From Marivita sp. (GTDB lineage Bacteria; Pseudomonadota; Alphaproteobacteria; Rhodobacterales; Rhodobacteraceae), in contig NZ_JAEPMO010000005.1 in the NCBI RefSeq assembly GCF_017643905.1, forward strand, positions 1-56,956: 56,956 bases of DNA, given 5' to 3'. Positions 1-56,956 of the stretch are shown here, one piece after another. Under the pieces are notes generated by a model. It had not been told where the DNA came from, ran no database searches, and worked only from the letters and a program-made list of their open reading frames with translations. Numbering within the stretch: the first letter of the stretch is position 1; every line of letters starts with the position of its first letter. The position numbers and the translations under genes are program-made.

Positions 1-31
1 CGACTACGGTGCTTCATGGCAAGACCAAATT

Positions 32-65
32 GCAGGGTTTTCAATGCAATAATACAAAACCCTGC
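32..65 (-). terminator. inverted repeat, possible terminator of the phage-type block
   Basis: A perfect 10-base stem (GCAGGGTTTT at 32-41 pairing with AAAACCCTGC at 56-65) encloses a 14-base loop. It lies 58 bases beyond the stop of the last minus-strand gene of the block. The T-rich end of the stem suits a rho-independent terminator, but there is no long T tract after it, so termination is an inference. Confidence 0.45.
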
Positions 66-123
66 GGGAAATGGCTACAGGAATCACAGTTTATTCATTC
101 ATTATCAACAGCTTGGGCGTTGT

Positions 124-297
124 TCAGGACGGACTAATCAGCCGACCGAGAGCCTCAAGCTCATCACTGTCAAATGCAGCCTGATCAGCGAAATAATAAA
201 CCGGTGCTGCCTCAAGACCCTCCAGGAAGAAGCCATAGGTGGATTTGAGGCGCAGTTGCGATGCCAACCGTTTGAACTCATAGCCATAGGGGATCAT
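124..297 (-). CDS. small hypothetical protein, last gene of phage-type block
   Basis: A 57-residue protein of unknown function. The start at 297 is chosen because its ATG overlaps the TGA of the upstream nuclease gene (ATGA) and a GGAGGGC sequence sits at the right distance inside that gene, so translation is probably coupled. A longer frame starting at 345 would lie mostly inside the nuclease gene. The sequence is soluble and mixed in charge, with the motif YGFFLEGLEAAPVYYF in the middle and no signal peptide or membrane segment. Its position suggests an accessory role in phage or element DNA metabolism; no family is recognised. Confidence 0.6.
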   Translation of the reverse strand: MIPYGYEFKRLASQLRLKSTYGFFLEGLEAAPVYYFADQAAFDSDELEALGRLISPS

Positions 298-1091
298 GAC
301 TTTGCCCTCCAGCACCGCTGCGCCCAGGCACAGGGTGGATGCCAATGGCCCGCAGCCATACCCCCTTTGCAGACCACGGAGGTAGGCTCAGCCACCTCGC
401 GCGGTAGCACTTCCTGTGCATCCGATGCCTGTACCACAGCGACAGCGCGATCGCTCATCTGCTGGGCAAGCACCACATCGAACGGCACCAGTTCCGCGTA
501 GATTTCCATCGTGTCGCGATTGAGCGCGGTGAAGAGCGCCGGATTGGGCAGGTCCAGATAGGCCTGGTAGAGCGCGATCTGCGCCGCGTAGACAGGCTTT
601 GAAACGACAACCCCGCGTTTGACCGTGTCCTTCCAACTCGACACCCCGAGCGCCTTGGTTTCCCAAAGTGCGGGATAGGACATCGCGACCGGGCCGCTGA
701 CGATACAGCCGTCAATATGGCCCTTGAATCTCCCGCCCAAGACCGTGAAGCCAAACTGTCGTCCATCGTCACGCTCGGTGCGCAGATCAAACCCCGCAAG
801 GCGCATCCAGCTGGCCACCATCTCCTCGCCGCGATGGCCCGCCTCAAAAATACGTAGGGTTTTGGGCGCGAAGTCCTGACCTTCGTCTTTGGGCACGGCC
901 AGATAATCATACTGAATCTGCCGCATGCAGGCGCGGCCAAGGCCAGAAGAGCTGACATAGCGACGCGGACGCTCGCTGCGCTGTCGGGCGCCAAGGCCGA
1001 TATCGATCACATCGCTGAGAGCCGTGGTGATGTCGGGCGTGGGGCGCGATGTCGTGTAGTGCACGCCAGACCCATGGTTCAGATCAATCAT
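294..1091 (-). CDS. Cas4/AddB-like PD-(D/E)XK nuclease with likely Fe-S cluster (phage type)
   Basis: Predicted DNA exonuclease of the RecB/Cas4 type, 265 residues. The catalytic core is visible as GHIDG (Asp127) followed by WETK (Glu144, Lys146), the usual D...ExK arrangement, and QIALYQAYL at 171-179 matches the conserved helix after the core. One Cys near the N-terminus (Cys55) and three near the C-terminus (Cys241, Cys254, Cys260) match the 1+3 pattern that holds a 4Fe-4S cluster in Cas4 and AddB. The start at 1091 has GAGGT upstream. No cas genes are nearby; with the Sak4-like ATPase and the putative ssDNA-binding gene it probably forms a phage recombination module. The nuclease call is firm; the cluster is inferred from cysteine spacing. 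Confidence 0.8.
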   Translation of the reverse strand: MIDLNHGSGVHYTTSRPTPDITTALSDVIDIGLGARQRSERPRRYVSSSGLGRACMRQIQYDYLAVPKDEGQDFAPKTLRIFEAGHRGEEMVASWMRLAGFDLRTERDDGRQFGFTVLGGRFKGHIDGCIVSGPVAMSYPALWETKALGVSSWKDTVKRGVVVSKPVYAAQIALYQAYLDLPNPALFTALNRDTMEIYAELVPFDVVLAQQMSDRAVAVVQASDAQEVLPREVAEPTSVVCKGGMAAGHWHPPCAWAQRCWRAKS

Positions 1092-1101
1092 GGGGAATAC
1101 C

Positions 1102-1530
1102 TCAAAATGGAATAGGGTCTTCAGGCAGGTGACCATCGCGTTCCGGCTGTGCGCCTTGGGTCTGCATGCTGTCGATGTAGCCGGTGACCGCTGCCTCAAT
1201 CAGCTGGTCAATCTCGGCCGCGGTGCGGTCAAAAAACGGGGCCATCAGACCAAGCGCCGTCAATGCTTCCGCAAAATCCTTGCGGGCATCGCGGATGGCC
1301 TGTGCCTCGCGGGCAGTTTTATCGATCATTCCTTGTCTCCTCTTGGCGAGGTCCGCGCCGATATCTTGGCACCGGCGCGAACAGAATTTGTGGAACGGGA
1401 ACTGCGACCACTTAAGGCGCAGGCAGAAACCGAAGCCCCGGGCTTCTCGGCTGCAAAGCGCGCAGATGTCTGGGCTCCGCACGTTCGCGGCTGAAACCCT
1501 CCCTCGGAGGGTTTCCGTGACGCCACTCAC
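1102..1530 (-). CDS. DUF6511-like phage protein with N-terminal Cys motif
   Basis: A 142-residue protein resembling DUF6511 proteins of alphaproteobacterial prophages: a short Cys-rich zinc-finger-like start (CALCSREARGFGF, then KFCSRRCQDI) followed by the linker RRQGMIDKT, a helical region, and a C-terminus ending DPIPF. The GTG start at 1530 is chosen because it overlaps the stop of the upstream gene (GTGA). A shorter form from the ATG at 1329, which has a GGAGACAAGGA sequence upstream, is also possible and would lack the Cys region. Four cysteines could bind one metal ion. The biochemical role is unknown; the family is remembered from prophage contexts. Confidence 0.65.
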   Translation of the reverse strand: MSGVTETLRGRVSAANVRSPDICALCSREARGFGFCLRLKWSQFPFHKFCSRRCQDIGADLAKRRQGMIDKTAREAQAIRDARKDFAEALTALGLMAPFFDRTAAEIDQLIEAAVTGYIDSMQTQGAQPERDGHLPEDPIPF

Positions 1531-1754
1531 CCCATCAGCAAGTTTTCGAGCTCCGGATGCGCCGCCGGTTTCTCCCGTATCTTGACGGAAGCCAGGACGA
1601 CGAAACGGCTGATGGCCACCGAGGCCATGGCGTCGAGATCCGTGAGCCGCAGGCTTGCGATGGGCCGGTCCAGTCTTCCGCGGGCCTCGAGCCATTTACC
1701 GATATCCTTTGCCGCTTCGCGCGTGACATGCGCCTGCCATTCATCCGGGGTCAT
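1527..1754 (-). CDS. small hypothetical phage-type protein
   Basis: A 75-residue, mostly helical soluble protein of unknown function. It starts with MTPDEWQAHV at 1754, five bases after the stop of the putative ssDNA-binding gene, and its TGA overlaps the GTG start of the next gene, so it sits inside a packed operon. No metal-binding, membrane or catalytic motif is seen. The compact placement between recognisable recombination genes argues that it is a real gene. Confidence 0.6.
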   Translation of the reverse strand: MTPDEWQAHVTREAAKDIGKWLEARGRLDRPIASLRLTDLDAMASVAISRFVVLASVKIREKPAAHPELENLLMG

Positions 1755-1758
1755 GGGC

Positions 1759-2478
1759 TCAGCTGTTCAGCCAGGCCGGAGCGCCACCGCGTGTTGCCGC
1801 CGATGTGGGCGCGCCAGGCTGCGCTTGCGCGGCCGGGGCCTGCTGTGGCGCGTTGGACCAGCCCGTCTGGGCAGGCGCTTGTGCGTTCCAAGCTGCCGGC
1901 ACCGCCGCCAATGATTTACGCGGCGGCGCATTTACCGGCTCAGGAGGGACGATTTCCCCCCGCATGATCGCGGCGTAGGCCGGCTCATTTGGCAGCACCA
2001 CGTTCGCGATCTTGTTGCTGTCGCGGTAGTTCGGGTTGTCCGGGGCCTCAACCATGATCCGCGCAGCAAATGTGATGCCGTCAAGCTGCTTGAGCCCGGC
2101 GATCACTCGCTTGGAACGAGCCGACTCGCTCAAATCATCAGGTTTGAGGCCAAGTGCACTGTCGATCATCGCCCGGAACGTGCTTTTCGAGATGTTCCAG
2201 CCCTTCGATTGGCCCTTTTCGTCGAGCTTGCCGCCCGCAACTGTGAAGTTCTGCCAGAACTTGCGCCGAGCATAGGGGCCCTCGGTCACGGTAAATTCAC
2301 AGTCGAGCATCTTCGCATCGCTGTGCGGCGAGGCTTTCAGCAGCCCTGCATCCATTTCACTGGCGCCATTTGCTCCACCGGGGCGGAGTTTCATCATCAC
2401 CTTGGCAAACGTGCCATCGGGGATCAGCTCGCCCATCGGGGCCATTTGTGGGCCCGCGTCATTCAAATCAAAACTCAT
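1759..2478 (-). CDS. putative phage ssDNA-binding protein (DUF669-like)
   Basis: A 239-residue protein beginning MSFDLNDAGPQ. Residues about 10-160 look like a compact fold in which the phrase YARRKFWQNFTV and the 'CEFTVTEGPY' strand resemble DUF669-type phage proteins, often found beside RecA-like annealing ATPases and thought to act as single-strand binding proteins. The last 60 residues are rich in Ala, Pro and Gln and look disordered, as SSB tails do, although the tip (AWLNS) is not acidic. The ATG at 2478 is preferred over the longer frame to 2544, because the latter overlaps the ATPase gene. Function is inferred from fold-like features and neighbours. Confidence 0.55.
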   Translation of the reverse strand: MSFDLNDAGPQMAPMGELIPDGTFAKVMMKLRPGGANGASEMDAGLLKASPHSDAKMLDCEFTVTEGPYARRKFWQNFTVAGGKLDEKGQSKGWNISKSTFRAMIDSALGLKPDDLSESARSKRVIAGLKQLDGITFAARIMVEAPDNPNYRDSNKIANVVLPNEPAYAAIMRGEIVPPEPVNAPPRKSLAAVPAAWNAQAPAQTGWSNAPQQAPAAQAQPGAPTSAATRGGAPAWLNS

Positions 2479-2497
2479 GGGATATGTCCTTTTCTGT

Positions 2498-3361
2498 TCA
2501 GACTGGGGATGAAGTGGGAGGGGTCGATGCCGAGCGGCCGTCAATCTTGGCCAGCAGCGCTGCGAGGTCCGGCGGCTCGGTCATGTCGAGGCGGCCCGAG
2601 CGATCCTTGGCCGGAAGGCCCCAAGGATTGCCGGATTTACATACAAGGCGACGGTCCGTGGATGTCACATCGAGCGTCCACGCGTCGTCCACATCCTTGC
2701 CAAAAAGCTGCATGGAGATGACCTGATCGACGATGCCCGGTAATTCACGGCCCGCTTTGGTGCCTTCCATTTGCGGCACCCAGGACGACGCTCCGTACTC
2801 ATCGGTGACCTTTTCCAGGACGCCGACAAATATGACGGTCTTGCCGCGCGCATGTTGCAGGTGCTTGAGAGCCTGAATCACCTCGCGGCCCAAAAGACCG
2901 TAAGCACCGCGCACATCCGGCTTGCCCGTGCGGTCCGAAAACGCCTCCGGCTGCTGTTTGGCATAGGCCATCGCCTGACGTGTCAGATCGGTGATGCTGT
3001 CAACGAAAATGATCGAGCGGTCTTTGAGAAAGGCTTCCAGCCTGCTTTCGGCATATTCGCGCTGCACATGGGCGTGATATTCCAGACCATAATAACTGCC
3101 TGGGTGCTGCGCTGGATCCGGGCCTCCGATCAGGATCACAAGATCCCGAAAATCGGGAAAGCTGCGGATCGGGATGCTGGGCCCGCGCCAGTCCTGAACG
3201 GATTTCATGCCAGCCTCGAGATCGAAACACACCGCCTTGTCTGCGGGCAGCGTCTTGATCAGCGTGGTTTTCCCCACGCCCGGCGGGCCGAATACCGCCA
3301 GCGAAGTCTTGTTTTCGGATGCCGACAATCGTTCGTCAGCGGTGATGATGCGCAATGCCAT
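2498..3361 (-). CDS. Sak4-like AAA/RecA-fold phage recombination ATPase
   Basis: A 287-residue P-loop ATPase. Walker A is GPPGVGKTT at residues 25-33, Walker B is SIIFVDSITDL near residue 115, and a later strand TVIFVGVLEKV fits the sensor region of the RecA-like core. This arrangement matches phage proteins of the AAA_24/Sak4 group, which promote single-strand annealing and work with a phage SSB. The start at 3361 has AAAGGAG upstream. Its neighbours (putative SSB-like protein and Cas4/AddB-like nuclease downstream) support a recombination role. A replicative or packaging ATPase is less likely given the small size and the missing helicase motifs. Confidence 0.75.
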   Translation of the reverse strand: MALRIITADERLSASENKTSLAVFGPPGVGKTTLIKTLPADKAVCFDLEAGMKSVQDWRGPSIPIRSFPDFRDLVILIGGPDPAQHPGSYYGLEYHAHVQREYAESRLEAFLKDRSIIFVDSITDLTRQAMAYAKQQPEAFSDRTGKPDVRGAYGLLGREVIQALKHLQHARGKTVIFVGVLEKVTDEYGASSWVPQMEGTKAGRELPGIVDQVISMQLFGKDVDDAWTLDVTSTDRRLVCKSGNPWGLPAKDRSGRLDMTEPPDLAALLAKIDGRSASTPPTSSPV

Positions 3362-3466
3362 GGCGCGCTCCTTTGGTTGGGTGAAAAATCAACGGCGGCA
3401 GGGGGTGACCGGGCGCCGAAGGGGAGCCTGCCCTGCCTTTCGGTCAGGGCGTCCCCACCGCCGTAT

Positions 3467-3952
3467 TCAGGGTGCTTTGACCGGCTCGAGTTTGAAGCTG
3501 GCCTTACCGGAGCCGACCGTTCGCGCGGGCTCGAACCCCTTGCGCCAGGCCTCGGGCAGCGCAGTGTATTTGCGCTCCGAGACGGTCAGCTTGGTGTCGA
3601 TGAATTCGGCCGGATCGTCACCGCTGTCGGAGATGCTCCGTGCAATCTGCGCCAGCTTCTCCTGATCCCACTCGATGCGCTTGGGCAGATCAGCCACCAC
3701 CGTATAATCGCCATCAACAAGTCGAACCGTACCGGTGTCCTTGCCACAGGCACGACGGGCCTCCGCGGCGCGCGTGGCGTAGCGGACCTCAAGGGCTGTG
3801 TTGAAGCGCGCGGTGGCGGCCTTCAGCTGCTTGCCGGCATGGTCAAGTTCGCCTTGAAGGGCGGCCAGCAACGCGACCGGCATCTGCGCCAACTCGCCCA
3901 TCGGCATCTTGAGCATGTCATCCGCGCTCGGGATGTTTTGAGGATAGGTCAT
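3467..3952 (-). CDS. hypothetical phage-type protein
   Basis: A 161-residue soluble protein of unknown function starting MTYPQNIPSADDMLKMP. The ATG at 3952 has AAAGGAG just upstream and is preferred over the long N-terminal extension that would cover the neighbouring gene. The N-terminal half is helical with a coiled-coil tendency (LLAALQGELDHAGKQLKAA); the C-terminal half contains a run KRIEWDQEKL and a repeated 'KYTALPEAWRKGFEPART' style segment that recalls small phage proteins made beside recombination genes. It is transcribed with the ATPase 105 bases downstream. Confidence 0.65.
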   Translation of the reverse strand: MTYPQNIPSADDMLKMPMGELAQMPVALLAALQGELDHAGKQLKAATARFNTALEVRYATRAAEARRACGKDTGTVRLVDGDYTVVADLPKRIEWDQEKLAQIARSISDSGDDPAEFIDTKLTVSERKYTALPEAWRKGFEPARTVGSGKASFKLEPVKAP

Positions 3953-3978
3953 TGGGTCTCCTTTCTGGGGGGTATGGG

Positions 3979-4314
3979 TCAGGCAGCTTCCGCCAGCTGC
4001 GCGACAGCTCTTGCCGTGCGGGATGTCTTGGGTCGGGCGATGGCCAGATAGGCAAAGCGGTCTAGCCCCAGCCGTTGCTGGACGAGGTGAACGAGGCCCG
4101 CCGTTTCGCTCCAGAAGGCACGGTCGCGTAGACACGCCAGCTCCGTGCGGGCATTCGGGTCCAAATCTGACGTGACCTTGTCGGCATCCACCGCGAGATA
4201 GCCGCGGTGATATTCCAGACGGTCGCCTGGTATGGCCTGCGCCACCCAAGCACAGAACTCGATTTCTGACAGCGGTCGGCTGGCGCGGACCGTAATAAAG
4301 GGGTTGTTGGCCAT
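3979..4314 (-). CDS. hypothetical phage-type protein
   Basis: A 111-residue protein of unknown function. The start at 4314 is supported by a strong GGAGGAG sequence upstream. The text EIEFCAWVAQAIPGDRLEYHRGYL suggests an alpha/beta N-terminal fold, followed by a segment (RDRAFWSETAGLVHLVQQRLG) that looks like a winged helix or similar small DNA-associated fold. It lies directly downstream of the sigma-factor-like gene and upstream of other phage-type genes. Confidence 0.6.
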   Translation of the reverse strand: MANNPFITVRASRPLSEIEFCAWVAQAIPGDRLEYHRGYLAVDADKVTSDLDPNARTELACLRDRAFWSETAGLVHLVQQRLGLDRFAYLAIARPKTSRTARAVAQLAEAA

Positions 4315-4342
4315 GAAAACGATCTCCTCCTTTTGCCTCTAC

Positions 4343-4936
4343 TCACACCACGGCGAGATCGTCCCAGGCGGGACCGAGCCCGTAGGCGGTGAGGACGTGA
4401 CGGAGATCGGAAACGCGGCGGTAGAGCGCGGATCGGCTGCCGAAACCCTCGGCCGCGAGCGCCGTGACGGGGCGATGCGCCAGCGCCGCGCAGAAACGGC
4501 GATCCTCGGCCGGCAGCTGCGCGAGCGCTGACTGCAGGGCATGTTGAAGTTCGGTGACAGCAACAGCGCAGCAGGTCTGGCCGTGCCAGGCGGAAAGCCC
4601 ATCATCCTCAGTCAGCGTGTCACCGACCGGCTCGCGAGCTCCGGACAGCGGCACATCGAGCGAAAGCAGCGGCCCACCCTGTGCACGGCGCTGCCGATGG
4701 TACCGCATCGCGATCCGTGAAGACTGGTTGCGCAGGACGATGTTGGCGAAGGCGCCAATGCTGCCGCGCGCGGGGTCGTAACCGGGCAAGCGGCGCAAAA
4801 GATCGACCAGAAGGTCCTGGCCCAGATCCTCGCGCTCGTAGACCGGCAGACATAGCTTTCGCCGCAGCCTTTGCGCCGCCGCATCGGCCTCACGGATGAC
4901 GGTTTCAATGTCGTCGGGAGAAATTTCGATCTGCAT
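4343..4936 (-). CDS. sigma-70-like RNA polymerase sigma factor, phage/element type
   Basis: A 197-residue protein with the two-domain layout of a small sigma-70/ECF factor. Region 2 is recognisable in REDLGQDLLVDLLRRL followed by GSIGAFANIVLRN (residues about 35-70), and region 4 in ALAQLPAEDRRFCAAL followed by a helix-turn-helix ending SALYRRVSDLRHVL (about 140-180). It is the first gene of the minus-strand block, so it could switch on that block or late genes left of the window. No anti-sigma gene is adjacent. A non-sigma regulator with the same HTH is the main alternative. Confidence 0.7.
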   Translation of the reverse strand: MQIEISPDDIETVIREADAAAQRLRRKLCLPVYEREDLGQDLLVDLLRRLPGYDPARGSIGAFANIVLRNQSSRIAMRYHRQRRAQGGPLLSLDVPLSGAREPVGDTLTEDDGLSAWHGQTCCAVAVTELQHALQSALAQLPAEDRRFCAALAHRPVTALAAEGFGSRSALYRRVSDLRHVLTAYGLGPAWDDLAVV

Positions 4937-5070
4937 CGCTGTGCACCTCGGTCATCGTTTCTGATGAGCCCAAGATGCCGGATACGGTCGGTGCGCAGGT
5001 GGGAATGGGGTGGGAATAAAGTGGGGGTTTGGTGGGCCGCACTGTTTTTGTTAGCCCGGTGAGAATAGAA

Positions 5071-5175
5071 TTGCCGCGGCAAACTACATAGCGGCCGCTA
5101 AAACTAAAAAGCGCAAAATCACGCATAGATAACGCGCTCATGCGATCTGCTGTTGATGTTGGATCACCGCGGTGA
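5071..5175. promoter_or_regulatory. three 12-base palindromes in a divergent control region
   Basis: The 336-base gap 4937-5272 between the sigma-like gene (minus) and the HNH gene (plus) has no gene I can support. It holds three perfect palindromes: TTGCCGCGGCAA at 5071-5082, TAGCGGCCGCTA at 5089-5100 and TCACCGCGGTGA at 5164-5175. The first two are 18 bases apart centre to centre and are followed by an AT-rich stretch (5101-5119). They look like operator half-sites for a dimeric repressor controlling the divergent promoters. The regulator is not identified in the window. Confidence 0.5.
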
Positions 5176-5272
5176 ATACTGTGCTTCGATCGCGAGCTGT
5201 TGATGATTGTGCGACTTGAGAGTACCGTGATAAATTCCATGATCGTTCACAGCGACGGAGGCGTGCTCGACG

Positions 5273-5962
5273 ATGGCGGACCTAATTTTTGACCGGGAGC
5301 ACGCCACGGAAGCGATCGGTTTGGCAAAGACCAAAGGGCAGGAATGGCTATATGAAAGCTATCCCAAGCCAAACGGACAGAAGCGCCGGTCGAGCACGGG
5401 TTTTCTGATGCACGAAGGCGCGGCCTACCCGGTAAAACCGCTAGGACGTCTGGCAAACGAGATTGCCGGCAACCCTATGACCGATAATCCCAGCACGAAT
5501 GATTTCAGGAAATACTTCGAGAATTTGGGGTTCCAGTTGATCGACAGCCCCGAGGACGAGGCGGAAAACGCGACTGAGCGACAGCGTCGCCTCGCCGAAG
5601 TTTGGGAACGCCCAGGCCAAGCCCGGTTTCGCCGCGCCGTCTTTGAAATGTTTGGCGCGCGCTGTGTCGTGACAGGATGCGAGACACTAATGGCGTTGGA
5701 AGCCGCACACGTTCTGCCTGTGTCCAGCAGCGGCGGCGATGAAGGATGGAATGGCATCCCTCTTCGCGCCGACTTGCACAGGCTCTTCGACGCTGGCGCC
5801 ATCATGATCGATCCTACCTCGTGGAAACTCTCGGTGGCTGATGCCGTGCGTGAGGAATACGGCCAATATCATGGTCTGAACCTCAAGCCGGTCATCGCCG
5901 GGATCGATGGAGCAGCGAAGCTGGCGGCGGCATTGCGAGAGCGAATGGAAATTATCGGCTAA
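5273..5962 (+). CDS. HNH endonuclease
   Basis: A 229-residue protein with a C-terminal HNH nuclease domain. The signature is read as CVVTGCETLMALEAAHVLP (the His-bearing strand), NGIPLRADLHRLFDAGAI (Asn and second His) and a final beta strand, matching the HNH_2-type restriction-like nucleases. The N-terminal 100 residues form a separate domain that may recognise DNA. GGAGG lies 12 bases before the ATG. It is alone on the plus strand between two minus-strand groups, and could be a stand-alone restriction enzyme or an element-encoded nuclease. No cognate methylase is adjacent. Confidence 0.8.
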   Translation: MADLIFDREHATEAIGLAKTKGQEWLYESYPKPNGQKRRSSTGFLMHEGAAYPVKPLGRLANEIAGNPMTDNPSTNDFRKYFENLGFQLIDSPEDEAENATERQRRLAEVWERPGQARFRRAVFEMFGARCVVTGCETLMALEAAHVLPVSSSGGDEGWNGIPLRADLHRLFDAGAIMIDPTSWKLSVADAVREEYGQYHGLNLKPVIAGIDGAAKLAAALRERMEIIG

Positions 5963-6043
5963 ATGCGAGCTGAACCGACCCGACTCCAACTGACGAAAGC
6001 GGACGCAAGGAAGGACGCGCGTGAGACGCAGCCGGTTACGTTT

Positions 6044-6994
6044 TCAACCGTCGACCACGATATCTGATGCTTGCACGCCGAGCCGATAACCCCAGTTGCG
6101 CACCGTCACGATCAGGGTCTTGCTCTCGGCATCGGTAAACCCGGCAGCCTTTAAAGCGTCACGCAGCTCACGGATCAGATCCTTGGCCTCGCGCGCCGTC
6201 GTGCCTTCTAAATATGGTCCAGAGGCGACGTGGTCGCGCGACTGCGCCTTTTCGAGTAAACGTTCGAACACGGGGAAAATCTGACGCGACAGAATGACGG
6301 AGCGACCATTCCATTGAACCTCGGCCGTTGCCTTTCGCACACGAAGCACGGGCGCCAGCGGGACCGGTGCCAGAGCCGCGATGTCGATCCTGGCGCCAAG
6401 GCCATTTGTGGCAGGCGTCAGCACCTCAAGGGTTGCGATGAGATGAAAGCCCGCATCATGATGTCGCCGGGCAGTCTCCGCTGGCAACGCCGGTGCGAGG
6501 ATCGTGATGTCCGAACCCCGCGCGGACTGGCGCAAGGATGCAATGATGCCGTCGCCAGACAAGGCTGCGGGCTCCAATGCGAGATACACTGCGCGCCCCA
6601 ATGGCGTATCGCCGAGCCGCCAGACATTCTCCGCAGGGCGCTTCGGGCCTGCAGCGAACCCGGCTGCGGCGCCTATCACTGATGCCAACCCCTCAGCGCC
6701 GATGTGGAACACGCGCAAATCATCCTCAGTGAGATCGACGTCGTTTCGGCGGTCCAGGGGGCACTCGGCCCGAAATGCATCACCGGCTTTCCGGATCGAC
6801 CGACACGGGAGCCCGCACTCACAGGCGTCGCAGACGTCCCAATCGGTAAGTGGCGCCTGTTCGACGAGGACACGTTTCGCAAGTAATCGGTCGAAGACCG
6901 GGCCGAAGTATGGCGCCGCAAGCTGGCCGGGCAGGATTGCGTCGTCACCAGCCTCACTCAGCCGCGTCAACAACCTCAAAATCGTCTCGGTCAT
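6044..6994 (-). CDS. unknown protein with Cys cluster and OmpR-like winged helix
   Basis: A 316-residue protein with no family I recognise as a whole. Residues 55-78 hold five cysteines (55, 58, 60, 64, 78) that could bind zinc. The last 85 residues look like an OmpR/PhoB-type winged helix: WNGRSVILSRQIFPVFERLL corresponds to the entry strand and first helix, and TVRNWGYRLG to the wing hairpin usually written TVRGRGYRL. No receiver domain is present. It overlaps the end of the upstream gene by 41 bases, so both are probably made together. A DNA-binding or sensing partner of its neighbour is a guess. Confidence 0.65.
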   Translation of the reverse strand: MTETILRLLTRLSEAGDDAILPGQLAAPYFGPVFDRLLAKRVLVEQAPLTDWDVCDACECGLPCRSIRKAGDAFRAECPLDRRNDVDLTEDDLRVFHIGAEGLASVIGAAAGFAAGPKRPAENVWRLGDTPLGRAVYLALEPAALSGDGIIASLRQSARGSDITILAPALPAETARRHHDAGFHLIATLEVLTPATNGLGARIDIAALAPVPLAPVLRVRKATAEVQWNGRSVILSRQIFPVFERLLEKAQSRDHVASGPYLEGTTAREAKDLIRELRDALKAAGFTDAESKTLIVTVRNWGYRLGVQASDIVVDG

Positions 6995-8195
6995 TCATCA
7001 GCCCGTTCCGTTCGATCAGCTTCATCACCCGCACCTCATGCTGGGTGCGGCGGAACTGCACGACGCCCGGGGGCCGCAGCTTGACCGTGACCTGCGGCTG
7101 GCGCTTGCCGTCGCCCTTGAACAGGACCCGGAACACGAGCTCGCCCAGCCGCCAGGCACCACCGAACGAGACCGGCGTGCTGCCGAAATGCTGGAGCGCG
7201 TCTCCGCCGAGATCCCGCGACCGCAATGTGCGCACGACACGGGAATACCCCTTCTTGCCGGGCGCCATCAAGTCGGCAGCCGCCTCGATGATCAGCACTT
7301 TGTCGATCAGTGGATCGTAGGCGGTATCGAAGGCGAAACCCGGTCCGGCCAGTTCGACGGGGAGCAGGGTATAGAGGTCCTGCGCAGCGTCGCCGTCAAA
7401 GAAGCCGGGCCTGCCAAGTATGATCGAGGCGAAGAGTTCCGCGACCTCGGGCTGATGGCCCTTCCGGATGCGGGCCAGTCGCAGCATGCCGGTGTTCTCG
7501 GAGTATCGCAGCACCGCATGGGATATCTGTCGCACGCTGATGACCCGTTCGACCTGGCCCTCAACGACCGGCATAGTCGACACCATAGAGCCGTGGCTTA
7601 CCACGAGGTTGATCTCGTCATCGTCGTCGTAGTCCCCCACCCGGCAGTAATCCCCGAGAAACGCGTCACGGAAGAGCGCGGCAACGGCCGTCCGGAATGC
7701 CTCGACCTTCTCCTCCGTCAGGTCGATCGCAACGCCCCGTTCCCGCCCTGCATATTCGTGAAGGCGGTCGGCCGTGAGCATCGCCATATGGTCAGCAGCC
7801 GCATCAAACAGGTCGGGATGCTCTAAATACACGCGGACGGCGATGTGCTTGGGATCATGCGCCTTATTCGGCGCGTCCTCGTCACCGGTCTTCATGTCGG
7901 GGAACAGGTCGACGCCCTGACGGGCAGCCTGCGCTTGGATGATCTCGAGGCCGCGGGCATCGCCCAGTTCCGCGATCCGGTGCAAATCACCTCGCAGCCC
8001 CTCGGGGTAGCTGTCCTCGGCACCGGTCAGCAGCACCTGCAGCGCCTCGCGGGCGGCGTCCTCCTCTTGGTCCAGCAGGTCGACGGAAAAGCCTCTGTAC
8101 TTGCCCTCATGCCGCGCCAGCAGTGGCTTCATCAGGGCGAGATCAATGGTCTTGATAAACCGGGGGTTCACAAACTTCTTCAAATTACCGGCCAC
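6954..8195 (-). CDS. unknown 413-residue protein paired with the winged-helix protein
   Basis: No known family is recognised. The protein is acidic, soluble and alpha/beta, with an acidic run GDYDDDDE in the middle and an Arg/Lys-rich segment toward the C-terminus (KGDGKRQPQVTVKLR). The GTG at 8195 is chosen because AGGAAAGGGG lies about seven bases upstream; the frame opens earlier with TTG at 8216, which overlaps that ribosome site. The 41-base overlap with the following gene suggests a two-gene unit. Its place between an HNH nuclease and a recombinase/restriction cluster makes a defence or element-maintenance role possible, without direct evidence. Confidence 0.6.
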   Translation of the reverse strand: MAGNLKKFVNPRFIKTIDLALMKPLLARHEGKYRGFSVDLLDQEEDAAREALQVLLTGAEDSYPEGLRGDLHRIAELGDARGLEIIQAQAARQGVDLFPDMKTGDEDAPNKAHDPKHIAVRVYLEHPDLFDAAADHMAMLTADRLHEYAGRERGVAIDLTEEKVEAFRTAVAALFRDAFLGDYCRVGDYDDDDEINLVVSHGSMVSTMPVVEGQVERVISVRQISHAVLRYSENTGMLRLARIRKGHQPEVAELFASIILGRPGFFDGDAAQDLYTLLPVELAGPGFAFDTAYDPLIDKVLIIEAAADLMAPGKKGYSRVVRTLRSRDLGGDALQHFGSTPVSFGGAWRLGELVFRVLFKGDGKRQPQVTVKLRPPGVVQFRRTQHEVRVMKLIERNGLMNDRDDFEVVDAAE

Positions 8196-8332
8196 CACGA
8201 ATCCCCTTTCCTGCAAAATCAGCGTTCTTGATACGTTCTTTTTGGCGAATTTTCAATCTGCGTGGGATCGGATGGGACGCTTTCCGACAATGATGAGTAG
8301 AGGCTCAGGGAGAAGACTGCTCCGAAGCCCCC

Positions 8333-8536
8333 ATGAAACGCCCCAATCCCCTGCCCGCTGACTTGATGTCGCCCAACGAGCGCAGAGCTGAACTCTGCGC
8401 CCTTCTGGCCCTCGGCCTGATCCGTCTGCACCAGCGCGAAATACCCCAACTCTCTGAGCCATATGGAGAAAGTTCGCTACACAACTCAGCCAACCAGAGC
8501 GTTCATGCAACTCCGACTCACCGGAGAACCGCATGA
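8333..8536 (+). CDS. small conserved protein of the DUF2924-recombinase cassette
   Basis: A 67-residue protein starting MKRPNPLPADLMSPNERRAELCALLALGLIRL and ending in a polar HATPTHRRTA tail. Small proteins of this pattern are familiar directly upstream of DUF2924 and serine recombinase genes in Alphaproteobacteria. Its TGA overlaps the ATG of the DUF2924 gene (ATGA, 8533-8536), implying coupled translation. The N-terminal half is probably one amphipathic helix pair. Function is unknown. Confidence 0.65.
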   Translation: MKRPNPLPADLMSPNERRAELCALLALGLIRLHQREIPQLSEPYGESSLHNSANQSVHATPTHRRTA

Positions 8537-8982
8537 CAAACCACGATCCTATCCCCGCGCGCCTCGCCGCGCTGAAATCCACCCCCACCAAGGAGCTGAA
8601 AGATCAATGGCGCGAGCTGTTCGACAGCGAACCGCCACCCTTCAACCGGCGCTACCTCGAAAGCCGGCTGGCGTACCGCATCCAGGAACTCGCCTATGGC
8701 GGGCTCAAGCCGGAGACGATCCGGCGGTTGGAACGGCTGGGTGAGGAACTCGACGGCGGTGACCGCAAGAAAAGCCGTATCCGTGCAGATTTCCACCCGA
8801 TTGCAGGCACGCGGTTGCTTCGTGAATGGCAGGGCGTTGAGCACGTCGTCACGGTCACCGTGGACGGGTTCGAATGGCAGGGGCGGCCTTACAAGTCGCT
8901 ATCCGCCATCGCGCGCGCCATCACCGGCACACGCTGGAACGGCTGGGTGTTCTTCGGCCTGAAATCACGGAGGCAGACATGA
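8533..8982 (+). CDS. DUF2924 family protein
   Basis: A 149-residue DUF2924 protein. The N-terminal part (ARLAALKSTPTKELKDQWRELF) and the C-terminal part, with VDGFEWQGRPYKSLSAIARAITGTRWNGWVFFGL, match the family closely; the latter segment resembles the small beta-rich module seen in proteins that fold around DNA. Both ends overlap neighbours by four bases (ATGA), so it is made together with the recombinase. The family has no proven function; constant pairing with a serine recombinase suggests an accessory or directionality role. Confidence 0.85.
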   Translation: MTNHDPIPARLAALKSTPTKELKDQWRELFDSEPPPFNRRYLESRLAYRIQELAYGGLKPETIRRLERLGEELDGGDRKKSRIRADFHPIAGTRLLREWQGVEHVVTVTVDGFEWQGRPYKSLSAIARAITGTRWNGWVFFGLKSRRQT

Positions 8983-10289
8983 CCAAACCCATCACGCGGA
9001 AACTGCGCTGTGCCATCTACACACGCAAAAGCAATGAGGCCGGGCTAGAGCAGGAGTTCAACAGCCTGCATGCGCAGCGCGAAGCCTGCGAGGCTTACAT
9101 TGCCAGCCAGAAATCAGAGGGTTGGGTGCTGGTCCGCGACCAATATGACGATGGCGGCATTTCCGGCGGCACGCTGGAGCGGCCCGGCCTGAAGCGCCTT
9201 ATGCAAGATGTTGAGGACGGTTTGGTCGACGTGATCGTTGTCTACAAGATCGATCGGCTCAGCCGTTCGCTGGCGGACTTCGCCAAGCTGGTCGAGGTTT
9301 TTGATCAGCATGGCGTGACCTTCGTCTCCGTCACCCAGCAATTCAACACGACCACGTCCATGGGGCGGCTGACGCTGAACATCCTGCTGTCCTTCGCCCA
9401 GTTCGAACGCGAGGTGACAGCCGAGCGTATCCGCGACAAGGTCGCCGCCAGCCGCAGGAAGGGCATGTGGATGGGTGGCGTGCCGCCCTTCGGCTACCGC
9501 GTCGAGAACCGGAAACTGGTGGTCGACGACGAGGCCGCCACGCATGTGCGTTGGATCTTCGCCCACTTCCTCGAGATTGGGTCCTGCACAGAACTGGCGC
9601 GCGAGGTCGCGAAGCGCGGCATCCGCACGCCGCGTGGCAACCGGATCGACAAGAAGTACCTCTATCGCTTGCTGAACAACCGTGCCTACCTCGGCGAGGC
9701 GGTCCACAAAGGCGAGAGCTATCCCGGCGAGCACGACGCCATCATCGATCGCGAGACGTGGGACCGTGTCCATGCCATCCTGCGGGAGAGCCCGCGCAAG
9801 CGTGCCGCCCGGACGAGATCAGACACGCCCGCGCTGCTGAAGGGGCTGCTGTTCGGTCCCGATGGCGCCGCCTTCTCGCCGACGCACACCCACAAGGGCG
9901 GGCGGCTGTACCGTTACTACGTCAGCCAGACCGTGCTGAAGCATGGTGCTGGTGCGTGTCCGGTCGGCCGCGTGCCCGCGGGCGCGATCGGGTGCGCTGT
10001 CATAGACCAACTCCGCGCCGTGCTCCGCCAGCCCGAGATCGTTGCGGGGACGTGGAAGGCGGCACGTGCCCACGCCGACGACATCTCCGAGGCCGACGCC
10101 CGCGCGGCCCTGCAGCAGATCGACCCGCTTTGGGACGAACTCTTCCCCGCGGAACAGGCACGCATTGTGGCGCTGTTGGTCGAGCGTGTCGACATAGGCA
10201 CGGACGGGCTCAACGTCGGGCTCCGCGTCGACGGACTCAGCAGCCTCGCTCGCGAGATGCTGGCTGGGGGCGTCGGAGAAGCGGCGTGA
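8979..10289 (+). CDS. large serine recombinase
   Basis: A 436-residue site-specific recombinase. The resolvase domain is at about residues 9-155 with the nucleophile in AIYTRKS (Ser18) and the conserved IDRLSRSLADF and SMGRLTLNILLSFAQFERE segments. The recombinase domain (PPFGYRV to RLLNNRAYLGEAVHKGE) follows. The usual zinc ribbon position (LLKGLLFGPDGAAFSP...GGRLYRYYVS) keeps the fold but has lost its CxxC pair. The ATG at 8979 overlaps the DUF2924 stop. It could integrate or excise the island, but no attachment site pair is seen here. Confidence 0.9.
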   Translation: MTKPITRKLRCAIYTRKSNEAGLEQEFNSLHAQREACEAYIASQKSEGWVLVRDQYDDGGISGGTLERPGLKRLMQDVEDGLVDVIVVYKIDRLSRSLADFAKLVEVFDQHGVTFVSVTQQFNTTTSMGRLTLNILLSFAQFEREVTAERIRDKVAASRRKGMWMGGVPPFGYRVENRKLVVDDEAATHVRWIFAHFLEIGSCTELAREVAKRGIRTPRGNRIDKKYLYRLLNNRAYLGEAVHKGESYPGEHDAIIDRETWDRVHAILRESPRKRAARTRSDTPALLKGLLFGPDGAAFSPTHTHKGGRLYRYYVSQTVLKHGAGACPVGRVPAGAIGCAVIDQLRAVLRQPEIVAGTWKAARAHADDISEADARAALQQIDPLWDELFPAEQARIVALLVERVDIGTDGLNVGLRVDGLSSLAREMLAGGVGEAA

Positions 10290-10675
10290 CCCGCGCGTCG
10301 CCGATCCCCGAGACGGTGACGCTCCACGTGCCGTTCCGCGTCGTGAAGCGCGGCGGGCGCAAGGAAATGCAACTGCCCGATGGTTTCCGTCCAGACCGCA
10401 AGGCGGACAACACGCTGGTCAAGGCGCTGGCCCGCGCCTTCCGCTGGAAGCGGATGCTCGAGTCGGGTGAGTTCGCTACCATCGCCGAACTGGCCGAACG
10501 GGAGGGGATCGCGACGTCCTATATGACGCGCATCCTGCGCCTGACGCAGCTTGAGCCTGGCATCATTGAGGCGGTTCTCGACGGACGACAGGGCAATGCC
10601 GTTAAGCTTGCGCGACTTATGGACCCGTTCCCGATCAGCTGGATCGAGCAGAAGAACATCTTCTCCGGCACCTGA
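10286..10675 (+). CDS. HTH-containing protein of the recombinase cassette
   Basis: A 129-residue protein started by a GTG that overlaps the recombinase TGA (GTGA). The N-terminal part is basic (FRVVKRGGRKEMQLP). The middle (FRWKRMLESGEFATIAELAEREGIATSYMTRILRLTQL) is a ParB/KorB-like or homeodomain-like helix-turn-helix that would bind DNA. This protein commonly follows the DUF2924 and recombinase genes; a role in regulating or assisting recombination is likely but unproven. Confidence 0.75.
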   Translation: MTRASPIPETVTLHVPFRVVKRGGRKEMQLPDGFRPDRKADNTLVKALARAFRWKRMLESGEFATIAELAEREGIATSYMTRILRLTQLEPGIIEAVLDGRQGNAVKLARLMDPFPISWIEQKNIFSGT

Positions 10676-10718
10676 TCACCTCGCTGCACAATCTCACGCC
10701 ACTGCTGCTATTGCTTCA

Positions 10719-10736
10719 TTGGGCCAAATTGGCCAA
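10719..10736. promoter_or_regulatory. TTGGCCAA-type operator candidate before the antitoxin gene
   Basis: In the 91-base gap before the Phd-like gene, TTGGGCCAA (10719-10727) is followed after one base by the palindrome TTGGCCAA (10729-10736). Phd/YefM antitoxins repress their own operons through short palindromes upstream, so this is a reasonable autoregulatory site for the whole restriction operon. No binding data support it. Confidence 0.4.
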
Positions 10737-10766
10737 AAGTGATGAAGGCATAGGCGGGGAGTCGGA

Positions 10767-10964
10767 ATGCAGACCCTGAGCGCGAAAGACGCGAAGTACG
10801 GCTTCGGACGGTTGATCGATCTCGCCCGAGCCGAGCCGGTGGCGGTGGCCAAGCACGGGCGGACTGTCGTCGTCGTGTTGGCCGTCGAGGAATATGAACG
10901 GCTGAAGGCGGTCGAGGCCGGCGCAGCCCCCAAAGCCCCCGGTGGCGCTCAGAGTGAAGAATGA
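10767..10964 (+). CDS. Phd/YefM-like antitoxin, no adjacent toxin
   Basis: A 65-residue protein with the Phd/YefM N-terminal fold: LSAKDAKYGFGRLIDLARAEPVAVAKHGRTVVVVLAVEEYERL matches the family pattern of a short strand, helix, 'V.KhGrpvaVl.s.eeye.l' and a terminal helix. The C-terminus is short, so the toxin-binding tail is small. No RelE, Doc or PIN-type toxin gene follows; instead its TGA overlaps the ATG of hsdM1 (10961-10964). It is therefore the first gene of the restriction operon and may act as its repressor or as a neutraliser of an element product. Confidence 0.8.
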   Translation: MQTLSAKDAKYGFGRLIDLARAEPVAVAKHGRTVVVVLAVEEYERLKAVEAGAAPKAPGGAQSEE

Positions 10965-12472
10965 ACGATTCGTTGAACAATGGTCTGCAATTGAAATCTG
11001 CGATGTGGGACGCCGCGAATACTCTTCGCGGCTCCGCTGTCGATCGGACGGATTGGAAGGGTTACATTCTTCCTTTGCTGTTCTTCAAGCGCATCTCCGA
11101 CGTCTGGGACGAAGAGACGGCTGAGGCTCGGGAGATCTATGGCGAAGCGGACCCCTCCCTGTTTCCGGAGGTGCACCGTTTCGTGCTGCCTGAAGGCTGT
11201 CACTGGAACGACATCAGAGAAGTTCCGGCCAACGTCGGCGCGGCACTCCAGAAGGCCATGCAGGAGATCGAGCGGGCCAATCCGGACACGCTGTTCCGCG
11301 TATTCGGTTCGGCGGACTGGGGCAACAAGGAGAAGTTCTCCGACGAGTTGCTGAAGGATCTGATAGAGGGGTTCTCTGAGATCGGGCTCGGCAACACCAC
11401 CGTCAGCACCGACGTGCTGGGCGACGCCTACGAATATTTGGTGGGCAAGTTTGCCGACGTCACCCGCCGCAACAAGGCGGGCGAGTTCTACACGCCGCGT
11501 AGCGTCGTGCGCATGATGGTCGAAATCCTCGACCCCAAGGAAAGTGAAAGCATCTACGACCCCGCCTGCGGCACGGGCGGTATGCTGCTCGGGGCTATCG
11601 AGCATGTGATGCGCAAGGGCGGCGATCCGCGCACCTTCTACGGCAAGATCTACGGCCAGGAGAAGAACCTGACCACGGCCGCGATCGCCCGGATGAACCT
11701 TGTCCTGCACGGGATCGAGGACTTCCAGGTGGCCCGTGAGGACACGTTGCGGAATCCGGCCTTCACGGACTCCAGCACGGGTGGCCTCGCCACCTTCGAC
11801 TGTGTCATCGCGAACCCGCCGTTCTCGCTGAAGGAATGGGGGCGTGACCTGTGGGAGGCCGACCCCTGGAGCCGGGCCCATTACGGGATCCCGCCCGAAA
11901 GCTATGGCGACTACGCCTTCGTCCAGCACATGATCGCATCCATGGCGCTGACCGGAAACAGCCGCATGGCCGTCGTACTGCCGCAAGGCGCGCTGTTCCG
12001 GAAGTCGGCCGAAGGTTCGATCCGTCAGGCCCTGCTGGAAATAGACATGGTCGAGGCGGTCATCGGCCTGGCGCCGAACCTGTTCTACGGGACGCAGCTG
12101 GCTGGGTGTGTCGTCATCCTGCGCCGCAAGAAGCCCGAAGCGCGCAAGAACAAGGTATTGATCATCGACGCCTCAAGCCTGTTCCGCAAAGGCCGGGCGC
12201 AGAACTTCCTCGATCAGGAGCACAGCGACCAGATCGTCGCCTGGTACCGCGCATTCGAGGATGTCGAGGATCGTGCCAAGGTGGCGACGCTGGACGAGAT
12301 CAAGAAGGAAGGCTGGACGCTGAATATCTCGCGCTACGTCCTGCCGCCCATCGGCCAGGACATTCCGCCGCTCCCCGAAGCCGTCGAGGCGTTCAAGACA
12401 GCGCTGGCCGACGCTCGGGCGGCCGAGGATCACCTGCGCAAGGTGCTGGTCGAAGGGGGGTGGCTGCAATGA
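10961..12472 (+). CDS. hsdM: type I restriction-modification methylase subunit HsdM (copy 1)
   Basis: A 503-residue DNA adenine-N6 methyltransferase subunit. The N-terminal HsdM_N helical domain (residues 10-150) includes YILPLLFFKRISDVWDE; the SAM-binding motif I is DPACGTGGM (200-208) and the catalytic motif IV is NPPF (285-288). Both motifs are intact. The stop overlaps the start of a second hsdM (12469-12472). Together with HsdS it would methylate the host copy of the recognition site and block cutting by HsdR. Length and motifs are normal for the family. Confidence 0.95.
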   Translation: MNDSLNNGLQLKSAMWDAANTLRGSAVDRTDWKGYILPLLFFKRISDVWDEETAEAREIYGEADPSLFPEVHRFVLPEGCHWNDIREVPANVGAALQKAMQEIERANPDTLFRVFGSADWGNKEKFSDELLKDLIEGFSEIGLGNTTVSTDVLGDAYEYLVGKFADVTRRNKAGEFYTPRSVVRMMVEILDPKESESIYDPACGTGGMLLGAIEHVMRKGGDPRTFYGKIYGQEKNLTTAAIARMNLVLHGIEDFQVAREDTLRNPAFTDSSTGGLATFDCVIANPPFSLKEWGRDLWEADPWSRAHYGIPPESYGDYAFVQHMIASMALTGNSRMAVVLPQGALFRKSAEGSIRQALLEIDMVEAVIGLAPNLFYGTQLAGCVVILRRKKPEARKNKVLIIDASSLFRKGRAQNFLDQEHSDQIVAWYRAFEDVEDRAKVATLDEIKKEGWTLNISRYVLPPIGQDIPPLPEAVEAFKTALADARAAEDHLRKVLVEGGWLQ

Positions 12473-13968
12473 GCGGGCTGACCCAACGTGAACTCGAAAG
12501 CTATCTCTGGGGCGCCGCCACGCTGTTGCGCGGGCTAATCGATGCCAGCGACTACAAGCAGTACATCTTCCCGCTGTTGTTCTTCAAACGTCTGTCCGAC
12601 GTCTGGGACGGGGATTACCAGGACGCCCTCGATGAAACCGGCGACGAGGGCTACGCCACCGACACGGCCAACGACCGCTTCGTGATCCCCGAAGATGCGC
12701 ATTGGAATGACGTGCGCGCCGCACCCCGCGATGTCGGCCGGGCGCTGCTGTCGGCCTTCCTCGCGATCGAGGCTGCTAACCCCGACCGCCTTCAGGGCGT
12801 CTTCGGCAACGCGAACTGGACCGACAAGGCCCAGACACCCGACAGCACGCTGAAGAACCTGATCGAGCATTTCTCGAAGCACGACCTGACCCTCGCCGCC
12901 GTGCCCGAGGACGAGCTTGGCAACGGCTACGAATACCTGATCAAGAAGTTCGCCGACGACAGCGGCCACACCGCGCAGGAGTTCTACACCAACCGCACCC
13001 TTGTTCACCTGATGGCGCAGATGCTGGAGCCCCAGCCGGGCGAAAGCATCTATGACCCGACCTGCGGCACCGGCGGCATGCTGATCTCCTGCCTCGCAGA
13101 GGTGAAGCGGCGCGGGGGCGACATCCGCACAACCGGCCTTTACGGGCAGGAGCTGATCACGATCACCGCCGCCATCGCGCGGATGAACCTGGTCATCCAT
13201 GGCGTGGACGATTTCCACATCGCCAGCGGCAACACGCTGGCCACGCCCGCCTTCGTGCAGGGCGACCGGCTGCGCACCTTCGACGTGGTCCTGGCCAACC
13301 CGCCCTATTCCATCAAGAAATGGAACCGCGGCGCGTGGGAGCAGGATGCCTGGGGCCGCAACTTCCTTGGCACCCCGCCGCAGGGGCGGGCGGATTACGC
13401 TTTCTTCCAGCACATCCTGTCGTCGATGCACCCCAAGACCGGGCGCTGCGCGATCCTGTTCCCGCATGGCGTGCTGTTCCGCAACGAGGAGGCCGAGATG
13501 CGGCGCAGGCTGGTCGAATCCGACCGGGTCGAATGCGTGCTGGGGCTGGGGCCGGGCCTGTTCTACAACTCACCGATGGAGGCCTGTGTGGTGATCTGCC
13601 GGTCGCAGAAGCCCGAGGCGCGCAAGGGACGCATCCTGTTCATCGATGCCGTGGCCGAGATTGCGCGCGAGCGGGCGCAAAGCTTTCTGCGGCCCGAGCA
13701 TCAGGCGCGCATCCTGTCGGCCTATCACGCCTTTGCGGATGATCCCGGCTTCGCCGCGGTGGCGGATGTAGCCGATGTGCTGGCGGCCGACGGCAACCTG
13801 TCGATTGCCCGCTATGTGAAACGGCCCAAGGCGGCGGTGTCGGGCGGCGCCACGCTGGCGGCAACCTGGGCGGCGTTTGACGAGGAAGGGCGCGACTTCT
13901 GGACGGGCATGGACGCGCTGGTGGACATGCTCGATGGCCTGACGCCTGCGGAGGACGCCGATGCTTGA
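12469..13968 (+). CDS. hsdM: type I restriction-modification methylase subunit HsdM (copy 2)
   Basis: A 499-residue second HsdM, clearly related to copy 1 but well diverged. It keeps the N-terminal domain (YIFPLLFFKRLSDVWDGD), motif I DPTCGTGGM (196-204) and motif IV NPPY (277-280), so it should also be an active N6-adenine methylase. The ATG at 12469 overlaps the hsdM1 stop; the longer open frame upstream is only a shadow of hsdM1. Having two HsdM copies before one HsdS and one HsdR is unusual; a mixed M1-M2-S methylase is possible. Confidence 0.93.
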   Translation: MSGLTQRELESYLWGAATLLRGLIDASDYKQYIFPLLFFKRLSDVWDGDYQDALDETGDEGYATDTANDRFVIPEDAHWNDVRAAPRDVGRALLSAFLAIEAANPDRLQGVFGNANWTDKAQTPDSTLKNLIEHFSKHDLTLAAVPEDELGNGYEYLIKKFADDSGHTAQEFYTNRTLVHLMAQMLEPQPGESIYDPTCGTGGMLISCLAEVKRRGGDIRTTGLYGQELITITAAIARMNLVIHGVDDFHIASGNTLATPAFVQGDRLRTFDVVLANPPYSIKKWNRGAWEQDAWGRNFLGTPPQGRADYAFFQHILSSMHPKTGRCAILFPHGVLFRNEEAEMRRRLVESDRVECVLGLGPGLFYNSPMEACVVICRSQKPEARKGRILFIDAVAEIARERAQSFLRPEHQARILSAYHAFADDPGFAAVADVADVLAADGNLSIARYVKRPKAAVSGGATLAATWAAFDEEGRDFWTGMDALVDMLDGLTPAEDADA

Positions 13969-15151
13969 GCGGCCGATTTCCAAGACGGGGTGGACGCGCG
14001 TGGCCTTCGGCGACGTGGTCCGCCTGTCGAAAGCGCGTGTGGCTGACCCCGAGGCTGCCGGGATCGAACGGGTCGTGGGGCTGGAGCATATCGAGCCCGG
14101 CGACCTGCGCATCCGGCGCTGGGGCGACGTGGCCGATGGCACGACCTTCACCACGCTGTTCAAGCCCGGGCAGGTTCTGTTCGGGAAGCGACGTGCCTAT
14201 CAGCGCAAAGTGGCGGTGGCGGATTTCGACGGGGTCTGTTCCGGCGACATCTATGTGTTGGAACCGGCGAATGACCGGTTGATGCCCGAACTGCTGCCGT
14301 TCCTGTGCCAGACCGACGCCTTCTTCGATCACGCCGTCGGCACCTCGGCGGGGTCGCTGTCGCCGCGCACCAACTGGACCAGCCTCGCCAGCTTCGAGTT
14401 CTTGCTGCCGCCGATCCAGGAGCAGGCGCGGTTGGTGGAGGCGCTGAGCGCTTCTGCAACCAACCTTGACCACCTTTATGTGCTGCACGGACAAGCCGCA
14501 GTTCTTCTCGATGCGCTTATCCTTGAGACAATTGAGATTCGTGGCTTCTCCATGAATCAGGGGTACAAAGGACGCTTTCAGGTAGAGAAAGGGGAACGAA
14601 TTTACCACACGCGAAGCGGAAATGGAGAACCCATTCCTGATGATGCTGGTGACACGCTCTTTTTCAAAGTCGCTGACTTCAACCGGAACAGCGACCATAG
14701 AAAGCTCGCGCATGCTGAGGTGAAGTTCTCGATCAAAGCAAATCCGGGTATTCGAGTGTTTCAGCCCGGAACGGTCGTTTTCCCCAAACGCGGGGCATCA
14801 ATCTTTCTGAACAAGATCGGAATACTAACTCACCCGGCGGCTTTGGATCCGAACTTGATGGCGCTTGAGCCTCGAGTTGAGAAGGTGTCCGCTGAATATC
14901 TGATGTGGTTCTACAAAGGGATTGGGCTCTGGCGCTTTGCTGACACAACTTCTGTTCCGCAGCTAAATCACAAGCACCTAAACCCTGTCCCTGTGCCAGT
15001 CCCATCCGTCGAACAACAAGATGAAATCTGCGCTCGGATTTCACTTCTGGCCGATGCCTTAGCAAATGCTGCAAATAGGCTTCGGAATGCGCAGGATGCC
15101 CATATCAGGATTCGTGAAGGTGTCTTTTCTGAAACTGGGGTGAGTGCATGA
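13961..15151 (+). CDS. hsdS: type I restriction specificity subunit HsdS
   Basis: A 396-residue HsdS with the normal layout of two target recognition domains separated by conserved helices. The first domain covers about residues 5-155, ending at SFEFLLPPIQEQARLVEAL; the second covers about 200-350 and ends at VPVPSVEQQDEICARISLLADAL. The ATG overlaps the hsdM2 stop by eight bases. Base composition changes inside the gene: the 60 bases from 14161 have 39 G/C, while the 60 bases from 14521 have 28. The second half may have been swapped in from another allele. Confidence 0.93.
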   Translation: MLERPISKTGWTRVAFGDVVRLSKARVADPEAAGIERVVGLEHIEPGDLRIRRWGDVADGTTFTTLFKPGQVLFGKRRAYQRKVAVADFDGVCSGDIYVLEPANDRLMPELLPFLCQTDAFFDHAVGTSAGSLSPRTNWTSLASFEFLLPPIQEQARLVEALSASATNLDHLYVLHGQAAVLLDALILETIEIRGFSMNQGYKGRFQVEKGERIYHTRSGNGEPIPDDAGDTLFFKVADFNRNSDHRKLAHAEVKFSIKANPGIRVFQPGTVVFPKRGASIFLNKIGILTHPAALDPNLMALEPRVEKVSAEYLMWFYKGIGLWRFADTTSVPQLNHKHLNPVPVPVPSVEQQDEICARISLLADALANAANRLRNAQDAHIRIREGVFSETGVSA

Positions 15152-18111
15152 CCTTCAACGAGTCCAACACCGTCGAAGCCCATCTGCGCGACCTTCTCGC
15201 GGGCGCGGCCTCGGCCCGCCCGGCGCAGCCCGCCATCGGCCTCGCGCGGATTGGTGGCAGGATCGCGGGCCTCGGTTGGCATTACGTCGCCCCCGCCGAC
15301 CTTCCCCGCCAGCCGCAAGAGGTGCTGGTCGAACCGCACCTGCGCGACGCCCTTATCCGCCTGAACCCCGATATCGCCACCAACACCGGCCGGGCCGATG
15401 ACGTGCTCTACCGCCTGCGCGCCATCGTCATGGGCGCGCGGTCCGACGGGCTGGTGAAGGCGAACGAGGAATTTTCCGCCTGGGCACTGGGCGAACGGTC
15501 GATGCCCTTTGGCGCGAATGGCGAACACGTCACCATCCGCCTGATCGATTTCGATGAAATCGAGAATAACAGCTTCGTCATCACCCAGCAGTTCACCATC
15601 CGGGCGGGCAAGACCGAAAAGCGCGCCGATCTGGTGCTGCTGGTCAACGGCATTCCGCTGGTCCTGATCGAGGCCAAGACGCCGGTGCGGTCCAGCCAAA
15701 GCTGGCTCGACGCCGCCATCCAGGTCCATGACGACTATGAGAAAAACGTGCCGGAGCTGTTCGTGCCCAACGTCTTCTCAGTCGCGACCGAGGGCAAGGA
15801 GTTCCGCTATGGCTCGGTCCGGATGCCGGTCGACATGTGGGGCCCCTGGCGCGACGGTGACGGCAAGCAATCGCTGGGCGAGGTGGAAAAGGCCGCCACC
15901 TCGATGCTGCGCCCGGCGATGGTGCTCGACATGCTCGACAGCTTCACCGCATTCGCGACGCAGAAGGGCAAGCACCGCATCAAGATCATCGCCCGCTATC
16001 AGCAGGTGGACGGCGTCAACAAGATCGTCGCGCGCGTCGTGGCAGGCCAGCCGCGCAAGGGGCTGATCTGGCATTTCCAGGGATCGGGTAAGTCGCTGCT
16101 GATGCTGTTCGCCGCGCGCAAGCTGAGGCTGCACCCGGCGCTGAAGAACCCCACGGTGCTGATCGTGGTGGACCGCATCGACCTGAACAGCCAGATCGCG
16201 GGCACGTTTTATGCTGCCGATATGGCAAATCTGGTGCGGCCAGAAAAGCGAAAGGATCTTCAATACCTGCTTGAAAGCGACGCGCGGAAGGTTGCGATTA
16301 CCAACATCCACTTGTTTGGAGAGGCCGAGGGCGTTCTGAACGCCCGCGACAACATCATCGTGCTGGTGGACGAGGCGCACCGCACGCAGGAAGGCGATCT
16401 GGGCCGCAAGATGCGCGACGCCCTGCCCAACGCCTTCCTGTTCGGCCTGACCGGCACGCCCATCAACCGCGCCGACAAGAACACCTTCTACGCCTTCGGT
16501 GCCGATACCGACGAAGGCGGCTACATGAGCCGCTACGGCCTGAACGACTCCATCCGCGACGGGGCGACGAAGGAGCTGCATTTCGAGCCGCGCCTGGTGG
16601 ACCTGCACATCGATCAGAAGGCCATCGAGGAGGCCTATGCCGAGCTGACGCAGGGCCTGACGGACGAAGACCGGGATCGGCTGGGCAAGGCGGCGGCCAA
16701 GATGTCGATCCTGGTCAAGGCGCCCGAACGCATTCGCGCGATTTGCGGCGACATCGCCAAGCACTTCCAGGAGAAGGTCGCCCCGAACGGCTTTGGCGCG
16801 CAGGTGGTGACCTTCGACCGTGAGAGTTGTCTGCTCTACAAGCAGGAACTCGACCGCCACCTGCCGCCCGAGGTTTCCGACGTGGTGATCTCGGTTAACA
16901 GCGGCGAGCCCGAATATGCGGCCTTCAAGCGCGACCGCGATGCCGAGGAGAAGCTGCTCGACCGGTTCCGCGACCCGAAGGACCCGCTGAAGATCATCAT
17001 CGTGACGTCAAAGCTGCTGACCGGCTTCGATGCGCCGATCCTGCAGACCATGTATCTGGACAAGCCGCTGCGCGACCACACGCTCTTGCAGGCGATCTGC
17101 CGGACGAACCGTCCCTATGGCGAGCAGAAGACGCATGGCCTGATCGTCGACTACCTCGGCATCTTCGACGACGTGGCGCAGGCGCTGAAATTCGACGAGG
17201 AGGGCGTGCAAAAGGCGGTGTCGAACATCGCCGAGCTGATCAACGCCCTGCCGACCGCGCTGCAGAAGTGCCTCGCCTATTTCGCGGGCGTAGACCGGAG
17301 CCTGACTGGCTACGAGGGCCTGATCGCCGCGCAGGAATGTATCCCGAACAACGACTGGCGCGACGCCTTTGCGGCCGATTTCAGCGTTCTGGCGCGCATA
17401 TGGGAGGCGCTGTCGCCTGATCCGGTGCTGACGCAGTACGAGACCGACTATCGCTGGCTGGCGCAGGTCTACGAGTCGCTGAAACCCTCCAGCGGCACAG
17501 GGCGGCTGCTTTGGCATCGGCTGGGCGCCAAGACCATCGAGCTGATTCACGAAAACCTCCACGTCGATGCGGTGCGGGATGATCTCGACACGCTGGTTCT
17601 GGATGCCGAGCTGCTGGAGGCCGTCCTCGGCAATCCGGACCCCGAAAAGAAGGCCAAGGAAATCTCGGTCAAGCTGGCGGGCCGCCTACGGAAGCATGCG
17701 GGCAATCCCAAGTTTAAGGCGCTAGGCGAGCGCCTGGAGGACCTGAAGAACCGGCATCAGCAGGGTCTTCTGCTGTCGATCGACTTCCTGAAGGAGCTTC
17801 TGGCGCTGGCAAAAGACGTGGTGAAGACCGAGCGCGAGACGCCAGAGGAAGAGGACATCGACCGGGGCAAGGCGGCGTTGACCGAGCTGTTCGAGGACGC
17901 ACGGAACGGCGACACGCCCGTGATGGTCAAGCGGGTCGTGGACGATATCGACGAGATCGTGTGCGCGGTCAGGTTCGACGGCTGGCAAGCCACGCACGCG
18001 GGTGAACGCGAGGTCAAGAAAGCGCTTCGCCAGACCCTCTTCCGCTTCAAGCTGCATCAGGACGCCGAGCTGTTCGAGAAGGCATACGGCTACATTCGCG
18101 AGTATTACTGA
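15148..18111 (+). CDS. hsdR: type I restriction endonuclease subunit HsdR
   Basis: A 987-residue motor and nuclease subunit. The PD-(D/E)XK nuclease lies at the N-terminus with Asp161 and the EAK motif (Glu175, Lys177). The SF2 translocase follows: Walker A FQGSGKS near residue 312, DEAH at 408-411, then LLTGFDAP and the motif VI segment QAICRTNR. The C-terminal region that binds the methylase core is present. Its ATG overlaps the hsdS stop. All key residues seem intact, so the enzyme should translocate and cut unmodified DNA. Confidence 0.95.
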   Translation: MTFNESNTVEAHLRDLLAGAASARPAQPAIGLARIGGRIAGLGWHYVAPADLPRQPQEVLVEPHLRDALIRLNPDIATNTGRADDVLYRLRAIVMGARSDGLVKANEEFSAWALGERSMPFGANGEHVTIRLIDFDEIENNSFVITQQFTIRAGKTEKRADLVLLVNGIPLVLIEAKTPVRSSQSWLDAAIQVHDDYEKNVPELFVPNVFSVATEGKEFRYGSVRMPVDMWGPWRDGDGKQSLGEVEKAATSMLRPAMVLDMLDSFTAFATQKGKHRIKIIARYQQVDGVNKIVARVVAGQPRKGLIWHFQGSGKSLLMLFAARKLRLHPALKNPTVLIVVDRIDLNSQIAGTFYAADMANLVRPEKRKDLQYLLESDARKVAITNIHLFGEAEGVLNARDNIIVLVDEAHRTQEGDLGRKMRDALPNAFLFGLTGTPINRADKNTFYAFGADTDEGGYMSRYGLNDSIRDGATKELHFEPRLVDLHIDQKAIEEAYAELTQGLTDEDRDRLGKAAAKMSILVKAPERIRAICGDIAKHFQEKVAPNGFGAQVVTFDRESCLLYKQELDRHLPPEVSDVVISVNSGEPEYAAFKRDRDAEEKLLDRFRDPKDPLKIIIVTSKLLTGFDAPILQTMYLDKPLRDHTLLQAICRTNRPYGEQKTHGLIVDYLGIFDDVAQALKFDEEGVQKAVSNIAELINALPTALQKCLAYFAGVDRSLTGYEGLIAAQECIPNNDWRDAFAADFSVLARIWEALSPDPVLTQYETDYRWLAQVYESLKPSSGTGRLLWHRLGAKTIELIHENLHVDAVRDDLDTLVLDAELLEAVLGNPDPEKKAKEISVKLAGRLRKHAGNPKFKALGERLEDLKNRHQQGLLLSIDFLKELLALAKDVVKTERETPEEEDIDRGKAALTELFEDARNGDTPVMVKRVVDDIDEIVCAVRFDGWQATHAGEREVKKALRQTLFRFKLHQDAELFEKAYGYIREYY

Positions 18112-18113
18112 AC

Positions 18114-19076
18114 ATGAAGGAGTTGCTCGACAACGCGGTGCTTTCGATCGAGCTCGGAGTTGAGGACTACCAGACAGGCGACGAGCGTCGTGTGCTGTCC
18201 GCCATCCGGAACCTTTACGCCGGCGTCCTGCTGCTATGCAAACAGGTGCTTTGGAACGAGTCGCCGCCAGGAACAGACGGCTCACTGATCTACAAGGATC
18301 TCGTTCCGCGAAAGATAGATGGCCGCGTTCTCATGGTGCCTAAGAAGCCACACCGGAACACGGTTGACCGACAACAGATCGAGGAGCGTTTCAAGGAGCT
18401 GGGGCTCAATCTCGACTGGTCAAAGCTCCAGGAGCTTGCTCGGATCAGAAATGATGTCGAGCATCTGTTCATGACGGTGAAACCTGCGATTGCGAAAGAA
18501 GCTCTTGCTTCGGCCATGCCAGTCATCGAGCAGCTGTTGGTGGGGCACCTTCAGGAAGAGCCCGCACACCTCTTCAGAGATGGTGTCTGGAAGTCACTTC
18601 TTGAGAATAAAGATGTTTTTGATCAGCAGCAGGTGAGATGCACTGAATCGTTCCGGAACATGAACTGGGAGTTTGAGACCCTCGTTGAAGCGGTCACAGA
18701 ACTCAGGTGCTCGAATTGTGGATCCTCTCTGGTTCGGCAGATTGATCCCGACAACCAGAGCTTCAAGGCAATGGAGATCGATTGCGCGGAGTGCGGCGAG
18801 GCATTGGATCGTGAGGATGTTTTCGAGGCTGCAATCGGCGAGTCTGTGGCAAGCGACGCATACATCGCCATGACGGACGGCGGAGAACCGCCAGTCACAA
18901 CCTGTCCCGAATGCCATCGTGAAAGCTGGGTGAACGGAGAAGGTTGCGTCCTCTGCCCGGGCGCTGATCTGACATGTTCAATGTGCGGAGAGGAGTTCAA
19001 TCCAGACGAATTCAACTATGACGCGGGCATGTGTTCATACTGCGCATGGCGAATGGACAAGGTCATGCGCGAGTAG
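18114..19076 (+). CDS. restriction-operon accessory protein, HEPN-like motif plus zinc ribbons
   Basis: A 320-residue protein two bases after hsdR, hence probably in the same operon. The N-terminal 170 residues are helical and contain ARIRNDVEHLF, with Arg112-Asn113 and His117: an R-N-x3-H arrangement like the catalytic motif of HEPN ribonucleases. The C-terminal 125 residues hold six CxxC pairs (199/202, 224/227, 264/267, 278/281, 288/291, 307/310), enough for three zinc ribbons. GC content is low for the region (25 of 60 bases from 18601). HEPN anticodon nucleases such as PrrC are known partners of type I systems; here the role is inferred. A DUF4145-type or plain zinc-binding protein is the alternative. 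Confidence 0.6.
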   Translation: MKELLDNAVLSIELGVEDYQTGDERRVLSAIRNLYAGVLLLCKQVLWNESPPGTDGSLIYKDLVPRKIDGRVLMVPKKPHRNTVDRQQIEERFKELGLNLDWSKLQELARIRNDVEHLFMTVKPAIAKEALASAMPVIEQLLVGHLQEEPAHLFRDGVWKSLLENKDVFDQQQVRCTESFRNMNWEFETLVEAVTELRCSNCGSSLVRQIDPDNQSFKAMEIDCAECGEALDREDVFEAAIGESVASDAYIAMTDGGEPPVTTCPECHRESWVNGEGCVLCPGADLTCSMCGEEFNPDEFNYDAGMCSYCAWRMDKVMRE

Positions 19077-19325
19077 CTCATCCGGGTTCTTCACTGTCGC
19101 CACCCGGCAAAGTTCGATTTCTGTTCCACGCGGCAAATGCCCCTGAAATCGAAGTGTTTAGCGGGACACCTCATAAAGCCTTGTTTTATCAGGTGCTTGT
19201 AAAAACTTCACCGAAATGACGAAGGCAACAGGTCCAGAGAATATCGGCCCTGAGAGACCGCTTCCGAGCCCCTTGGCGCAGCGGCCAGGGCTCAGCTCCA
19301 CCCGCATAACCCTCGAAAACAACGG
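19077..19325. other. non-coding stretch between restriction operon and tRNA-Ser
   Basis: No gene is supported here. The base composition moves back toward the chromosomal average. No integrase remnant or obvious direct repeat of the tRNA is seen. If the island ends at the tRNA, its junction should lie in this stretch or in the tRNA 3' end. Confidence 0.4.
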
Positions 19326-19347
19326 AAAAATCCGGCCGCGGCCGGAT
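19326..19347 (-). terminator. rho-independent terminator of tRNA-Ser
   Basis: On the minus strand, an 18-base perfect GC palindrome (19330-19347, core CCGGCCGCGGCCGG) is followed by TTTTT (19330-19326). It lies about 27 bases past the tRNA CCA end, as expected for a tRNA transcription terminator. Confidence 0.85.
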
Positions 19348-19373
19348 CGGGAGAACGCTTTCGCAAGGGCAAG

Positions 19374-19463
19374 TGGCGGAGACGAAGGGATTCGAACCCT
19401 CGAGACGGTTTCCCGCCTACTCCCTTAGCAGGGGAGCGCCTTCGACCACTCGGCCACGTCTCC
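19374..19463 (-). tRNA. tRNA-Ser (anticodon GCU)
   Basis: The minus strand reads as a 90-base class II tRNA. The acceptor stem is GGAGACG (19463-19457) with CGTCTCC (19384-19378), followed by discriminator G and an encoded CCA (19376-19374). The anticodon stem CTCCC/GGGAG carries the loop CTGCTAA, giving anticodon GCU for AGC/AGU codons. A long variable arm and the TTCGAATC T-loop are present. Ser tRNA genes are common integration sites, and this one lies next to the accessory region. Confidence 0.95.
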
Positions 19464-19652
19464 GCCGACCCGTTTAAGGAAGCGTGCAGGCGGGGACAAG
19501 GCCAAATCACACGTGGGGCATGACAAATTCTGCGCAAAATGCAGGCCTGCCCTGACACATTCGACATGTGAGGCGCGTCTTTTCTTTGCATGGCACCAGA
19601 ACCGGGTTACGTTCGGGTCAAGTCTAATCCTGCCATTGCTGGAGAGCTCGGT

Positions 19653-20135
19653 GTGACACCCCTCACCCAGGCCGCCGCCATTGCCTGCATTACGCTCGGT
19701 ACCGGGGCCGCAGCGGTGTCCGTCATGAACGAAGATATCCCGGACATGACCGTGCCGGAGCTGGCTTGGACACCGGGCAATGAACTGGATGGCGCGTCCT
19801 TTTATATTCAGGCGGTGCTCGACAACGGCACCGAGGGAGAGACCGATACGCTCGTCTTCAAGGACGGTGCGTTCATGTCGATGGATTGCGAAACATACTG
19901 CAACTTCGGCTTTTCCGATTACCAGACATGGGTCGACGGAGATGTGATCCATTTCACCACCGTTGCCACCTGCCCAACAGCACCGCACCGGGTGGTGTGG
20001 CATGGGCAGATCACGGATGGTGAGATCACAGTCGAGATGAGCTGGACGACCCGCCGCTGGTACTGGACGCATCAGATCACCGGCACGGCTCAAGGATCGC
20101 GCTTGCCAGCCACCGAAGGCTCTGTCTCCGGGTGA
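19653..20135 (+). CDS. hypothetical membrane-anchored or exported protein
   Basis: A protein of about 160 residues with no family recognised. The GTG at 19653 is preferred because GGAG lies upstream and it puts a hydrophobic segment (AAAIACITLGTGAAAVSV) at the very N-terminus; an ATG at 19590 without a ribosome site would add 21 residues. The rest is polar with aromatic strands (WYWTHQITGTA) and three or four cysteines that could form disulfides (CETYCNFGF, TCPTAP), suiting a periplasmic location. Its TGA overlaps the GTG of the next gene, so the two are co-translated. Confidence 0.6.
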   Translation: MTPLTQAAAIACITLGTGAAAVSVMNEDIPDMTVPELAWTPGNELDGASFYIQAVLDNGTEGETDTLVFKDGAFMSMDCETYCNFGFSDYQTWVDGDVIHFTTVATCPTAPHRVVWHGQITDGEITVEMSWTTRRWYWTHQITGTAQGSRLPATEGSVSG

Positions 20136-20785
20136 CGCCTCCTGAACCGACGCCGGTTGGGCTGACCACCAGGGGGATTATCCTGCGTTTGGCAGGGCTT
20201 TTGATCATTGTCGTTCTGGCCACATGGGGCTCGCATCTTCTGAAGGATGCGCTGAACCTCACCATCATGCCCAATAATGAAGAGCAGATGCACCGTCTGC
20301 TGATGCTGGGCTCTCTTGCCTATATCGGCCTGCTCGCGATGCCCTTTGTGCCGGGGGCCGAAATCGGACTCGCGATGCTGACCATCTTCGGCGCGGCGAT
20401 TGCGCCGCTGGTCTATGCGGCGACGGTGCTGGCCTACCTTCTGGGGCGCGTTTTGCCGGGCACGACACTGGTGTGGATTCTGTCACTATTTCGAATGCGC
20501 AAGGCGGCTGACCTGATCGGGCGCGCCGCCGCCCTGCCCCCGACAGACCGCTTGACCCTCTTGCTGGACGGATCACCGCCGATGACCGTCAGCCTTGCCG
20601 TGCGGCATCGCTATATCGCGCTCGCCTTGCTGGTGAACACCCCCGGCAATGCCGTGATCGGGGGTGGCGGCGGCATCATGATGATGGCCGGGATGAGCGG
20701 CATCTTCGCGCCGGTTCAGACCTTCATCGCCATCGCCATCGCGGTCTCCCCGGTGCCGATTGCCATTATGGTGTTGGGGTTCTAG
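20132..20785 (+). CDS. hypothetical integral membrane protein
   Basis: A 217-residue membrane protein with about five hydrophobic segments (LAGLLIIVVLATWGSHLL, LMLGSLAYIGLLAMPFV, IGLAMLTIFGAAIAPLVYAATVLAYLLG, YIALALLVNTPGNAVIGGG and the C-terminal AIAIAVSPVPIAIMVLGF). The glycine-rich NTPGNAVIGGGGGIMMMAG stretch resembles the re-entrant loop of small DedA/SNARE-associated-like or transport proteins, but the family is not certain. The GTG start overlaps the upstream stop. It runs toward the convergent ychF gene 17 bases away. Confidence 0.65.
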   Translation: MTPPEPTPVGLTTRGIILRLAGLLIIVVLATWGSHLLKDALNLTIMPNNEEQMHRLLMLGSLAYIGLLAMPFVPGAEIGLAMLTIFGAAIAPLVYAATVLAYLLGRVLPGTTLVWILSLFRMRKAADLIGRAAALPPTDRLTLLLDGSPPMTVSLAVRHRYIALALLVNTPGNAVIGGGGGIMMMAGMSGIFAPVQTFIAIAIAVSPVPIAIMVLGF

Positions 20786-20802
20786 CGCAGCGCGGGTTTG
20801 GC

Positions 20803-21900
20803 TTACGTGTTGAAGAGGAAGTGCAGAACGTCGCCATCCTTGACGATGTAGCTCTTGCCTTCTGCCCGCATCTTGCCCGCTTCTTTGGCGGGGTTTTCAC
20901 CACCCAGCGTGACGTAATCGTCATAGGCAATGGTTTCGGCGCGGATGAAGCCCTTCTCGAAGTCCCCGTGGATCACACCTGCCGCCTGAGGCGCGAGCGT
21001 GCCTTTGGAGATGGTCCAGGCGCGGGCTTCTTTCGGGCCGACGGTGAAATAGGTCTCAAGCTGCAAAAGCTGGTAGCCTGCACGGATCACGCGGTCGAGG
21101 CCGGCTTCTTCAAGGCCCATTTCGGACAGGAATTCCTGCGCCTCGTCGGCGTCCAACTGGCTGATCTCTTCCTCGATCTGGGCAGAAATCACCACATGGC
21201 TGTTGCCTTGAGCGGCGGCCATTTCGCCCACAGCATTGGACATCGCGTTGCCGTCGGCTGCGTCCGCCTCGGACACGTTGCAGACGTAAAGCACGGGCTT
21301 CGTGGTCAGCAGTTGCAGCATGTCCCACGCCTTGCGGTCCTCATCGTCAACCGACACGGTGCGGGCAGGTTTGCCCTCTTCCAGCGCGGCCAAGGCAGCG
21401 CGCATCAGGCGTTCCTGCTGAACGGCGTCCTTGTCACCGCCGCGCACCTTGCGGACGATGTTCTGTAGCCGTTTCTCAAGGCTTTCGATGTCCGCAAGCA
21501 TCAGCTCGGTCTCAATTGTCTCGGCATCAGCCACGGGATCGACCCGGCCATCCACATGCACCACATCGCCGTCTTCGAAACAGCGCAGCACATGGGCGAT
21601 GGCGTCCACCTCGCGGATGTTGGCAAGGAACTGGTTGCCCAGACCTTCGCCCTTGGAGGCCCCCTTCACGAGGCCCGCGATGTCCACAAAGGTGATCCGC
21701 GTCGGGATGATCTGCTTGGACTTGGCAATCCCGGCCAGCGTATCCAGCCGCGCGTCAGGCACCGCCACATCGCCAACATTCGGCTCGATCGTGCAGAACG
21801 GAAAGTTCGCCGCCTGCGCCGCTGCGGTCTTGGTGAGCGCGTTGAAAAGGGTCGATTTGCCCACGTTCGGCAAACCCACGATTCCCACCTTGAAGCCCAT
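20803..21900 (-). CDS. ychF: redox-regulated ATPase YchF
   Basis: A 365-residue Obg-family P-loop protein. Walker A is GLPNVGKS near residue 9, the switch region is DIAGLVKGASKGEGLGNQFL, and the base-specificity motif is CNVSEAD rather than NKxD, which in YchF shifts preference to ATP. The C-terminal TGS domain ends TEVLHFLFN-like (KDGDVLHFLFNT). YchF binds the 50S ribosome and responds to oxidative stress. Length and motifs match the family. Confidence 0.96.
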   Translation of the reverse strand: MGFKVGIVGLPNVGKSTLFNALTKTAAAQAANFPFCTIEPNVGDVAVPDARLDTLAGIAKSKQIIPTRITFVDIAGLVKGASKGEGLGNQFLANIREVDAIAHVLRCFEDGDVVHVDGRVDPVADAETIETELMLADIESLEKRLQNIVRKVRGGDKDAVQQERLMRAALAALEEGKPARTVSVDDEDRKAWDMLQLLTTKPVLYVCNVSEADAADGNAMSNAVGEMAAAQGNSHVVISAQIEEEISQLDADEAQEFLSEMGLEEAGLDRVIRAGYQLLQLETYFTVGPKEARAWTISKGTLAPQAAGVIHGDFEKGFIRAETIAYDDYVTLGGENPAKEAGKMRAEGKSYIVKDGDVLHFLFNT

Positions 21901-21936
21901 GTCGATCTCTCCTGATCTTGCAGATTTGCGCCGCTT

Positions 21937-23319
21937 CTAAGCGTTGGCTGCGGGCGCTGCAAGGCGGCTGAGATTGGGGATCATCTGGAACCAGAAGCGG
22001 TTGTTCAAAAGCACCGCTGCCCCCGCCAAACCCAGCACCAGCCCGATCCAGATCCCCGTCGCGCCCCAATCTGCGACAAAGCCCAGCACGTAGGCTGCCG
22101 GCAAACCGATGCCGAAATAGGACACGGCGGCCAAGAGCATCGGCATCCCTGCATCCTGCACGCCCCGCAACAGGCCCAGCGCCACCACTTGTGCGCCGTC
22201 CACCAGTTGGAAGATCGCAGCGAGGATCAACAGGGTGATGCCCATAGTGATGATCTCGTCGCGGGCCGGATCGTCGGGGTCGAGGAAGGCCGCGATCAGC
22301 GGTTCGGGAAGGGCCACAAACAGAACGATGGTCAACGCCGCGATAAAGGCCGACAGCGCAAGGGCAACAATACCGCCCCGCGCCATATGCGGCCAGTCCT
22401 TGCGCCCGAAAGCATTGCCCGCGCGGACGGTGGCGGCATTGGACAGCCCCAGATGCAGCATGAAGGTCATTGATGCCAGTTGCAGCGCGATGCCATGTGC
22501 GGCCAGCGGGATCGTTCCAAGCCAGCCCATCATGATGGCCGATGCTGCGAACAGCCCGGTCTCGGACAACGAAGTAAGGCCGATGGGCACACCCAGCTTG
22601 AACACCTGAACAAACATCTCGTTGTCGGGCTTCCAAATTCTCTGAAACAGGCTGTGTTCCGGCACGAAGACACGGATGTAAACCACGATCACCATCATTG
22701 AGAACACATGCGTACTGAGCGAGGCGATGGCAGCCCCCTCAAGCCCCAGTTCCGGTAAGCCGAAATTGCCGAAGATCAAAGCGTAATTTGCCAGAGCGTT
22801 ATATGGCACGGCCACTGCCGTGACCCAGAACACGACCTTGGTTTTCTCCAGTGCGGCCAGGTAGCTTTTGAGCACCATCGTCACCAGCGCGGGCAGCAGG
22901 CCAAAGGCCAGCACCCGCAGGTAGACCTGCGCTTCGGCAGCGATTGTGGGCAACTGACCTGTCAGTAGGAGCAAGGCCTCGGACCACCAAAGAAGCGGAA
23001 ACATCACTACGCAGAACAGCGCCGACAGCCACAGACCCATGCGGGTGGCGCGGCGGACTTTCTGATCGTCGCCCTCGGCCGCATAGGAGGCGACCATTGG
23101 CATCACTGCCCAGGCAAAGCCGCAGCCGAAAAGGAAGATCGTAAAGAACAGCGTGTTGGCCAGCGTGACCGTGGCCAGCGCCTCAGCGCCGTACCAGCCG
23201 ACCATGATGGTGTCCGTCAGGCCAATGGCCATCTGTGCCATATGCCCGCCAACCAGAGGCAACCCCAATACGAGGATGGCCCTGACATGGGCCGGATATG
23301 ACATCTGTTCTGTGTGCAT
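21937..23319 (-). CDS. MATE family efflux transporter (NorM-like)
   Basis: A 460-residue multidrug and toxin extrusion protein with twelve predicted membrane helices arranged as two related halves. The opening segment LGLPLVGGHMAQMAIGLTDTIMVGWYGAEALA is the typical MATE helix 1-2, and the second half repeats the pattern (KLGVPIGLTSLSETGLFAASAIMMGWLG). It would export cationic drugs or metabolites in exchange for Na+ or H+. The ATG at 23319 gives MHTEQMSYP; a start at the second Met (23304) is equally good. It may be co-transcribed with ychF, 36 bases downstream. Confidence 0.93.
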   Translation of the reverse strand: MHTEQMSYPAHVRAILVLGLPLVGGHMAQMAIGLTDTIMVGWYGAEALATVTLANTLFFTIFLFGCGFAWAVMPMVASYAAEGDDQKVRRATRMGLWLSALFCVVMFPLLWWSEALLLLTGQLPTIAAEAQVYLRVLAFGLLPALVTMVLKSYLAALEKTKVVFWVTAVAVPYNALANYALIFGNFGLPELGLEGAAIASLSTHVFSMMVIVVYIRVFVPEHSLFQRIWKPDNEMFVQVFKLGVPIGLTSLSETGLFAASAIMMGWLGTIPLAAHGIALQLASMTFMLHLGLSNAATVRAGNAFGRKDWPHMARGGIVALALSAFIAALTIVLFVALPEPLIAAFLDPDDPARDEIITMGITLLILAAIFQLVDGAQVVALGLLRGVQDAGMPMLLAAVSYFGIGLPAAYVLGFVADWGATGIWIGLVLGLAGAAVLLNNRFWFQMIPNLSRLAAPAANA

Positions 23320-23367
23320 GCCGGTCGGTTAGACCCGCGCTCAGCACGGGGCAAGAGTTTTGTCAGG

Positions 23368-24300
23368 TCAAAGTGCGCGGATCAGGAATTGTGCGGCCAA
23401 AATGGCAATGATCAGACCGGCCCCGGTTTCGATCATTCCGGCAATCCGCGCGGTGTTCGGACCATTGGCAAACCGCGCTAGCGCGCCTTCGCGTAAGGTC
23501 ACCGCGCCGATGGCAGCGGCAAGTGTCACGCTGGCGGTGCCCAGCCCCATGGCGAAGGTGCCAAGGATGCCCGCAAGTTGGATTCCCATGCTGACCGACA
23601 GGATCAGCAGGAACAGCGCCCCTGTGCAGGGACGGATCGCGATGGCCCCGATCAGCACCAGCGCATCGCTCAGAGAATGGACGTTTTGCACCTGTTCCGG
23701 CGTCGGTGCATGGGCGTGACCGCAGGTGCTGCACACGCCGTCGTCATAGCTGTGATGGTGGTGGTGGTCGTTGTGGTGATGGTGATGGTCCGGCTTTTGA
23801 GCACGCCAGTTGGACCAGAGCCGCGATGCCCCCCGGACCGCCAGGCAAGCTCCGATGCCGCAGATCGCAGCATAGCTGAAGGGGGCGAACCAATCCTCAG
23901 CCGCACCCACCATCTCTTCGCGGCCAAGCCCCAACAGCCAGACCCCGGCGTAAACCACGACAATGGCTGTTCCCGCCTGCGCAAGGCTCGAAAGCACCGC
24001 CAGAACCGACAGCCGCGTCAGCGCAACCCGTTCAGCCACGCCATAGCCTGCAATCAGGATCTTGCCATGGCCGGGGCCGACCGCATGAAAGAACCCGTAT
24101 CCGAAACAGACCGCCATCAATGTCAGGAGTGCGCCCGGTTCGTTCGCCCTTAGCGCCCGAAGCCCCTGCGCCATCCCGCTTTGTGCCGCGCGCTGGCCCT
24201 CGGCGGCCCAGCGTTCCAGCATCTGCGCGCCGTCAAAGCCCCAAAGCCAGACGGCAAGCGTAACGACGGCAACAGCAGCTAGTTGGAGGGCGGTGCGCAT
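23368..24300 (-). CDS. NicO-family nickel/cobalt transporter
   Basis: A 310-residue membrane protein of the NicO (RcnA/high-affinity nickel) family. The first motif FHAVGPGHGKILIAGYG and the second RPCTGALFLLILSVSMG are characteristic metal-path segments. Between them is a cytoplasmic loop with two His clusters (DHHHHHNDHHHHHSYDDG) followed by CSTCGHAH, a likely metal sensor or chelator. Its start overlaps the end of the DUF1007 gene by 22 bases. Direction of transport is uncertain: RcnA exports Ni/Co, while related DUF1007-associated proteins are thought to take metal up. Confidence 0.9.
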   Translation of the reverse strand: MRTALQLAAVAVVTLAVWLWGFDGAQMLERWAAEGQRAAQSGMAQGLRALRANEPGALLTLMAVCFGYGFFHAVGPGHGKILIAGYGVAERVALTRLSVLAVLSSLAQAGTAIVVVYAGVWLLGLGREEMVGAAEDWFAPFSYAAICGIGACLAVRGASRLWSNWRAQKPDHHHHHNDHHHHHSYDDGVCSTCGHAHAPTPEQVQNVHSLSDALVLIGAIAIRPCTGALFLLILSVSMGIQLAGILGTFAMGLGTASVTLAAAIGAVTLREGALARFANGPNTARIAGMIETGAGLIIAILAAQFLIRAL

Positions 24301-24920
24301 GACATCGTGACCGTATCAGCGAAATGAATGCCGACGCGCATCTCGTTGAAGATGTCCTCCATCGACCCGCCGTTCAGTTCCTTTTCCACGGCAGCCTGTG
24401 CGGCGGCCTGATCGGGGTCTGACACGGTTGCAGTGCAACCGGGGTCGGTCAGAGTGACACCCTGCGATACATCATAAGACACGTAGTAGGTCGGATCGTA
24501 TTGCAACACTTCGATGGCTTCGATCGGAACGGGTGGGATCTCGCGGAAATGGGTCGCGGTGATGAACCCTTTTTCAACGGCGATACCAATGGGACGCGGG
24601 CGCGGCATCTCGATCTTTTCGCCGTTGGAATACACGTAAAGATCGCCCTCGAACCCTTCGGGCCATTCGATCAGGTCGAACCCGAACAGCGTGTCCAGCT
24701 CGGCCTCGGTCAGTTCCCCGTCGCCGTCGGTATCAAGGCCCATGTCTTCAAGGATCAGCAGCGTGAAGAAATCGTCATAGGTCCACGTCACCGTGACCCC
24801 CGTTACCTCGCGCTGATCGTTGATTTCGAACCGCAGGGCGGTTTCGACAAAGATATGCGGATGCGCGCCAAGCGGCGCGGCGACCAGACCAAGTGCAAGG
24901 GCGCAGAGTGCTTTTTTCAT
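24279..24920 (-). CDS. DUF1007 family periplasmic protein
   Basis: A 213-residue exported protein: a signal peptide (MKKALCALALGLVAAPLGAHPHIF, cut after GAH or AAPLGA) leads to an HPHIFVE motif that begins the mature DUF1007 domain and would place a His near the N-terminus for metal binding. The domain contains TWTYDDFFTLLILEDMGLDTDGDGELT, an EF-hand-like loop DTDGDGELTEAE that could bind calcium. DUF1007 proteins are partners of NicO transporters, and the overlap with that gene here fits. Confidence 0.9.
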   Translation of the reverse strand: MKKALCALALGLVAAPLGAHPHIFVETALRFEINDQREVTGVTVTWTYDDFFTLLILEDMGLDTDGDGELTEAELDTLFGFDLIEWPEGFEGDLYVYSNGEKIEMPRPRPIGIAVEKGFITATHFREIPPVPIEAIEVLQYDPTYYVSYDVSQGVTLTDPGCTATVSDPDQAAAQAAVEKELNGGSMEDIFNEMRVGIHFADTVTMSCAPPSN

Positions 24921-24995
24921 AGAACCGGGAGGTAAGCCCCCCGGCCTGCTAAAGCAAGGTCATCCACTGCGCGGCGGCAGAGAATTGCGCAGGTC

Positions 24996-25946
24996 TCAGA
25001 CTTGGACCCGGCGAGTATCCGGGTGCAGTGATGTTCCCAGAATGTGGTCCGAGCGATGGATGACATGTCTTGCCCCGCCAACGATCAACGGATCGGGCGC
25101 TGTCGCAACAGCGAGATCCTTGCCGGGATAGTCCAGCGTCGACAGAAAATGCCGCATACAGTCAAGCCGGGCGCGTTTCTTGTCGTCGGATTTGACGATG
25201 GTCCACGGCGCGTCGGCGGTGTCGGTGTAGAAAAACATCGCCTCTTTCGCCTCGGTATAGTCGTCCCACTTATCAAGGCTCGCCTTGTCGATGGGCGACA
25301 GCTTCCATTGTTTGAGCGGATCGGTCTCGCGGCCGGCAAAGCGGCGTTTCTGTTCCGCCTGCGTGACCGAGAACCAGTATTTGTAAAGCCGAATGCCAGA
25401 CCGTGTCAGCATCCGTTCAAAATCCGGGGTCTGGCGCATAAACTCGAGATATTCGCTGGGCTCGCAAAACCCCATCACCCGCTCGACCCCGGCGCGGTTG
25501 TACCACGACCGGTCATAAAGCACGATTTCGCCCGCCGTTGGCAGATGTTCGATATAGCGCTGGTAGTACCATTGCCCGCGCTCCACGTCGGTGGGTTTGT
25601 TCAGGGCGACCACGCGCGCGGTACGCGGGTTGAGATGTTCGGTGAACCGCTTGATCGTGCCGCCCTTGCCCGCCGCATCGCGACCTTCGAAGATCATCAC
25701 GAATTTCTGGCCCGTATCCTGTGCCCAAAGCTGCACCTTCAGCAGTTCGGCCTGCAGTGCGGCTTTCTCGGCCTCATAGGTGCGGCGCGACAGGCGTGAG
25801 CAATAGGGGTATTTGCCCGACTCGAAGGCACGTCGCACATCATCGGCCGTGACCGCCTTCTGCGGTGAGACCGGAACCTCCTGGAAACCGCCGGTCGGTT
25901 GTGCGGGGGACGGTGTTTCGGCGGCGATGGCGGTGGGTGACGGCAT
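24996..25946 (-). CDS. ppk2: polyphosphate kinase 2
   Basis: A 316-residue PPK2-family enzyme that moves phosphate between polyphosphate and nucleotides. Walker A is FEGRDAAGKGGTIKR, Walker B-like YDRSWYNRAGVERVMGFC and the lid segment SVTQAEQKRRFAGRETDPLKQWKLSPID are all present, as in single-domain class I PPK2. The start at 25946 has AGGAGA upstream; the first 40 residues are a poorly conserved Pro/Ala-rich lead. It is transcribed divergently from trpA across a 152-base gap. Confidence 0.94.
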   Translation of the reverse strand: MPSPTAIAAETPSPAQPTGGFQEVPVSPQKAVTADDVRRAFESGKYPYCSRLSRRTYEAEKAALQAELLKVQLWAQDTGQKFVMIFEGRDAAGKGGTIKRFTEHLNPRTARVVALNKPTDVERGQWYYQRYIEHLPTAGEIVLYDRSWYNRAGVERVMGFCEPSEYLEFMRQTPDFERMLTRSGIRLYKYWFSVTQAEQKRRFAGRETDPLKQWKLSPIDKASLDKWDDYTEAKEAMFFYTDTADAPWTIVKSDDKKRARLDCMRHFLSTLDYPGKDLAVATAPDPLIVGGARHVIHRSDHILGTSLHPDTRRVQV

Positions 25947-26098
25947 GCAAATCTCCTGGTCCTGAATGTGGTCTTGAGGCGCATGGTAACAGGATTGTAA
26001 AAAGGTCTCTTTGACACGCATCAAAATCAGACCGCCTTGCCCCATTGATTTTCCCGCGCAACTCCGGCAATCGGGTCCGACCAGTTCAGGAGACCGCC

Positions 26099-26890
26099 AT
26101 GACCCGTATCGACGCCAAATTCGCAGAGCTGCGCACAGCCGGCAAAAAGGCTTTTGTGTCCTACGTGATGGCAGGCGATCCCGACTTCGACACCTCGCTC
26201 GAGTTGGTCAAGGGCTTGCCGGGCGCGGGTGTGGACATCATAGAACTGGGTCTGCCCTTTACCGATCCGATGGCGGATGGCAGCACCATCCAGCTGGCCG
26301 GCCAGCGTGCGCTCGAAGGTGGCATGACGCTAGACCGGACGCTGGAACTGGCACGCATCTTCCGCGAAGGCGACAACACCACGCCCATCGTGATGATGGG
26401 CTACTACAACCCGATCTATTCTCGCGGAGTGGACCTGTTCCTGACCCAGGCCAAAGAGGCGGGCATCGACGGTCTGATCATCGTCGACCTCCCGCCCGAG
26501 GAAGACGATGAACTGTGTATCCCGGCGCAGGCGGCTGGGTTGAACTTCATCCGTCTGGCCACCCCCACCACCGATGACAAACGCCTGCCCAAGGTGCTCG
26601 AGAACACCTCGGGTTTTGTCTATTACGTGTCGATCACCGGCATCACTGGTGCCGCCGAGGCGCAGGCCGCCGATGTCGGCCCCGAAGTGGCGCGGATCAA
26701 ATCGCAGACCGATCTGCCCGTCATCGTGGGTTTCGGCATCAAGACACCCGACGCCTCGCAGACGATTGCGAGCGTTGCCGATGGTTGTGTTGTCGGCTCG
26801 GCCATCGTGGCGGAACTGGCCAGCGGCAAACCGGTGAGCGACGTTCTGGCCTTCGTCAAAACGCTCGCGGACGGCGCGCACCGCGCCTGA
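26099..26890 (+). CDS. trpA: tryptophan synthase alpha subunit
   Basis: A 263-residue TIM-barrel enzyme that cleaves indole-3-glycerol phosphate to indole. Catalytic Glu49 (DIIELGLPF) and Asp60 (TDPMADG) are in place, and the phosphate-binding end includes [10 protein letters not shown] and GSAIV. The ATG at 26099 gives the usual length; AGGAG lies nearby upstream. The partner gene trpB is about 14 kb away on the opposite strand, so the two are not co-transcribed. The hydratase-like gene begins three bases after the stop. Confidence 0.96.
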
Positions 26891-26893
26891 CCT

Positions 26894-27685
26894 ATGCCGG
26901 AGTTCTGGGCGGCAGATGCGTTTCATGCGGCGTTTCACGGCAACATGCAGGTGCCGCCGCTGGCCGACTCCCTGCCTGACCTGACACTTGATCAGGGCTA
27001 CCGGATCGCCTCCGAAATCCATGCCCGGCGGCTGGCGAATGGCGCAACAGTTGCGGGCCGCAAGATCGGGTTCACCAACCGGACCATCTGGCCGATCTAC
27101 AATGTCGACGCGCCTGTCTGGGGGTGGATGTATGCCAGCGGCGTACAGGACATCCCTGCCGATGGCGCGATCCCCCTGCCCGCCCTGCCGGAGCCACGGA
27201 TCGAACCGGAGATCGTGTTCGGGTTCAAAGCCTCCCCGCACCCGGACATGGACCTAACGGCATTGGCCGCGTGTATCGACTGGGTGGCGCATGGGTTCGA
27301 GATCGTGACCTCGCTCTACCCCGGCTGGCGCTTTACCGCACCCGACGCGGTGGCGGCGATGGCCATGCATGGTGCGCTTTGGGTTGGGCCGCGTCTGAAG
27401 CCATCACCGGAACGGTTCGAGGCGCTGACCACCTGCGGTGTGACCCTGACAGGACCGGAAGAAACGCTGATCGGTCATGGCGTAGACGTGTTGGGCGGAC
27501 CGCTCATGGCGCTGCACCATTTGGTTGGCGAAATCGCACGCATGCCCGACGCTGGCCCGATTCAGCCTGGTGAAGTGGTGACAACCGGAACACTCACGGA
27601 CGCACGTCCGGTCGCAGCGGGTCAGACATGGCAGACCGAATTTGACACGCCCTTGTTGCAGGGCCTGACGGTGCAGTTCACCTGA
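26894..27685 (+). CDS. 2-keto-4-pentenoate hydratase-like protein (FAH family)
   Basis: A 263-residue member of the fumarylacetoacetate hydrolase superfamily, closest in feel to MhpD/HpcG-type 2-oxo-alkenoate hydratases: the N-terminal helix-rich part is followed by GRKIGFTNRTIWPIYNVDAPVWGWMY, and a metal-binding set is formed by EPRIEPEIVFGF and a later Glu. It would add water to a 2-hydroxy-dienoate in aromatic catabolism, or act as a decarboxylase. It starts three bases after trpA and may be read through from it, though the pathways are unrelated. Confidence 0.8.
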   Translation: MPEFWAADAFHAAFHGNMQVPPLADSLPDLTLDQGYRIASEIHARRLANGATVAGRKIGFTNRTIWPIYNVDAPVWGWMYASGVQDIPADGAIPLPALPEPRIEPEIVFGFKASPHPDMDLTALAACIDWVAHGFEIVTSLYPGWRFTAPDAVAAMAMHGALWVGPRLKPSPERFEALTTCGVTLTGPEETLIGHGVDVLGGPLMALHHLVGEIARMPDAGPIQPGEVVTTGTLTDARPVAAGQTWQTEFDTPLLQGLTVQFT

Positions 27686-27796
27686 CACCCCGGCACCGGA
27701 CCCGGCGAACAGGGCCAAACGCCGTCTGGCTGCCTTTTCACCACGGGATGTTTCGTGGGCTTTGACAAAAATGCCGCGTTGCGTGAATTGAGCGCC

Positions 27797-27819
27797 ATTG
27801 GTAAAGAAAACTAACCAAT
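27797..27819. promoter_or_regulatory. ATTGGT/ACCAAT inverted repeat before lldD
   Basis: ATTGGT (27797-27802) and ACCAAT (27814-27819) form an inverted repeat 11 bases apart, 20 bases before the lldD start. GntR/FadR-type regulators of lactate genes recognise TTGGT...ACCAA sites, so this may be an operator. The spacing is wider than in the classical LldR site and no gntR gene is next to it. Confidence 0.4.
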
Positions 27820-27838
27820 ATATCCGAAAGGTCGCGCC

Positions 27839-29005
27839 ATGCCCATGATTACCGAAATCGAAGACCTCCGCCGCATCTACAAACGCAGGGTGCCCAAGAT
27901 GTTCTTTGATTACACGGAGTCGGGCAGCTGGACCGAACAGACCTTCCGCGAGAACTCGTCTGATTTTGACAAGATCTATCTGCGCCAGCGCGTGGCCATC
28001 GATATGGAAGGGCGCAAGACCGCGTCGAAAATGATCGGTCAGGATGTGGCGATGCCCGTGGCGCTCGCCCCGGTGGGGCTGACCGGCATGCAGCATTTCG
28101 ACGGTGAGATCAAAGCGGCCAAGGCAGCGGAAAAGTTCGGCGTGCCCTACTCGCTCAGCACCATGTCCATCTGTTCGATCGAGGACGTGGCCGAGAACAC
28201 GTCAAAGCCGTTCTGGATGCAGGTTTACACGCTCAAAGACGACGATTTCATGCAGCGTCTGTTCGACCGGGCAAAAGCCGCCAAATGTTCGGCGGCCATC
28301 ATCACGGTTGATCTGCAACTGCTTGGGCAGCGGCACAAGGATGTGAAAAACGGCCTCAGCGCCCCGCCCAAACTGACACCTGCCTCGGTCGCCAACATGA
28401 TGACAAAGGTGCAGTGGGGTCTGGGCATGCTTCAGACCAAACGGCGGTTCTTCGGCAATATCGTGGGCCATGCGAAGGGCGTCAAAGACCCGTCCTCGCT
28501 GACCTCATGGACGGCGCAGGCGTTCGACCAGTCGCTGAACTGGGACCGTATTCGCGAATTCAGCAAGATGTGGGACGGCCCGCTCATCATCAAGGGCATC
28601 ATGGACCCGCGCGATGCGTTGGAGGCGCTGAATGTCGGGGCCGATGCCATCGTCGTGTCAAACCACGGCGGCCGACAGCTTGATGGCGCGCTCTCGTCGA
28701 TCCGGGCACTGGAGCCAATCCTGGATGCGGTGGGCGACAAGATCGAAGTGCATCTCGACAGTGGCATCCGCTCTGGCCAGGACGTGCTCAAGGCGCTCGC
28801 GATGGGGGCCAAGGGCACCTATATCGGTCGCGCCTATGTCTATGGTCTGGGGGCCAAGGGGCAACAGGGTGTGACTGACGCGCTGAACGTCATCCACAAA
28901 GAGCTTGAGATGTCGATGGGGCTATGCGGGCGGACGGATGTCAAAACGCTGGACCGCGACATCCTGATGGTTCCCAAGGGTTTCTCTGGCGATTGGGACG
29001 CGTAA
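27839..29005 (+). CDS. lldD: FMN-dependent L-lactate dehydrogenase / alpha-hydroxy-acid oxidase
   Basis: A 388-residue FMN enzyme that oxidises L-lactate to pyruvate, passing electrons to the membrane quinone pool. Visible family segments are ALAPVGLTGMQHFDGE, FWMQVYTLKD, the flavin-binding Lys in LIIKGIMDPRDA, and the active-site run VSNHGGRQLDGALSS whose His and Arg bind substrate; GGIRSG-like DSGIRSGQDVLKALAMGAKGTYIGRAY binds the FMN phosphate. AAAGG lies before the ATG. Use of another 2-hydroxy acid such as glycolate cannot be excluded. Confidence 0.9.
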   Translation: MPMITEIEDLRRIYKRRVPKMFFDYTESGSWTEQTFRENSSDFDKIYLRQRVAIDMEGRKTASKMIGQDVAMPVALAPVGLTGMQHFDGEIKAAKAAEKFGVPYSLSTMSICSIEDVAENTSKPFWMQVYTLKDDDFMQRLFDRAKAAKCSAAIITVDLQLLGQRHKDVKNGLSAPPKLTPASVANMMTKVQWGLGMLQTKRRFFGNIVGHAKGVKDPSSLTSWTAQAFDQSLNWDRIREFSKMWDGPLIIKGIMDPRDALEALNVGADAIVVSNHGGRQLDGALSSIRALEPILDAVGDKIEVHLDSGIRSGQDVLKALAMGAKGTYIGRAYVYGLGAKGQQGVTDALNVIHKELEMSMGLCGRTDVKTLDRDILMVPKGFSGDWDA

Positions 29006-29018
29006 GACACGCGGTATC

Positions 29019-29130
29019 GTCATCCTCGGGTGTGACCCGAGGATCTTCCAATAATGCAGTCCCGTCATCCTCGGGCAAAGACCCGAGGACCTCTGTCCAA
29101 AGAGATCCTCGGGTCAGGCCCGAGGATGAC
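29019..29130. repeat. three copies of a CCTCGGG palindromic repeat
   Basis: Three hairpin-forming units lie in tandem after lldD: 29019-29046, 29064-29094 and 29102-29130. Each has arms of ATCCTCGGG and CCCGAGGA(T) around a five- to six-base spacer; the third is in opposite orientation. Palindromes of this type are dispersed through many alphaproteobacterial genomes, where they act like REP elements. They may also end lldD transcription. Confidence 0.8.
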
Positions 29131-29453
29131 CTCAATATCGGAGTAGAAGCGGCGCCGCCCTTTGGCCTGACCGTACTCTCATTCCACCGGGGCTTCCCCC
29201 GTGACCTGTGCCCCTATGGGGCCTGCTGAAACCGGTTTCTCAGGGTCGGCCCATATGGGCATCTGAGAGAAGATCAGCTCAAATGTCGCGGCCTGGGAGT
29301 GACCCTACCCGCTCGATGCGCATCGTGGGCGGAGGTATGGCCGAAGGCTGGTTAAGGGATCGAAAACCAACCGTACGGTGAACGGTTTTGCGAAAGACCA
29401 GCCACACGGTGTTCTGACTTCCCGTGGTCCGCGTTCCATGACAGGGTTGGATC
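29131..29453. other. non-coding stretch with a hairpin before a MATE gene
   Basis: No gene is supported. A stem-loop at 29238-29268 pairs TCTCAG with CTGAGA around the palindrome GCCCATATGGGC (29249-29260). The rest has no clear motif. The hairpin is about 190 bases before the MATE start and could be a small terminator or part of a longer leader. Confidence 0.4.
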
Positions 29454-30854
29454 ATGTCCGATCAGGCCGTATTCCTCAAAGGCAATCTCTTTCGCCATAT
29501 CTCGGTGATGTCGCTGACCGCCTCTGTCGGCCTGATGGCGGTGTTCGCGGTCGATTTCGTCGACATGATCTTCATCTCCATGCTGGGCAAAGAGGAATTG
29601 GCCGCCGCAGTCGGCTACGCAGGTGCAATCCTGTTCTTCACCACATCCTTCAACATTGGCATCGCCATCGCAGCCGGTGCGTTGGTGGCGCAGGCCTTGG
29701 GCGCAGGTGACGAAGAGCTGGCGCGACAACGGGCGTCAAACGCGCTTGTGGCCGGCGTGGTCTTTGCCGCGCTCTTTGCCGTGCTGGTCTGGCAGAACCT
29801 CAGACTGCTGGTCGGTTTGCTGGGCGCCACTAGAGAGACCGCAGAGCTGGCGGTGCACTACCTGCAAATCATTGTCCCGTCCTTGCCCATTCTTCTGATC
29901 GGCATGGCCGGTGGCGCCATTCTGCGGGCCCATGGAGACGCACGCCGGGCGATGACCGCCACAGTGGCCGGTGGTTTGGTGAATGCGGCCGTCGCGCCAA
30001 TCCTGATTTTCACCTTCGGGTTGGAACTGACCGGCGCTGCACTTGGGTCCGTGCTGGCCCGGATCACGATTGCCGGATTGGCCCTCGTGCCGATCTTTCA
30101 GCATCACGGCGGGCTCAGCAGACCGCGTCTGGATGGGTTTTTCAAAGATTTAACCCCAATTCTTGCCATTTCGCTGCCCGCGATCCTGACCCAGCTGGCC
30201 ACTCCGGTTGGACAGGCCTGGGTGACGCGATCCATGGCGGAGTACGGCGAAGAGGCCGTCGCGGGGATGGCGATCATTGGCCGCCTCACGCCGATTGCCT
30301 TTGGCACCATATTTGCGCTGTCCGGGGCCGTCGGCCCGATCATTGGGCAGAATTACGGTGCACGGGATTTCACTCGTGTTCGACGGGCGCTTTATGATGC
30401 GCTTCTATTCACCGGGATCGTGGTGGTTGTTGCGACGGTGATCCTGTTCTTCCTGCGTGGTCATATCGCGGCGTTGTTCAATGCCGAAGGCGTGTCACTT
30501 TCGCTGATTTTCCTGTTCTGCGGACCACTGGCGCTGGCGTTTTTCTTCAACGGAATGCTGTTCGTGTCGAACGCCTGTTTCAACAATCTGGGGCGCCCGT
30601 TTTATTCGACATGGCTCAACTGGGGACGGCATACTTTGGGAACCATCCCGCTGGTCTGGTTGGGGTCGATCCTTTTCGGAGCACCCGGCGTTTTGATCGG
30701 ACAGGCCACGGGAGGGGTACTGTTCGGGGTGCTTTCCGTCATCCTTGTGCGCCGCACAATCGATGCGGTCGAGGCGCAAGGCGAGTCACCCAAAGGCCCG
30801 CGTCTGTTTCAACGGCAAGCCCGTCAGATCGCGCTGTTTTTCGCGCGGCGCTAG
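29454..30854 (+). CDS. MATE family efflux transporter
   Basis: A 466-residue multidrug exporter with twelve predicted helices. The first helices carry SVGLMAVFAVDFVDMIFISMLGKEELAAAVGYA, and the second half repeats the pattern at AISLPAILTQLATPVGQAWVTRSMAEYGEEAVAGMAIIG. It is distinct in sequence from the NorM-like copy at 21937 and closer to the DinF-like branch of the family. It converges on the MFS gene; the two stop codons overlap by four bases. The long 448-base upstream gap holds repeats but no regulator gene. Confidence 0.92.
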   Translation: MSDQAVFLKGNLFRHISVMSLTASVGLMAVFAVDFVDMIFISMLGKEELAAAVGYAGAILFFTTSFNIGIAIAAGALVAQALGAGDEELARQRASNALVAGVVFAALFAVLVWQNLRLLVGLLGATRETAELAVHYLQIIVPSLPILLIGMAGGAILRAHGDARRAMTATVAGGLVNAAVAPILIFTFGLELTGAALGSVLARITIAGLALVPIFQHHGGLSRPRLDGFFKDLTPILAISLPAILTQLATPVGQAWVTRSMAEYGEEAVAGMAIIGRLTPIAFGTIFALSGAVGPIIGQNYGARDFTRVRRALYDALLFTGIVVVVATVILFFLRGHIAALFNAEGVSLSLIFLFCGPLALAFFFNGMLFVSNACFNNLGRPFYSTWLNWGRHTLGTIPLVWLGSILFGAPGVLIGQATGGVLFGVLSVILVRRTIDAVEAQGESPKGPRLFQRQARQIALFFARR

Positions 30855-32002
30855 GCTGCAGACCGGCGCGACAGCACGGGCACCAGCAGCAATGGCACAG
30901 CGAACAGAATGCCGCCGATGGTCAGGAACGAGGTCGCCAAGCCAAAACCTTCCGACAGGAAGCCCATCATCGGCGGGCCAATGAAGAACCCGGCATAGCC
31001 AACAACCGAGATTCGCGAAATCGCGTGGCTGCGGTATCGGTTTGGCACCATCCGACCGATCCAGGCATAGGCCATCGGTGCCATAACAGACACGCCAAGA
31101 CCTAGGATCGAGAACCCGACATAGGCCACACCCAAAGACGGCGCGGTGGCCGCGATGCAGGCACCGATTCCCGCCGTGACCGCCGCCCAGCGGATCACCA
31201 TCCGCTCCGACACGCGATTGGCCACAACCTGACCCGCCAACCGACCGACGGCCATGGTGATACCCAGCAGAGCCGGTCCAAGCGCGCCCTGCGCCGCACC
31301 GGCCCCCAGGTTGCGTTCGAGATGCAGCGCAGACCAACCTTCGGTCGCCTGTTCCGACATGAAGGCGATCAGGATGATCATCCCGCCGGGCAAAAGCAGT
31401 GTCCAAGGCAGCGGGGCGACCTCAACCCCGTCCGCTTCGTGTTCGGCATCGCCCACCGGAGCAGCAAACGCTTGCAGCATCAGCACACCGATCACCAGAC
31501 CACCCCCGGTGAGGATCGCCGCCGGTCCCAAGCCCACTTCCCGCGCGAACCCGGTGGCAAGGGCACAGATCGCGTAGGCCACGGAAAACACAGCGTGGTT
31601 CAGGTTCATCAGGCTGCGCCCCACCTGCGCCTCGAGCGCGCTGACCCGGGCGTTCATTGCCACATCAAGCGTGCCCGAGGTCATCGTCACCCCCAGCATC
31701 GCCAGTGTGAATGTCACCCCAGTGGTTGTGTGCCCCGGAAGCAACGTGGCCACTGCCAGCAGCGCGGTCAGCACGCCCAGCGCCCGCGCCCCCAGTCCGC
31801 GCTCGGCCAGAGGGGCCAGCCACATCGCCATGACGGCCCCGATCGACGTGATCAAAAGCGCCAGCCCGAACTGCCCGTCCGACAGCCCGACCTGCGGCTT
31901 GAGCACCGGCACAAGCGCGGCAAAACTGCCCCAGAACACGCCCACGGCAGCAAATCCGGCGGCGGGGCCGCGACTGATATAGAGATCACGCAAAAGGCTC
32001 AT
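30851..32002 (-). CDS. major facilitator superfamily transporter
   Basis: A 383-residue membrane protein with about twelve helices in two halves, matching MFS members of the YbjJ-like group. Conserved loop material appears as APLAERGLGARALG after helix 2, the MFS signature region between helices 2 and 3. The start at 32002 is chosen for its GGAGCG ribosome site; the longer frame to 32053 lacks one. Substrate unknown; sugars, sugar derivatives or drugs are all possible. Confidence 0.88.
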   Translation of the reverse strand: MSLLRDLYISRGPAAGFAAVGVFWGSFAALVPVLKPQVGLSDGQFGLALLITSIGAVMAMWLAPLAERGLGARALGVLTALLAVATLLPGHTTTGVTFTLAMLGVTMTSGTLDVAMNARVSALEAQVGRSLMNLNHAVFSVAYAICALATGFAREVGLGPAAILTGGGLVIGVLMLQAFAAPVGDAEHEADGVEVAPLPWTLLLPGGMIILIAFMSEQATEGWSALHLERNLGAGAAQGALGPALLGITMAVGRLAGQVVANRVSERMVIRWAAVTAGIGACIAATAPSLGVAYVGFSILGLGVSVMAPMAYAWIGRMVPNRYRSHAISRISVVGYAGFFIGPPMMGFLSEGFGLATSFLTIGGILFAVPLLLVPVLSRRSAA

Positions 32003-32173
32003 GTCGCGCTCCGTGCCACGGCGCTGAGCGGCGGTCCAGCCCACAAACGGCACATTTCAGGCGGAATCTGCAACCTAGGCTCTTGCTCTGCACGGGAATC
32101 CGGTCTATCGCGCGGGCTTCATGTGGGGTGACAGCCTTGGAGGCACCCTGCCCTTACAATTTGGAGAATTATC

Positions 32174-32797
32174 ATGGCTGGAGAGATTCCTGATCTCGTA
32201 GCTCTGGAACGGACGGGGACAGGCAAGGGCGCCGCTCGTCAGGCACGCCGCGACGGCATGGTTCCGGGGATTGTTTTTGGTGGCGAGAAAGACCCGCTTC
32301 CGATCAACCTTCCGTTCAACAAGCTGTTGCAGCGTCTGAAGAAAGGCCGCTTCAAGTCGACGCTGTTCAACCTCAAGGTTGAAGGCCACGAAGACGTGCG
32401 CGTGATCTGCCGCGATGTGCAGCGCGATGTCGTCAAGGACCTGCCGACTCACGTCGACCTGATGCGCCTGCGCCGCACCACCAAGATCAACCTGTTCATC
32501 CCGGTTGAATTCATCAACGAAGGGTCCGCACCGGGCCTCAAGCGCGGCGGCGTTCTGACCGTTGTGCGTCCCGAGGTTGAACTGGTTGTGACAGCGGGTG
32601 ACATCCCCGAGAAGGTGACCGTCGATCTCGCCGGCCTGAACATCGGTGACACCGTGACCATTTCTGACGTCACACTGCCTGAAGGCACCAAGCCGACCAT
32701 CGACCGCGATTTCGTGATCGCAAACATCTCGGCCCCGTCGGGTCTGCGCTCTGCAGACAATGACGCGGATGACGACGCGGAAGAAACAGAAGAGTAA
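32174..32797 (+). CDS. rplY: 50S ribosomal protein L25/general stress protein Ctc
   Basis: A 207-residue L25 of the long Ctc type that binds 5S rRNA in the central protuberance. The N-terminal L25 domain includes [30 protein letters not shown], and the C-terminal TL5-like beta domain includes [14 protein letters not shown] and [16 protein letters not shown]. The tail is acidic ([13 protein letters not shown]). A strong terminator follows. In related genomes rplY often lies near pth, which is 4 kb downstream here with four genes inserted. Confidence 0.96.
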
Positions 32798-32823
32798 TCC
32801 CGACACCTCGACGGGTTTCTGGC

Positions 32824-32853
32824 GGCCTCACCCAAGCGGGTGGGGCCGTTTTC
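32824..32853 (+). terminator. rho-independent terminator of rplY
   Basis: GGCCTCACCC (32824-32833) pairs with GGGTGGGGCC (32838-32847), with one G-T wobble, across a four-base loop. A T-rich stretch (GTTTTCG) follows at once. It lies 27 bases after the rplY stop. Confidence 0.85.
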
Positions 32854-32927
32854 GTTTCGGGCTATGCGGAAACCGCGATTGGCCATAGGATCAGCATATT
32901 GATGTTGTTGATTTCAGGGGTCTTGTC

Positions 32928-34112
32928 GTGGTCAGACCTTTTCCGTCTTTGGCTATTGTGACGGTTTTGGCGGTGGCGGCCGCCAGCCTTGCCCACGCAG
33001 AAACCCGTGTGGCGATCATCGACACCGCCTATGACACGCGCCCCTATCTCGATCGGCTGAAAGAGCGCGGGGTGACCGTGATCGGGCGGTATTATGCGCG
33101 CTGTGATCAGCCGGAATACGGGCTGACCGAAAAGCGGCTGATCAACCAAGGGCGGCCCAGCGACCCCGGCAGCGAGATCGCACAGATGTTCGCTAAGGGC
33201 TTCGCGGTGTTGTCGGTCTACCAGTATTACAGCAACACCCCGAACAAGTTTCGTGGCCAGAACCGCGACGGCAAAGCTCTGCCCGATGCCAATTGCAACT
33301 GGACCGGCGTTGGTCGCAGCGTGGAGGAAGAGGCGGAACTGGATGTGCAGGCAGCGATCTCTCAGGCGCAGGCCTTGGGACAGCCGCGCGGTACGGCGAT
33401 TTACTATGGCGTGGATTTCAACTTCACCGATCAGGACCGCGAGACCATCGACCTGATGACCCGCTATTTCCGCGTGATCAAGGCGCGAATGGATGCGGCG
33501 GGATTTCGGACCGGGGCCTATGGCAGCGGGCATGCGCATCAGATTCTCAAAAACGCCGGGCTGATTGAATTGTCGTGGATCTCGGCCTCGCGCGCCTTTT
33601 CCCGCACCAGCGAATTTCATCGCTCGGGCGAGTGGCACCTTTTCCAAAACCAGGTGGACCGGGAATGGTTCGGGAGCACCGGATCAGGCTGCACGCGGGG
33701 ATTGCCGCTGGATACCAATGTGCAGAACATGTTTCAGGACGCCGACATCGGCCTCTGGCGGCAGGGCGAAAGCTACATTGTTGATGAAGGCCGGACGTTA
33801 GACATTTTCGCCACACGGCGCTTTGCCTGCGATGGCGATGCCGTGGTGCGGCGCGACAGGGGGTCTTCGTCGTCGGATGTGGCCCGCGTGACTGAATGCA
33901 AGGCGGGCAAGGCCAACACGCTTCCGCCCAAGATCGACTTCGCCAATGCCGCGCGGGTGGGTGACGCCACAGATACGCTGATCGAGGTCGATGTGGATGA
34001 TGACGGCGAGTTTGACGGCTGGACCCATCACAGCAACCTGACGGCGCATTTCGGCTACAAACCCGACTGGATTTTCGAAACCGCCCGGCGCAACGCGACA
34101 TCCTGCGACTGA
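32928..34112 (+). CDS. exported DUF1906 (glycoside hydrolase-like) protein
   Basis: A 394-residue secreted protein. A signal peptide (LAIVTVLAVAAASLAHA, cleaved after AHA near residue 23) precedes a DUF1906 domain at about 25-255, the GH25-like barrel of uncertain activity. Typical segments are IIDTAYDTRPYLDRLKERGVTVIGRYYARC, AIYYGVDFNFTDQD and GAYGSGHAHQIL, with Asp and Glu residues where the lysozyme-like active site would be. The last 100 residues form a separate domain with DVDDDGEFDGW, an Asp-rich calcium-loop-like run. A GTG start is used. Cell-wall hydrolysis is possible but not shown. Confidence 0.82.
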   Translation: MVRPFPSLAIVTVLAVAAASLAHAETRVAIIDTAYDTRPYLDRLKERGVTVIGRYYARCDQPEYGLTEKRLINQGRPSDPGSEIAQMFAKGFAVLSVYQYYSNTPNKFRGQNRDGKALPDANCNWTGVGRSVEEEAELDVQAAISQAQALGQPRGTAIYYGVDFNFTDQDRETIDLMTRYFRVIKARMDAAGFRTGAYGSGHAHQILKNAGLIELSWISASRAFSRTSEFHRSGEWHLFQNQVDREWFGSTGSGCTRGLPLDTNVQNMFQDADIGLWRQGESYIVDEGRTLDIFATRRFACDGDAVVRRDRGSSSSDVARVTECKAGKANTLPPKIDFANAARVGDATDTLIEVDVDDDGEFDGWTHHSNLTAHFGYKPDWIFETARRNATSCD

Positions 34113-34237
34113 ACCTCGGCAGTTGACAGATGCTGGCGCAGGCTGGCACAACCCGCACAAGGGGCACGCGGATGCCTCGTGAGGCGACAGCCGAAGACCC
34201 GCATCCTTGAAACCTGTCTTAAGGGAAGGATGGCGCA

Positions 34238-35056
34238 TTGGCCTCACCAACTGAAATCACTCCGACTCAACTTGCCCGCCTCGTCGGGACACCGCATGCA
34301 CCAGTTCTGATCGACGTGCGCATCCAAGCAGACTTCGACGCAGATCCATACCTGATCCCTGGTGCAGTCCGACTTCGCTTTGATGACATGGACCGCTGCT
34401 ATGAAACGCTGCGCGGTCAGTCTGCCGTCGTCTATTGCCAAAAAGGTCTCAAACTCAGCCAAGGCGCGGCGGCACTCTTGCGGACAAAGGGCATTCCGGC
34501 AGAGACGCTAGAAGGCGGACATGTGGCGTGGCGCACCGCCGGTCTGCCAATGGTCGATACCGCGAAACTGCCAATGGCTGCTGAAACAGGCCACACACTA
34601 TGGGTCACACGGCACCGCCCCAAGATCGACCGTATCGCTTGCCCGTGGTTGATCCGGCGCTTTGTCGATCCACAGGCTCAGTTCCTCTTCGTGTCACCCG
34701 GTCAGGTGCTGAATGTGGCGGACAAGTTCGCGGCGACTGCGTTCGATGTGGAAAATGTCTTTTGGAGTCATCGTGGTGATACATGCACCTTTGATACGAT
34801 GATCATGGAATTCGGAATCGGTCACGAGGCTTTGGACAGATTGGCAACCATAGTGCGCGGAGCCGACACCAACCGCGATGATTTGGCACCAGAATCTGCG
34901 GGGTTGCTGGCAGCATCACTGGGGTTATCCCGCATGTACCGCGATGATCTGGAGCAGATGGAGGCGGGTTTTCTTTTGTACGATGCATTGTATCGCTGGG
35001 CACGCGATGCCACGGATGAAACTCATGGCTGGCCAAGCGCAGTTGGCGTGTCATGA
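34238..35056 (+). CDS. rhodanese-ChrB fusion protein
   Basis: A 272-residue two-domain protein. Residues about 5-108 are a rhodanese domain with the active-site loop VVYCQKG (Cys67). Residues about 115-265 are the C-terminal domain of chromate-resistance protein ChrB, seen in LWVTRHRPKIDRIACPWLIRRFVDPQAQFLFV and GDTCTFDTMI. The start is a TTG at 34238. Its stop overlaps the start of chrA (35053-35056), so both act together in chromate resistance or sulfur/oxyanion stress. ChrB domains regulate or assist chromate reduction; the rhodanese part might handle sulfur in the same response. Confidence 0.88.
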   Translation: MASPTEITPTQLARLVGTPHAPVLIDVRIQADFDADPYLIPGAVRLRFDDMDRCYETLRGQSAVVYCQKGLKLSQGAAALLRTKGIPAETLEGGHVAWRTAGLPMVDTAKLPMAAETGHTLWVTRHRPKIDRIACPWLIRRFVDPQAQFLFVSPGQVLNVADKFAATAFDVENVFWSHRGDTCTFDTMIMEFGIGHEALDRLATIVRGADTNRDDLAPESAGLLAASLGLSRMYRDDLEQMEAGFLLYDALYRWARDATDETHGWPSAVGVS

Positions 35057-36309
35057 GCGTGCCGCTCGTACAACTGTTCTGGGTGTTCCTGAAAATCGGT
35101 CTGCTGTCTTTCGGCGGCCCGGCGGCACAGATCGCGCTGATGCACCGCATGCTGGTGGATGAGCGGGACTGGCTGACGGAAAAGCAGTTTCTCAATGCGC
35201 TCAGCTTTTGCATGTTGCTGCCGGGCCCCGAGGCGATGCAGTTGGCCACCTATGCGGGCTGGCGGTTGCACGGCGTCTTGGGCGGGCTGATCGCGGGGTT
35301 GCTGTTCGTGTTGCCGGGGGCGGCGGTGATCTTTGCGCTGGCGCTGCTTTACGTGACCTATGGCGACCTGCCGCTGGTGGGCACTTTGTTCCTTGGCGTG
35401 CAGTCGGTGGCGGTGGTGATCGTGGTCGAGGCGCTGCTGAAAGTGTCGAAGCGGGCGCTGCACGGAGTCGCGCATTGGGCGCTGGCAGGCCTTGCCTTTG
35501 TTGCGATCTTCTTTTTCGCGGTGCCGTTTCCGGTGATCGTTCTGGCGGCCGGGCTGTACGGCGCGTTGATGGTTTCAAACGCGGATGCGACCCCGGCCCT
35601 TCCCGTCACCGTGTCCGCTGGCAGAAGCCTGAGCACCATCGTGATCGGACTTGCGGTCTGGGGACTCCCCGTGCTGGCGGTGGACCTCTTGTTCAACGGA
35701 ACCATCCTGACAGAAATCGCTCTTTTCTTCTCCAAGCTTGCGGTTGTCACATTTGGCGGGGCCTACGCGGTACTGGCCTACATGGCGCAGGACGTGGTGG
35801 TGCAGTACGGCTGGCTGACCCCGACCGAGATGATGGACGGGTTGGGACTGGCGGAAACCACGCCAGGCCCGTTGATCCTTGTCACGCAGTTCGTGGGCAC
35901 CTTGGCGGCGTTCCGCGAGGGCGGTTACGGGTTGGCCATCGCGGGCGGGGTGATGACGCTTTGGGTGACCTTCGTGCCCTGTTTCTTGTGGATCTTCGTC
36001 GGTGCGCCTTACATCGACTGGATTTCCGCGCAGCCACGCCTGAACGGTGCCTTGCGCGCGATCACGGCGGCAGTGGTTGGGGTGATCCTGAACCTGTCGC
36101 TCTGGTTCGCGCTGCATGTACTGTTCGACACCGTGACAAAGACAGAGGCCGGTGTGTTGCGGCTTTGGGTGCCGGGTGTAGCGACACTCAACTGGCAGGC
36201 CATCGCACTGATTGCGCTGTCGGCGGTGCTGTTGTTGCGGGCGCGTCTGGCGATTGGCTGGGTCTTGGGCATTTCTGCGGCGGCGGCATTGGTGCTGGCG
36301 CAGATCTGA
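35053..36309 (+). CDS. chrA: chromate transporter ChrA
   Basis: A 418-residue CHR-family transporter with two homologous halves of about six helices each. The first half holds LLSFGGPAAQIALMHRMLVDE, the second VVTFGGAYAVLAYMAQDVV, both the family signature FGGP/FGGA, and each half has a GPEAMQLA or TTPGPLILVTQFVG motif. It would pump chromate, and perhaps sulfate-like anions, out of the cell. It is translationally coupled to the rhodanese-ChrB gene. Confidence 0.95.
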   Translation: MSVPLVQLFWVFLKIGLLSFGGPAAQIALMHRMLVDERDWLTEKQFLNALSFCMLLPGPEAMQLATYAGWRLHGVLGGLIAGLLFVLPGAAVIFALALLYVTYGDLPLVGTLFLGVQSVAVVIVVEALLKVSKRALHGVAHWALAGLAFVAIFFFAVPFPVIVLAAGLYGALMVSNADATPALPVTVSAGRSLSTIVIGLAVWGLPVLAVDLLFNGTILTEIALFFSKLAVVTFGGAYAVLAYMAQDVVVQYGWLTPTEMMDGLGLAETTPGPLILVTQFVGTLAAFREGGYGLAIAGGVMTLWVTFVPCFLWIFVGAPYIDWISAQPRLNGALRAITAAVVGVILNLSLWFALHVLFDTVTKTEAGVLRLWVPGVATLNWQAIALIALSAVLLLRARLAIGWVLGISAAAALVLAQI

Positions 36310-36385
36310 CGCTTGGGCTTTTGCCCTTGGCGCGCGTTTCGCCTAGAGAGGGGCAACCGCTTTACGCTTGGAGGCAGGGGCAGCG

Positions 36386-37081
36386 ATGAAACTCTTTGTG
36401 GGACTGGGCAATCCGGGGGCGGGCTATGCCAGGAACCGGCACAATATCGGCTTCATGGCGATGGACCGGATCGCAGAGGATCATGGGTTCGGGCCGTGGA
36501 AATCCAAGTTTCAAGGCGAGGTGACCGAGGGGCGACTGGGCAGCGACAAGGTACTGCTGCTGAAACCCGGCACCTTCATGAACCGGTCGGGTCAGTCGGT
36601 GCAGGCGGCCATGCAGTTCTACAAGCTGGAGCCTGCAGACGTGGTGGTCTTCCATGACGAGCTCGACCTCGCCCCTGGAAAGTGCCGCGTCAAGGAGGGG
36701 GGCGGGCATGCCGGGCATAATGGCCTGCGGTCGATCCACGGCCATATCGGCGAGGCTTATGGGCGGGTGCGTCTGGGCATCGGGCATCCCGGCCACAAGG
36801 ACAAGGTCGCGGGCTATGTGCTGCACGATTTCCCCAAGGCCGACGAAGACTGGCTCGATGATCTTCTGCGCGGGATTTCGGATGGCGCGGCGCATCTGGC
36901 GGATGGGGATACGGGCAAATTCATGAATGCGGTCGCGCTGCGCGTGGCCCCGCCCCGGTCGTCGACTTCGCCGGCAAAGGCGGAAAAGGCCGATGTCCCG
37001 AAACCAGAGCCAAAACCCGAAGCCGCGCCGGAACCCGATACGCGCAACCCGTTGCAAAAGCTTGTGGATCGGTTCCGGTGA
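36386..37081 (+). CDS. pth: peptidyl-tRNA hydrolase
   Basis: A 231-residue Pth that releases tRNA from stalled peptidyl-tRNA. Conserved blocks are VGLGNPGAGYARNRHNIGF with catalytic His19 and Asn10, LLKPGTFMNRSGQSV, VFHDELDLAPGKCRVKEGGGHAGHNGLRSI, and VLHDFPKAD. The ATG at 36386 is preferred over one 18 bases upstream because it begins at MKLFVGLG with GGAGG nearby. The C-terminal 50 residues are a Pro/Glu/Lys-rich extension. Its TGA overlaps the GTG of the DUF2332 gene. Confidence 0.96.
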   Translation: MKLFVGLGNPGAGYARNRHNIGFMAMDRIAEDHGFGPWKSKFQGEVTEGRLGSDKVLLLKPGTFMNRSGQSVQAAMQFYKLEPADVVVFHDELDLAPGKCRVKEGGGHAGHNGLRSIHGHIGEAYGRVRLGIGHPGHKDKVAGYVLHDFPKADEDWLDDLLRGISDGAAHLADGDTGKFMNAVALRVAPPRSSTSPAKAEKADVPKPEPKPEAAPEPDTRNPLQKLVDRFR

Positions 37082-38115
37082 GCCTGTCCGACGCCTTGGC
37101 GCGGCAGGCAGAAGCCTGCGCTTCGTTGGGTTCGCCGTTCATGGGGCGGATGTTGCCGCTGCTCACTGAGGTCTGGCCTGAGGGATCGGCACTCGATATG
37201 GCGGTACAGGCCTTTGAAGGCGATATCGGCCCCAGCGGGCATTCCCTGCCCTTGCGATTGGCCTCGGGTCTTCATGCGCTGGTGCTGACCGGGCAGGATG
37301 CGGATCTGATCGCGGCCTATCCGCCGAACGACGTGTCCGACGAGGTGCTGAAAACCGTTCTGACATCCGCGCTGTCCCGACACGAAGCCTTCCTGATCCA
37401 ATGGATCACCTCGCCGCCACAGACCAACGAAGTGCGCCGCTCTGCAGTGCTGATCGCCGGGACACATGCCTTGGTAAAACGGACCGGGGTCACACAGGTC
37501 CACCTGTCCGAATTGGGCGCGAGCGCCGGGTTGAACCTGATGTTCGATCACTACGCGCTGGAGGCTGGTGCGACGCGCCTTGGCCCGGACGACGCCGCGC
37601 TGACGCTGGCACCCGACTGGTCTGGTCCTGCCCCGGTCAATGCACCCTTTACAGTGACCGACCGACGAGGGGTCGACCTTAACCCGCTTGATCCGCACAA
37701 CCCCGACCACGCGCTGCGGTTGCGCGCCTATCTCTGGGCGGATCAGGCACATCGCGTTGCCTTGACCGATGCCGCGATCCGGGTGAACCGCGCGCAGGTG
37801 GATCGCAGCGATGCCGTAGACTGGCTTGAGGGACGGTTGGCGGACGCGCCACAGGGGCGGATGCACCTGATCTACCACACCGTCGCGTGGCAATATTTCC
37901 CTGCCGAACGGCAAGCCACCGGGACGGCCCTCATCGAAGCAGCAGGCGCGCGGGCCACAGCCGACTTCCCGCTGGCCTGGCTGCGGATGGAAGCAGATGG
38001 TCAGGCCCGTGGAGCTGCCATAACCGCCCGTCTTTGGCCGGGAGATCATCACATCGTGTTGGGGCGTGCAGATTTTCACGGGCGCTGGGTGGAATGGACG
38101 GGCGATCCTCATTAG
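37078..38115 (+). CDS. DUF2332 family protein
   Basis: A 345-residue DUF2332 protein with the methyltransferase-like segment VHLSELGASAGLNLMFDHYAL, which resembles motif I of SAM-dependent enzymes, and HLIYHTVAWQYFP, typical of this family. The GTG start overlaps the pth stop. The enzymatic role is unknown; no substrate is suggested by the neighbours, which are unrelated housekeeping genes. Confidence 0.85.
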   Translation: MSLSDALARQAEACASLGSPFMGRMLPLLTEVWPEGSALDMAVQAFEGDIGPSGHSLPLRLASGLHALVLTGQDADLIAAYPPNDVSDEVLKTVLTSALSRHEAFLIQWITSPPQTNEVRRSAVLIAGTHALVKRTGVTQVHLSELGASAGLNLMFDHYALEAGATRLGPDDAALTLAPDWSGPAPVNAPFTVTDRRGVDLNPLDPHNPDHALRLRAYLWADQAHRVALTDAAIRVNRAQVDRSDAVDWLEGRLADAPQGRMHLIYHTVAWQYFPAERQATGTALIEAAGARATADFPLAWLRMEADGQARGAAITARLWPGDHHIVLGRADFHGRWVEWTGDPH

Positions 38116-38150
38116 GATCTGCTACAGGCAGCGCATCGCAGGAGGCCCCG

Positions 38151-38525
38151 ATGGAACCGGAAGACGCAATCAACGTGCTGGGTGGCCCGCTCGAAGGGTG
38201 CTCGACTGATCCGCTGACCGGGTTCTTCCGGGATGGCCATTGCAACACCTGCGCCGCCGATCAGGGCAGCCACACCGTCTGCGCGGTCATGACGGCGGAG
38301 TTCCTCGCCTACTCGAAATATGTGGGCAATGATCTGAGCACACCCGTGCCGCAGTACCGCTTTCCGGGGCTCAAGCCAGGCGATCACTGGTGCCTTTGCG
38401 CCTCGCGGTTCCTGCAGGCCCATGACGAGGGGTGTGCGCCGATGGTCAACCTCGCCGCGACCCACAAACGCGCGCTCGACATCGTGCCGATGCGGGTTCT
38501 CGAACAATACGACATCGACGCCTGA
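38151..38525 (+). CDS. DUF2237 family protein
   Basis: A 124-residue DUF2237 protein. The start at 38151 has GGAGG ten bases upstream. Cysteines in STDPLTGFFRDGHCNTCAADQGSHTVCAVMT and HWCLCASRF, together with His residues, could bind a metal. The conserved ending HKRALDIVPMRVLEQYDI is typical. Function is unknown; it follows the DUF2332 gene by 35 bases and may be co-transcribed. Confidence 0.88.
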   Translation: MEPEDAINVLGGPLEGCSTDPLTGFFRDGHCNTCAADQGSHTVCAVMTAEFLAYSKYVGNDLSTPVPQYRFPGLKPGDHWCLCASRFLQAHDEGCAPMVNLAATHKRALDIVPMRVLEQYDIDA

Positions 38526-38531
38526 GCCGGA

Positions 38532-39065
38532 TCAGGACGCCTTTTCAATCGGGTGCGGCGTGTCGTTCCTTGCGGCGATGGCAAGGGGATCCCCCATCAG
38601 TTCTTCGATGAAGAGGCTCAGCAGTTGCGGGCGGCCTGACACCCCGGCTTTGCGGTAGATCGCATTGGTCTGCGCCTTCACCGTGCCTTCGGACGTGCTG
38701 CGCAGCCCGGCGATATCGGCGGTGCTGAGCCCCTTGATGGAAAACAGCGCCACGTCCCGTTCAGCCGGGGTCAGTTCCCATTCGTCGAAGCGTTCGTGCA
38801 AAACCTCCATGAATGCCCCGGAGGCCAGACGGAGGCTTTCTTCTGCCGCGCGCTGTTTGCGGATCGACCGAAGCAGAAGCGTCGCGCTGACCACCATTCC
38901 CAGGATCAGACCGACCACCGCGCCGATCTGCGCCAATTCGTAGTAGACCCATGCAATGGGCGACGTCTTGATCCCAAGAATGCTCCCAAGGATGTCCCAC
39001 AACAGAAAAACACCGCTGGCCAACTGCAGCGTCAACAAAGGAAACAGGGCAACCCAAACTTTCAC
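38532..39065 (-). CDS. membrane-anchored LuxR-type regulator
   Basis: A 177-residue protein: two membrane helices (VALFPLLTLQLASGVFLLWDILGSILGI and IGAVVGLILGMVVSATLLL) followed by a cytoplasmic LuxR/GerE DNA-binding domain (LTPAERDVALFSIKGLSTADIAGLRSTSEGTVKAQTNAIYRKAGVSGRPQLLSLFIEEL). There is no sensor or autoinducer domain. Proteins of this design are frequent next to PepSY proteins in Roseobacters. It lies 30 bases downstream of the Asp-rich protein gene and is probably in one operon with both PepSY-like proteins, perhaps reporting periplasmic calcium or misfolded protein. Confidence 0.85.
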   Translation of the reverse strand: MKVWVALFPLLTLQLASGVFLLWDILGSILGIKTSPIAWVYYELAQIGAVVGLILGMVVSATLLLRSIRKQRAAEESLRLASGAFMEVLHERFDEWELTPAERDVALFSIKGLSTADIAGLRSTSEGTVKAQTNAIYRKAGVSGRPQLLSLFIEELMGDPLAIAARNDTPHPIEKAS

Positions 39066-39095
39066 TGGTCCATCGAGGCTCCGAGGTAGGACGGA

Positions 39096-39599
39096 TCAAT
39101 CGTCATCGTCGTCATCGTCGTCATTGCCTCCACCACCGCGACCACTGTTGTCGTCCCGGTCGTCGTCCCGGTCGTCGTCCCGGTCATCGTCGCGATCGTC
39201 ATCGTCATCACGATCGTCACGGTCATCATCGCGACCGCTGTTGCTGCTGCCGCTACCGCTGTTGTCGCTGTCATCGTCGGCGTCATCATCGTCGACGTCG
39301 TTGCTACGGTCGTCATCGACGTCATCGTCGTCGCGGCCCCGTCTGCCGTTGTCATCGGACCGATCTTCGTAATCCCGCAAGATCGCGCCCGTGGCGGGGT
39401 TCAGGACGATCTCGCGGCTTCCCCGCGGCCCGGTTGCAACGATCCGTGTCCGTCCAAGCAGCGTCCGCGCAACCCGTATTCTCTGGTAGCCCTGACGCTT
39501 CAGCTGATTGACCACCTGTTCCTCGGCCGTCTGCGCAAAAAGCGCGCCGGGGAAGGTGACGCCTGCGAGCAGGCTTGCCATGAGCTGTCTTCGTTTCAT
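39096..39599 (-). CDS. exported PepSY-like protein with Asp/Arg-rich tail (short)
   Basis: A 167-residue exported protein. A signal peptide ends near FAQ, then one PepSY-like unit runs to about residue 75 (EEQVVNQLKRQGYQRIRVARTLLGRTRIVATGPRGSREIVLNPATGAIL). The remaining 90 residues are almost only Asp, Arg, Ser, Asn and Gly, with DDDRDD-type repeats and a final run of eight Asp. This tail is built by imperfect repeats of GTC/ATC-type codons on the plus strand. The ATG at 39599 has GGAGG upstream. The tail could bind calcium; no classical RTX nonapeptide is seen. Confidence 0.8.
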   Translation of the reverse strand: MKRRQLMASLLAGVTFPGALFAQTAEEQVVNQLKRQGYQRIRVARTLLGRTRIVATGPRGSREIVLNPATGAILRDYEDRSDDNGRRGRDDDDVDDDRSNDVDDDDADDDSDNSGSGSSNSGRDDDRDDRDDDDDRDDDRDDDRDDDRDDNSGRGGGGNDDDDDDDD

Positions 39600-39611
39600 T
39601 CCCAACCTCCA

Positions 39612-39643
39612 AGAGGTTCCCGCCGGTTGGGGCGAGAACCTCT
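39612..39643 (-). promoter_or_regulatory. hairpin covering the ribosome site of the short PepSY gene
   Basis: AGAGGTTC (39612-39619) pairs with GAACCTCT (39636-39643), extended by CGCC/GGCG inside the loop. It lies in the 65-base gap between the two PepSY genes, and its edge touches the GGAGG of the downstream gene. It may lower expression of that gene relative to the first, by attenuation or by masking. Confidence 0.5.
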
Positions 39644-39664
39644 GGTCTTCAGCTATCAGATCGA

Positions 39665-40567
39665 TCAATCGTCGTCATCATTGTCGTCGTCGTCGTCATC
39701 GTCGCGATCATCATCCCGGTCGTCGTCGCGATCATCGTCGTCGTCATCGTCGTCGTGGGAATCGTCATCACGCCCACGATCATCATCGCCGTTGTCATCG
39801 TCGCGGCCACCCCGATCGTCGTCGCGGTCATCATCGCGATCGTCATCGTCGCGATCGTCATCGTCGCGGCCGCTGCGGCGGTCATCATCGTCATCGTCGT
39901 CATCACCCCTGCCGCTACGGCGGTCGTCGTCGCGACTGTCATCGGAGCTTGCGCTGTCGACAAAGTCACGGTTCCGGTTGTCGATTTCCACGCCCGGACG
40001 GGTGTCTTCCCCGGATCGCACGGTTTCAACCTCTTGCTTGATGACCTCGCCTGTGGCGCGGTCAAAAACGGTTTCGACCTTTTCGGTGCCACGGATCGCT
40101 TCGACCTTGGTCTGGGTCACCCCGTTCTTGACTTCGATCCGGGTGAACCCCTGCGCCTGAAGATCGCTCACAAGCTGATCCGTCGACATACTGCCGGTCC
40201 CGGCGAAAGTGGTCGAGGTGCTGGTCGACGTCGCAGTCGTTGTGCGACTGTCATCCGAGACACGTCCGACATCGACGAAATTGCGATCACGATTGCGGAT
40301 TTCGACACCCGGTCGCGTGTCTTCGCCAGCACGTACACGTTCGACCTCCTGTTTGAGGATGTTGCCGGTGGCGCGGTCATAGACCACTTCGAGCTTCTGT
40401 GTGCCGCGGATCGCCTCGACCTTGATCTGGCCGATGCCATTGTCGATCTCAATACGCTGGAAACCCTGCTTGGTCAGGTCGTTGATGATCTGATCGGTTG
40501 CGGATTGCGCCATGGCCATTGTGCTGGCGAAGGTCGCGACGACCGCGGAAATCAATGTCTTTTTCAC
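39665..40567 (-). CDS. exported PepSY repeat protein with Asp-rich tail (long)
   Basis: A 300-residue exported protein started by GTG. After a signal peptide (MKKTLISAVVATFASTMAMAQ) there are two PepSY-like repeats, at about 22-90 and 130-195, each with the core QIINDLTKQGFQRIEI or QLVSDLQAQGFTRIEV followed by a KVEAIRGT block and an ATGN/ATGE turn. Residues from about 200 are nearly all Asp and Arg with Gly and Ser, in four-residue DDDR periods. The pair of repeats points to gene duplication from the short paralogue downstream. A polyanionic calcium- or metal-binding role is likely but untested. Confidence 0.82.
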   Translation of the reverse strand: MKKTLISAVVATFASTMAMAQSATDQIINDLTKQGFQRIEIDNGIGQIKVEAIRGTQKLEVVYDRATGNILKQEVERVRAGEDTRPGVEIRNRDRNFVDVGRVSDDSRTTTATSTSTSTTFAGTGSMSTDQLVSDLQAQGFTRIEVKNGVTQTKVEAIRGTEKVETVFDRATGEVIKQEVETVRSGEDTRPGVEIDNRNRDFVDSASSDDSRDDDRRSGRGDDDDDDDDRRSGRDDDDRDDDDRDDDRDDDRGGRDDDNGDDDRGRDDDSHDDDDDDDDRDDDRDDDRDDDDDDDNDDDD

Positions 40568-40654
40568 TGGTTAAGTCCTTTCATGTCCGGTGGCCTGCGG
40601 AAATGCAGATGAACCGAACCTGACCGCTTCCGTCGCAGTGAGATATTTGCAGAT

Positions 40655-40707
40655 GGTTTAAACCCCGGTCCATAAACCCACGCCCAACGCGCCTAAACCC
40701 AGGTTTA
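40655..40707. promoter_or_regulatory. GGTTTA/TAAACC repeats upstream of the PepSY operon
   Basis: The palindrome GGTTTAAACC (40655-40664), a single TAAACC (40673-40678) and the inverted repeat TAAACCCAGGTTTA (40694-40707) lie 90-140 bases before the PepSY start. Repeated TAAACC/GGTTTA units at roughly one-turn and two-turn spacing look like operator sites, possibly for the LuxR-type regulator of the operon. The remaining part of this 239-base gap holds only the trpB terminator. Confidence 0.5.
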
Positions 40708-40734
40708 TGAGGACCCTTGGGGGTATCGCGGCAA

Positions 40735-40768
40735 AGAAAAACCCCCCGCGCTTGGGGCGCGAGGGGTC
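40735..40768 (-). terminator. rho-independent terminator of trpB
   Basis: On the minus strand an 11-base GC-rich stem (ACCCCTCGCGC with GCGCGGGGGGT, one wobble) is followed by TTTTTCTTT. It is 40 bases past the trpB stop and points the right way. Confidence 0.85.
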
Positions 40769-40806
40769 TGGAGGTAGGACTAGACCGAAGGTTTATACGG
40801 CAGGGC

Positions 40807-42027
<1,221 letters not shown>

Positions 42028-42086
42028 CGCGCGCCTCTTTTGTCGAACGGGACACAGGTAGCGGGGTGCAGCGGGATGAGCAAGGG

Positions 42087-42179
42087 CAAGCGCCTTCGAA
42101 GGCGCTTGGGACCGCGTTTCGAAACGCGGTTTTTAAGCCAATTCGAATTGGCTTGGCTCACGCGATTTCGAAATCGCGT
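42087..42179. repeat. array of four tandem perfect palindromes with a TTCGAA core
   Basis: Four perfect palindromes follow one another: 42087-42108 (22 bases, arm CAAGCGCC), 42111-42130 (arm ACCGCGT), 42135-42154 (arm AAGCCAA) and 42160-42179 (arm ACGCGAT). All are centred on TTCGAA, but their arms differ. Centres lie 23, 24 and 25 bases apart. The last ends at the base before the stop codon of the 76-residue gene, and the first lies 60 bases before trpB. On the minus-strand transcript they would make four successive hairpins. Confidence 0.9.
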
Positions 42180-42410
42180 TCACCGGACCCGCCGGATCGG
42201 AAGATCGTTGCAGAACACGACATAGTGGCGACCGTTGCGGACTGCCTGAAACCCGCGTCTGTGCACCTCGGCGATGAAGGCGTCATATCCGACAAGCCGT
42301 TCGACATCGCGGATCTGGCGTTTCACCACACCGCCCTTCTGCGCCTCAGCCGAGGACAGCATCTGGGTCAGCCAGATTTCGGGTGTGAGGTGATCGGGAA
42401 GATGTGTCAT
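42180..42410 (-). CDS. small conserved hypothetical protein upstream of trpB
   Basis: A 76-residue soluble protein (MTHLPDHLTPEIWLTQMLSS... ending DLPIRRVR). It has one predicted helix region and a C-terminal beta hairpin, with no signal or metal motif. It reads toward trpB, so both may share one transcript through the palindrome array. I do not recognise the family. A name such as phosphoribosylanthranilate isomerase would be wrong for so short a protein, as it lacks the barrel. Confidence 0.6.
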   Translation of the reverse strand: MTHLPDHLTPEIWLTQMLSSAEAQKGGVVKRQIRDVERLVGYDAFIAEVHRRGFQAVRNGRHYVVFCNDLPIRRVR

Positions 42411-42445
42411 GCGCCTGTTTTTGCCCGATCAAGGTAAACCGAAGG

Positions 42446-43774
42446 TTAATCCGCCGCCGACCGCTCCAACGCCGGATAGCGCGCCGCCAGCGTCGCGCCC
42501 CTCGCCACGAAGGAAATCAGCAGCGCGATCCACAGCCCGTGATTGGCAAAAAATGGCACAAGCGCATATGCGGCTCCGGCATAGACCAGTGCCGAAAGCG
42601 CCATCATGTTGCGCATGTCGGCGGTGCGGGTGGCACCGATGAAGACGCCGTCCAGCATGAAGGATGCGAGCGCCAAAACCGGCGCGCAGACCATCCACGG
42701 CAGATAGACCGCTGCCGCCGCCTGCACTTCGGCGTTCTTGGCCATCACAGCCACGATGTCGTTGCCGAAGATTCCGAACCCCAGCGTCAGCGCTACCGCA
42801 GCCCCCAGCCCCCAAAGGCTTGCCACCCATACCGCGCGGCGCAGGACCGGCACGGCCCGCGCGCCGACCGCCTGCCCCACCAAAGCCTCGGCAGAAAAGG
42901 CAAAGCCGTCCAGCGCGTAGGAGGTGATGCTCAGGAATTGAAGCAGTACCTGATTCGCCGCGAGCGTCACATCCCCGAAATCCGCCGCCAGGAACAGGAA
43001 GGACAGAAAGATCAGCTGCAACAGCAGCGACCGGATCAGGATGTCCGAATTGACCTGTGCCATCCGCACCAGCTTGACCCTGTCGAACACCCGCGCCCAG
43101 TCGCGCCACGCGGGGACGCGGAACGCGGCGCGGCACAGGTAGAGCCCCATTGCCAGACCGCTCCATTCCGCGAGGAAGGTGGCGAAGGCCACACCATTCA
43201 CGCCCCAACCCAGACCCAGCACGAACCAGACGTTCAGCACCACGTTGATGCCGTTCATCCAGAGTTGCAGCACCAGAACCCCACGGGTGCGTTCCTGCGC
43301 AATGAGCCAACCGGTGATGCCGAAGACGGCAATGGCGGCAGGGGCCGACCAGATGCGGATTTGCATGTACCCGGTGGCCAGCACCTCGACCTCGGCACTG
43401 GCCGGGGACAGCCAGAACGCAGCCCAGAGGATCGGCACTTGCAGCACGATGATCAGTGCGCCGCCGGCAAAGGCGATCATCAGCACCCGCGTCAGAAGCG
43501 CTGCTACCTCGGCGCGGTTGCCCTGCCCCAGCGCTTGTGCCGCAAGCCCGGTTGTCCCCATCCGCAGAAAGCCGAAGATCCAGTAAATCGCCGACAGCAC
43601 AATCGCGCCGATGCCCACCGCGCCAATGGGTGCCGCCTCGCCCATCTGACCGACAACTCCGGTGTCCACCGCGCCCAGAATGGGGATGGTGACATTGGAC
43701 AGCACGATCGGCAACGCAATCTTGAGAACGCGCCGGTTGGTGATGTCCTGCGGCGCAACCGCCGTGTCAGTCAT
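42446..43774 (-). CDS. MATE family efflux transporter (DinF-like)
   Basis: A 442-residue multidrug exporter with twelve predicted helices. The opening LKIALPIVLSNVTIPILGAVDTGVVGQMGEAAPIGAVGIG and the second-half repeat QFLSITSYALDGFAFSAEALVGQAVGA are typical of DinF-type MATE proteins. It is the third MATE gene in the window and unlike the other two in sequence. Its start overlaps the end of the thioesterase gene upstream by eight bases. Confidence 0.92.
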   Translation of the reverse strand: MTDTAVAPQDITNRRVLKIALPIVLSNVTIPILGAVDTGVVGQMGEAAPIGAVGIGAIVLSAIYWIFGFLRMGTTGLAAQALGQGNRAEVAALLTRVLMIAFAGGALIIVLQVPILWAAFWLSPASAEVEVLATGYMQIRIWSAPAAIAVFGITGWLIAQERTRGVLVLQLWMNGINVVLNVWFVLGLGWGVNGVAFATFLAEWSGLAMGLYLCRAAFRVPAWRDWARVFDRVKLVRMAQVNSDILIRSLLLQLIFLSFLFLAADFGDVTLAANQVLLQFLSITSYALDGFAFSAEALVGQAVGARAVPVLRRAVWVASLWGLGAAVALTLGFGIFGNDIVAVMAKNAEVQAAAAVYLPWMVCAPVLALASFMLDGVFIGATRTADMRNMMALSALVYAGAAYALVPFFANHGLWIALLISFVARGATLAARYPALERSAAD

Positions 43775-44285
43775 TGGATTGGTCAGGCCTCGGCATCAGA
43801 AAATGTGCGGTCGCCTGTGCGAAAGGCCGATCCTTGTTGTCTTGCCAAGCTTCGGCCTGCACAGAGGCATAGCGACGGCCCGCGCGGGTGATTGTGGCGC
43901 GGGCATAGGCGTCACGCGGCAGACCAGAGCGCAGGTAGTCCACGGTGAAGTCGATGGTCTTGGGCAGGCGCGGGAGATTGCCTGCGGCCAAGGCCTCGGC
44001 GTCGAGAGCGCCGCTTTCAAAGTCTTCCCAGATGTACGCCCAGCTGAGGGAGATCATCGCCGTGACCTCAAGAAACGCCGCTGTGACGCCACCATGAATG
44101 GCAGGCAGCATCGGGTTGCCGATCAGCTTTTCGTCGAAGGACAAGACGCCGGTCAGTTCGTCGCCGCGCCTGTCAAAGCTGATGCCCATGAACGTGATGT
44201 AAGGCACCCCGCCCACAAGAGCCTTCAGCGCGGCATCGCGGCGTTGTTTGACGACTTGAACCGGCTCGGGTGTTTTGCGTGCCAT
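43767..44285 (-). CDS. PaaI-type acyl-CoA thioesterase
   Basis: A 172-residue hotdog-fold protein. The motif NPMLPAIHGGVTAAFLEVTAMISL carries the catalytic region (HGGV and a downstream Glu) of the 4HBT/PaaI family. The start at 44285 is chosen because the upstream thioesterase ends one base before; the frame to 44369 would overlap it. The two hotdog genes are probably co-transcribed and would hydrolyse short or aromatic acyl-CoA. Confidence 0.85.
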   Translation of the reverse strand: MARKTPEPVQVVKQRRDAALKALVGGVPYITFMGISFDRRGDELTGVLSFDEKLIGNPMLPAIHGGVTAAFLEVTAMISLSWAYIWEDFESGALDAEALAAGNLPRLPKTIDFTVDYLRSGLPRDAYARATITRAGRRYASVQAEAWQDNKDRPFAQATAHFLMPRPDQSND

Positions 44286-44286
44286 G

Positions 44287-44709
44287 TCAGCGGCCCTCCA
44301 CGGTGAAGGCACCTGTCGCGGTGGCCACGGGGCGGTCGGTGTCTTCGTCGCACGCAGTCGCGCGGACAAAGGCGACAGAGCGGGTGATGTGATAGACCTC
44401 GGCCCGTGCGGTAATCGCCTGTCCGGGGGTAGCGGCGCGCATGTAGTCGATGCGCAGATCGATGGTGGCAGTGCCCGCAGGCGCGTCCGGGTGGCTCATG
44501 ACTGCCGCACCGCCGCAGGTGTCCATCAGGGCCGACACCGCGCCGCCATGAATGACCCCGGTCTTGGGATCACCAATGAAGCGTTCGTCATAGGGCATCG
44601 TGATCTCAGCCATGCCATCGCCCAGCGCGGTGACTTCCATGCCAAGCGCTTTCGAATGGGGAATGGTCTGGATGAACTGCCTTGCGATTTTGGCTTTGTC
44701 GACGGTCAT
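44287..44709 (-). CDS. PaaI-type acyl-CoA thioesterase
   Basis: A 140-residue single hotdog domain thioesterase. The family core is [22 protein letters not shown], with Asp and His in the active site, and [13 protein letters not shown] forms the following strand. It belongs to the PaaI/ComA-like group that cuts aromatic or medium acyl-CoA esters. It is divergent from the first MerR gene across 121 bases, consistent with a role in the fatty-acid region. Confidence 0.88.
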
Positions 44710-44830
44710 GGTCTGTCCTTCACTGGTGCGCCCGGTTTACGCCGCTTCGCCACCAGAGGCCAGCCGTGTGATGACGCTGTTGCTCTGGCGGCTGCACGCT
44801 TTTATGGTCGCTCAGGGAGAGGGTTTCGGC

Positions 44831-45202
44831 ATGAACGATCAGCGTCTGAGTTTCAAAGAGATGTGCGCCAGGTTTGATGTGACGCCACGCACGCTCAGGT
44901 ATTACGAATATATCGAACTGCTGCAGCCCGACCGCGAGGGGCGGTCGCGGTGGTATGGTCCGAAAGAGGTTGCCCGGATGACGCTCATCCTGCGTGGGCG
45001 CAAATTCGGGTTTCAGCTAGAAGACATCCGGCAATGGCTGCTGATCTATGAAAAGGACGGCACCGAAGCGCAGATGCGCGCATGGATCGCCTTGGCCGAC
45101 CGGCAACTTGGCGAACTGGCCGAACAGCGCAAACAGCTTGATCAGGCCATCGACGAGTTGCAGAAATTGCGCGACGACACAGCCGACAGCCTCAACAGCT
45201 GA
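44831..45202 (+). CDS. MerR family regulator
   Basis: A 123-residue MerR-type regulator. The winged helix-turn-helix is at the N-terminus ([26 protein letters not shown]), and the C-terminal coiled coil (LADRQLGELAEQRKQLDQAIDELQKL) would dimerise it. GGGAGAGGG lies upstream of the ATG at 44831. It has no metal-binding cysteines, so the inducer is probably organic, such as an acyl-CoA. It is a paralogue of the next MerR gene, 280 bases away. The gap between them is non-coding and holds operator-like sites. Confidence 0.88.
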   Translation: MNDQRLSFKEMCARFDVTPRTLRYYEYIELLQPDREGRSRWYGPKEVARMTLILRGRKFGFQLEDIRQWLLIYEKDGTEAQMRAWIALADRQLGELAEQRKQLDQAIDELQKLRDDTADSLNS

Positions 45203-45364
45203 CCGACAGCCACCCAAACGACTCAGTTGCGCTTGGGCCTTTTACACACTGGCCCTGGCCCGGAACGGCTGACTTCGGGTCAGGAATTCCTGACCTGCCC
45301 GCACATGCCACCCAAAGCGCTTTGAAACAATATTTCCGTCACATGAGGGTGACGTTGCCTGATC

Positions 45365-45411
45365 TTACGTCAACGAAAAAGTGACGTGGCGTCTGAGTTA
45401 CGTCAACGTAA
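45365..45411. promoter_or_regulatory. paired TTACGTCAACG operator-like sites
   Basis: TTACGTCAACGAAA (45365-45378) and TTACGTCAACGTAA (45398-45411) lie 33 bases apart, three helical turns, in the gap before the second MerR gene. The sequence is close to the TTTACGTnnACGTnAA sites known for LiuR-type MerR regulators of fatty and branched-chain acid genes. They likely bind one or both MerR proteins and control the beta-oxidation operon. Confidence 0.6.
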
Positions 45412-45482
45412 ATTCCCATTGTAAGAAGGCACCAGCCCTCGCATTTCGCTGCCATGACCGGCACCGAAAAGGATGATGAGAC

Positions 45483-45887
45483 ATGACCGACGACCGTATC
45501 ATGACGATCAGAGAAATGTGTGACGCCTATGACGTCACGCCGCGCACTCTGCGTTTCTACGAAGCCAAGGAACTGCTGTTCCCGATCCGCGAAGGGCAGA
45601 AACGACTGTTCACCAAGCGCGACCGCGCACGGCTCAAGCTGATCCTGCGCGGCAAGCGCTTTGGTTTCAGCCTCGAAGAAATCCGTCAGCTTCTGGACCT
45701 CTATCACATGGGCGACCAGCAGCAGACACAATTGGCCCGCACCTACGAAATCGCACAACAGCGCCTGTCTGACATGGAAGCGCAACGTGATGAGCTTAAT
45801 CAGGCCATCGACGAACTCAAGGAACAGATGCGTTGGGGCGAGAAGATGCTTGCCTCGATGGATCAAAGCAAACGCGCGGCCGAGTAA
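45483..45887 (+). CDS. MerR family regulator (LiuR-like) of the beta-oxidation operon
   Basis: A 134-residue MerR protein, related to the previous one: N-terminal HTH with [43 protein letters not shown], then a dimerising coiled coil ([26 protein letters not shown]). No cysteine is present. It lies 28 bases before the acyl-CoA dehydrogenase gene, making it the likely local regulator, with the operator pair upstream. LiuR/PsrA-type proteins sense acyl-CoA intermediates. Confidence 0.88.
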
Positions 45888-45915
45888 GCCGCACCGCTTT
45901 TTAGGGAGACCCGCA

Positions 45916-47697
45916 ATGCCAAGCTATACCGCACCTCTGAAAGACATGCAGTTCATCCTGCACGACGTTCTGAACGCCTCTGAACAAGACATTCCCGGTT
46001 ACGCGGAACTCGACCGCGATTTCACCGGCGCGGTGATCGAGGAAGCGGGCAAACTGGCATCTGACGTGCTCATGCCGCTGAACGCGGTCGGCGACACCGA
46101 AGGCTGTGTGCTGGAAAATGGCGTCGTGCGCACACCGAAGGGCTTCAAGGAAGCCTTTGACATGATGCGCGATGGCGGCTGGACCGCGCTGGACTGCGAT
46201 CCGGAATATGGCGGTCAGGGTCTTCCCTACCTGATGCACACCGCGGCACAGGAACCCTTCGTGTCGTCGAACATGGCCTTCAACATGTATCAGGGTCTGA
46301 CCCACGGAGCCTATTCGGCGATCTATTTCCACGGCTCGGACGAACAGAAGCAGACCTATCTGCCCAAGATGACGACCTGCGAATGGACAGGCACCATGAA
46401 CCTGACCGAACCGCATTGCGGCACCGATCTGGGCCTGATGCGCACCAAGGCGGTTCCGCAGGACGATGGCAGCTACAAGATCACCGGTCAGAAGATCTTC
46501 ATCTCGGCGGGCGATCACGACATGGCCGAGAACATCATCCACCTCGTTCTGGCGAAGATCCCCGGCGGCCCCGAGGGCATCAAGGGCGTATCGCTCTTCA
46601 TCGTGCCCAAGTTCATCGTGAACGAAGACGGCAGCCTGGGCGACCGTAACGGCGTGTCGGTCGGTAAAATCGAAGAAAAGATGGGCATCCACGGCAACGC
46701 CACCTGCGTCATGAACTATGACGAGGCGACCGGTTACCTGATCGGTGAGATGCACAAGGGCATGCGCGCCATGTTCACCATGATGAACGAAGCGCGTCTG
46801 GGTGTGGGCCTGCAAGGCTACGCGCAGGCCGAAGTGGCCTATCAGAACGCAGTGGCTTATGCGAATGACCGTCTTCAGGGCCGCGACGTGACCGGGGCCA
46901 AGGCGCCCGAGAAATCGGCCGACCCGATCATCGTGCACCCCGACATCCGTCGCAACCTTATGGATCAGAAGTCCTTTACCGAAGGTGCGCGGGCCTTCAC
47001 CTACTGGGGTGCATACCTGATCGACCGGGCACACAAGAATTCCGACAAGGACGCCGATGGCCTGATTTCCCTGCTGACCCCGATCATTAAGGGGTTCCAG
47101 ACCGACAAGGGCTTCGAGATGGCGGTGAACGCCCAGCAGGTCTATGGCGGCCATGGCTATATCGAGGAATGGGGCATGTCCCAATTCGCCCGCGACGCCC
47201 GGATCGCCATGATCTACGAAGGCGCCAACGGCATTCAGGCGCTGGATCTGGTGGGCCGCAAGCTCGCGCAGGACGGCGGCAAGCACGTGATGGCGTTCTT
47301 CGAGATGATCAAGACGTTTGCAGCGGAAAACAAAGGTCAGGATGAGGCGTTCGACCGCGACTTCCTCGACCCGCTGAAATCGGCGTCGAAGGATTTGCAG
47401 GCCGCAGCGATGTATTTCATGCAGAACGGCATGAAGAACCCGAACAACGCTTTGGCCGGGTCCTATGACTTTATGCACATGTTTGGACATGTCTGCCTTG
47501 GCTACATGTGGGCGCGGATGGGGCTTGCAGCCTCCAAGGCTTTGAAAGACGGTGCGTCCGACGTGGCGTTCTACGAGACAAAGCTGGCCACCGGGCGCTA
47601 CTACATGGCACGCCAACTACCCGCGACCAAGATGCACCTAGCGCGCATCGAAACCGGGGCCGAGCCGGTGATGGCGCTGGAGGCCGCGAATTTCTGA
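45916..47697 (+). CDS. acyl-CoA dehydrogenase, long form (FadE/DmdC-like)
   Basis: A 593-residue FAD enzyme of the long acyl-CoA dehydrogenase type, with extra N-terminal and C-terminal domains. The FAD and substrate blocks [22 protein letters not shown] and [15 protein letters not shown] are present, and [20 protein letters not shown] holds the catalytic Glu. Proteins of this length in Roseobacters include 3-methylmercaptopropionyl-CoA dehydrogenase (DmdC) and general fatty acyl-CoA dehydrogenases; the context of thiolase and FadJ favours fatty acids. A TAGGGAGA ribosome site precedes the ATG. Confidence 0.93.
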
Positions 47698-47703
47698 GGT
47701 GGC

Positions 47704-47723
47704 GGTGCGTGCTCGCACGCACC
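47704..47723. repeat. GGTGCGTGC inverted repeat between dehydrogenase genes
   Basis: GGTGCGTGC (47704-47712) and GCACGCACC (47715-47723) make a near-perfect 9-base stem around two bases, in the 70-base gap between two acyl-CoA dehydrogenase genes. It resembles dispersed REP-like palindromes of this group. No T tract follows, so transcription may continue through it. Confidence 0.65.
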
Positions 47724-47767
47724 CTACCGCACACGAATAGCTTGCACGCAAAAGGGAGGGGAGCCGG

Positions 47768-48907
47768 ATGCGATCGACCTGGATGACAGACGAGCACGAG
47801 ATGCTTGCCGAGATGACGGCCAAGTTCATCGAGACCGAATGGCAGCCGCTCTATGACAAATGGCGCAAGCAGGGCCAGATGGATCGCGAGACCTGGATGC
47901 AGGCCGGCGAACTGGGTCTGCTTTGCCCCTCCGTGCCCGAAGAATACGGCGGTGCAGGCGGCGATTTCGGCCATGAGGCGGTGATCCTGATCGAAGCGGC
48001 CCGCGCCAATCTGGCAAGCTGGGGCCACGGCATCCATTCCGGCATCGTCGCGCATTACATCCTTGCCTATGGCACTGAAGAGCAAAAGAAACGCTGGCTG
48101 CCCAAGATGGTCACCGGCGAGCTGGTGGGTGCTTTGGCGATGACCGAACCCTCGGGCGGATCGGACGTACAGGGCATCAAGACCCGTGCCGCCCGCGACG
48201 GCAACGCATACCGTTTGTCGGGGCAAAAGACGTTCATCACCAACGGCCAGCATGCGAACCTGATCATCGTGGCGGCCAAGACTGACCCGTCGCTTGGATC
48301 AAAAGGAACGTCTTTGGTCGTCGTGGAAACTGATGGCGCCGAGGGTTTTCAGCGCGGGCGCAATCTGGAAAAGATCGGCTGCCACGCGGCGGACACGTCA
48401 GAGCTTTTCTTCGACAATGTCGAGATCGCGCCGGAAAACCTGCTGGGTGGAGAAGAAGGCCAGGGCTTCTACCAGATGATGAAACAACTGCCGCAGGAAC
48501 GGCTCATCATCGGATGCGGGGCTGTTGGAGCGATGGAAGGCGCGGTTGCGCGCACCATCGCCTATTGCAAGGAACGCGAAGCCTTTGGCGGACCTCTCAC
48601 GCAGTTCCAGAACACCCGCTTCAAGCTGGCGGAATGCCAGACCAAGACCACCGTCGCGCGCGCCTTCCTCGATAATTGCATGGAAGAGCATCTGCGCGGC
48701 GCGTTGACAGTCGAGAAGGCCGCGATGGCGAAATACTGGCTTTCGGACACCCAGGGCGAAGTGCTCGACGAATGTGTGCAACTGCATGGTGGCTATGGCT
48801 ACATGCAGGAATATGCCGTCGCCGAGATGTGGGCAGATGCCCGCGTGCAGCGCATCTACGGTGGCACCAACGAGATCATGAAAGAGCTGATTGCGAGGGC
48901 GCTTTAA
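47768..48907 (+). CDS. acyl-CoA dehydrogenase
   Basis: A 379-residue standard acyl-CoA dehydrogenase. [20 protein letters not shown] binds FAD, and the C-terminal [18 protein letters not shown] has Gly where medium-chain enzymes have the catalytic Glu; as in long-chain and isovaleryl enzymes, the base would be a Glu in an earlier helix. It would oxidise an acyl-CoA to its 2-enoyl form. GGAGG with GG repeats lies just before the ATG. It follows the long dehydrogenase on the same strand. Confidence 0.94.
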
Positions 48908-48943
48908 TGCGGTCAGCCTTTGCGCAAACGGAGAGTTCGGAAT

Positions 48944-49172
48944 GCCTCCGGCGGGAGTTTATTTGGCAAGATGAAGGGGCGCGGCAAGCTCCACCCCGCC
49001 GGTCGGCCTCTTTACCACGCGGTGTCAGGCACAGTCGGCGGGGCTTCACCTTGCACATGGCTCAACTCTCCAGTCTGCCATGCCTACCCAGTATGGGGCG
49101 GTTAACCTTAACGGGCCGTAAAGAAAAGCGCGTCCCCTGCTTCATCTTGCCAAATAAACTCCCGCCGGAGGC
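48944..49172. repeat. 229-base element with 33-base perfect inverted repeats
   Basis: A 33-base sequence at 48944-48976 is repeated exactly in reverse complement at 49140-49172, enclosing 163 bases with no gene. The outer part reads GCCTCCGGCGGGAGT and the inner part GGCAAGATGAAG. Related sequences are dispersed at gene ends in Rhodobacteraceae as I remember them. The pair could form a long cruciform or a terminator, or be the ends of a small non-autonomous element. No target duplication was found. Confidence 0.8.
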
Positions 49173-49216
49173 TCCCGGCCTCTCCGCCCAACCCTGACAA
49201 TCGAGGATCAGACCAG

Positions 49217-49855
49217 ATGACCATTCAACTCTATTGCTTTGGCGAAAGCGGGCATTCCTACAAGGCGGCGCTGGCGCTGGAACTGGCGGGACTGGACTGG
49301 GAGCCGGTGAAGGTTGATTTCTTCAATGGCGAGACCCGCACGCCAGAGTACCGTGCCCGCGTGAACGAGATGGGCGAAGCGCCTGTGCTGGTGGACGGCG
49401 ATGTAAAACTGACGCAATCGGGTGTGATCCAGACCTACCTGTCGGACACATACGGCAAGTTCGGCGGCAAAGACGCAATGGAGAAGCTGGAGATCCTGCG
49501 CTGGATCATCTGGGACAACCAGAAATTCAGCGGCACATCGGGGCCGTTGCGCTTCTTGATGAATTTCCTGCCCGAAGACAAACGCCCCGCCGAGGTGATT
49601 ACCTTCATGCAAGGCCGGATGAAAGCGGCCTACGCGGTGCTAGACGCGCATCTGGAGGGGCGCGACTGGATTGTCGGCAACTCTGTCACCAATGCGGACC
49701 TGACCTGTTGCGGCTACCTGTTTTACCCCGAACCGTTCGGTTTTGACCGGGCGGATTGGCCGAATATCGATCGCTGGCTTTCCAATATCCAGGGACTGCC
49801 AGGCTGGAAACACCCTTACGATTTGATGCCCGGATCCCCTGCGGATCGGGCCTGA
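49217..49855 (+). CDS. glutathione S-transferase family protein
   Basis: A 212-residue GST with the thioredoxin-like N-terminal domain (QLYCFGESGHSYKAALALELAGLDWEPVKVDF, MGEAPVLVDGDVKLTQSGVIQTYL, where the Ser in ESGHS and QS contact glutathione) and an all-helical C-terminal domain. Its start follows the inverted-repeat element by 45 bases. It is followed 13 bases later by the thiolase gene, so it is in the beta-oxidation transcript, perhaps handling reactive enoyl or aldehyde by-products. Confidence 0.9.
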   Translation: MTIQLYCFGESGHSYKAALALELAGLDWEPVKVDFFNGETRTPEYRARVNEMGEAPVLVDGDVKLTQSGVIQTYLSDTYGKFGGKDAMEKLEILRWIIWDNQKFSGTSGPLRFLMNFLPEDKRPAEVITFMQGRMKAAYAVLDAHLEGRDWIVGNSVTNADLTCCGYLFYPEPFGFDRADWPNIDRWLSNIQGLPGWKHPYDLMPGSPADRA

Positions 49856-49868
49856 GACGGAGAGCAGA

Positions 49869-51080
49869 ATGACTGAAGCATATATCTATGACGCCGTGCG
49901 CACACCGCGCGGCAAGGGCCGGAAAGACGGCAGCCTGCACGAGGTGACCTCGGTGCGCCTGAGCGCGCAGGTGTTGGACGCGGTGAAGGACCGCAACGGG
50001 CTTGAGGGTCATGCGGTCGAAGACGTGATCTGGGGCAATGTCACCCAGGTCGGCGAACAGGGTGGCTGCCTTGCGCGCACAGCCGTGCTGGCGTCGGGGC
50101 TGGATCAGTCGATCCCCGGTCTCGCCATCAACCGGTTCTGTGCGTCGGGCATGGAAGCGGTGAACCTTGCCGCCAACCAGGTCAAGGGCGGTGCAGGCGA
50201 CGCCTATATCGCGGGCGGTGTCGAGATGATGGGCCGTGTTGCCATGGGCAGCGATGGTGCGGCGATTGCCGTGGACCCGTCGGTCGCGATGGAGACATAT
50301 TTCGTGCCGCAGGGCATTTCGGCCGACATCATCGCAACCGAATACGGGTTCAGCCGCGATGATGCCGATATGCTGGCCATGGAAAGCCAGCGCCGGGCGA
50401 AAGCCGCCTGGGATGAAAACCGCTTCGCCAAGTCGATCATCACCGTGCGCGATCAGAACGGCTTGAGCATTCTGGATCACGACGAGTACATGCGTCCGGG
50501 CACTGACATGCAGAGCCTTGGGGGTTTGAACCCTGCCTTCCAGCAAATGGGCGAAGTGATGCCGGGTTTCGATGCGATTGCGCTGATGAAATACCCGCAT
50601 CTGGAGCGGATCAACCACATCCACCACGCGGGCAACTCGTCCGGCATCGTCGATGGCGCCGCAGGCGTGCTGATCGGCAACAAGGAATTCGGCGAGAAAT
50701 GGGGCCTCAAACCCCGCGCCCGGATCAAGGCGACTGCCAAGATCGGCACCGATCCGACCATCATGCTCACAGGCCCGGTTCCGGTGACGGAAAAGATCCT
50801 CGCCGACAGTGGTATGTCCATCAGCGATATCGACCTCTTTGAGGTGAACGAGGCGTTTGCCTCGGTGGTGCTGCGGTTCATGCAGGCCTTCGATGTGGAC
50901 GACAGTGTGGTCAACGTGAACGGCGGCTCCATCGCCATGGGTCACCCGCTGGGTGCCACGGGCGCGATCATCATTGGCACGCTGCTGGACGAGTTGGAGC
51001 GCACCGGCAAAGGCACGGGCCTTGCCACGCTTTGCATCGCGTCCGGCATGGGGGCCGCCACGATCATCGAGCGGGTCTGA
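49869..51080 (+). CDS. fadA: acetyl-CoA C-acyltransferase (thiolase)
   Basis: A 403-residue thiolase. The nucleophile is Cys91 in [15 protein letters not shown], the second catalytic region is GHPLGATGA, and the C-terminal Cys389 is in [17 protein letters not shown]. It would release acetyl-CoA from 3-ketoacyl-CoA in the last step of beta-oxidation. Neighbouring FadJ-type and dehydrogenase genes support this over a biosynthetic role. Confidence 0.93.
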
Positions 51081-51083
51081 GCC

Positions 51084-51584
51084 ATGTCGTAGGTCGAGCA
51101 GGAGACGGCATACGAGATCGGCTACGCGCTTCTGAACAAGACGAAGCGCGCCTATTTCGAGGACGATTTCACGCTCTTCGCAAGTGCGTTCCTGCTGCCG
51201 CACGAACATGTGACGCTGCAGGGTTGGGCGGTTCTGGAAACCGAAGAGGATCTGCGGATGCTGTTTGAACGGATGAAGGCCGAGTTCCAACGGCTCGAGG
51301 TGGACGACATCGTGCATCCACTCGTGTCTGCCGAATTCGTCACACCGTTCAATATCCTGGGAACGGCGGAGTCACATATCTACTCGCGGGGGAAACGGGT
51401 GGCTGAACCCTATGCGGTGCAATCGACCCTAATGAGATGCGGCAACGAATGGCGCATCGCCACGGCCAATTACTGTGTCCCGCTTTCGACACGTGGATTG
51501 CCTGCGGCGTTGATGCCACCAGCATTTCCGTCCGAGACCCCTTTGCCATCGCAGGGAGGCGACGATGCCAGTCATCGCTCTTGA
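51084..51584 (+). pseudogene. SnoaL-like gene with in-frame stop at codon 3
   Basis: Three bases after the thiolase stop, ATG TCG is followed by TAG (51090-51092); the same frame then stays open to 51584 and encodes a SnoaL/NTF2-like protein of about 160 residues, similar in size and layout to the next gene (AYFEDDFTLFASAFLLPHEHVTLQ...). Reading from the next usable start, GTG at 51210, would drop over 40 conserved residues. This looks like a recent nonsense change, suppression, or a sequencing error. If functional, its role in the fadA-fadJ operon is unknown. Confidence 0.6.
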
Positions 51585-51635
51585 TCCGCTGCCGCAGTGC
51601 GTTTCCTGCGAAACTTGGCCTCGGGAGTTCACGTG

Positions 51636-52115
51636 ATGTCCCTGTCCCCCGCAGTCCGCATCTACCAGGACAACCTTGATGCCGTCTCAAAGGCATTGAT
51701 GGAGGGCGATCTGCGCGAAATGATGCGCCACATCGCAATCCCCAACATGATGTCGACGCATGATACCGAGATCGTCATGTCCTCGCCCGAGGAGCTGGAC
51801 ATGGTGATGTCGGATTTCCGCACACAGCTGATGGGGCGCGGGGTCGTGACTTACACCCGAACCTGCCTTGAGGCTGATTTCGTCGCCGGGCGAGACGACA
51901 TGATCGCGGGGCGTCACCGCACGGAAACCAAGGGCGCCAACGGCGTCGCGGTCAATCCGTACCTCAACCACATGGTATTGATGCGGATTGATGGCTCGTG
52001 GATGGGCATCTGGCTCCAGGCCATCCTCGCCAACACCGAGCTGGAAATCCTCAGCCCCGATATTGCGGCGGCACAGGCTGAAGCCCGCCGCCTTCTTGAT
52101 ACAATTCGCCGCTGA
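51636..52115 (+). CDS. SnoaL-like (NTF2-fold) protein
   Basis: A 159-residue protein with a predicted SnoaL/NTF2-like cone fold: N-terminal helices (VRIYQDNLDAVSKALMEGDLREMMRHIAIP) followed by strands ending MVLMRIDGSWMGIWLQAILANTE. The ATG at 51636 has GGGAG upstream. It is a paralogue-like partner of the broken gene before it and sits in the thiolase-FadJ operon. The family includes small hydrolases, isomerases and binding proteins; the substrate is unknown. Confidence 0.75.
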   Translation: MSLSPAVRIYQDNLDAVSKALMEGDLREMMRHIAIPNMMSTHDTEIVMSSPEELDMVMSDFRTQLMGRGVVTYTRTCLEADFVAGRDDMIAGRHRTETKGANGVAVNPYLNHMVLMRIDGSWMGIWLQAILANTELEILSPDIAAAQAEARRLLDTIRR

Positions 52116-52152
52116 TGCGGCGCAGAAAAAGACCCACGAAAGGGAAGACAAG

Positions 52153-54339
52153 ATGACCGATTTCACAATGACAAAGGATGCCGAGGGCATCGCGACGATC
52201 ACCTGGGATGTGCCCGAAAAGTCGATGAACGTGCTGAGCTTCGAGGGCTTGCAGACGCTCAACGATCTGGTGGACGACGCGCTTCGGGATGAGGCGGTAA
52301 AGGGTATCATCATCACCTCTGGCAAGGCCGATTTCGCCGCAGGCATGGACCTGAACGTGTTGGCGACTCTCAAGGAAGCAGGCGCCGAGGCGGTATTCGA
52401 CGGGATCATGAAAATGCACGGCGTGCTGCGCAAGATCGAACTTGCAGGCATGGATCCCAAGACGCAGAAAGGCGGCAAGCCGGTTGCGGCCGTCCTGCCG
52501 GGAACGGCACTGGGCATCGGGCTTGAGATCCCGCTGGCCTGCCACAAGGTGTTTGCCGCTGACAACCCGAAGGCCAAGATCGGCCTGCCCGAAATCCTTG
52601 TCGGCATCTTCCCCGGTGCCGGTGGCACAACCCGCGTGGCGCGCAAGATGGGGGCGATGGCGGCTTCGCCCTTCCTGCTGGAGGGCAAGCTTTCCGATCC
52701 GAAGAAAGCCAAGGCCGCAGGCCTGATTGATGAGGTTGCCGAAGACCCGATGGCGGCGGCCCGCGACTGGGTTCTGTCGGCCAAGGACGCCGATCTGGTA
52801 AAACCATGGGATGCCAAGGGCTACAAGATGCCAGGCGGCGCACCATATCACCCGGCGGGCTTCATGACCTTTGTCGGCGCGTCCGCCATGGTCAACGGCA
52901 AGACCAAGGGTGTGTATCCTGCGGCCAAGGCGCTCTTGTCGGCGGTCTATGAAGGCGCGCTGGTGCCGTTCGACACCGCTCTGAAGATCGAGGCGCGGTG
53001 GTTCACGAGCGTCATCATGAACCCGTCCTCATCGGCGATGATCCGGTCGCTGTTCATCAACAAGGGTGCGCTTGAAAAAGGCGCCGTCCGTCCCGCTGAC
53101 GTTGCTGACCAGCGGGTCAAGAAGGTCGGCGTGCTTGGTGCTGGCATGATGGGTGCGGGCATCGCGCTGGTGTCGGCGCAGGCGGGCATCGAGGTTGTGC
53201 TACTGGACCGCGATCAGGCGGCGGCGGACAAGGGCAAAGCCTATTCCGCCGACTATGCGGCCAAAGGTGTGTCCCGCAAGAAGATCACGCAAGACAAGGC
53301 CGATGCGATGCTGGCGCGGATCACTGCCACGACCGACTACAACGAACTGGCGGGTTGTGACCTCATCGTCGAAGCGGTGTTCGAAGACCCCAAGATCAAG
53401 GCCGAAGTGACCGCACAGGTCGAAGCGGTGATTGGTGAGGACTGCATCTTTGCCACCAACACCTCGACCCTGCCGATCAGCGATCTGGCGAAGGCCAGCA
53501 AGCGGCCCGAGCAGTTCATCGGCATTCATTTCTTCTCGCCGGTCGAGAAGATGATGCTGGTCGAGATCATCAAGGGCAAGGAAACCGGCGACCGTGCCGT
53601 GGCCAAGGCGCTCGACTTTGTGCGTCAGATCAAGAAGACCCCGATCGTGGTCAACGACGCGCGGTTCTTCTACGCCAACCGCTGCATCATCCCGTATATC
53701 AACGAAGGCATCCGGATGGTGAAGGAGGGCGTCGCCCCTGCCCTGATCGAAAACGCCGCCAAGATGGTCGGGATGCCGCTGGGTCCGCTGCAACTGGTCG
53801 ATGAAACCTCGATTGATCTGGGGGCCAAGATCGCCCGCGCGACCCGTGCGGCGATGGGCGATGCCTATCCCGATGGCGCGGTGGACGAGGTGATCTTCTG
53901 GATGGAAGAGCAAGGGCGTCTGGGCCGCAAGGCGAAGGCCGGGTTCTACGATTACGACGCCGCTGGCAAGCGCCAAGGCCTGTCCGAGGTGGTCAAGGCG
54001 CAGTACCCGCAGGCCGAAGACCAACCTGATCTGATTGACGTGCAGCAACGTCTGCTGTTCGTGCAATCGCTCGAAGCGGTGCGTGCGCTGGAAGATGGTG
54101 TGCTCATGGACATCCGCGAAGGTGATGTGGGCGCAATCCTTGGCTGGGGCTTTGCACCGTGGTCCGGTGGCCCGCTGTCGTGGTTCGACATGCTGGGTGC
54201 GGAATATGCGGCAGAACGCTGCGACCAACTGGTCGAGGCGTATGGCGACCGCTTCGCTTGCCCTGCCCTGCTGCGCGACATGGCGACCAAAGGTCAGAGC
54301 TTCTACGGGCGCTTTGCGCCGGAGAAGGCGGCGGCGTGA
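52153..54339 (+). CDS. fadJ: multifunctional fatty-acid oxidation enzyme (FadJ-type)
   Basis: A 728-residue enzyme with an enoyl-CoA hydratase N-terminal domain (about 1-190; active-site Glu in IGLPEILVGIFPGAGGTTR) and a 3-hydroxyacyl-CoA dehydrogenase domain beginning at VGVLGAGMMGAGIALVSAQAG (GxGxxG NAD site, near 325), with catalytic His in GIHFFSPVEKMML. The C-terminal helical domain is present. It carries out the middle two steps of beta-oxidation and would pair with the thiolase encoded upstream in the same operon. Confidence 0.95.
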   Translation: MTDFTMTKDAEGIATITWDVPEKSMNVLSFEGLQTLNDLVDDALRDEAVKGIIITSGKADFAAGMDLNVLATLKEAGAEAVFDGIMKMHGVLRKIELAGMDPKTQKGGKPVAAVLPGTALGIGLEIPLACHKVFAADNPKAKIGLPEILVGIFPGAGGTTRVARKMGAMAASPFLLEGKLSDPKKAKAAGLIDEVAEDPMAAARDWVLSAKDADLVKPWDAKGYKMPGGAPYHPAGFMTFVGASAMVNGKTKGVYPAAKALLSAVYEGALVPFDTALKIEARWFTSVIMNPSSSAMIRSLFINKGALEKGAVRPADVADQRVKKVGVLGAGMMGAGIALVSAQAGIEVVLLDRDQAAADKGKAYSADYAAKGVSRKKITQDKADAMLARITATTDYNELAGCDLIVEAVFEDPKIKAEVTAQVEAVIGEDCIFATNTSTLPISDLAKASKRPEQFIGIHFFSPVEKMMLVEIIKGKETGDRAVAKALDFVRQIKKTPIVVNDARFFYANRCIIPYINEGIRMVKEGVAPALIENAAKMVGMPLGPLQLVDETSIDLGAKIARATRAAMGDAYPDGAVDEVIFWMEEQGRLGRKAKAGFYDYDAAGKRQGLSEVVKAQYPQAEDQPDLIDVQQRLLFVQSLEAVRALEDGVLMDIREGDVGAILGWGFAPWSGGPLSWFDMLGAEYAAERCDQLVEAYGDRFACPALLRDMATKGQSFYGRFAPEKAAA

Positions 54340-54346
54340 TGTCCGT

Positions 54347-54445
54347 GCCGGGCACATGCCCGGCCACCGCTTGAGCGTTTGGAACTTGCGTAGGCCGGGC
54401 AATTGCCCGGCTTCCTTTTATGTGAGAGCCGGGCAGAAGCCCGGC
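54347..54445. repeat. three REP-like GCCGGGC palindromes
   Basis: Three hairpins with identical seven-base stems (GCCGGGC/GCCCGGC) and four-base loops ACAT, AATT and AGAA lie at 54347-54364, 54394-54411 and 54428-54445. The last two are in opposite orientation and share GTAGG/CCTAC flanks, as in paired REP units. They follow fadJ and face the minus-strand small gene, so they may also terminate transcription. Confidence 0.85.
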
Positions 54446-54452
54446 CTACCTC

Positions 54453-54647
54453 CTACTCCGACTGTAGTGCTGCGAACCGCTCCATCCGGTCGATATGGGG
54501 GGCCATTGTGCACCACTCATCCTCGACCGTGACCCAGTGGGCATCGCGGGTTTCTGCGTGGACAATGATGCGACCGGGTTCAGACGTGATCTCAGGCACC
54601 AAGATCATATTGAGGAAGAGGGCGAAAGCTTCGGCAGTCAGACACAT
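54453..54647 (-). CDS. small hypothetical protein
   Basis: A 64-residue protein of unknown function, MCLTAEAFALFLNMILVPEI... A strong AAAGGAG lies upstream of the ATG at 54647, which supports it as a gene. The acidic middle with EDEWCTMAPHIDRME has two Cys in total. No family is recognised, and the flanks are REP-like repeats on one side and a 171-base gap on the other. Confidence 0.55.
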   Translation of the reverse strand: MCLTAEAFALFLNMILVPEITSEPGRIIVHAETRDAHWVTVEDEWCTMAPHIDRMERFAALQSE

Positions 54648-54818
54648 GGGAAAACTCCTTTTTCAAGTGTCCTCCCATTGGCGATGTCCACCTCTGGCGG
54701 GTGGTGATGTCAATCTATCGCAAAAGCCTTACTTTTGATTGAAACCCTATGCTGCGTCGCAGCAATTTACGGTGAAAATGCCCGTGCGCTGTGCATAACC
54801 TATCAAACCGCACAGAAT

Positions 54819-55469
54819 TCAGGCGCCGAAACGATACCCGAACCGGGCAATGTCCTCGGCGCACATCGCGGCCACGGCGGCAGCGGTCTGGTCTGAATAG
54901 GCACTGCGATAGTCTTTTGGCCGGGCCGACGCGTTGGCATGTGGCATGTCCAACCGGAAACCGAGATGCGCCTCCACCGGGGCGAGATCCGCGTCCAGAT
55001 TCTCCAGCCGCACGTAGACCGAGGCGCGTTCGACCCCCGTTGCATCGGTCACATAGCGCGCCGCTGGAAAGGCCCGCAGGCTGGCTTCTGTGTCGGGGTG
55101 CAACACGAATGCCCCAAAGCTGGTAGCCTTGGCCAGCGTGATAGCAGGGTGATGGAAACTCTGCTGCCGGAGCCAGTGGTAATAGCTGACCATCCGGTCC
55201 CACGGGTTGCGCACCAGTGTGAAGATGAACATCCCGTCGAGATCGGACGGCGACAGCGCGCCGTCGAGATCGGCCAAGGTGCTGTGCTTCCAAAGCCGGC
55301 CTTTTGCGGCAAGCGTCTTGATCCGCCCCTTGCGTTTGATCGCCTTGGGGGTGTCGCCGATCAGGATGTCATCCCGATGCGCGCGCGCCTCCAGCGCAAA
55401 GGCCAGAGAGGTGCCCCCCGTCTTGGGGATATGCACGAAGATGAATTTCCGGGCGGGCGAGATGATCAT
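54819..55469 (-). CDS. sulfotransferase family protein
   Basis: A 216-residue sulfotransferase. The PAPS 5'-phosphate loop is FVHIPKTGGTSLAFAL near the N-terminus and the 3'-phosphate region is TLVRNPWDRMVSYYHW, as in sulfotransferase family 2 proteins acting on carbohydrates. It would sulfate an extracellular sugar or polysaccharide precursor. It is divergent from the acyl-CoA synthetase gene across 106 bases. Confidence 0.88.
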   Translation of the reverse strand: MIISPARKFIFVHIPKTGGTSLAFALEARAHRDDILIGDTPKAIKRKGRIKTLAAKGRLWKHSTLADLDGALSPSDLDGMFIFTLVRNPWDRMVSYYHWLRQQSFHHPAITLAKATSFGAFVLHPDTEASLRAFPAARYVTDATGVERASVYVRLENLDADLAPVEAHLGFRLDMPHANASARPKDYRSAYSDQTAAAVAAMCAEDIARFGYRFGA

Positions 55470-55575
55470 ACGCCAGAGGTGCCAGTTTGCGGCAGCTCTC
55501 GCAAGTTTGGGCTTTTCCCTTGTTCGATCCCTGCGCTATGTCACCCTGTACAGATTGTCGCAGGGAGGGCACGAG

Positions 55576-56956
55576 ATGGGTTGGATGCGGGATGAAACGG
55601 GCCTTGAAAAGCGCACCGCGAATTATGTGCCACTGACGCCCCTGTCGCATCTACAACGCGCCGCAGAGGTATTCCCCGACACGATTGCCGTCGTGCATGG
55701 CGCGCATCGCAAGACCTACCGCGAATATCATGAGCGTGTTACCCGGCTGGCCTCGGCGCTTGTTGCCATGGGTGTGAAACCGGGCGACGTGGTGGCGACG
55801 ATCCTGCCCAACATCCCCGCGCAGGCCGAGGCGCATTTTGGCGTGCCCGCCTGTGGTGCCGTTCTCAATACCATCAACACGCGTCTGGATGTAAACACGA
55901 TTTCCTACATCCTCGACCATGGCGAGGCGAAGGTTGTCCTGTGTGACCCGCAGTTCATGCCCGTGCTGGCCAACGCCATAGAACAGATGGAGGGTCCCGC
56001 ACCCAAGGTGATCGAAGTGGCCGATCCGCATGAAGGCGTGAACGCGGCGAGTGACTATCCCGAGTACGAAGACGTGCTGGCTGAGGGCGATCCTGATTTC
56101 AAATGGATCATGCCAGAAGACGAATGGGAGAGCCTCGCGCTCAACTACACTTCTGGCACCACGGGGCGGCCCAAGGGCGTGGTTTACCACCATCGCGGTG
56201 CATACCTGATGACGATGGGCACGGCGGTCAGTTGGGAAATGGCGCTGCGGCCCAAGTATCTAACGATTGTGCCGCTCTTTCATTGCAACGGGTGGAATCA
56301 CACCTGGATGATGCCGCTGCTGGGTGGCACGGTTGTCTGCTGCCGCGATATCAGCGCAAAGGCGATCTACAATGCGATTGCCGATGAAGGCGTGACCCAT
56401 TTCGGCGGTGCGCCCATCGTTCTGAACATGATCGTCAACTCCGACCCTGCAGATCGTCGGGAATTTGACCATCTGGTCAAAGTTTACACCGCCGGCGCGC
56501 CCCCAGCCCCGGCAACACTGGCCAAGATCGGCGATCTGGGCTTTCACGTGATGCAGGTCTACGGCCTGACCGAAACCTACGGCCATGTCACCGAGTGCGT
56601 CTGGAACGGCGACGCGTGGGACGGGCTGGAACAGGACGCCAAGTCCGCCATAAAGGCCCGCCAGGGTGTGGCCTTCCCGATGATGGAAAAGATCGACGTG
56701 CTGGATAACACTGGCCAACCCGTGCCGCGCGATGGCAAGATCCAGGGCGAGATCGTCATTCGCGGCAATGCGGTGATGAAGGGATACCTGAAGAATCCCA
56801 AGGCCACGGACGAGGCCTTTGAAGGCGGGCATTTCCATTCCGGCGACATCGCGGTGATGCACCCGGACAATTACTGCCAGATTGCGGATCGCGCGAAGGA
56901 CATCATCATCTCGGGCGGCGAGAACATCTCATCCGTCGAGGTCGAAGGCTGCCTGA
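55576..56956 (+). CDS. acyl-CoA synthetase, AMP-binding (cut by window end)
   Basis: The N-terminal 460 residues of an ANL-superfamily ligase; the gene runs off the window. The P-loop YTSGTTGRPKGV, the A5 segment YGLTETYGH, the GDIA motif with HFHSGDIAVM and SGGENISSVEVE are present. It activates a fatty or short acid with ATP to acyl-AMP, then acyl-CoA. GGGAGGG lies before the ATG. The start does not look like DmdB; medium-chain or similar acids are likely substrates. Confidence 0.92.
   Translation, partial: MGWMRDETGLEKRTANYVPLTPLSHLQRAAEVFPDTIAVVHGAHRKTYREYHERVTRLASALVAMGVKPGDVVATILPNIPAQAEAHFGVPACGAVLNTINTRLDVNTISYILDHGEAKVVLCDPQFMPVLANAIEQMEGPAPKVIEVADPHEGVNAASDYPEYEDVLAEGDPDFKWIMPEDEWESLALNYTSGTTGRPKGVVYHHRGAYLMTMGTAVSWEMALRPKYLTIVPLFHCNGWNHTWMMPLLGGTVVCCRDISAKAIYNAIADEGVTHFGGAPIVLNMIVNSDPADRREFDHLVKVYTAGAPPAPATLAKIGDLGFHVMQVYGLTETYGHVTECVWNGDAWDGLEQDAKSAIKARQGVAFPMMEKIDVLDNTGQPVPRDGKIQGEIVIRGNAVMKGYLKNPKATDEAFEGGHFHSGDIAVMHPDNYCQIADRAKDIIISGGENISSVEVEGCL

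Follow-up and report, generated by a model that had tools for sequence, protein, structure and literature searches.

The DNA analysed, referred to below as the window, is a stretch of 56,956 bases in which trpB and a small gene, both read on the minus strand, are separated by an array of four perfect palindromes centred on TTCGAA and by a conserved block (Table 1). The centres of the palindromes are 23, 24 and 25 bases apart, and these four, all within 93 bases, are the only palindromes in the window with arms of at least 10 nt; this is beyond chance, since 20 order-2 Markov simulations of the window gave a mean of 0.15 such palindromes per window. The initial annotation of this DNA, which described palindromes perfect over 20–22 bases with centres 23–25 bases apart, was thus accurate, also in naming TTCGAA as the shared centre. 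Contrary to its statement, however, the arms do not differ completely: in the family to which they belong, the outer ends (A, A/C, G) and the centre (T-T-C) are conserved and mainly the inner positions vary. Neither does the array fill the space between the two genes: it adjoins the stop codon of the small gene, but 59 bases remain before the start of trpB at 42027.

Table 1. Features of the region between trpB and the small gene (positions in the window).
Feature	Position	Strand	Remarks
trpB	40807–42027	minus	PALP domain
Conserved block between array and trpB	42028–42086	minus	Promoter-like pair inside
Palindromic unit nearest trpB	42087–42108		22 nt, TTCGAA centre; arms of this last unit retained in most array-bearing orthologues
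Palindromic unit	42111–42130		20 nt, TTCGAA centre; present also in the yebC chain of the same genome
Palindromic unit	42135–42154		20 nt, TTCGAA centre; imperfect copy in the yebC chain of the same genome
Palindromic unit	42160–42179		20 nt, TTCGAA centre; adjoins the stop codon of the small gene (42180–42182); second arm base C (C-G pair), A (A-T pair) in most orthologues
Small gene, 76 aa	42180–42410	minus	Array directly 3' of its stop; no match in a Pfam search

The block between the array and trpB is, judging from its sequence, likely to hold the trpB promoter, as it contains the pair TTGCTC (42083–42078) and TACCTG (42060–42055) on the minus strand, with a spacer of 17 nt. A simple signal scan of the window reported no promoter-like site in this block and no terminator at the array. 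RNA folding of the small-gene strand of the array gives four stem-loops (z = -6.1), and on the opposite strand a partly different fold is preferred (z = -5.2). Membership of a known RNA family was rejected, as the Rfam covariance models gave nothing at the gathering score over the array (the best of the sub-threshold matches had 15.9 bits, the cut-off being 37.6), and a search of a plasmid collection with the array gave no match. The earlier opinion that no named element has this design agrees with the Rfam result and with the open-licence literature, to which our statement is limited, where no description of the family was found.

Elsewhere in the window there are a chrB-a cis-regulatory RNA (Rfam RF03078, 47.5 bits) at 34156–34240 on the plus strand, two adjacent minus-strand genes (39096–40567) whose protein ends are long low-complexity tails rich in Asp, Arg and Ser, and two adjoining plus-strand genes (44767–45887) recognised by eye from their translations as coding for MerR-like regulators.

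Across 17 genomes of the genus, the array goes with the small gene and not with trpB. An intact orthologue of the small gene (87–100% identity) is found in eight genomes, including that of the window, and all eight have an array of two to five units; in two genomes with a truncated small gene there are four units (two of them imperfect) and one unit, respectively. In the remaining seven, no unit precedes trpB and the small gene lacks a close orthologue; five of them (G001, G002, G003, G009 and G016) show almost no change in the stretch that runs from TTGCTC to the trpB start codon, which has diverged in the other two, G007 and G015. G002 has a second copy of trpB, and the comparison covers one copy. 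The array is therefore regarded as the 3' flank of the small gene, lying upstream of the likely trpB promoter, and a trpB leader, as suggested in the initial annotation, or attenuator was rejected, as was a function of the array as a trpB device; the criterion, absence of the array from relatives, is one which that annotation had set for itself. Stretches of the window's genome are ca. 81–90% identical to Marivita records over kilobases, and the genus is very probably Marivita, of which M. geojedonensis (L139) has an orthologous array. The 76-aa gene has a paralogue (48% identity) in G000 (C247:3457–3717) and G016 (C25:5520–5780), and this too has a TTCGAA chain within a few bases behind it.

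The array represents a single locus within a dispersed family of extragenic palindromes of some Rhodobacteraceae, the units of which are ca. 20 nt long, have arms that are variable yet complementary, and form chains of one to five at a spacing of 22–25 nt. Compared with the rest of its own genome, the 201-base array region matched contig C80 with 89% identity along 90 of its bases, and had weaker matches on contigs C80, C62 and C37. Chains with other arms lie in the same genome in the xseA/ymdB-like gap, between a convergent gene pair, behind yebC, at the end of fumC, and in a gap on C37, and GTCGAC and TTGCAA also occur among their centres; yebC, fumC, xseA and ymdB-like are names of genes which we take to be such by recognition. 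The pattern TTCGAA-N15..21-TTCGAA is found 28 times in this genome, as against once for the reversed control, and 8–60 times per genome in 16 congeners, as against 0–4 in the controls, these counts taking in chance matches without palindromic arms. The chains that the initial annotation proposed to look for are thus present both across the genome itself and in its relatives. In an order-wide count with N16..20 (196 genomes), four genomes outside the genus reached 21–53 (g40: 53; g97: 45, 47 and 21) and the others outside it had 0–9 each, and a separate count gave 21 matches for one g3 genome. The family is abundant in a small number of further genera of Rhodobacteraceae too, and its abundance is patchy between genera. 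An exact 20-mer occurs at no fewer than 80 loci of named genomes, and among the matches listed (80 loci) all but one come from records of Rhodobacteraceae genera, Paracoccaceae, Rhodobacterales or Alphaproteobacteria, the exception being an actinobacterial record, Enemella evansiae TN21-6 (L114), at 6073–6092.

The anatomy of the units was followed in 601 kb of DNA around the listed 20-mer loci. With the search seed left out, arms of 8, 9, 10, 11 and 12 nt were counted 24, 7, 82, 58 and 25 times, i.e., with a sharp lower edge at 10, the centre was TTCGAA in 156 cases, TTGCAA in 15 and GTCGAC in 9, and there were 220 stems of at least 8 with a 4-nt loop (TCGA in 157) versus 22 in a simulated copy. 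With the seed included, 140 of the 163 spacings below 60 nt were of 22–25 nt, and a logo of 475 distinct perfect units comprised the outer end A, A/C, G (A in 87% at the first position and 74% at the second) and the centre T-T-C; there were 140 different arms among these units, AAGCGCCTTC accounting for 114 of the 475. Of the complete intergenic units chosen regardless of their arms (from all matches of the window's genome and 15 of the 60 in G014, one contig-end unit being left out), 51 of 62 had perfect 10-nt arms, and so did 6 of 15 units in called coding sequence of the same sample. Among TTCGAA sites that stand alone, only 1 of 42 has perfect arms; this and the variability of the centre do not fit the earlier proposal of an array of sites read as TTCGAA as such. 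In a sample of 51 units from the window's genome, 13 pairs had identical arms versus 2.4 expected.

With gene contexts taken from a home-made hexamer gene caller, the 131 distinct chains at the 80 listed loci comprise 39 in convergent, 57 in tandem and 9 in divergent gaps, 22 in called coding sequence and 4 at edges, and per kb of gap their density is 3.7, 1.7 and 0.6 for convergent, tandem and divergent gaps, respectively. The chains cluster directly behind stop codons: at these loci the distance to a stop codon is 15 nt or less in 73 of 135 cases, and that to a start codon in 10 of 75. Among 34 chains from the window's genome and the G014 sample, 16 are convergent, 8 tandem, 2 divergent and 7 coding, with 1 at an edge.

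At the yebC, fumC and ymdB loci, units have been gained, lost or have decayed among orthologues, the decay being marked at ymdB in G004, G013 and G015. The window's genome and G011 have in the yebC chain an extra two-unit block matching units 2 and 3 of the trpB-side array, and at ymdB of G002 two units have been joined at TTCGAA by a deletion, one contributing its left arm and the other its right arm. The comparison of yebC and fumC units comprised 12 and 10 of 17 orthologues, respectively, those without a recognisable chain being left out, one of which (L204) resembles a diverged relic. Counted cell by cell over the stems of orthologous units, 34 cells are changed on both sides and still paired and 878 are unchanged, the remainder being made up of 17 cells with G-U as read on the given strand, 5 with A-C and 29 with some other mismatch; the count omits rows with gaps in the unit and includes three misregistered or non-orthologous rows (trpB L053 unit 3, trpB L050 unit 1 and yebC L197 unit 1). 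In two ymdB units the covariation score was reached by 0 and 1 of 500 shuffles, which leave relatedness in place, and by no slid control; the distinct rows were used (10 of 14 and 9 of 13), of which L239 and L244 are perhaps not strict orthologues; the number of changed pairs in the first ymdB unit is less striking, as 77 of the 500 shuffles reach it. Loops vary (TTGA, TCAA, TGGA, TCCA) with stems intact, TCGA being the loop in 94 of 119 orthologous rows, and stems also remain paired with the centres TTGCAA, GTCGAC, TTCCAA, TTTGAA and TTCAAA. Pairing has thus been kept while the arm sequence changed, as the initial annotation had read from the four palindromes alone, and this makes its hairpins plausible, if not their place in a trpB leader. 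At the 3' end of fumC in G006 (L212) there are three units, all without the central CG (TTCAAA, TTTGAA and TTTCAA) and all with intact stems; this loss of CpG in the loop might reflect deamination.

Selection for an RNA stem would predict an excess of G-U over A-C on the transcribed strand. The numbers are 4 G-U and 5 A-C in a wider count over tandem gaps, and 9 and 3, respectively, in tandem-locus orthologues (p = 0.15). Together with the cell count above, these counts disagree, and there is no clear G-U excess; where genes converge, the stem might be required on both strands, and wobble pairs would then be forbidden. Of 142 gene ends with chains, only 9 have a unit with a U-tract behind it, and the units were accordingly rejected as canonical terminators. 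Two detectors found canonical or U-tailed hairpins at 7 and 13 of 92 convergent ends with chains and at 7 and 15 of 82 without them, the rates of the second detector being near its background (29 of 247 places); ends with and without chains thus do not differ clearly, which lends no support to the chains having replaced canonical terminators. By eye, a U-tailed hairpin is seen at the same place in four of seven chainless fumC orthologues and two of five chainless yebC orthologues, and also in some fumC orthologues that carry units.

The explanation that we favour, with a confidence just short of even, is that the chains are REP-like two-way hairpin chains of 3' ends, their function being inferred. 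Once transcribed, from either strand, each unit would fold into a stem of 8 bp closed by a UCGA loop, and a chain would act as a two-way 3'-end element which may help RNA polymerase to stop, with or without Rho, or hold up exonucleases working 3'-to-5', or both, keeping neighbouring transcripts apart. In the window, the array would serve the 3' end of the small gene and shield the trpB promoter from read-through. The chains gain, lose and exchange whole units, most likely via recombination. In favour of the 3'-end reading are the clustering at stop codons rather than starts, the gradient from convergent to divergent gaps, the tie of the array to the small gene rather than to trpB, the changes by which orthologous stems altered on both sides and stayed paired, the predicted stem-loops on both strands of the array, the perfection of units chosen regardless of their arms, and the extra two-unit yebC block of two genomes. 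Against it are the rarity of U-tracts, the about equal rarity of U-tailed hairpins with and without chains, the want of a clear G-U excess, the absence or decay of chains at many orthologous loci, and the 22 of 131 chains inside called coding sequence.

In a less probable, though still substantial, alternative, the chains are REP-like repeat DNA with no needed host function, spreading and exchanging by recombination and surviving best behind stop codons. The arms would then owe their lasting, perfect complementarity to mutation itself, through template switching between them or fold-back correction, and pairing would be no proof of selection. Patchy abundance, presence, absence and decay at orthologous loci, block exchange together with the deletion joined at TTCGAA, the surplus of identical-arm pairs and the unclear G-U balance all accord with it; the clustering at stop codons and the kept stems, however, are easier to understand given a function, and a fold-back route alone would not keep the TCGA centre. 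A further reading, rather unlikely in our judgement, is that of a new class of self-perfecting DNA palindromes, in which a putative dedicated or replication-coupled process, folding or switching template at the TCGA centre, would produce the units and maintain their exact complementarity. If this were true, the arms could drift freely provided that both halves changed together, and it is compatible with the two-sided changes, with G-U not being in clear excess, with the constancy of the centre and with the sharp minimum of 10 in arm length. Operator or architectural sites in double-stranded DNA for a dimeric protein reading TTCGAA, for which the centre as, with the outer ends, the best conserved part and the regular spacing of 22–25 nt might speak, are improbable, as the arms vary freely yet remain complementary, centres can lose symmetry while stems hold, and the chains lie behind stop codons, not in promoters. 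Little probability is likewise left to ordinary intrinsic terminators, here in tandem: location, stable stems and the U-tailed hairpins at the same place in some chainless fumC and yebC orthologues suit them, but such hairpins also accompany units at fumC, U-tracts are scarce, and the scan of the window found no terminator at the array. A trpB leader hairpin or attenuator has in its favour that the array adjoins trpB in the window and is nevertheless very improbable, given the seven congeners without upstream units, the pre-trpB block nearly unchanged in five of them, and like chains at yebC, fumC, xseA/ymdB and other genes.

The family thus consists of tagless extragenic palindromes, mostly without a candidate transposase, in which comparison of orthologous loci shows the arms to evolve on both sides; the bacteria concerned are marine, named and in part cultured (Marivita, Nioella and Tropicibacter among others). 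Their natural variants, with swapped arms, lost units and changed loops, offer a test bed for a long-standing question on extragenic palindromes, namely whether repeated 3' hairpins are under selection for a role at RNA 3' ends or are repeats whose perfection is owed to the mechanics of DNA.

Among known kinds of elements, intrinsic terminators are classified to include U-less and tandem hairpins, also bidirectional ones; the family resembles them in position and hairpin form, and differs in having a U-tract at so few ends. The dRS3 repeats of Neisseria, of a 20-bp design, are short, lie in intergenic arrays, and have constant ends around an interior that varies. The family shares the short intergenic repeats, the arrays, the constant ends and the varying interior, but, unlike in dRS3, its interior is complementary even where it varies, and its centre is constant. 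The dRS3 repeats are named in PMC3733652, the source also of the following descriptions of REPs. GTAG REPs and REPINs, associated with the RAYT transposase, are dispersed extragenic palindromes, often clustered and often behind genes (PMC3733652), and the family is likewise dispersed, extragenic, palindromic, clustered and located behind genes. It has, however, no GTAG tag (of 475 units, 7 have GTAG at most 8 nt from one of their ends, as against 13 of 475 random places), and mobilisation of the RAYT/IS200 type was rejected, since the Y1 tyrosine transposase domain PF01797, over the cut-off in 6 of 28 genomes, is missing from the window's genome and from 10 of the 14 chain-rich ones, being present in four. 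CGTC REPs of Alphaproteobacteria and other bacteria have stems of 8–9 bp, almost always with two initial A-T pairs, and loops of 4–5 nt, are dispersed mostly behind coding regions without a dedicated transposase, and are mostly head-to-head dimers (PMC3733652). The 8-bp stem, the 4-nt loop and the A-rich outer ends of the family are like theirs, and so are its dispersal, its usual place behind genes and the want of a dedicated transposase. On the other hand, the family has no CGTC tag (at the end of 47 of 475 units and at 61 of 475 random places), its loop is symmetric, it has no CCA tail, and its units are symmetric and form chains of one to five. As neither tag is enriched, membership of the GTAG or the CGTC group was rejected, and we file the family as REP-like in the broad sense, as a new variant.
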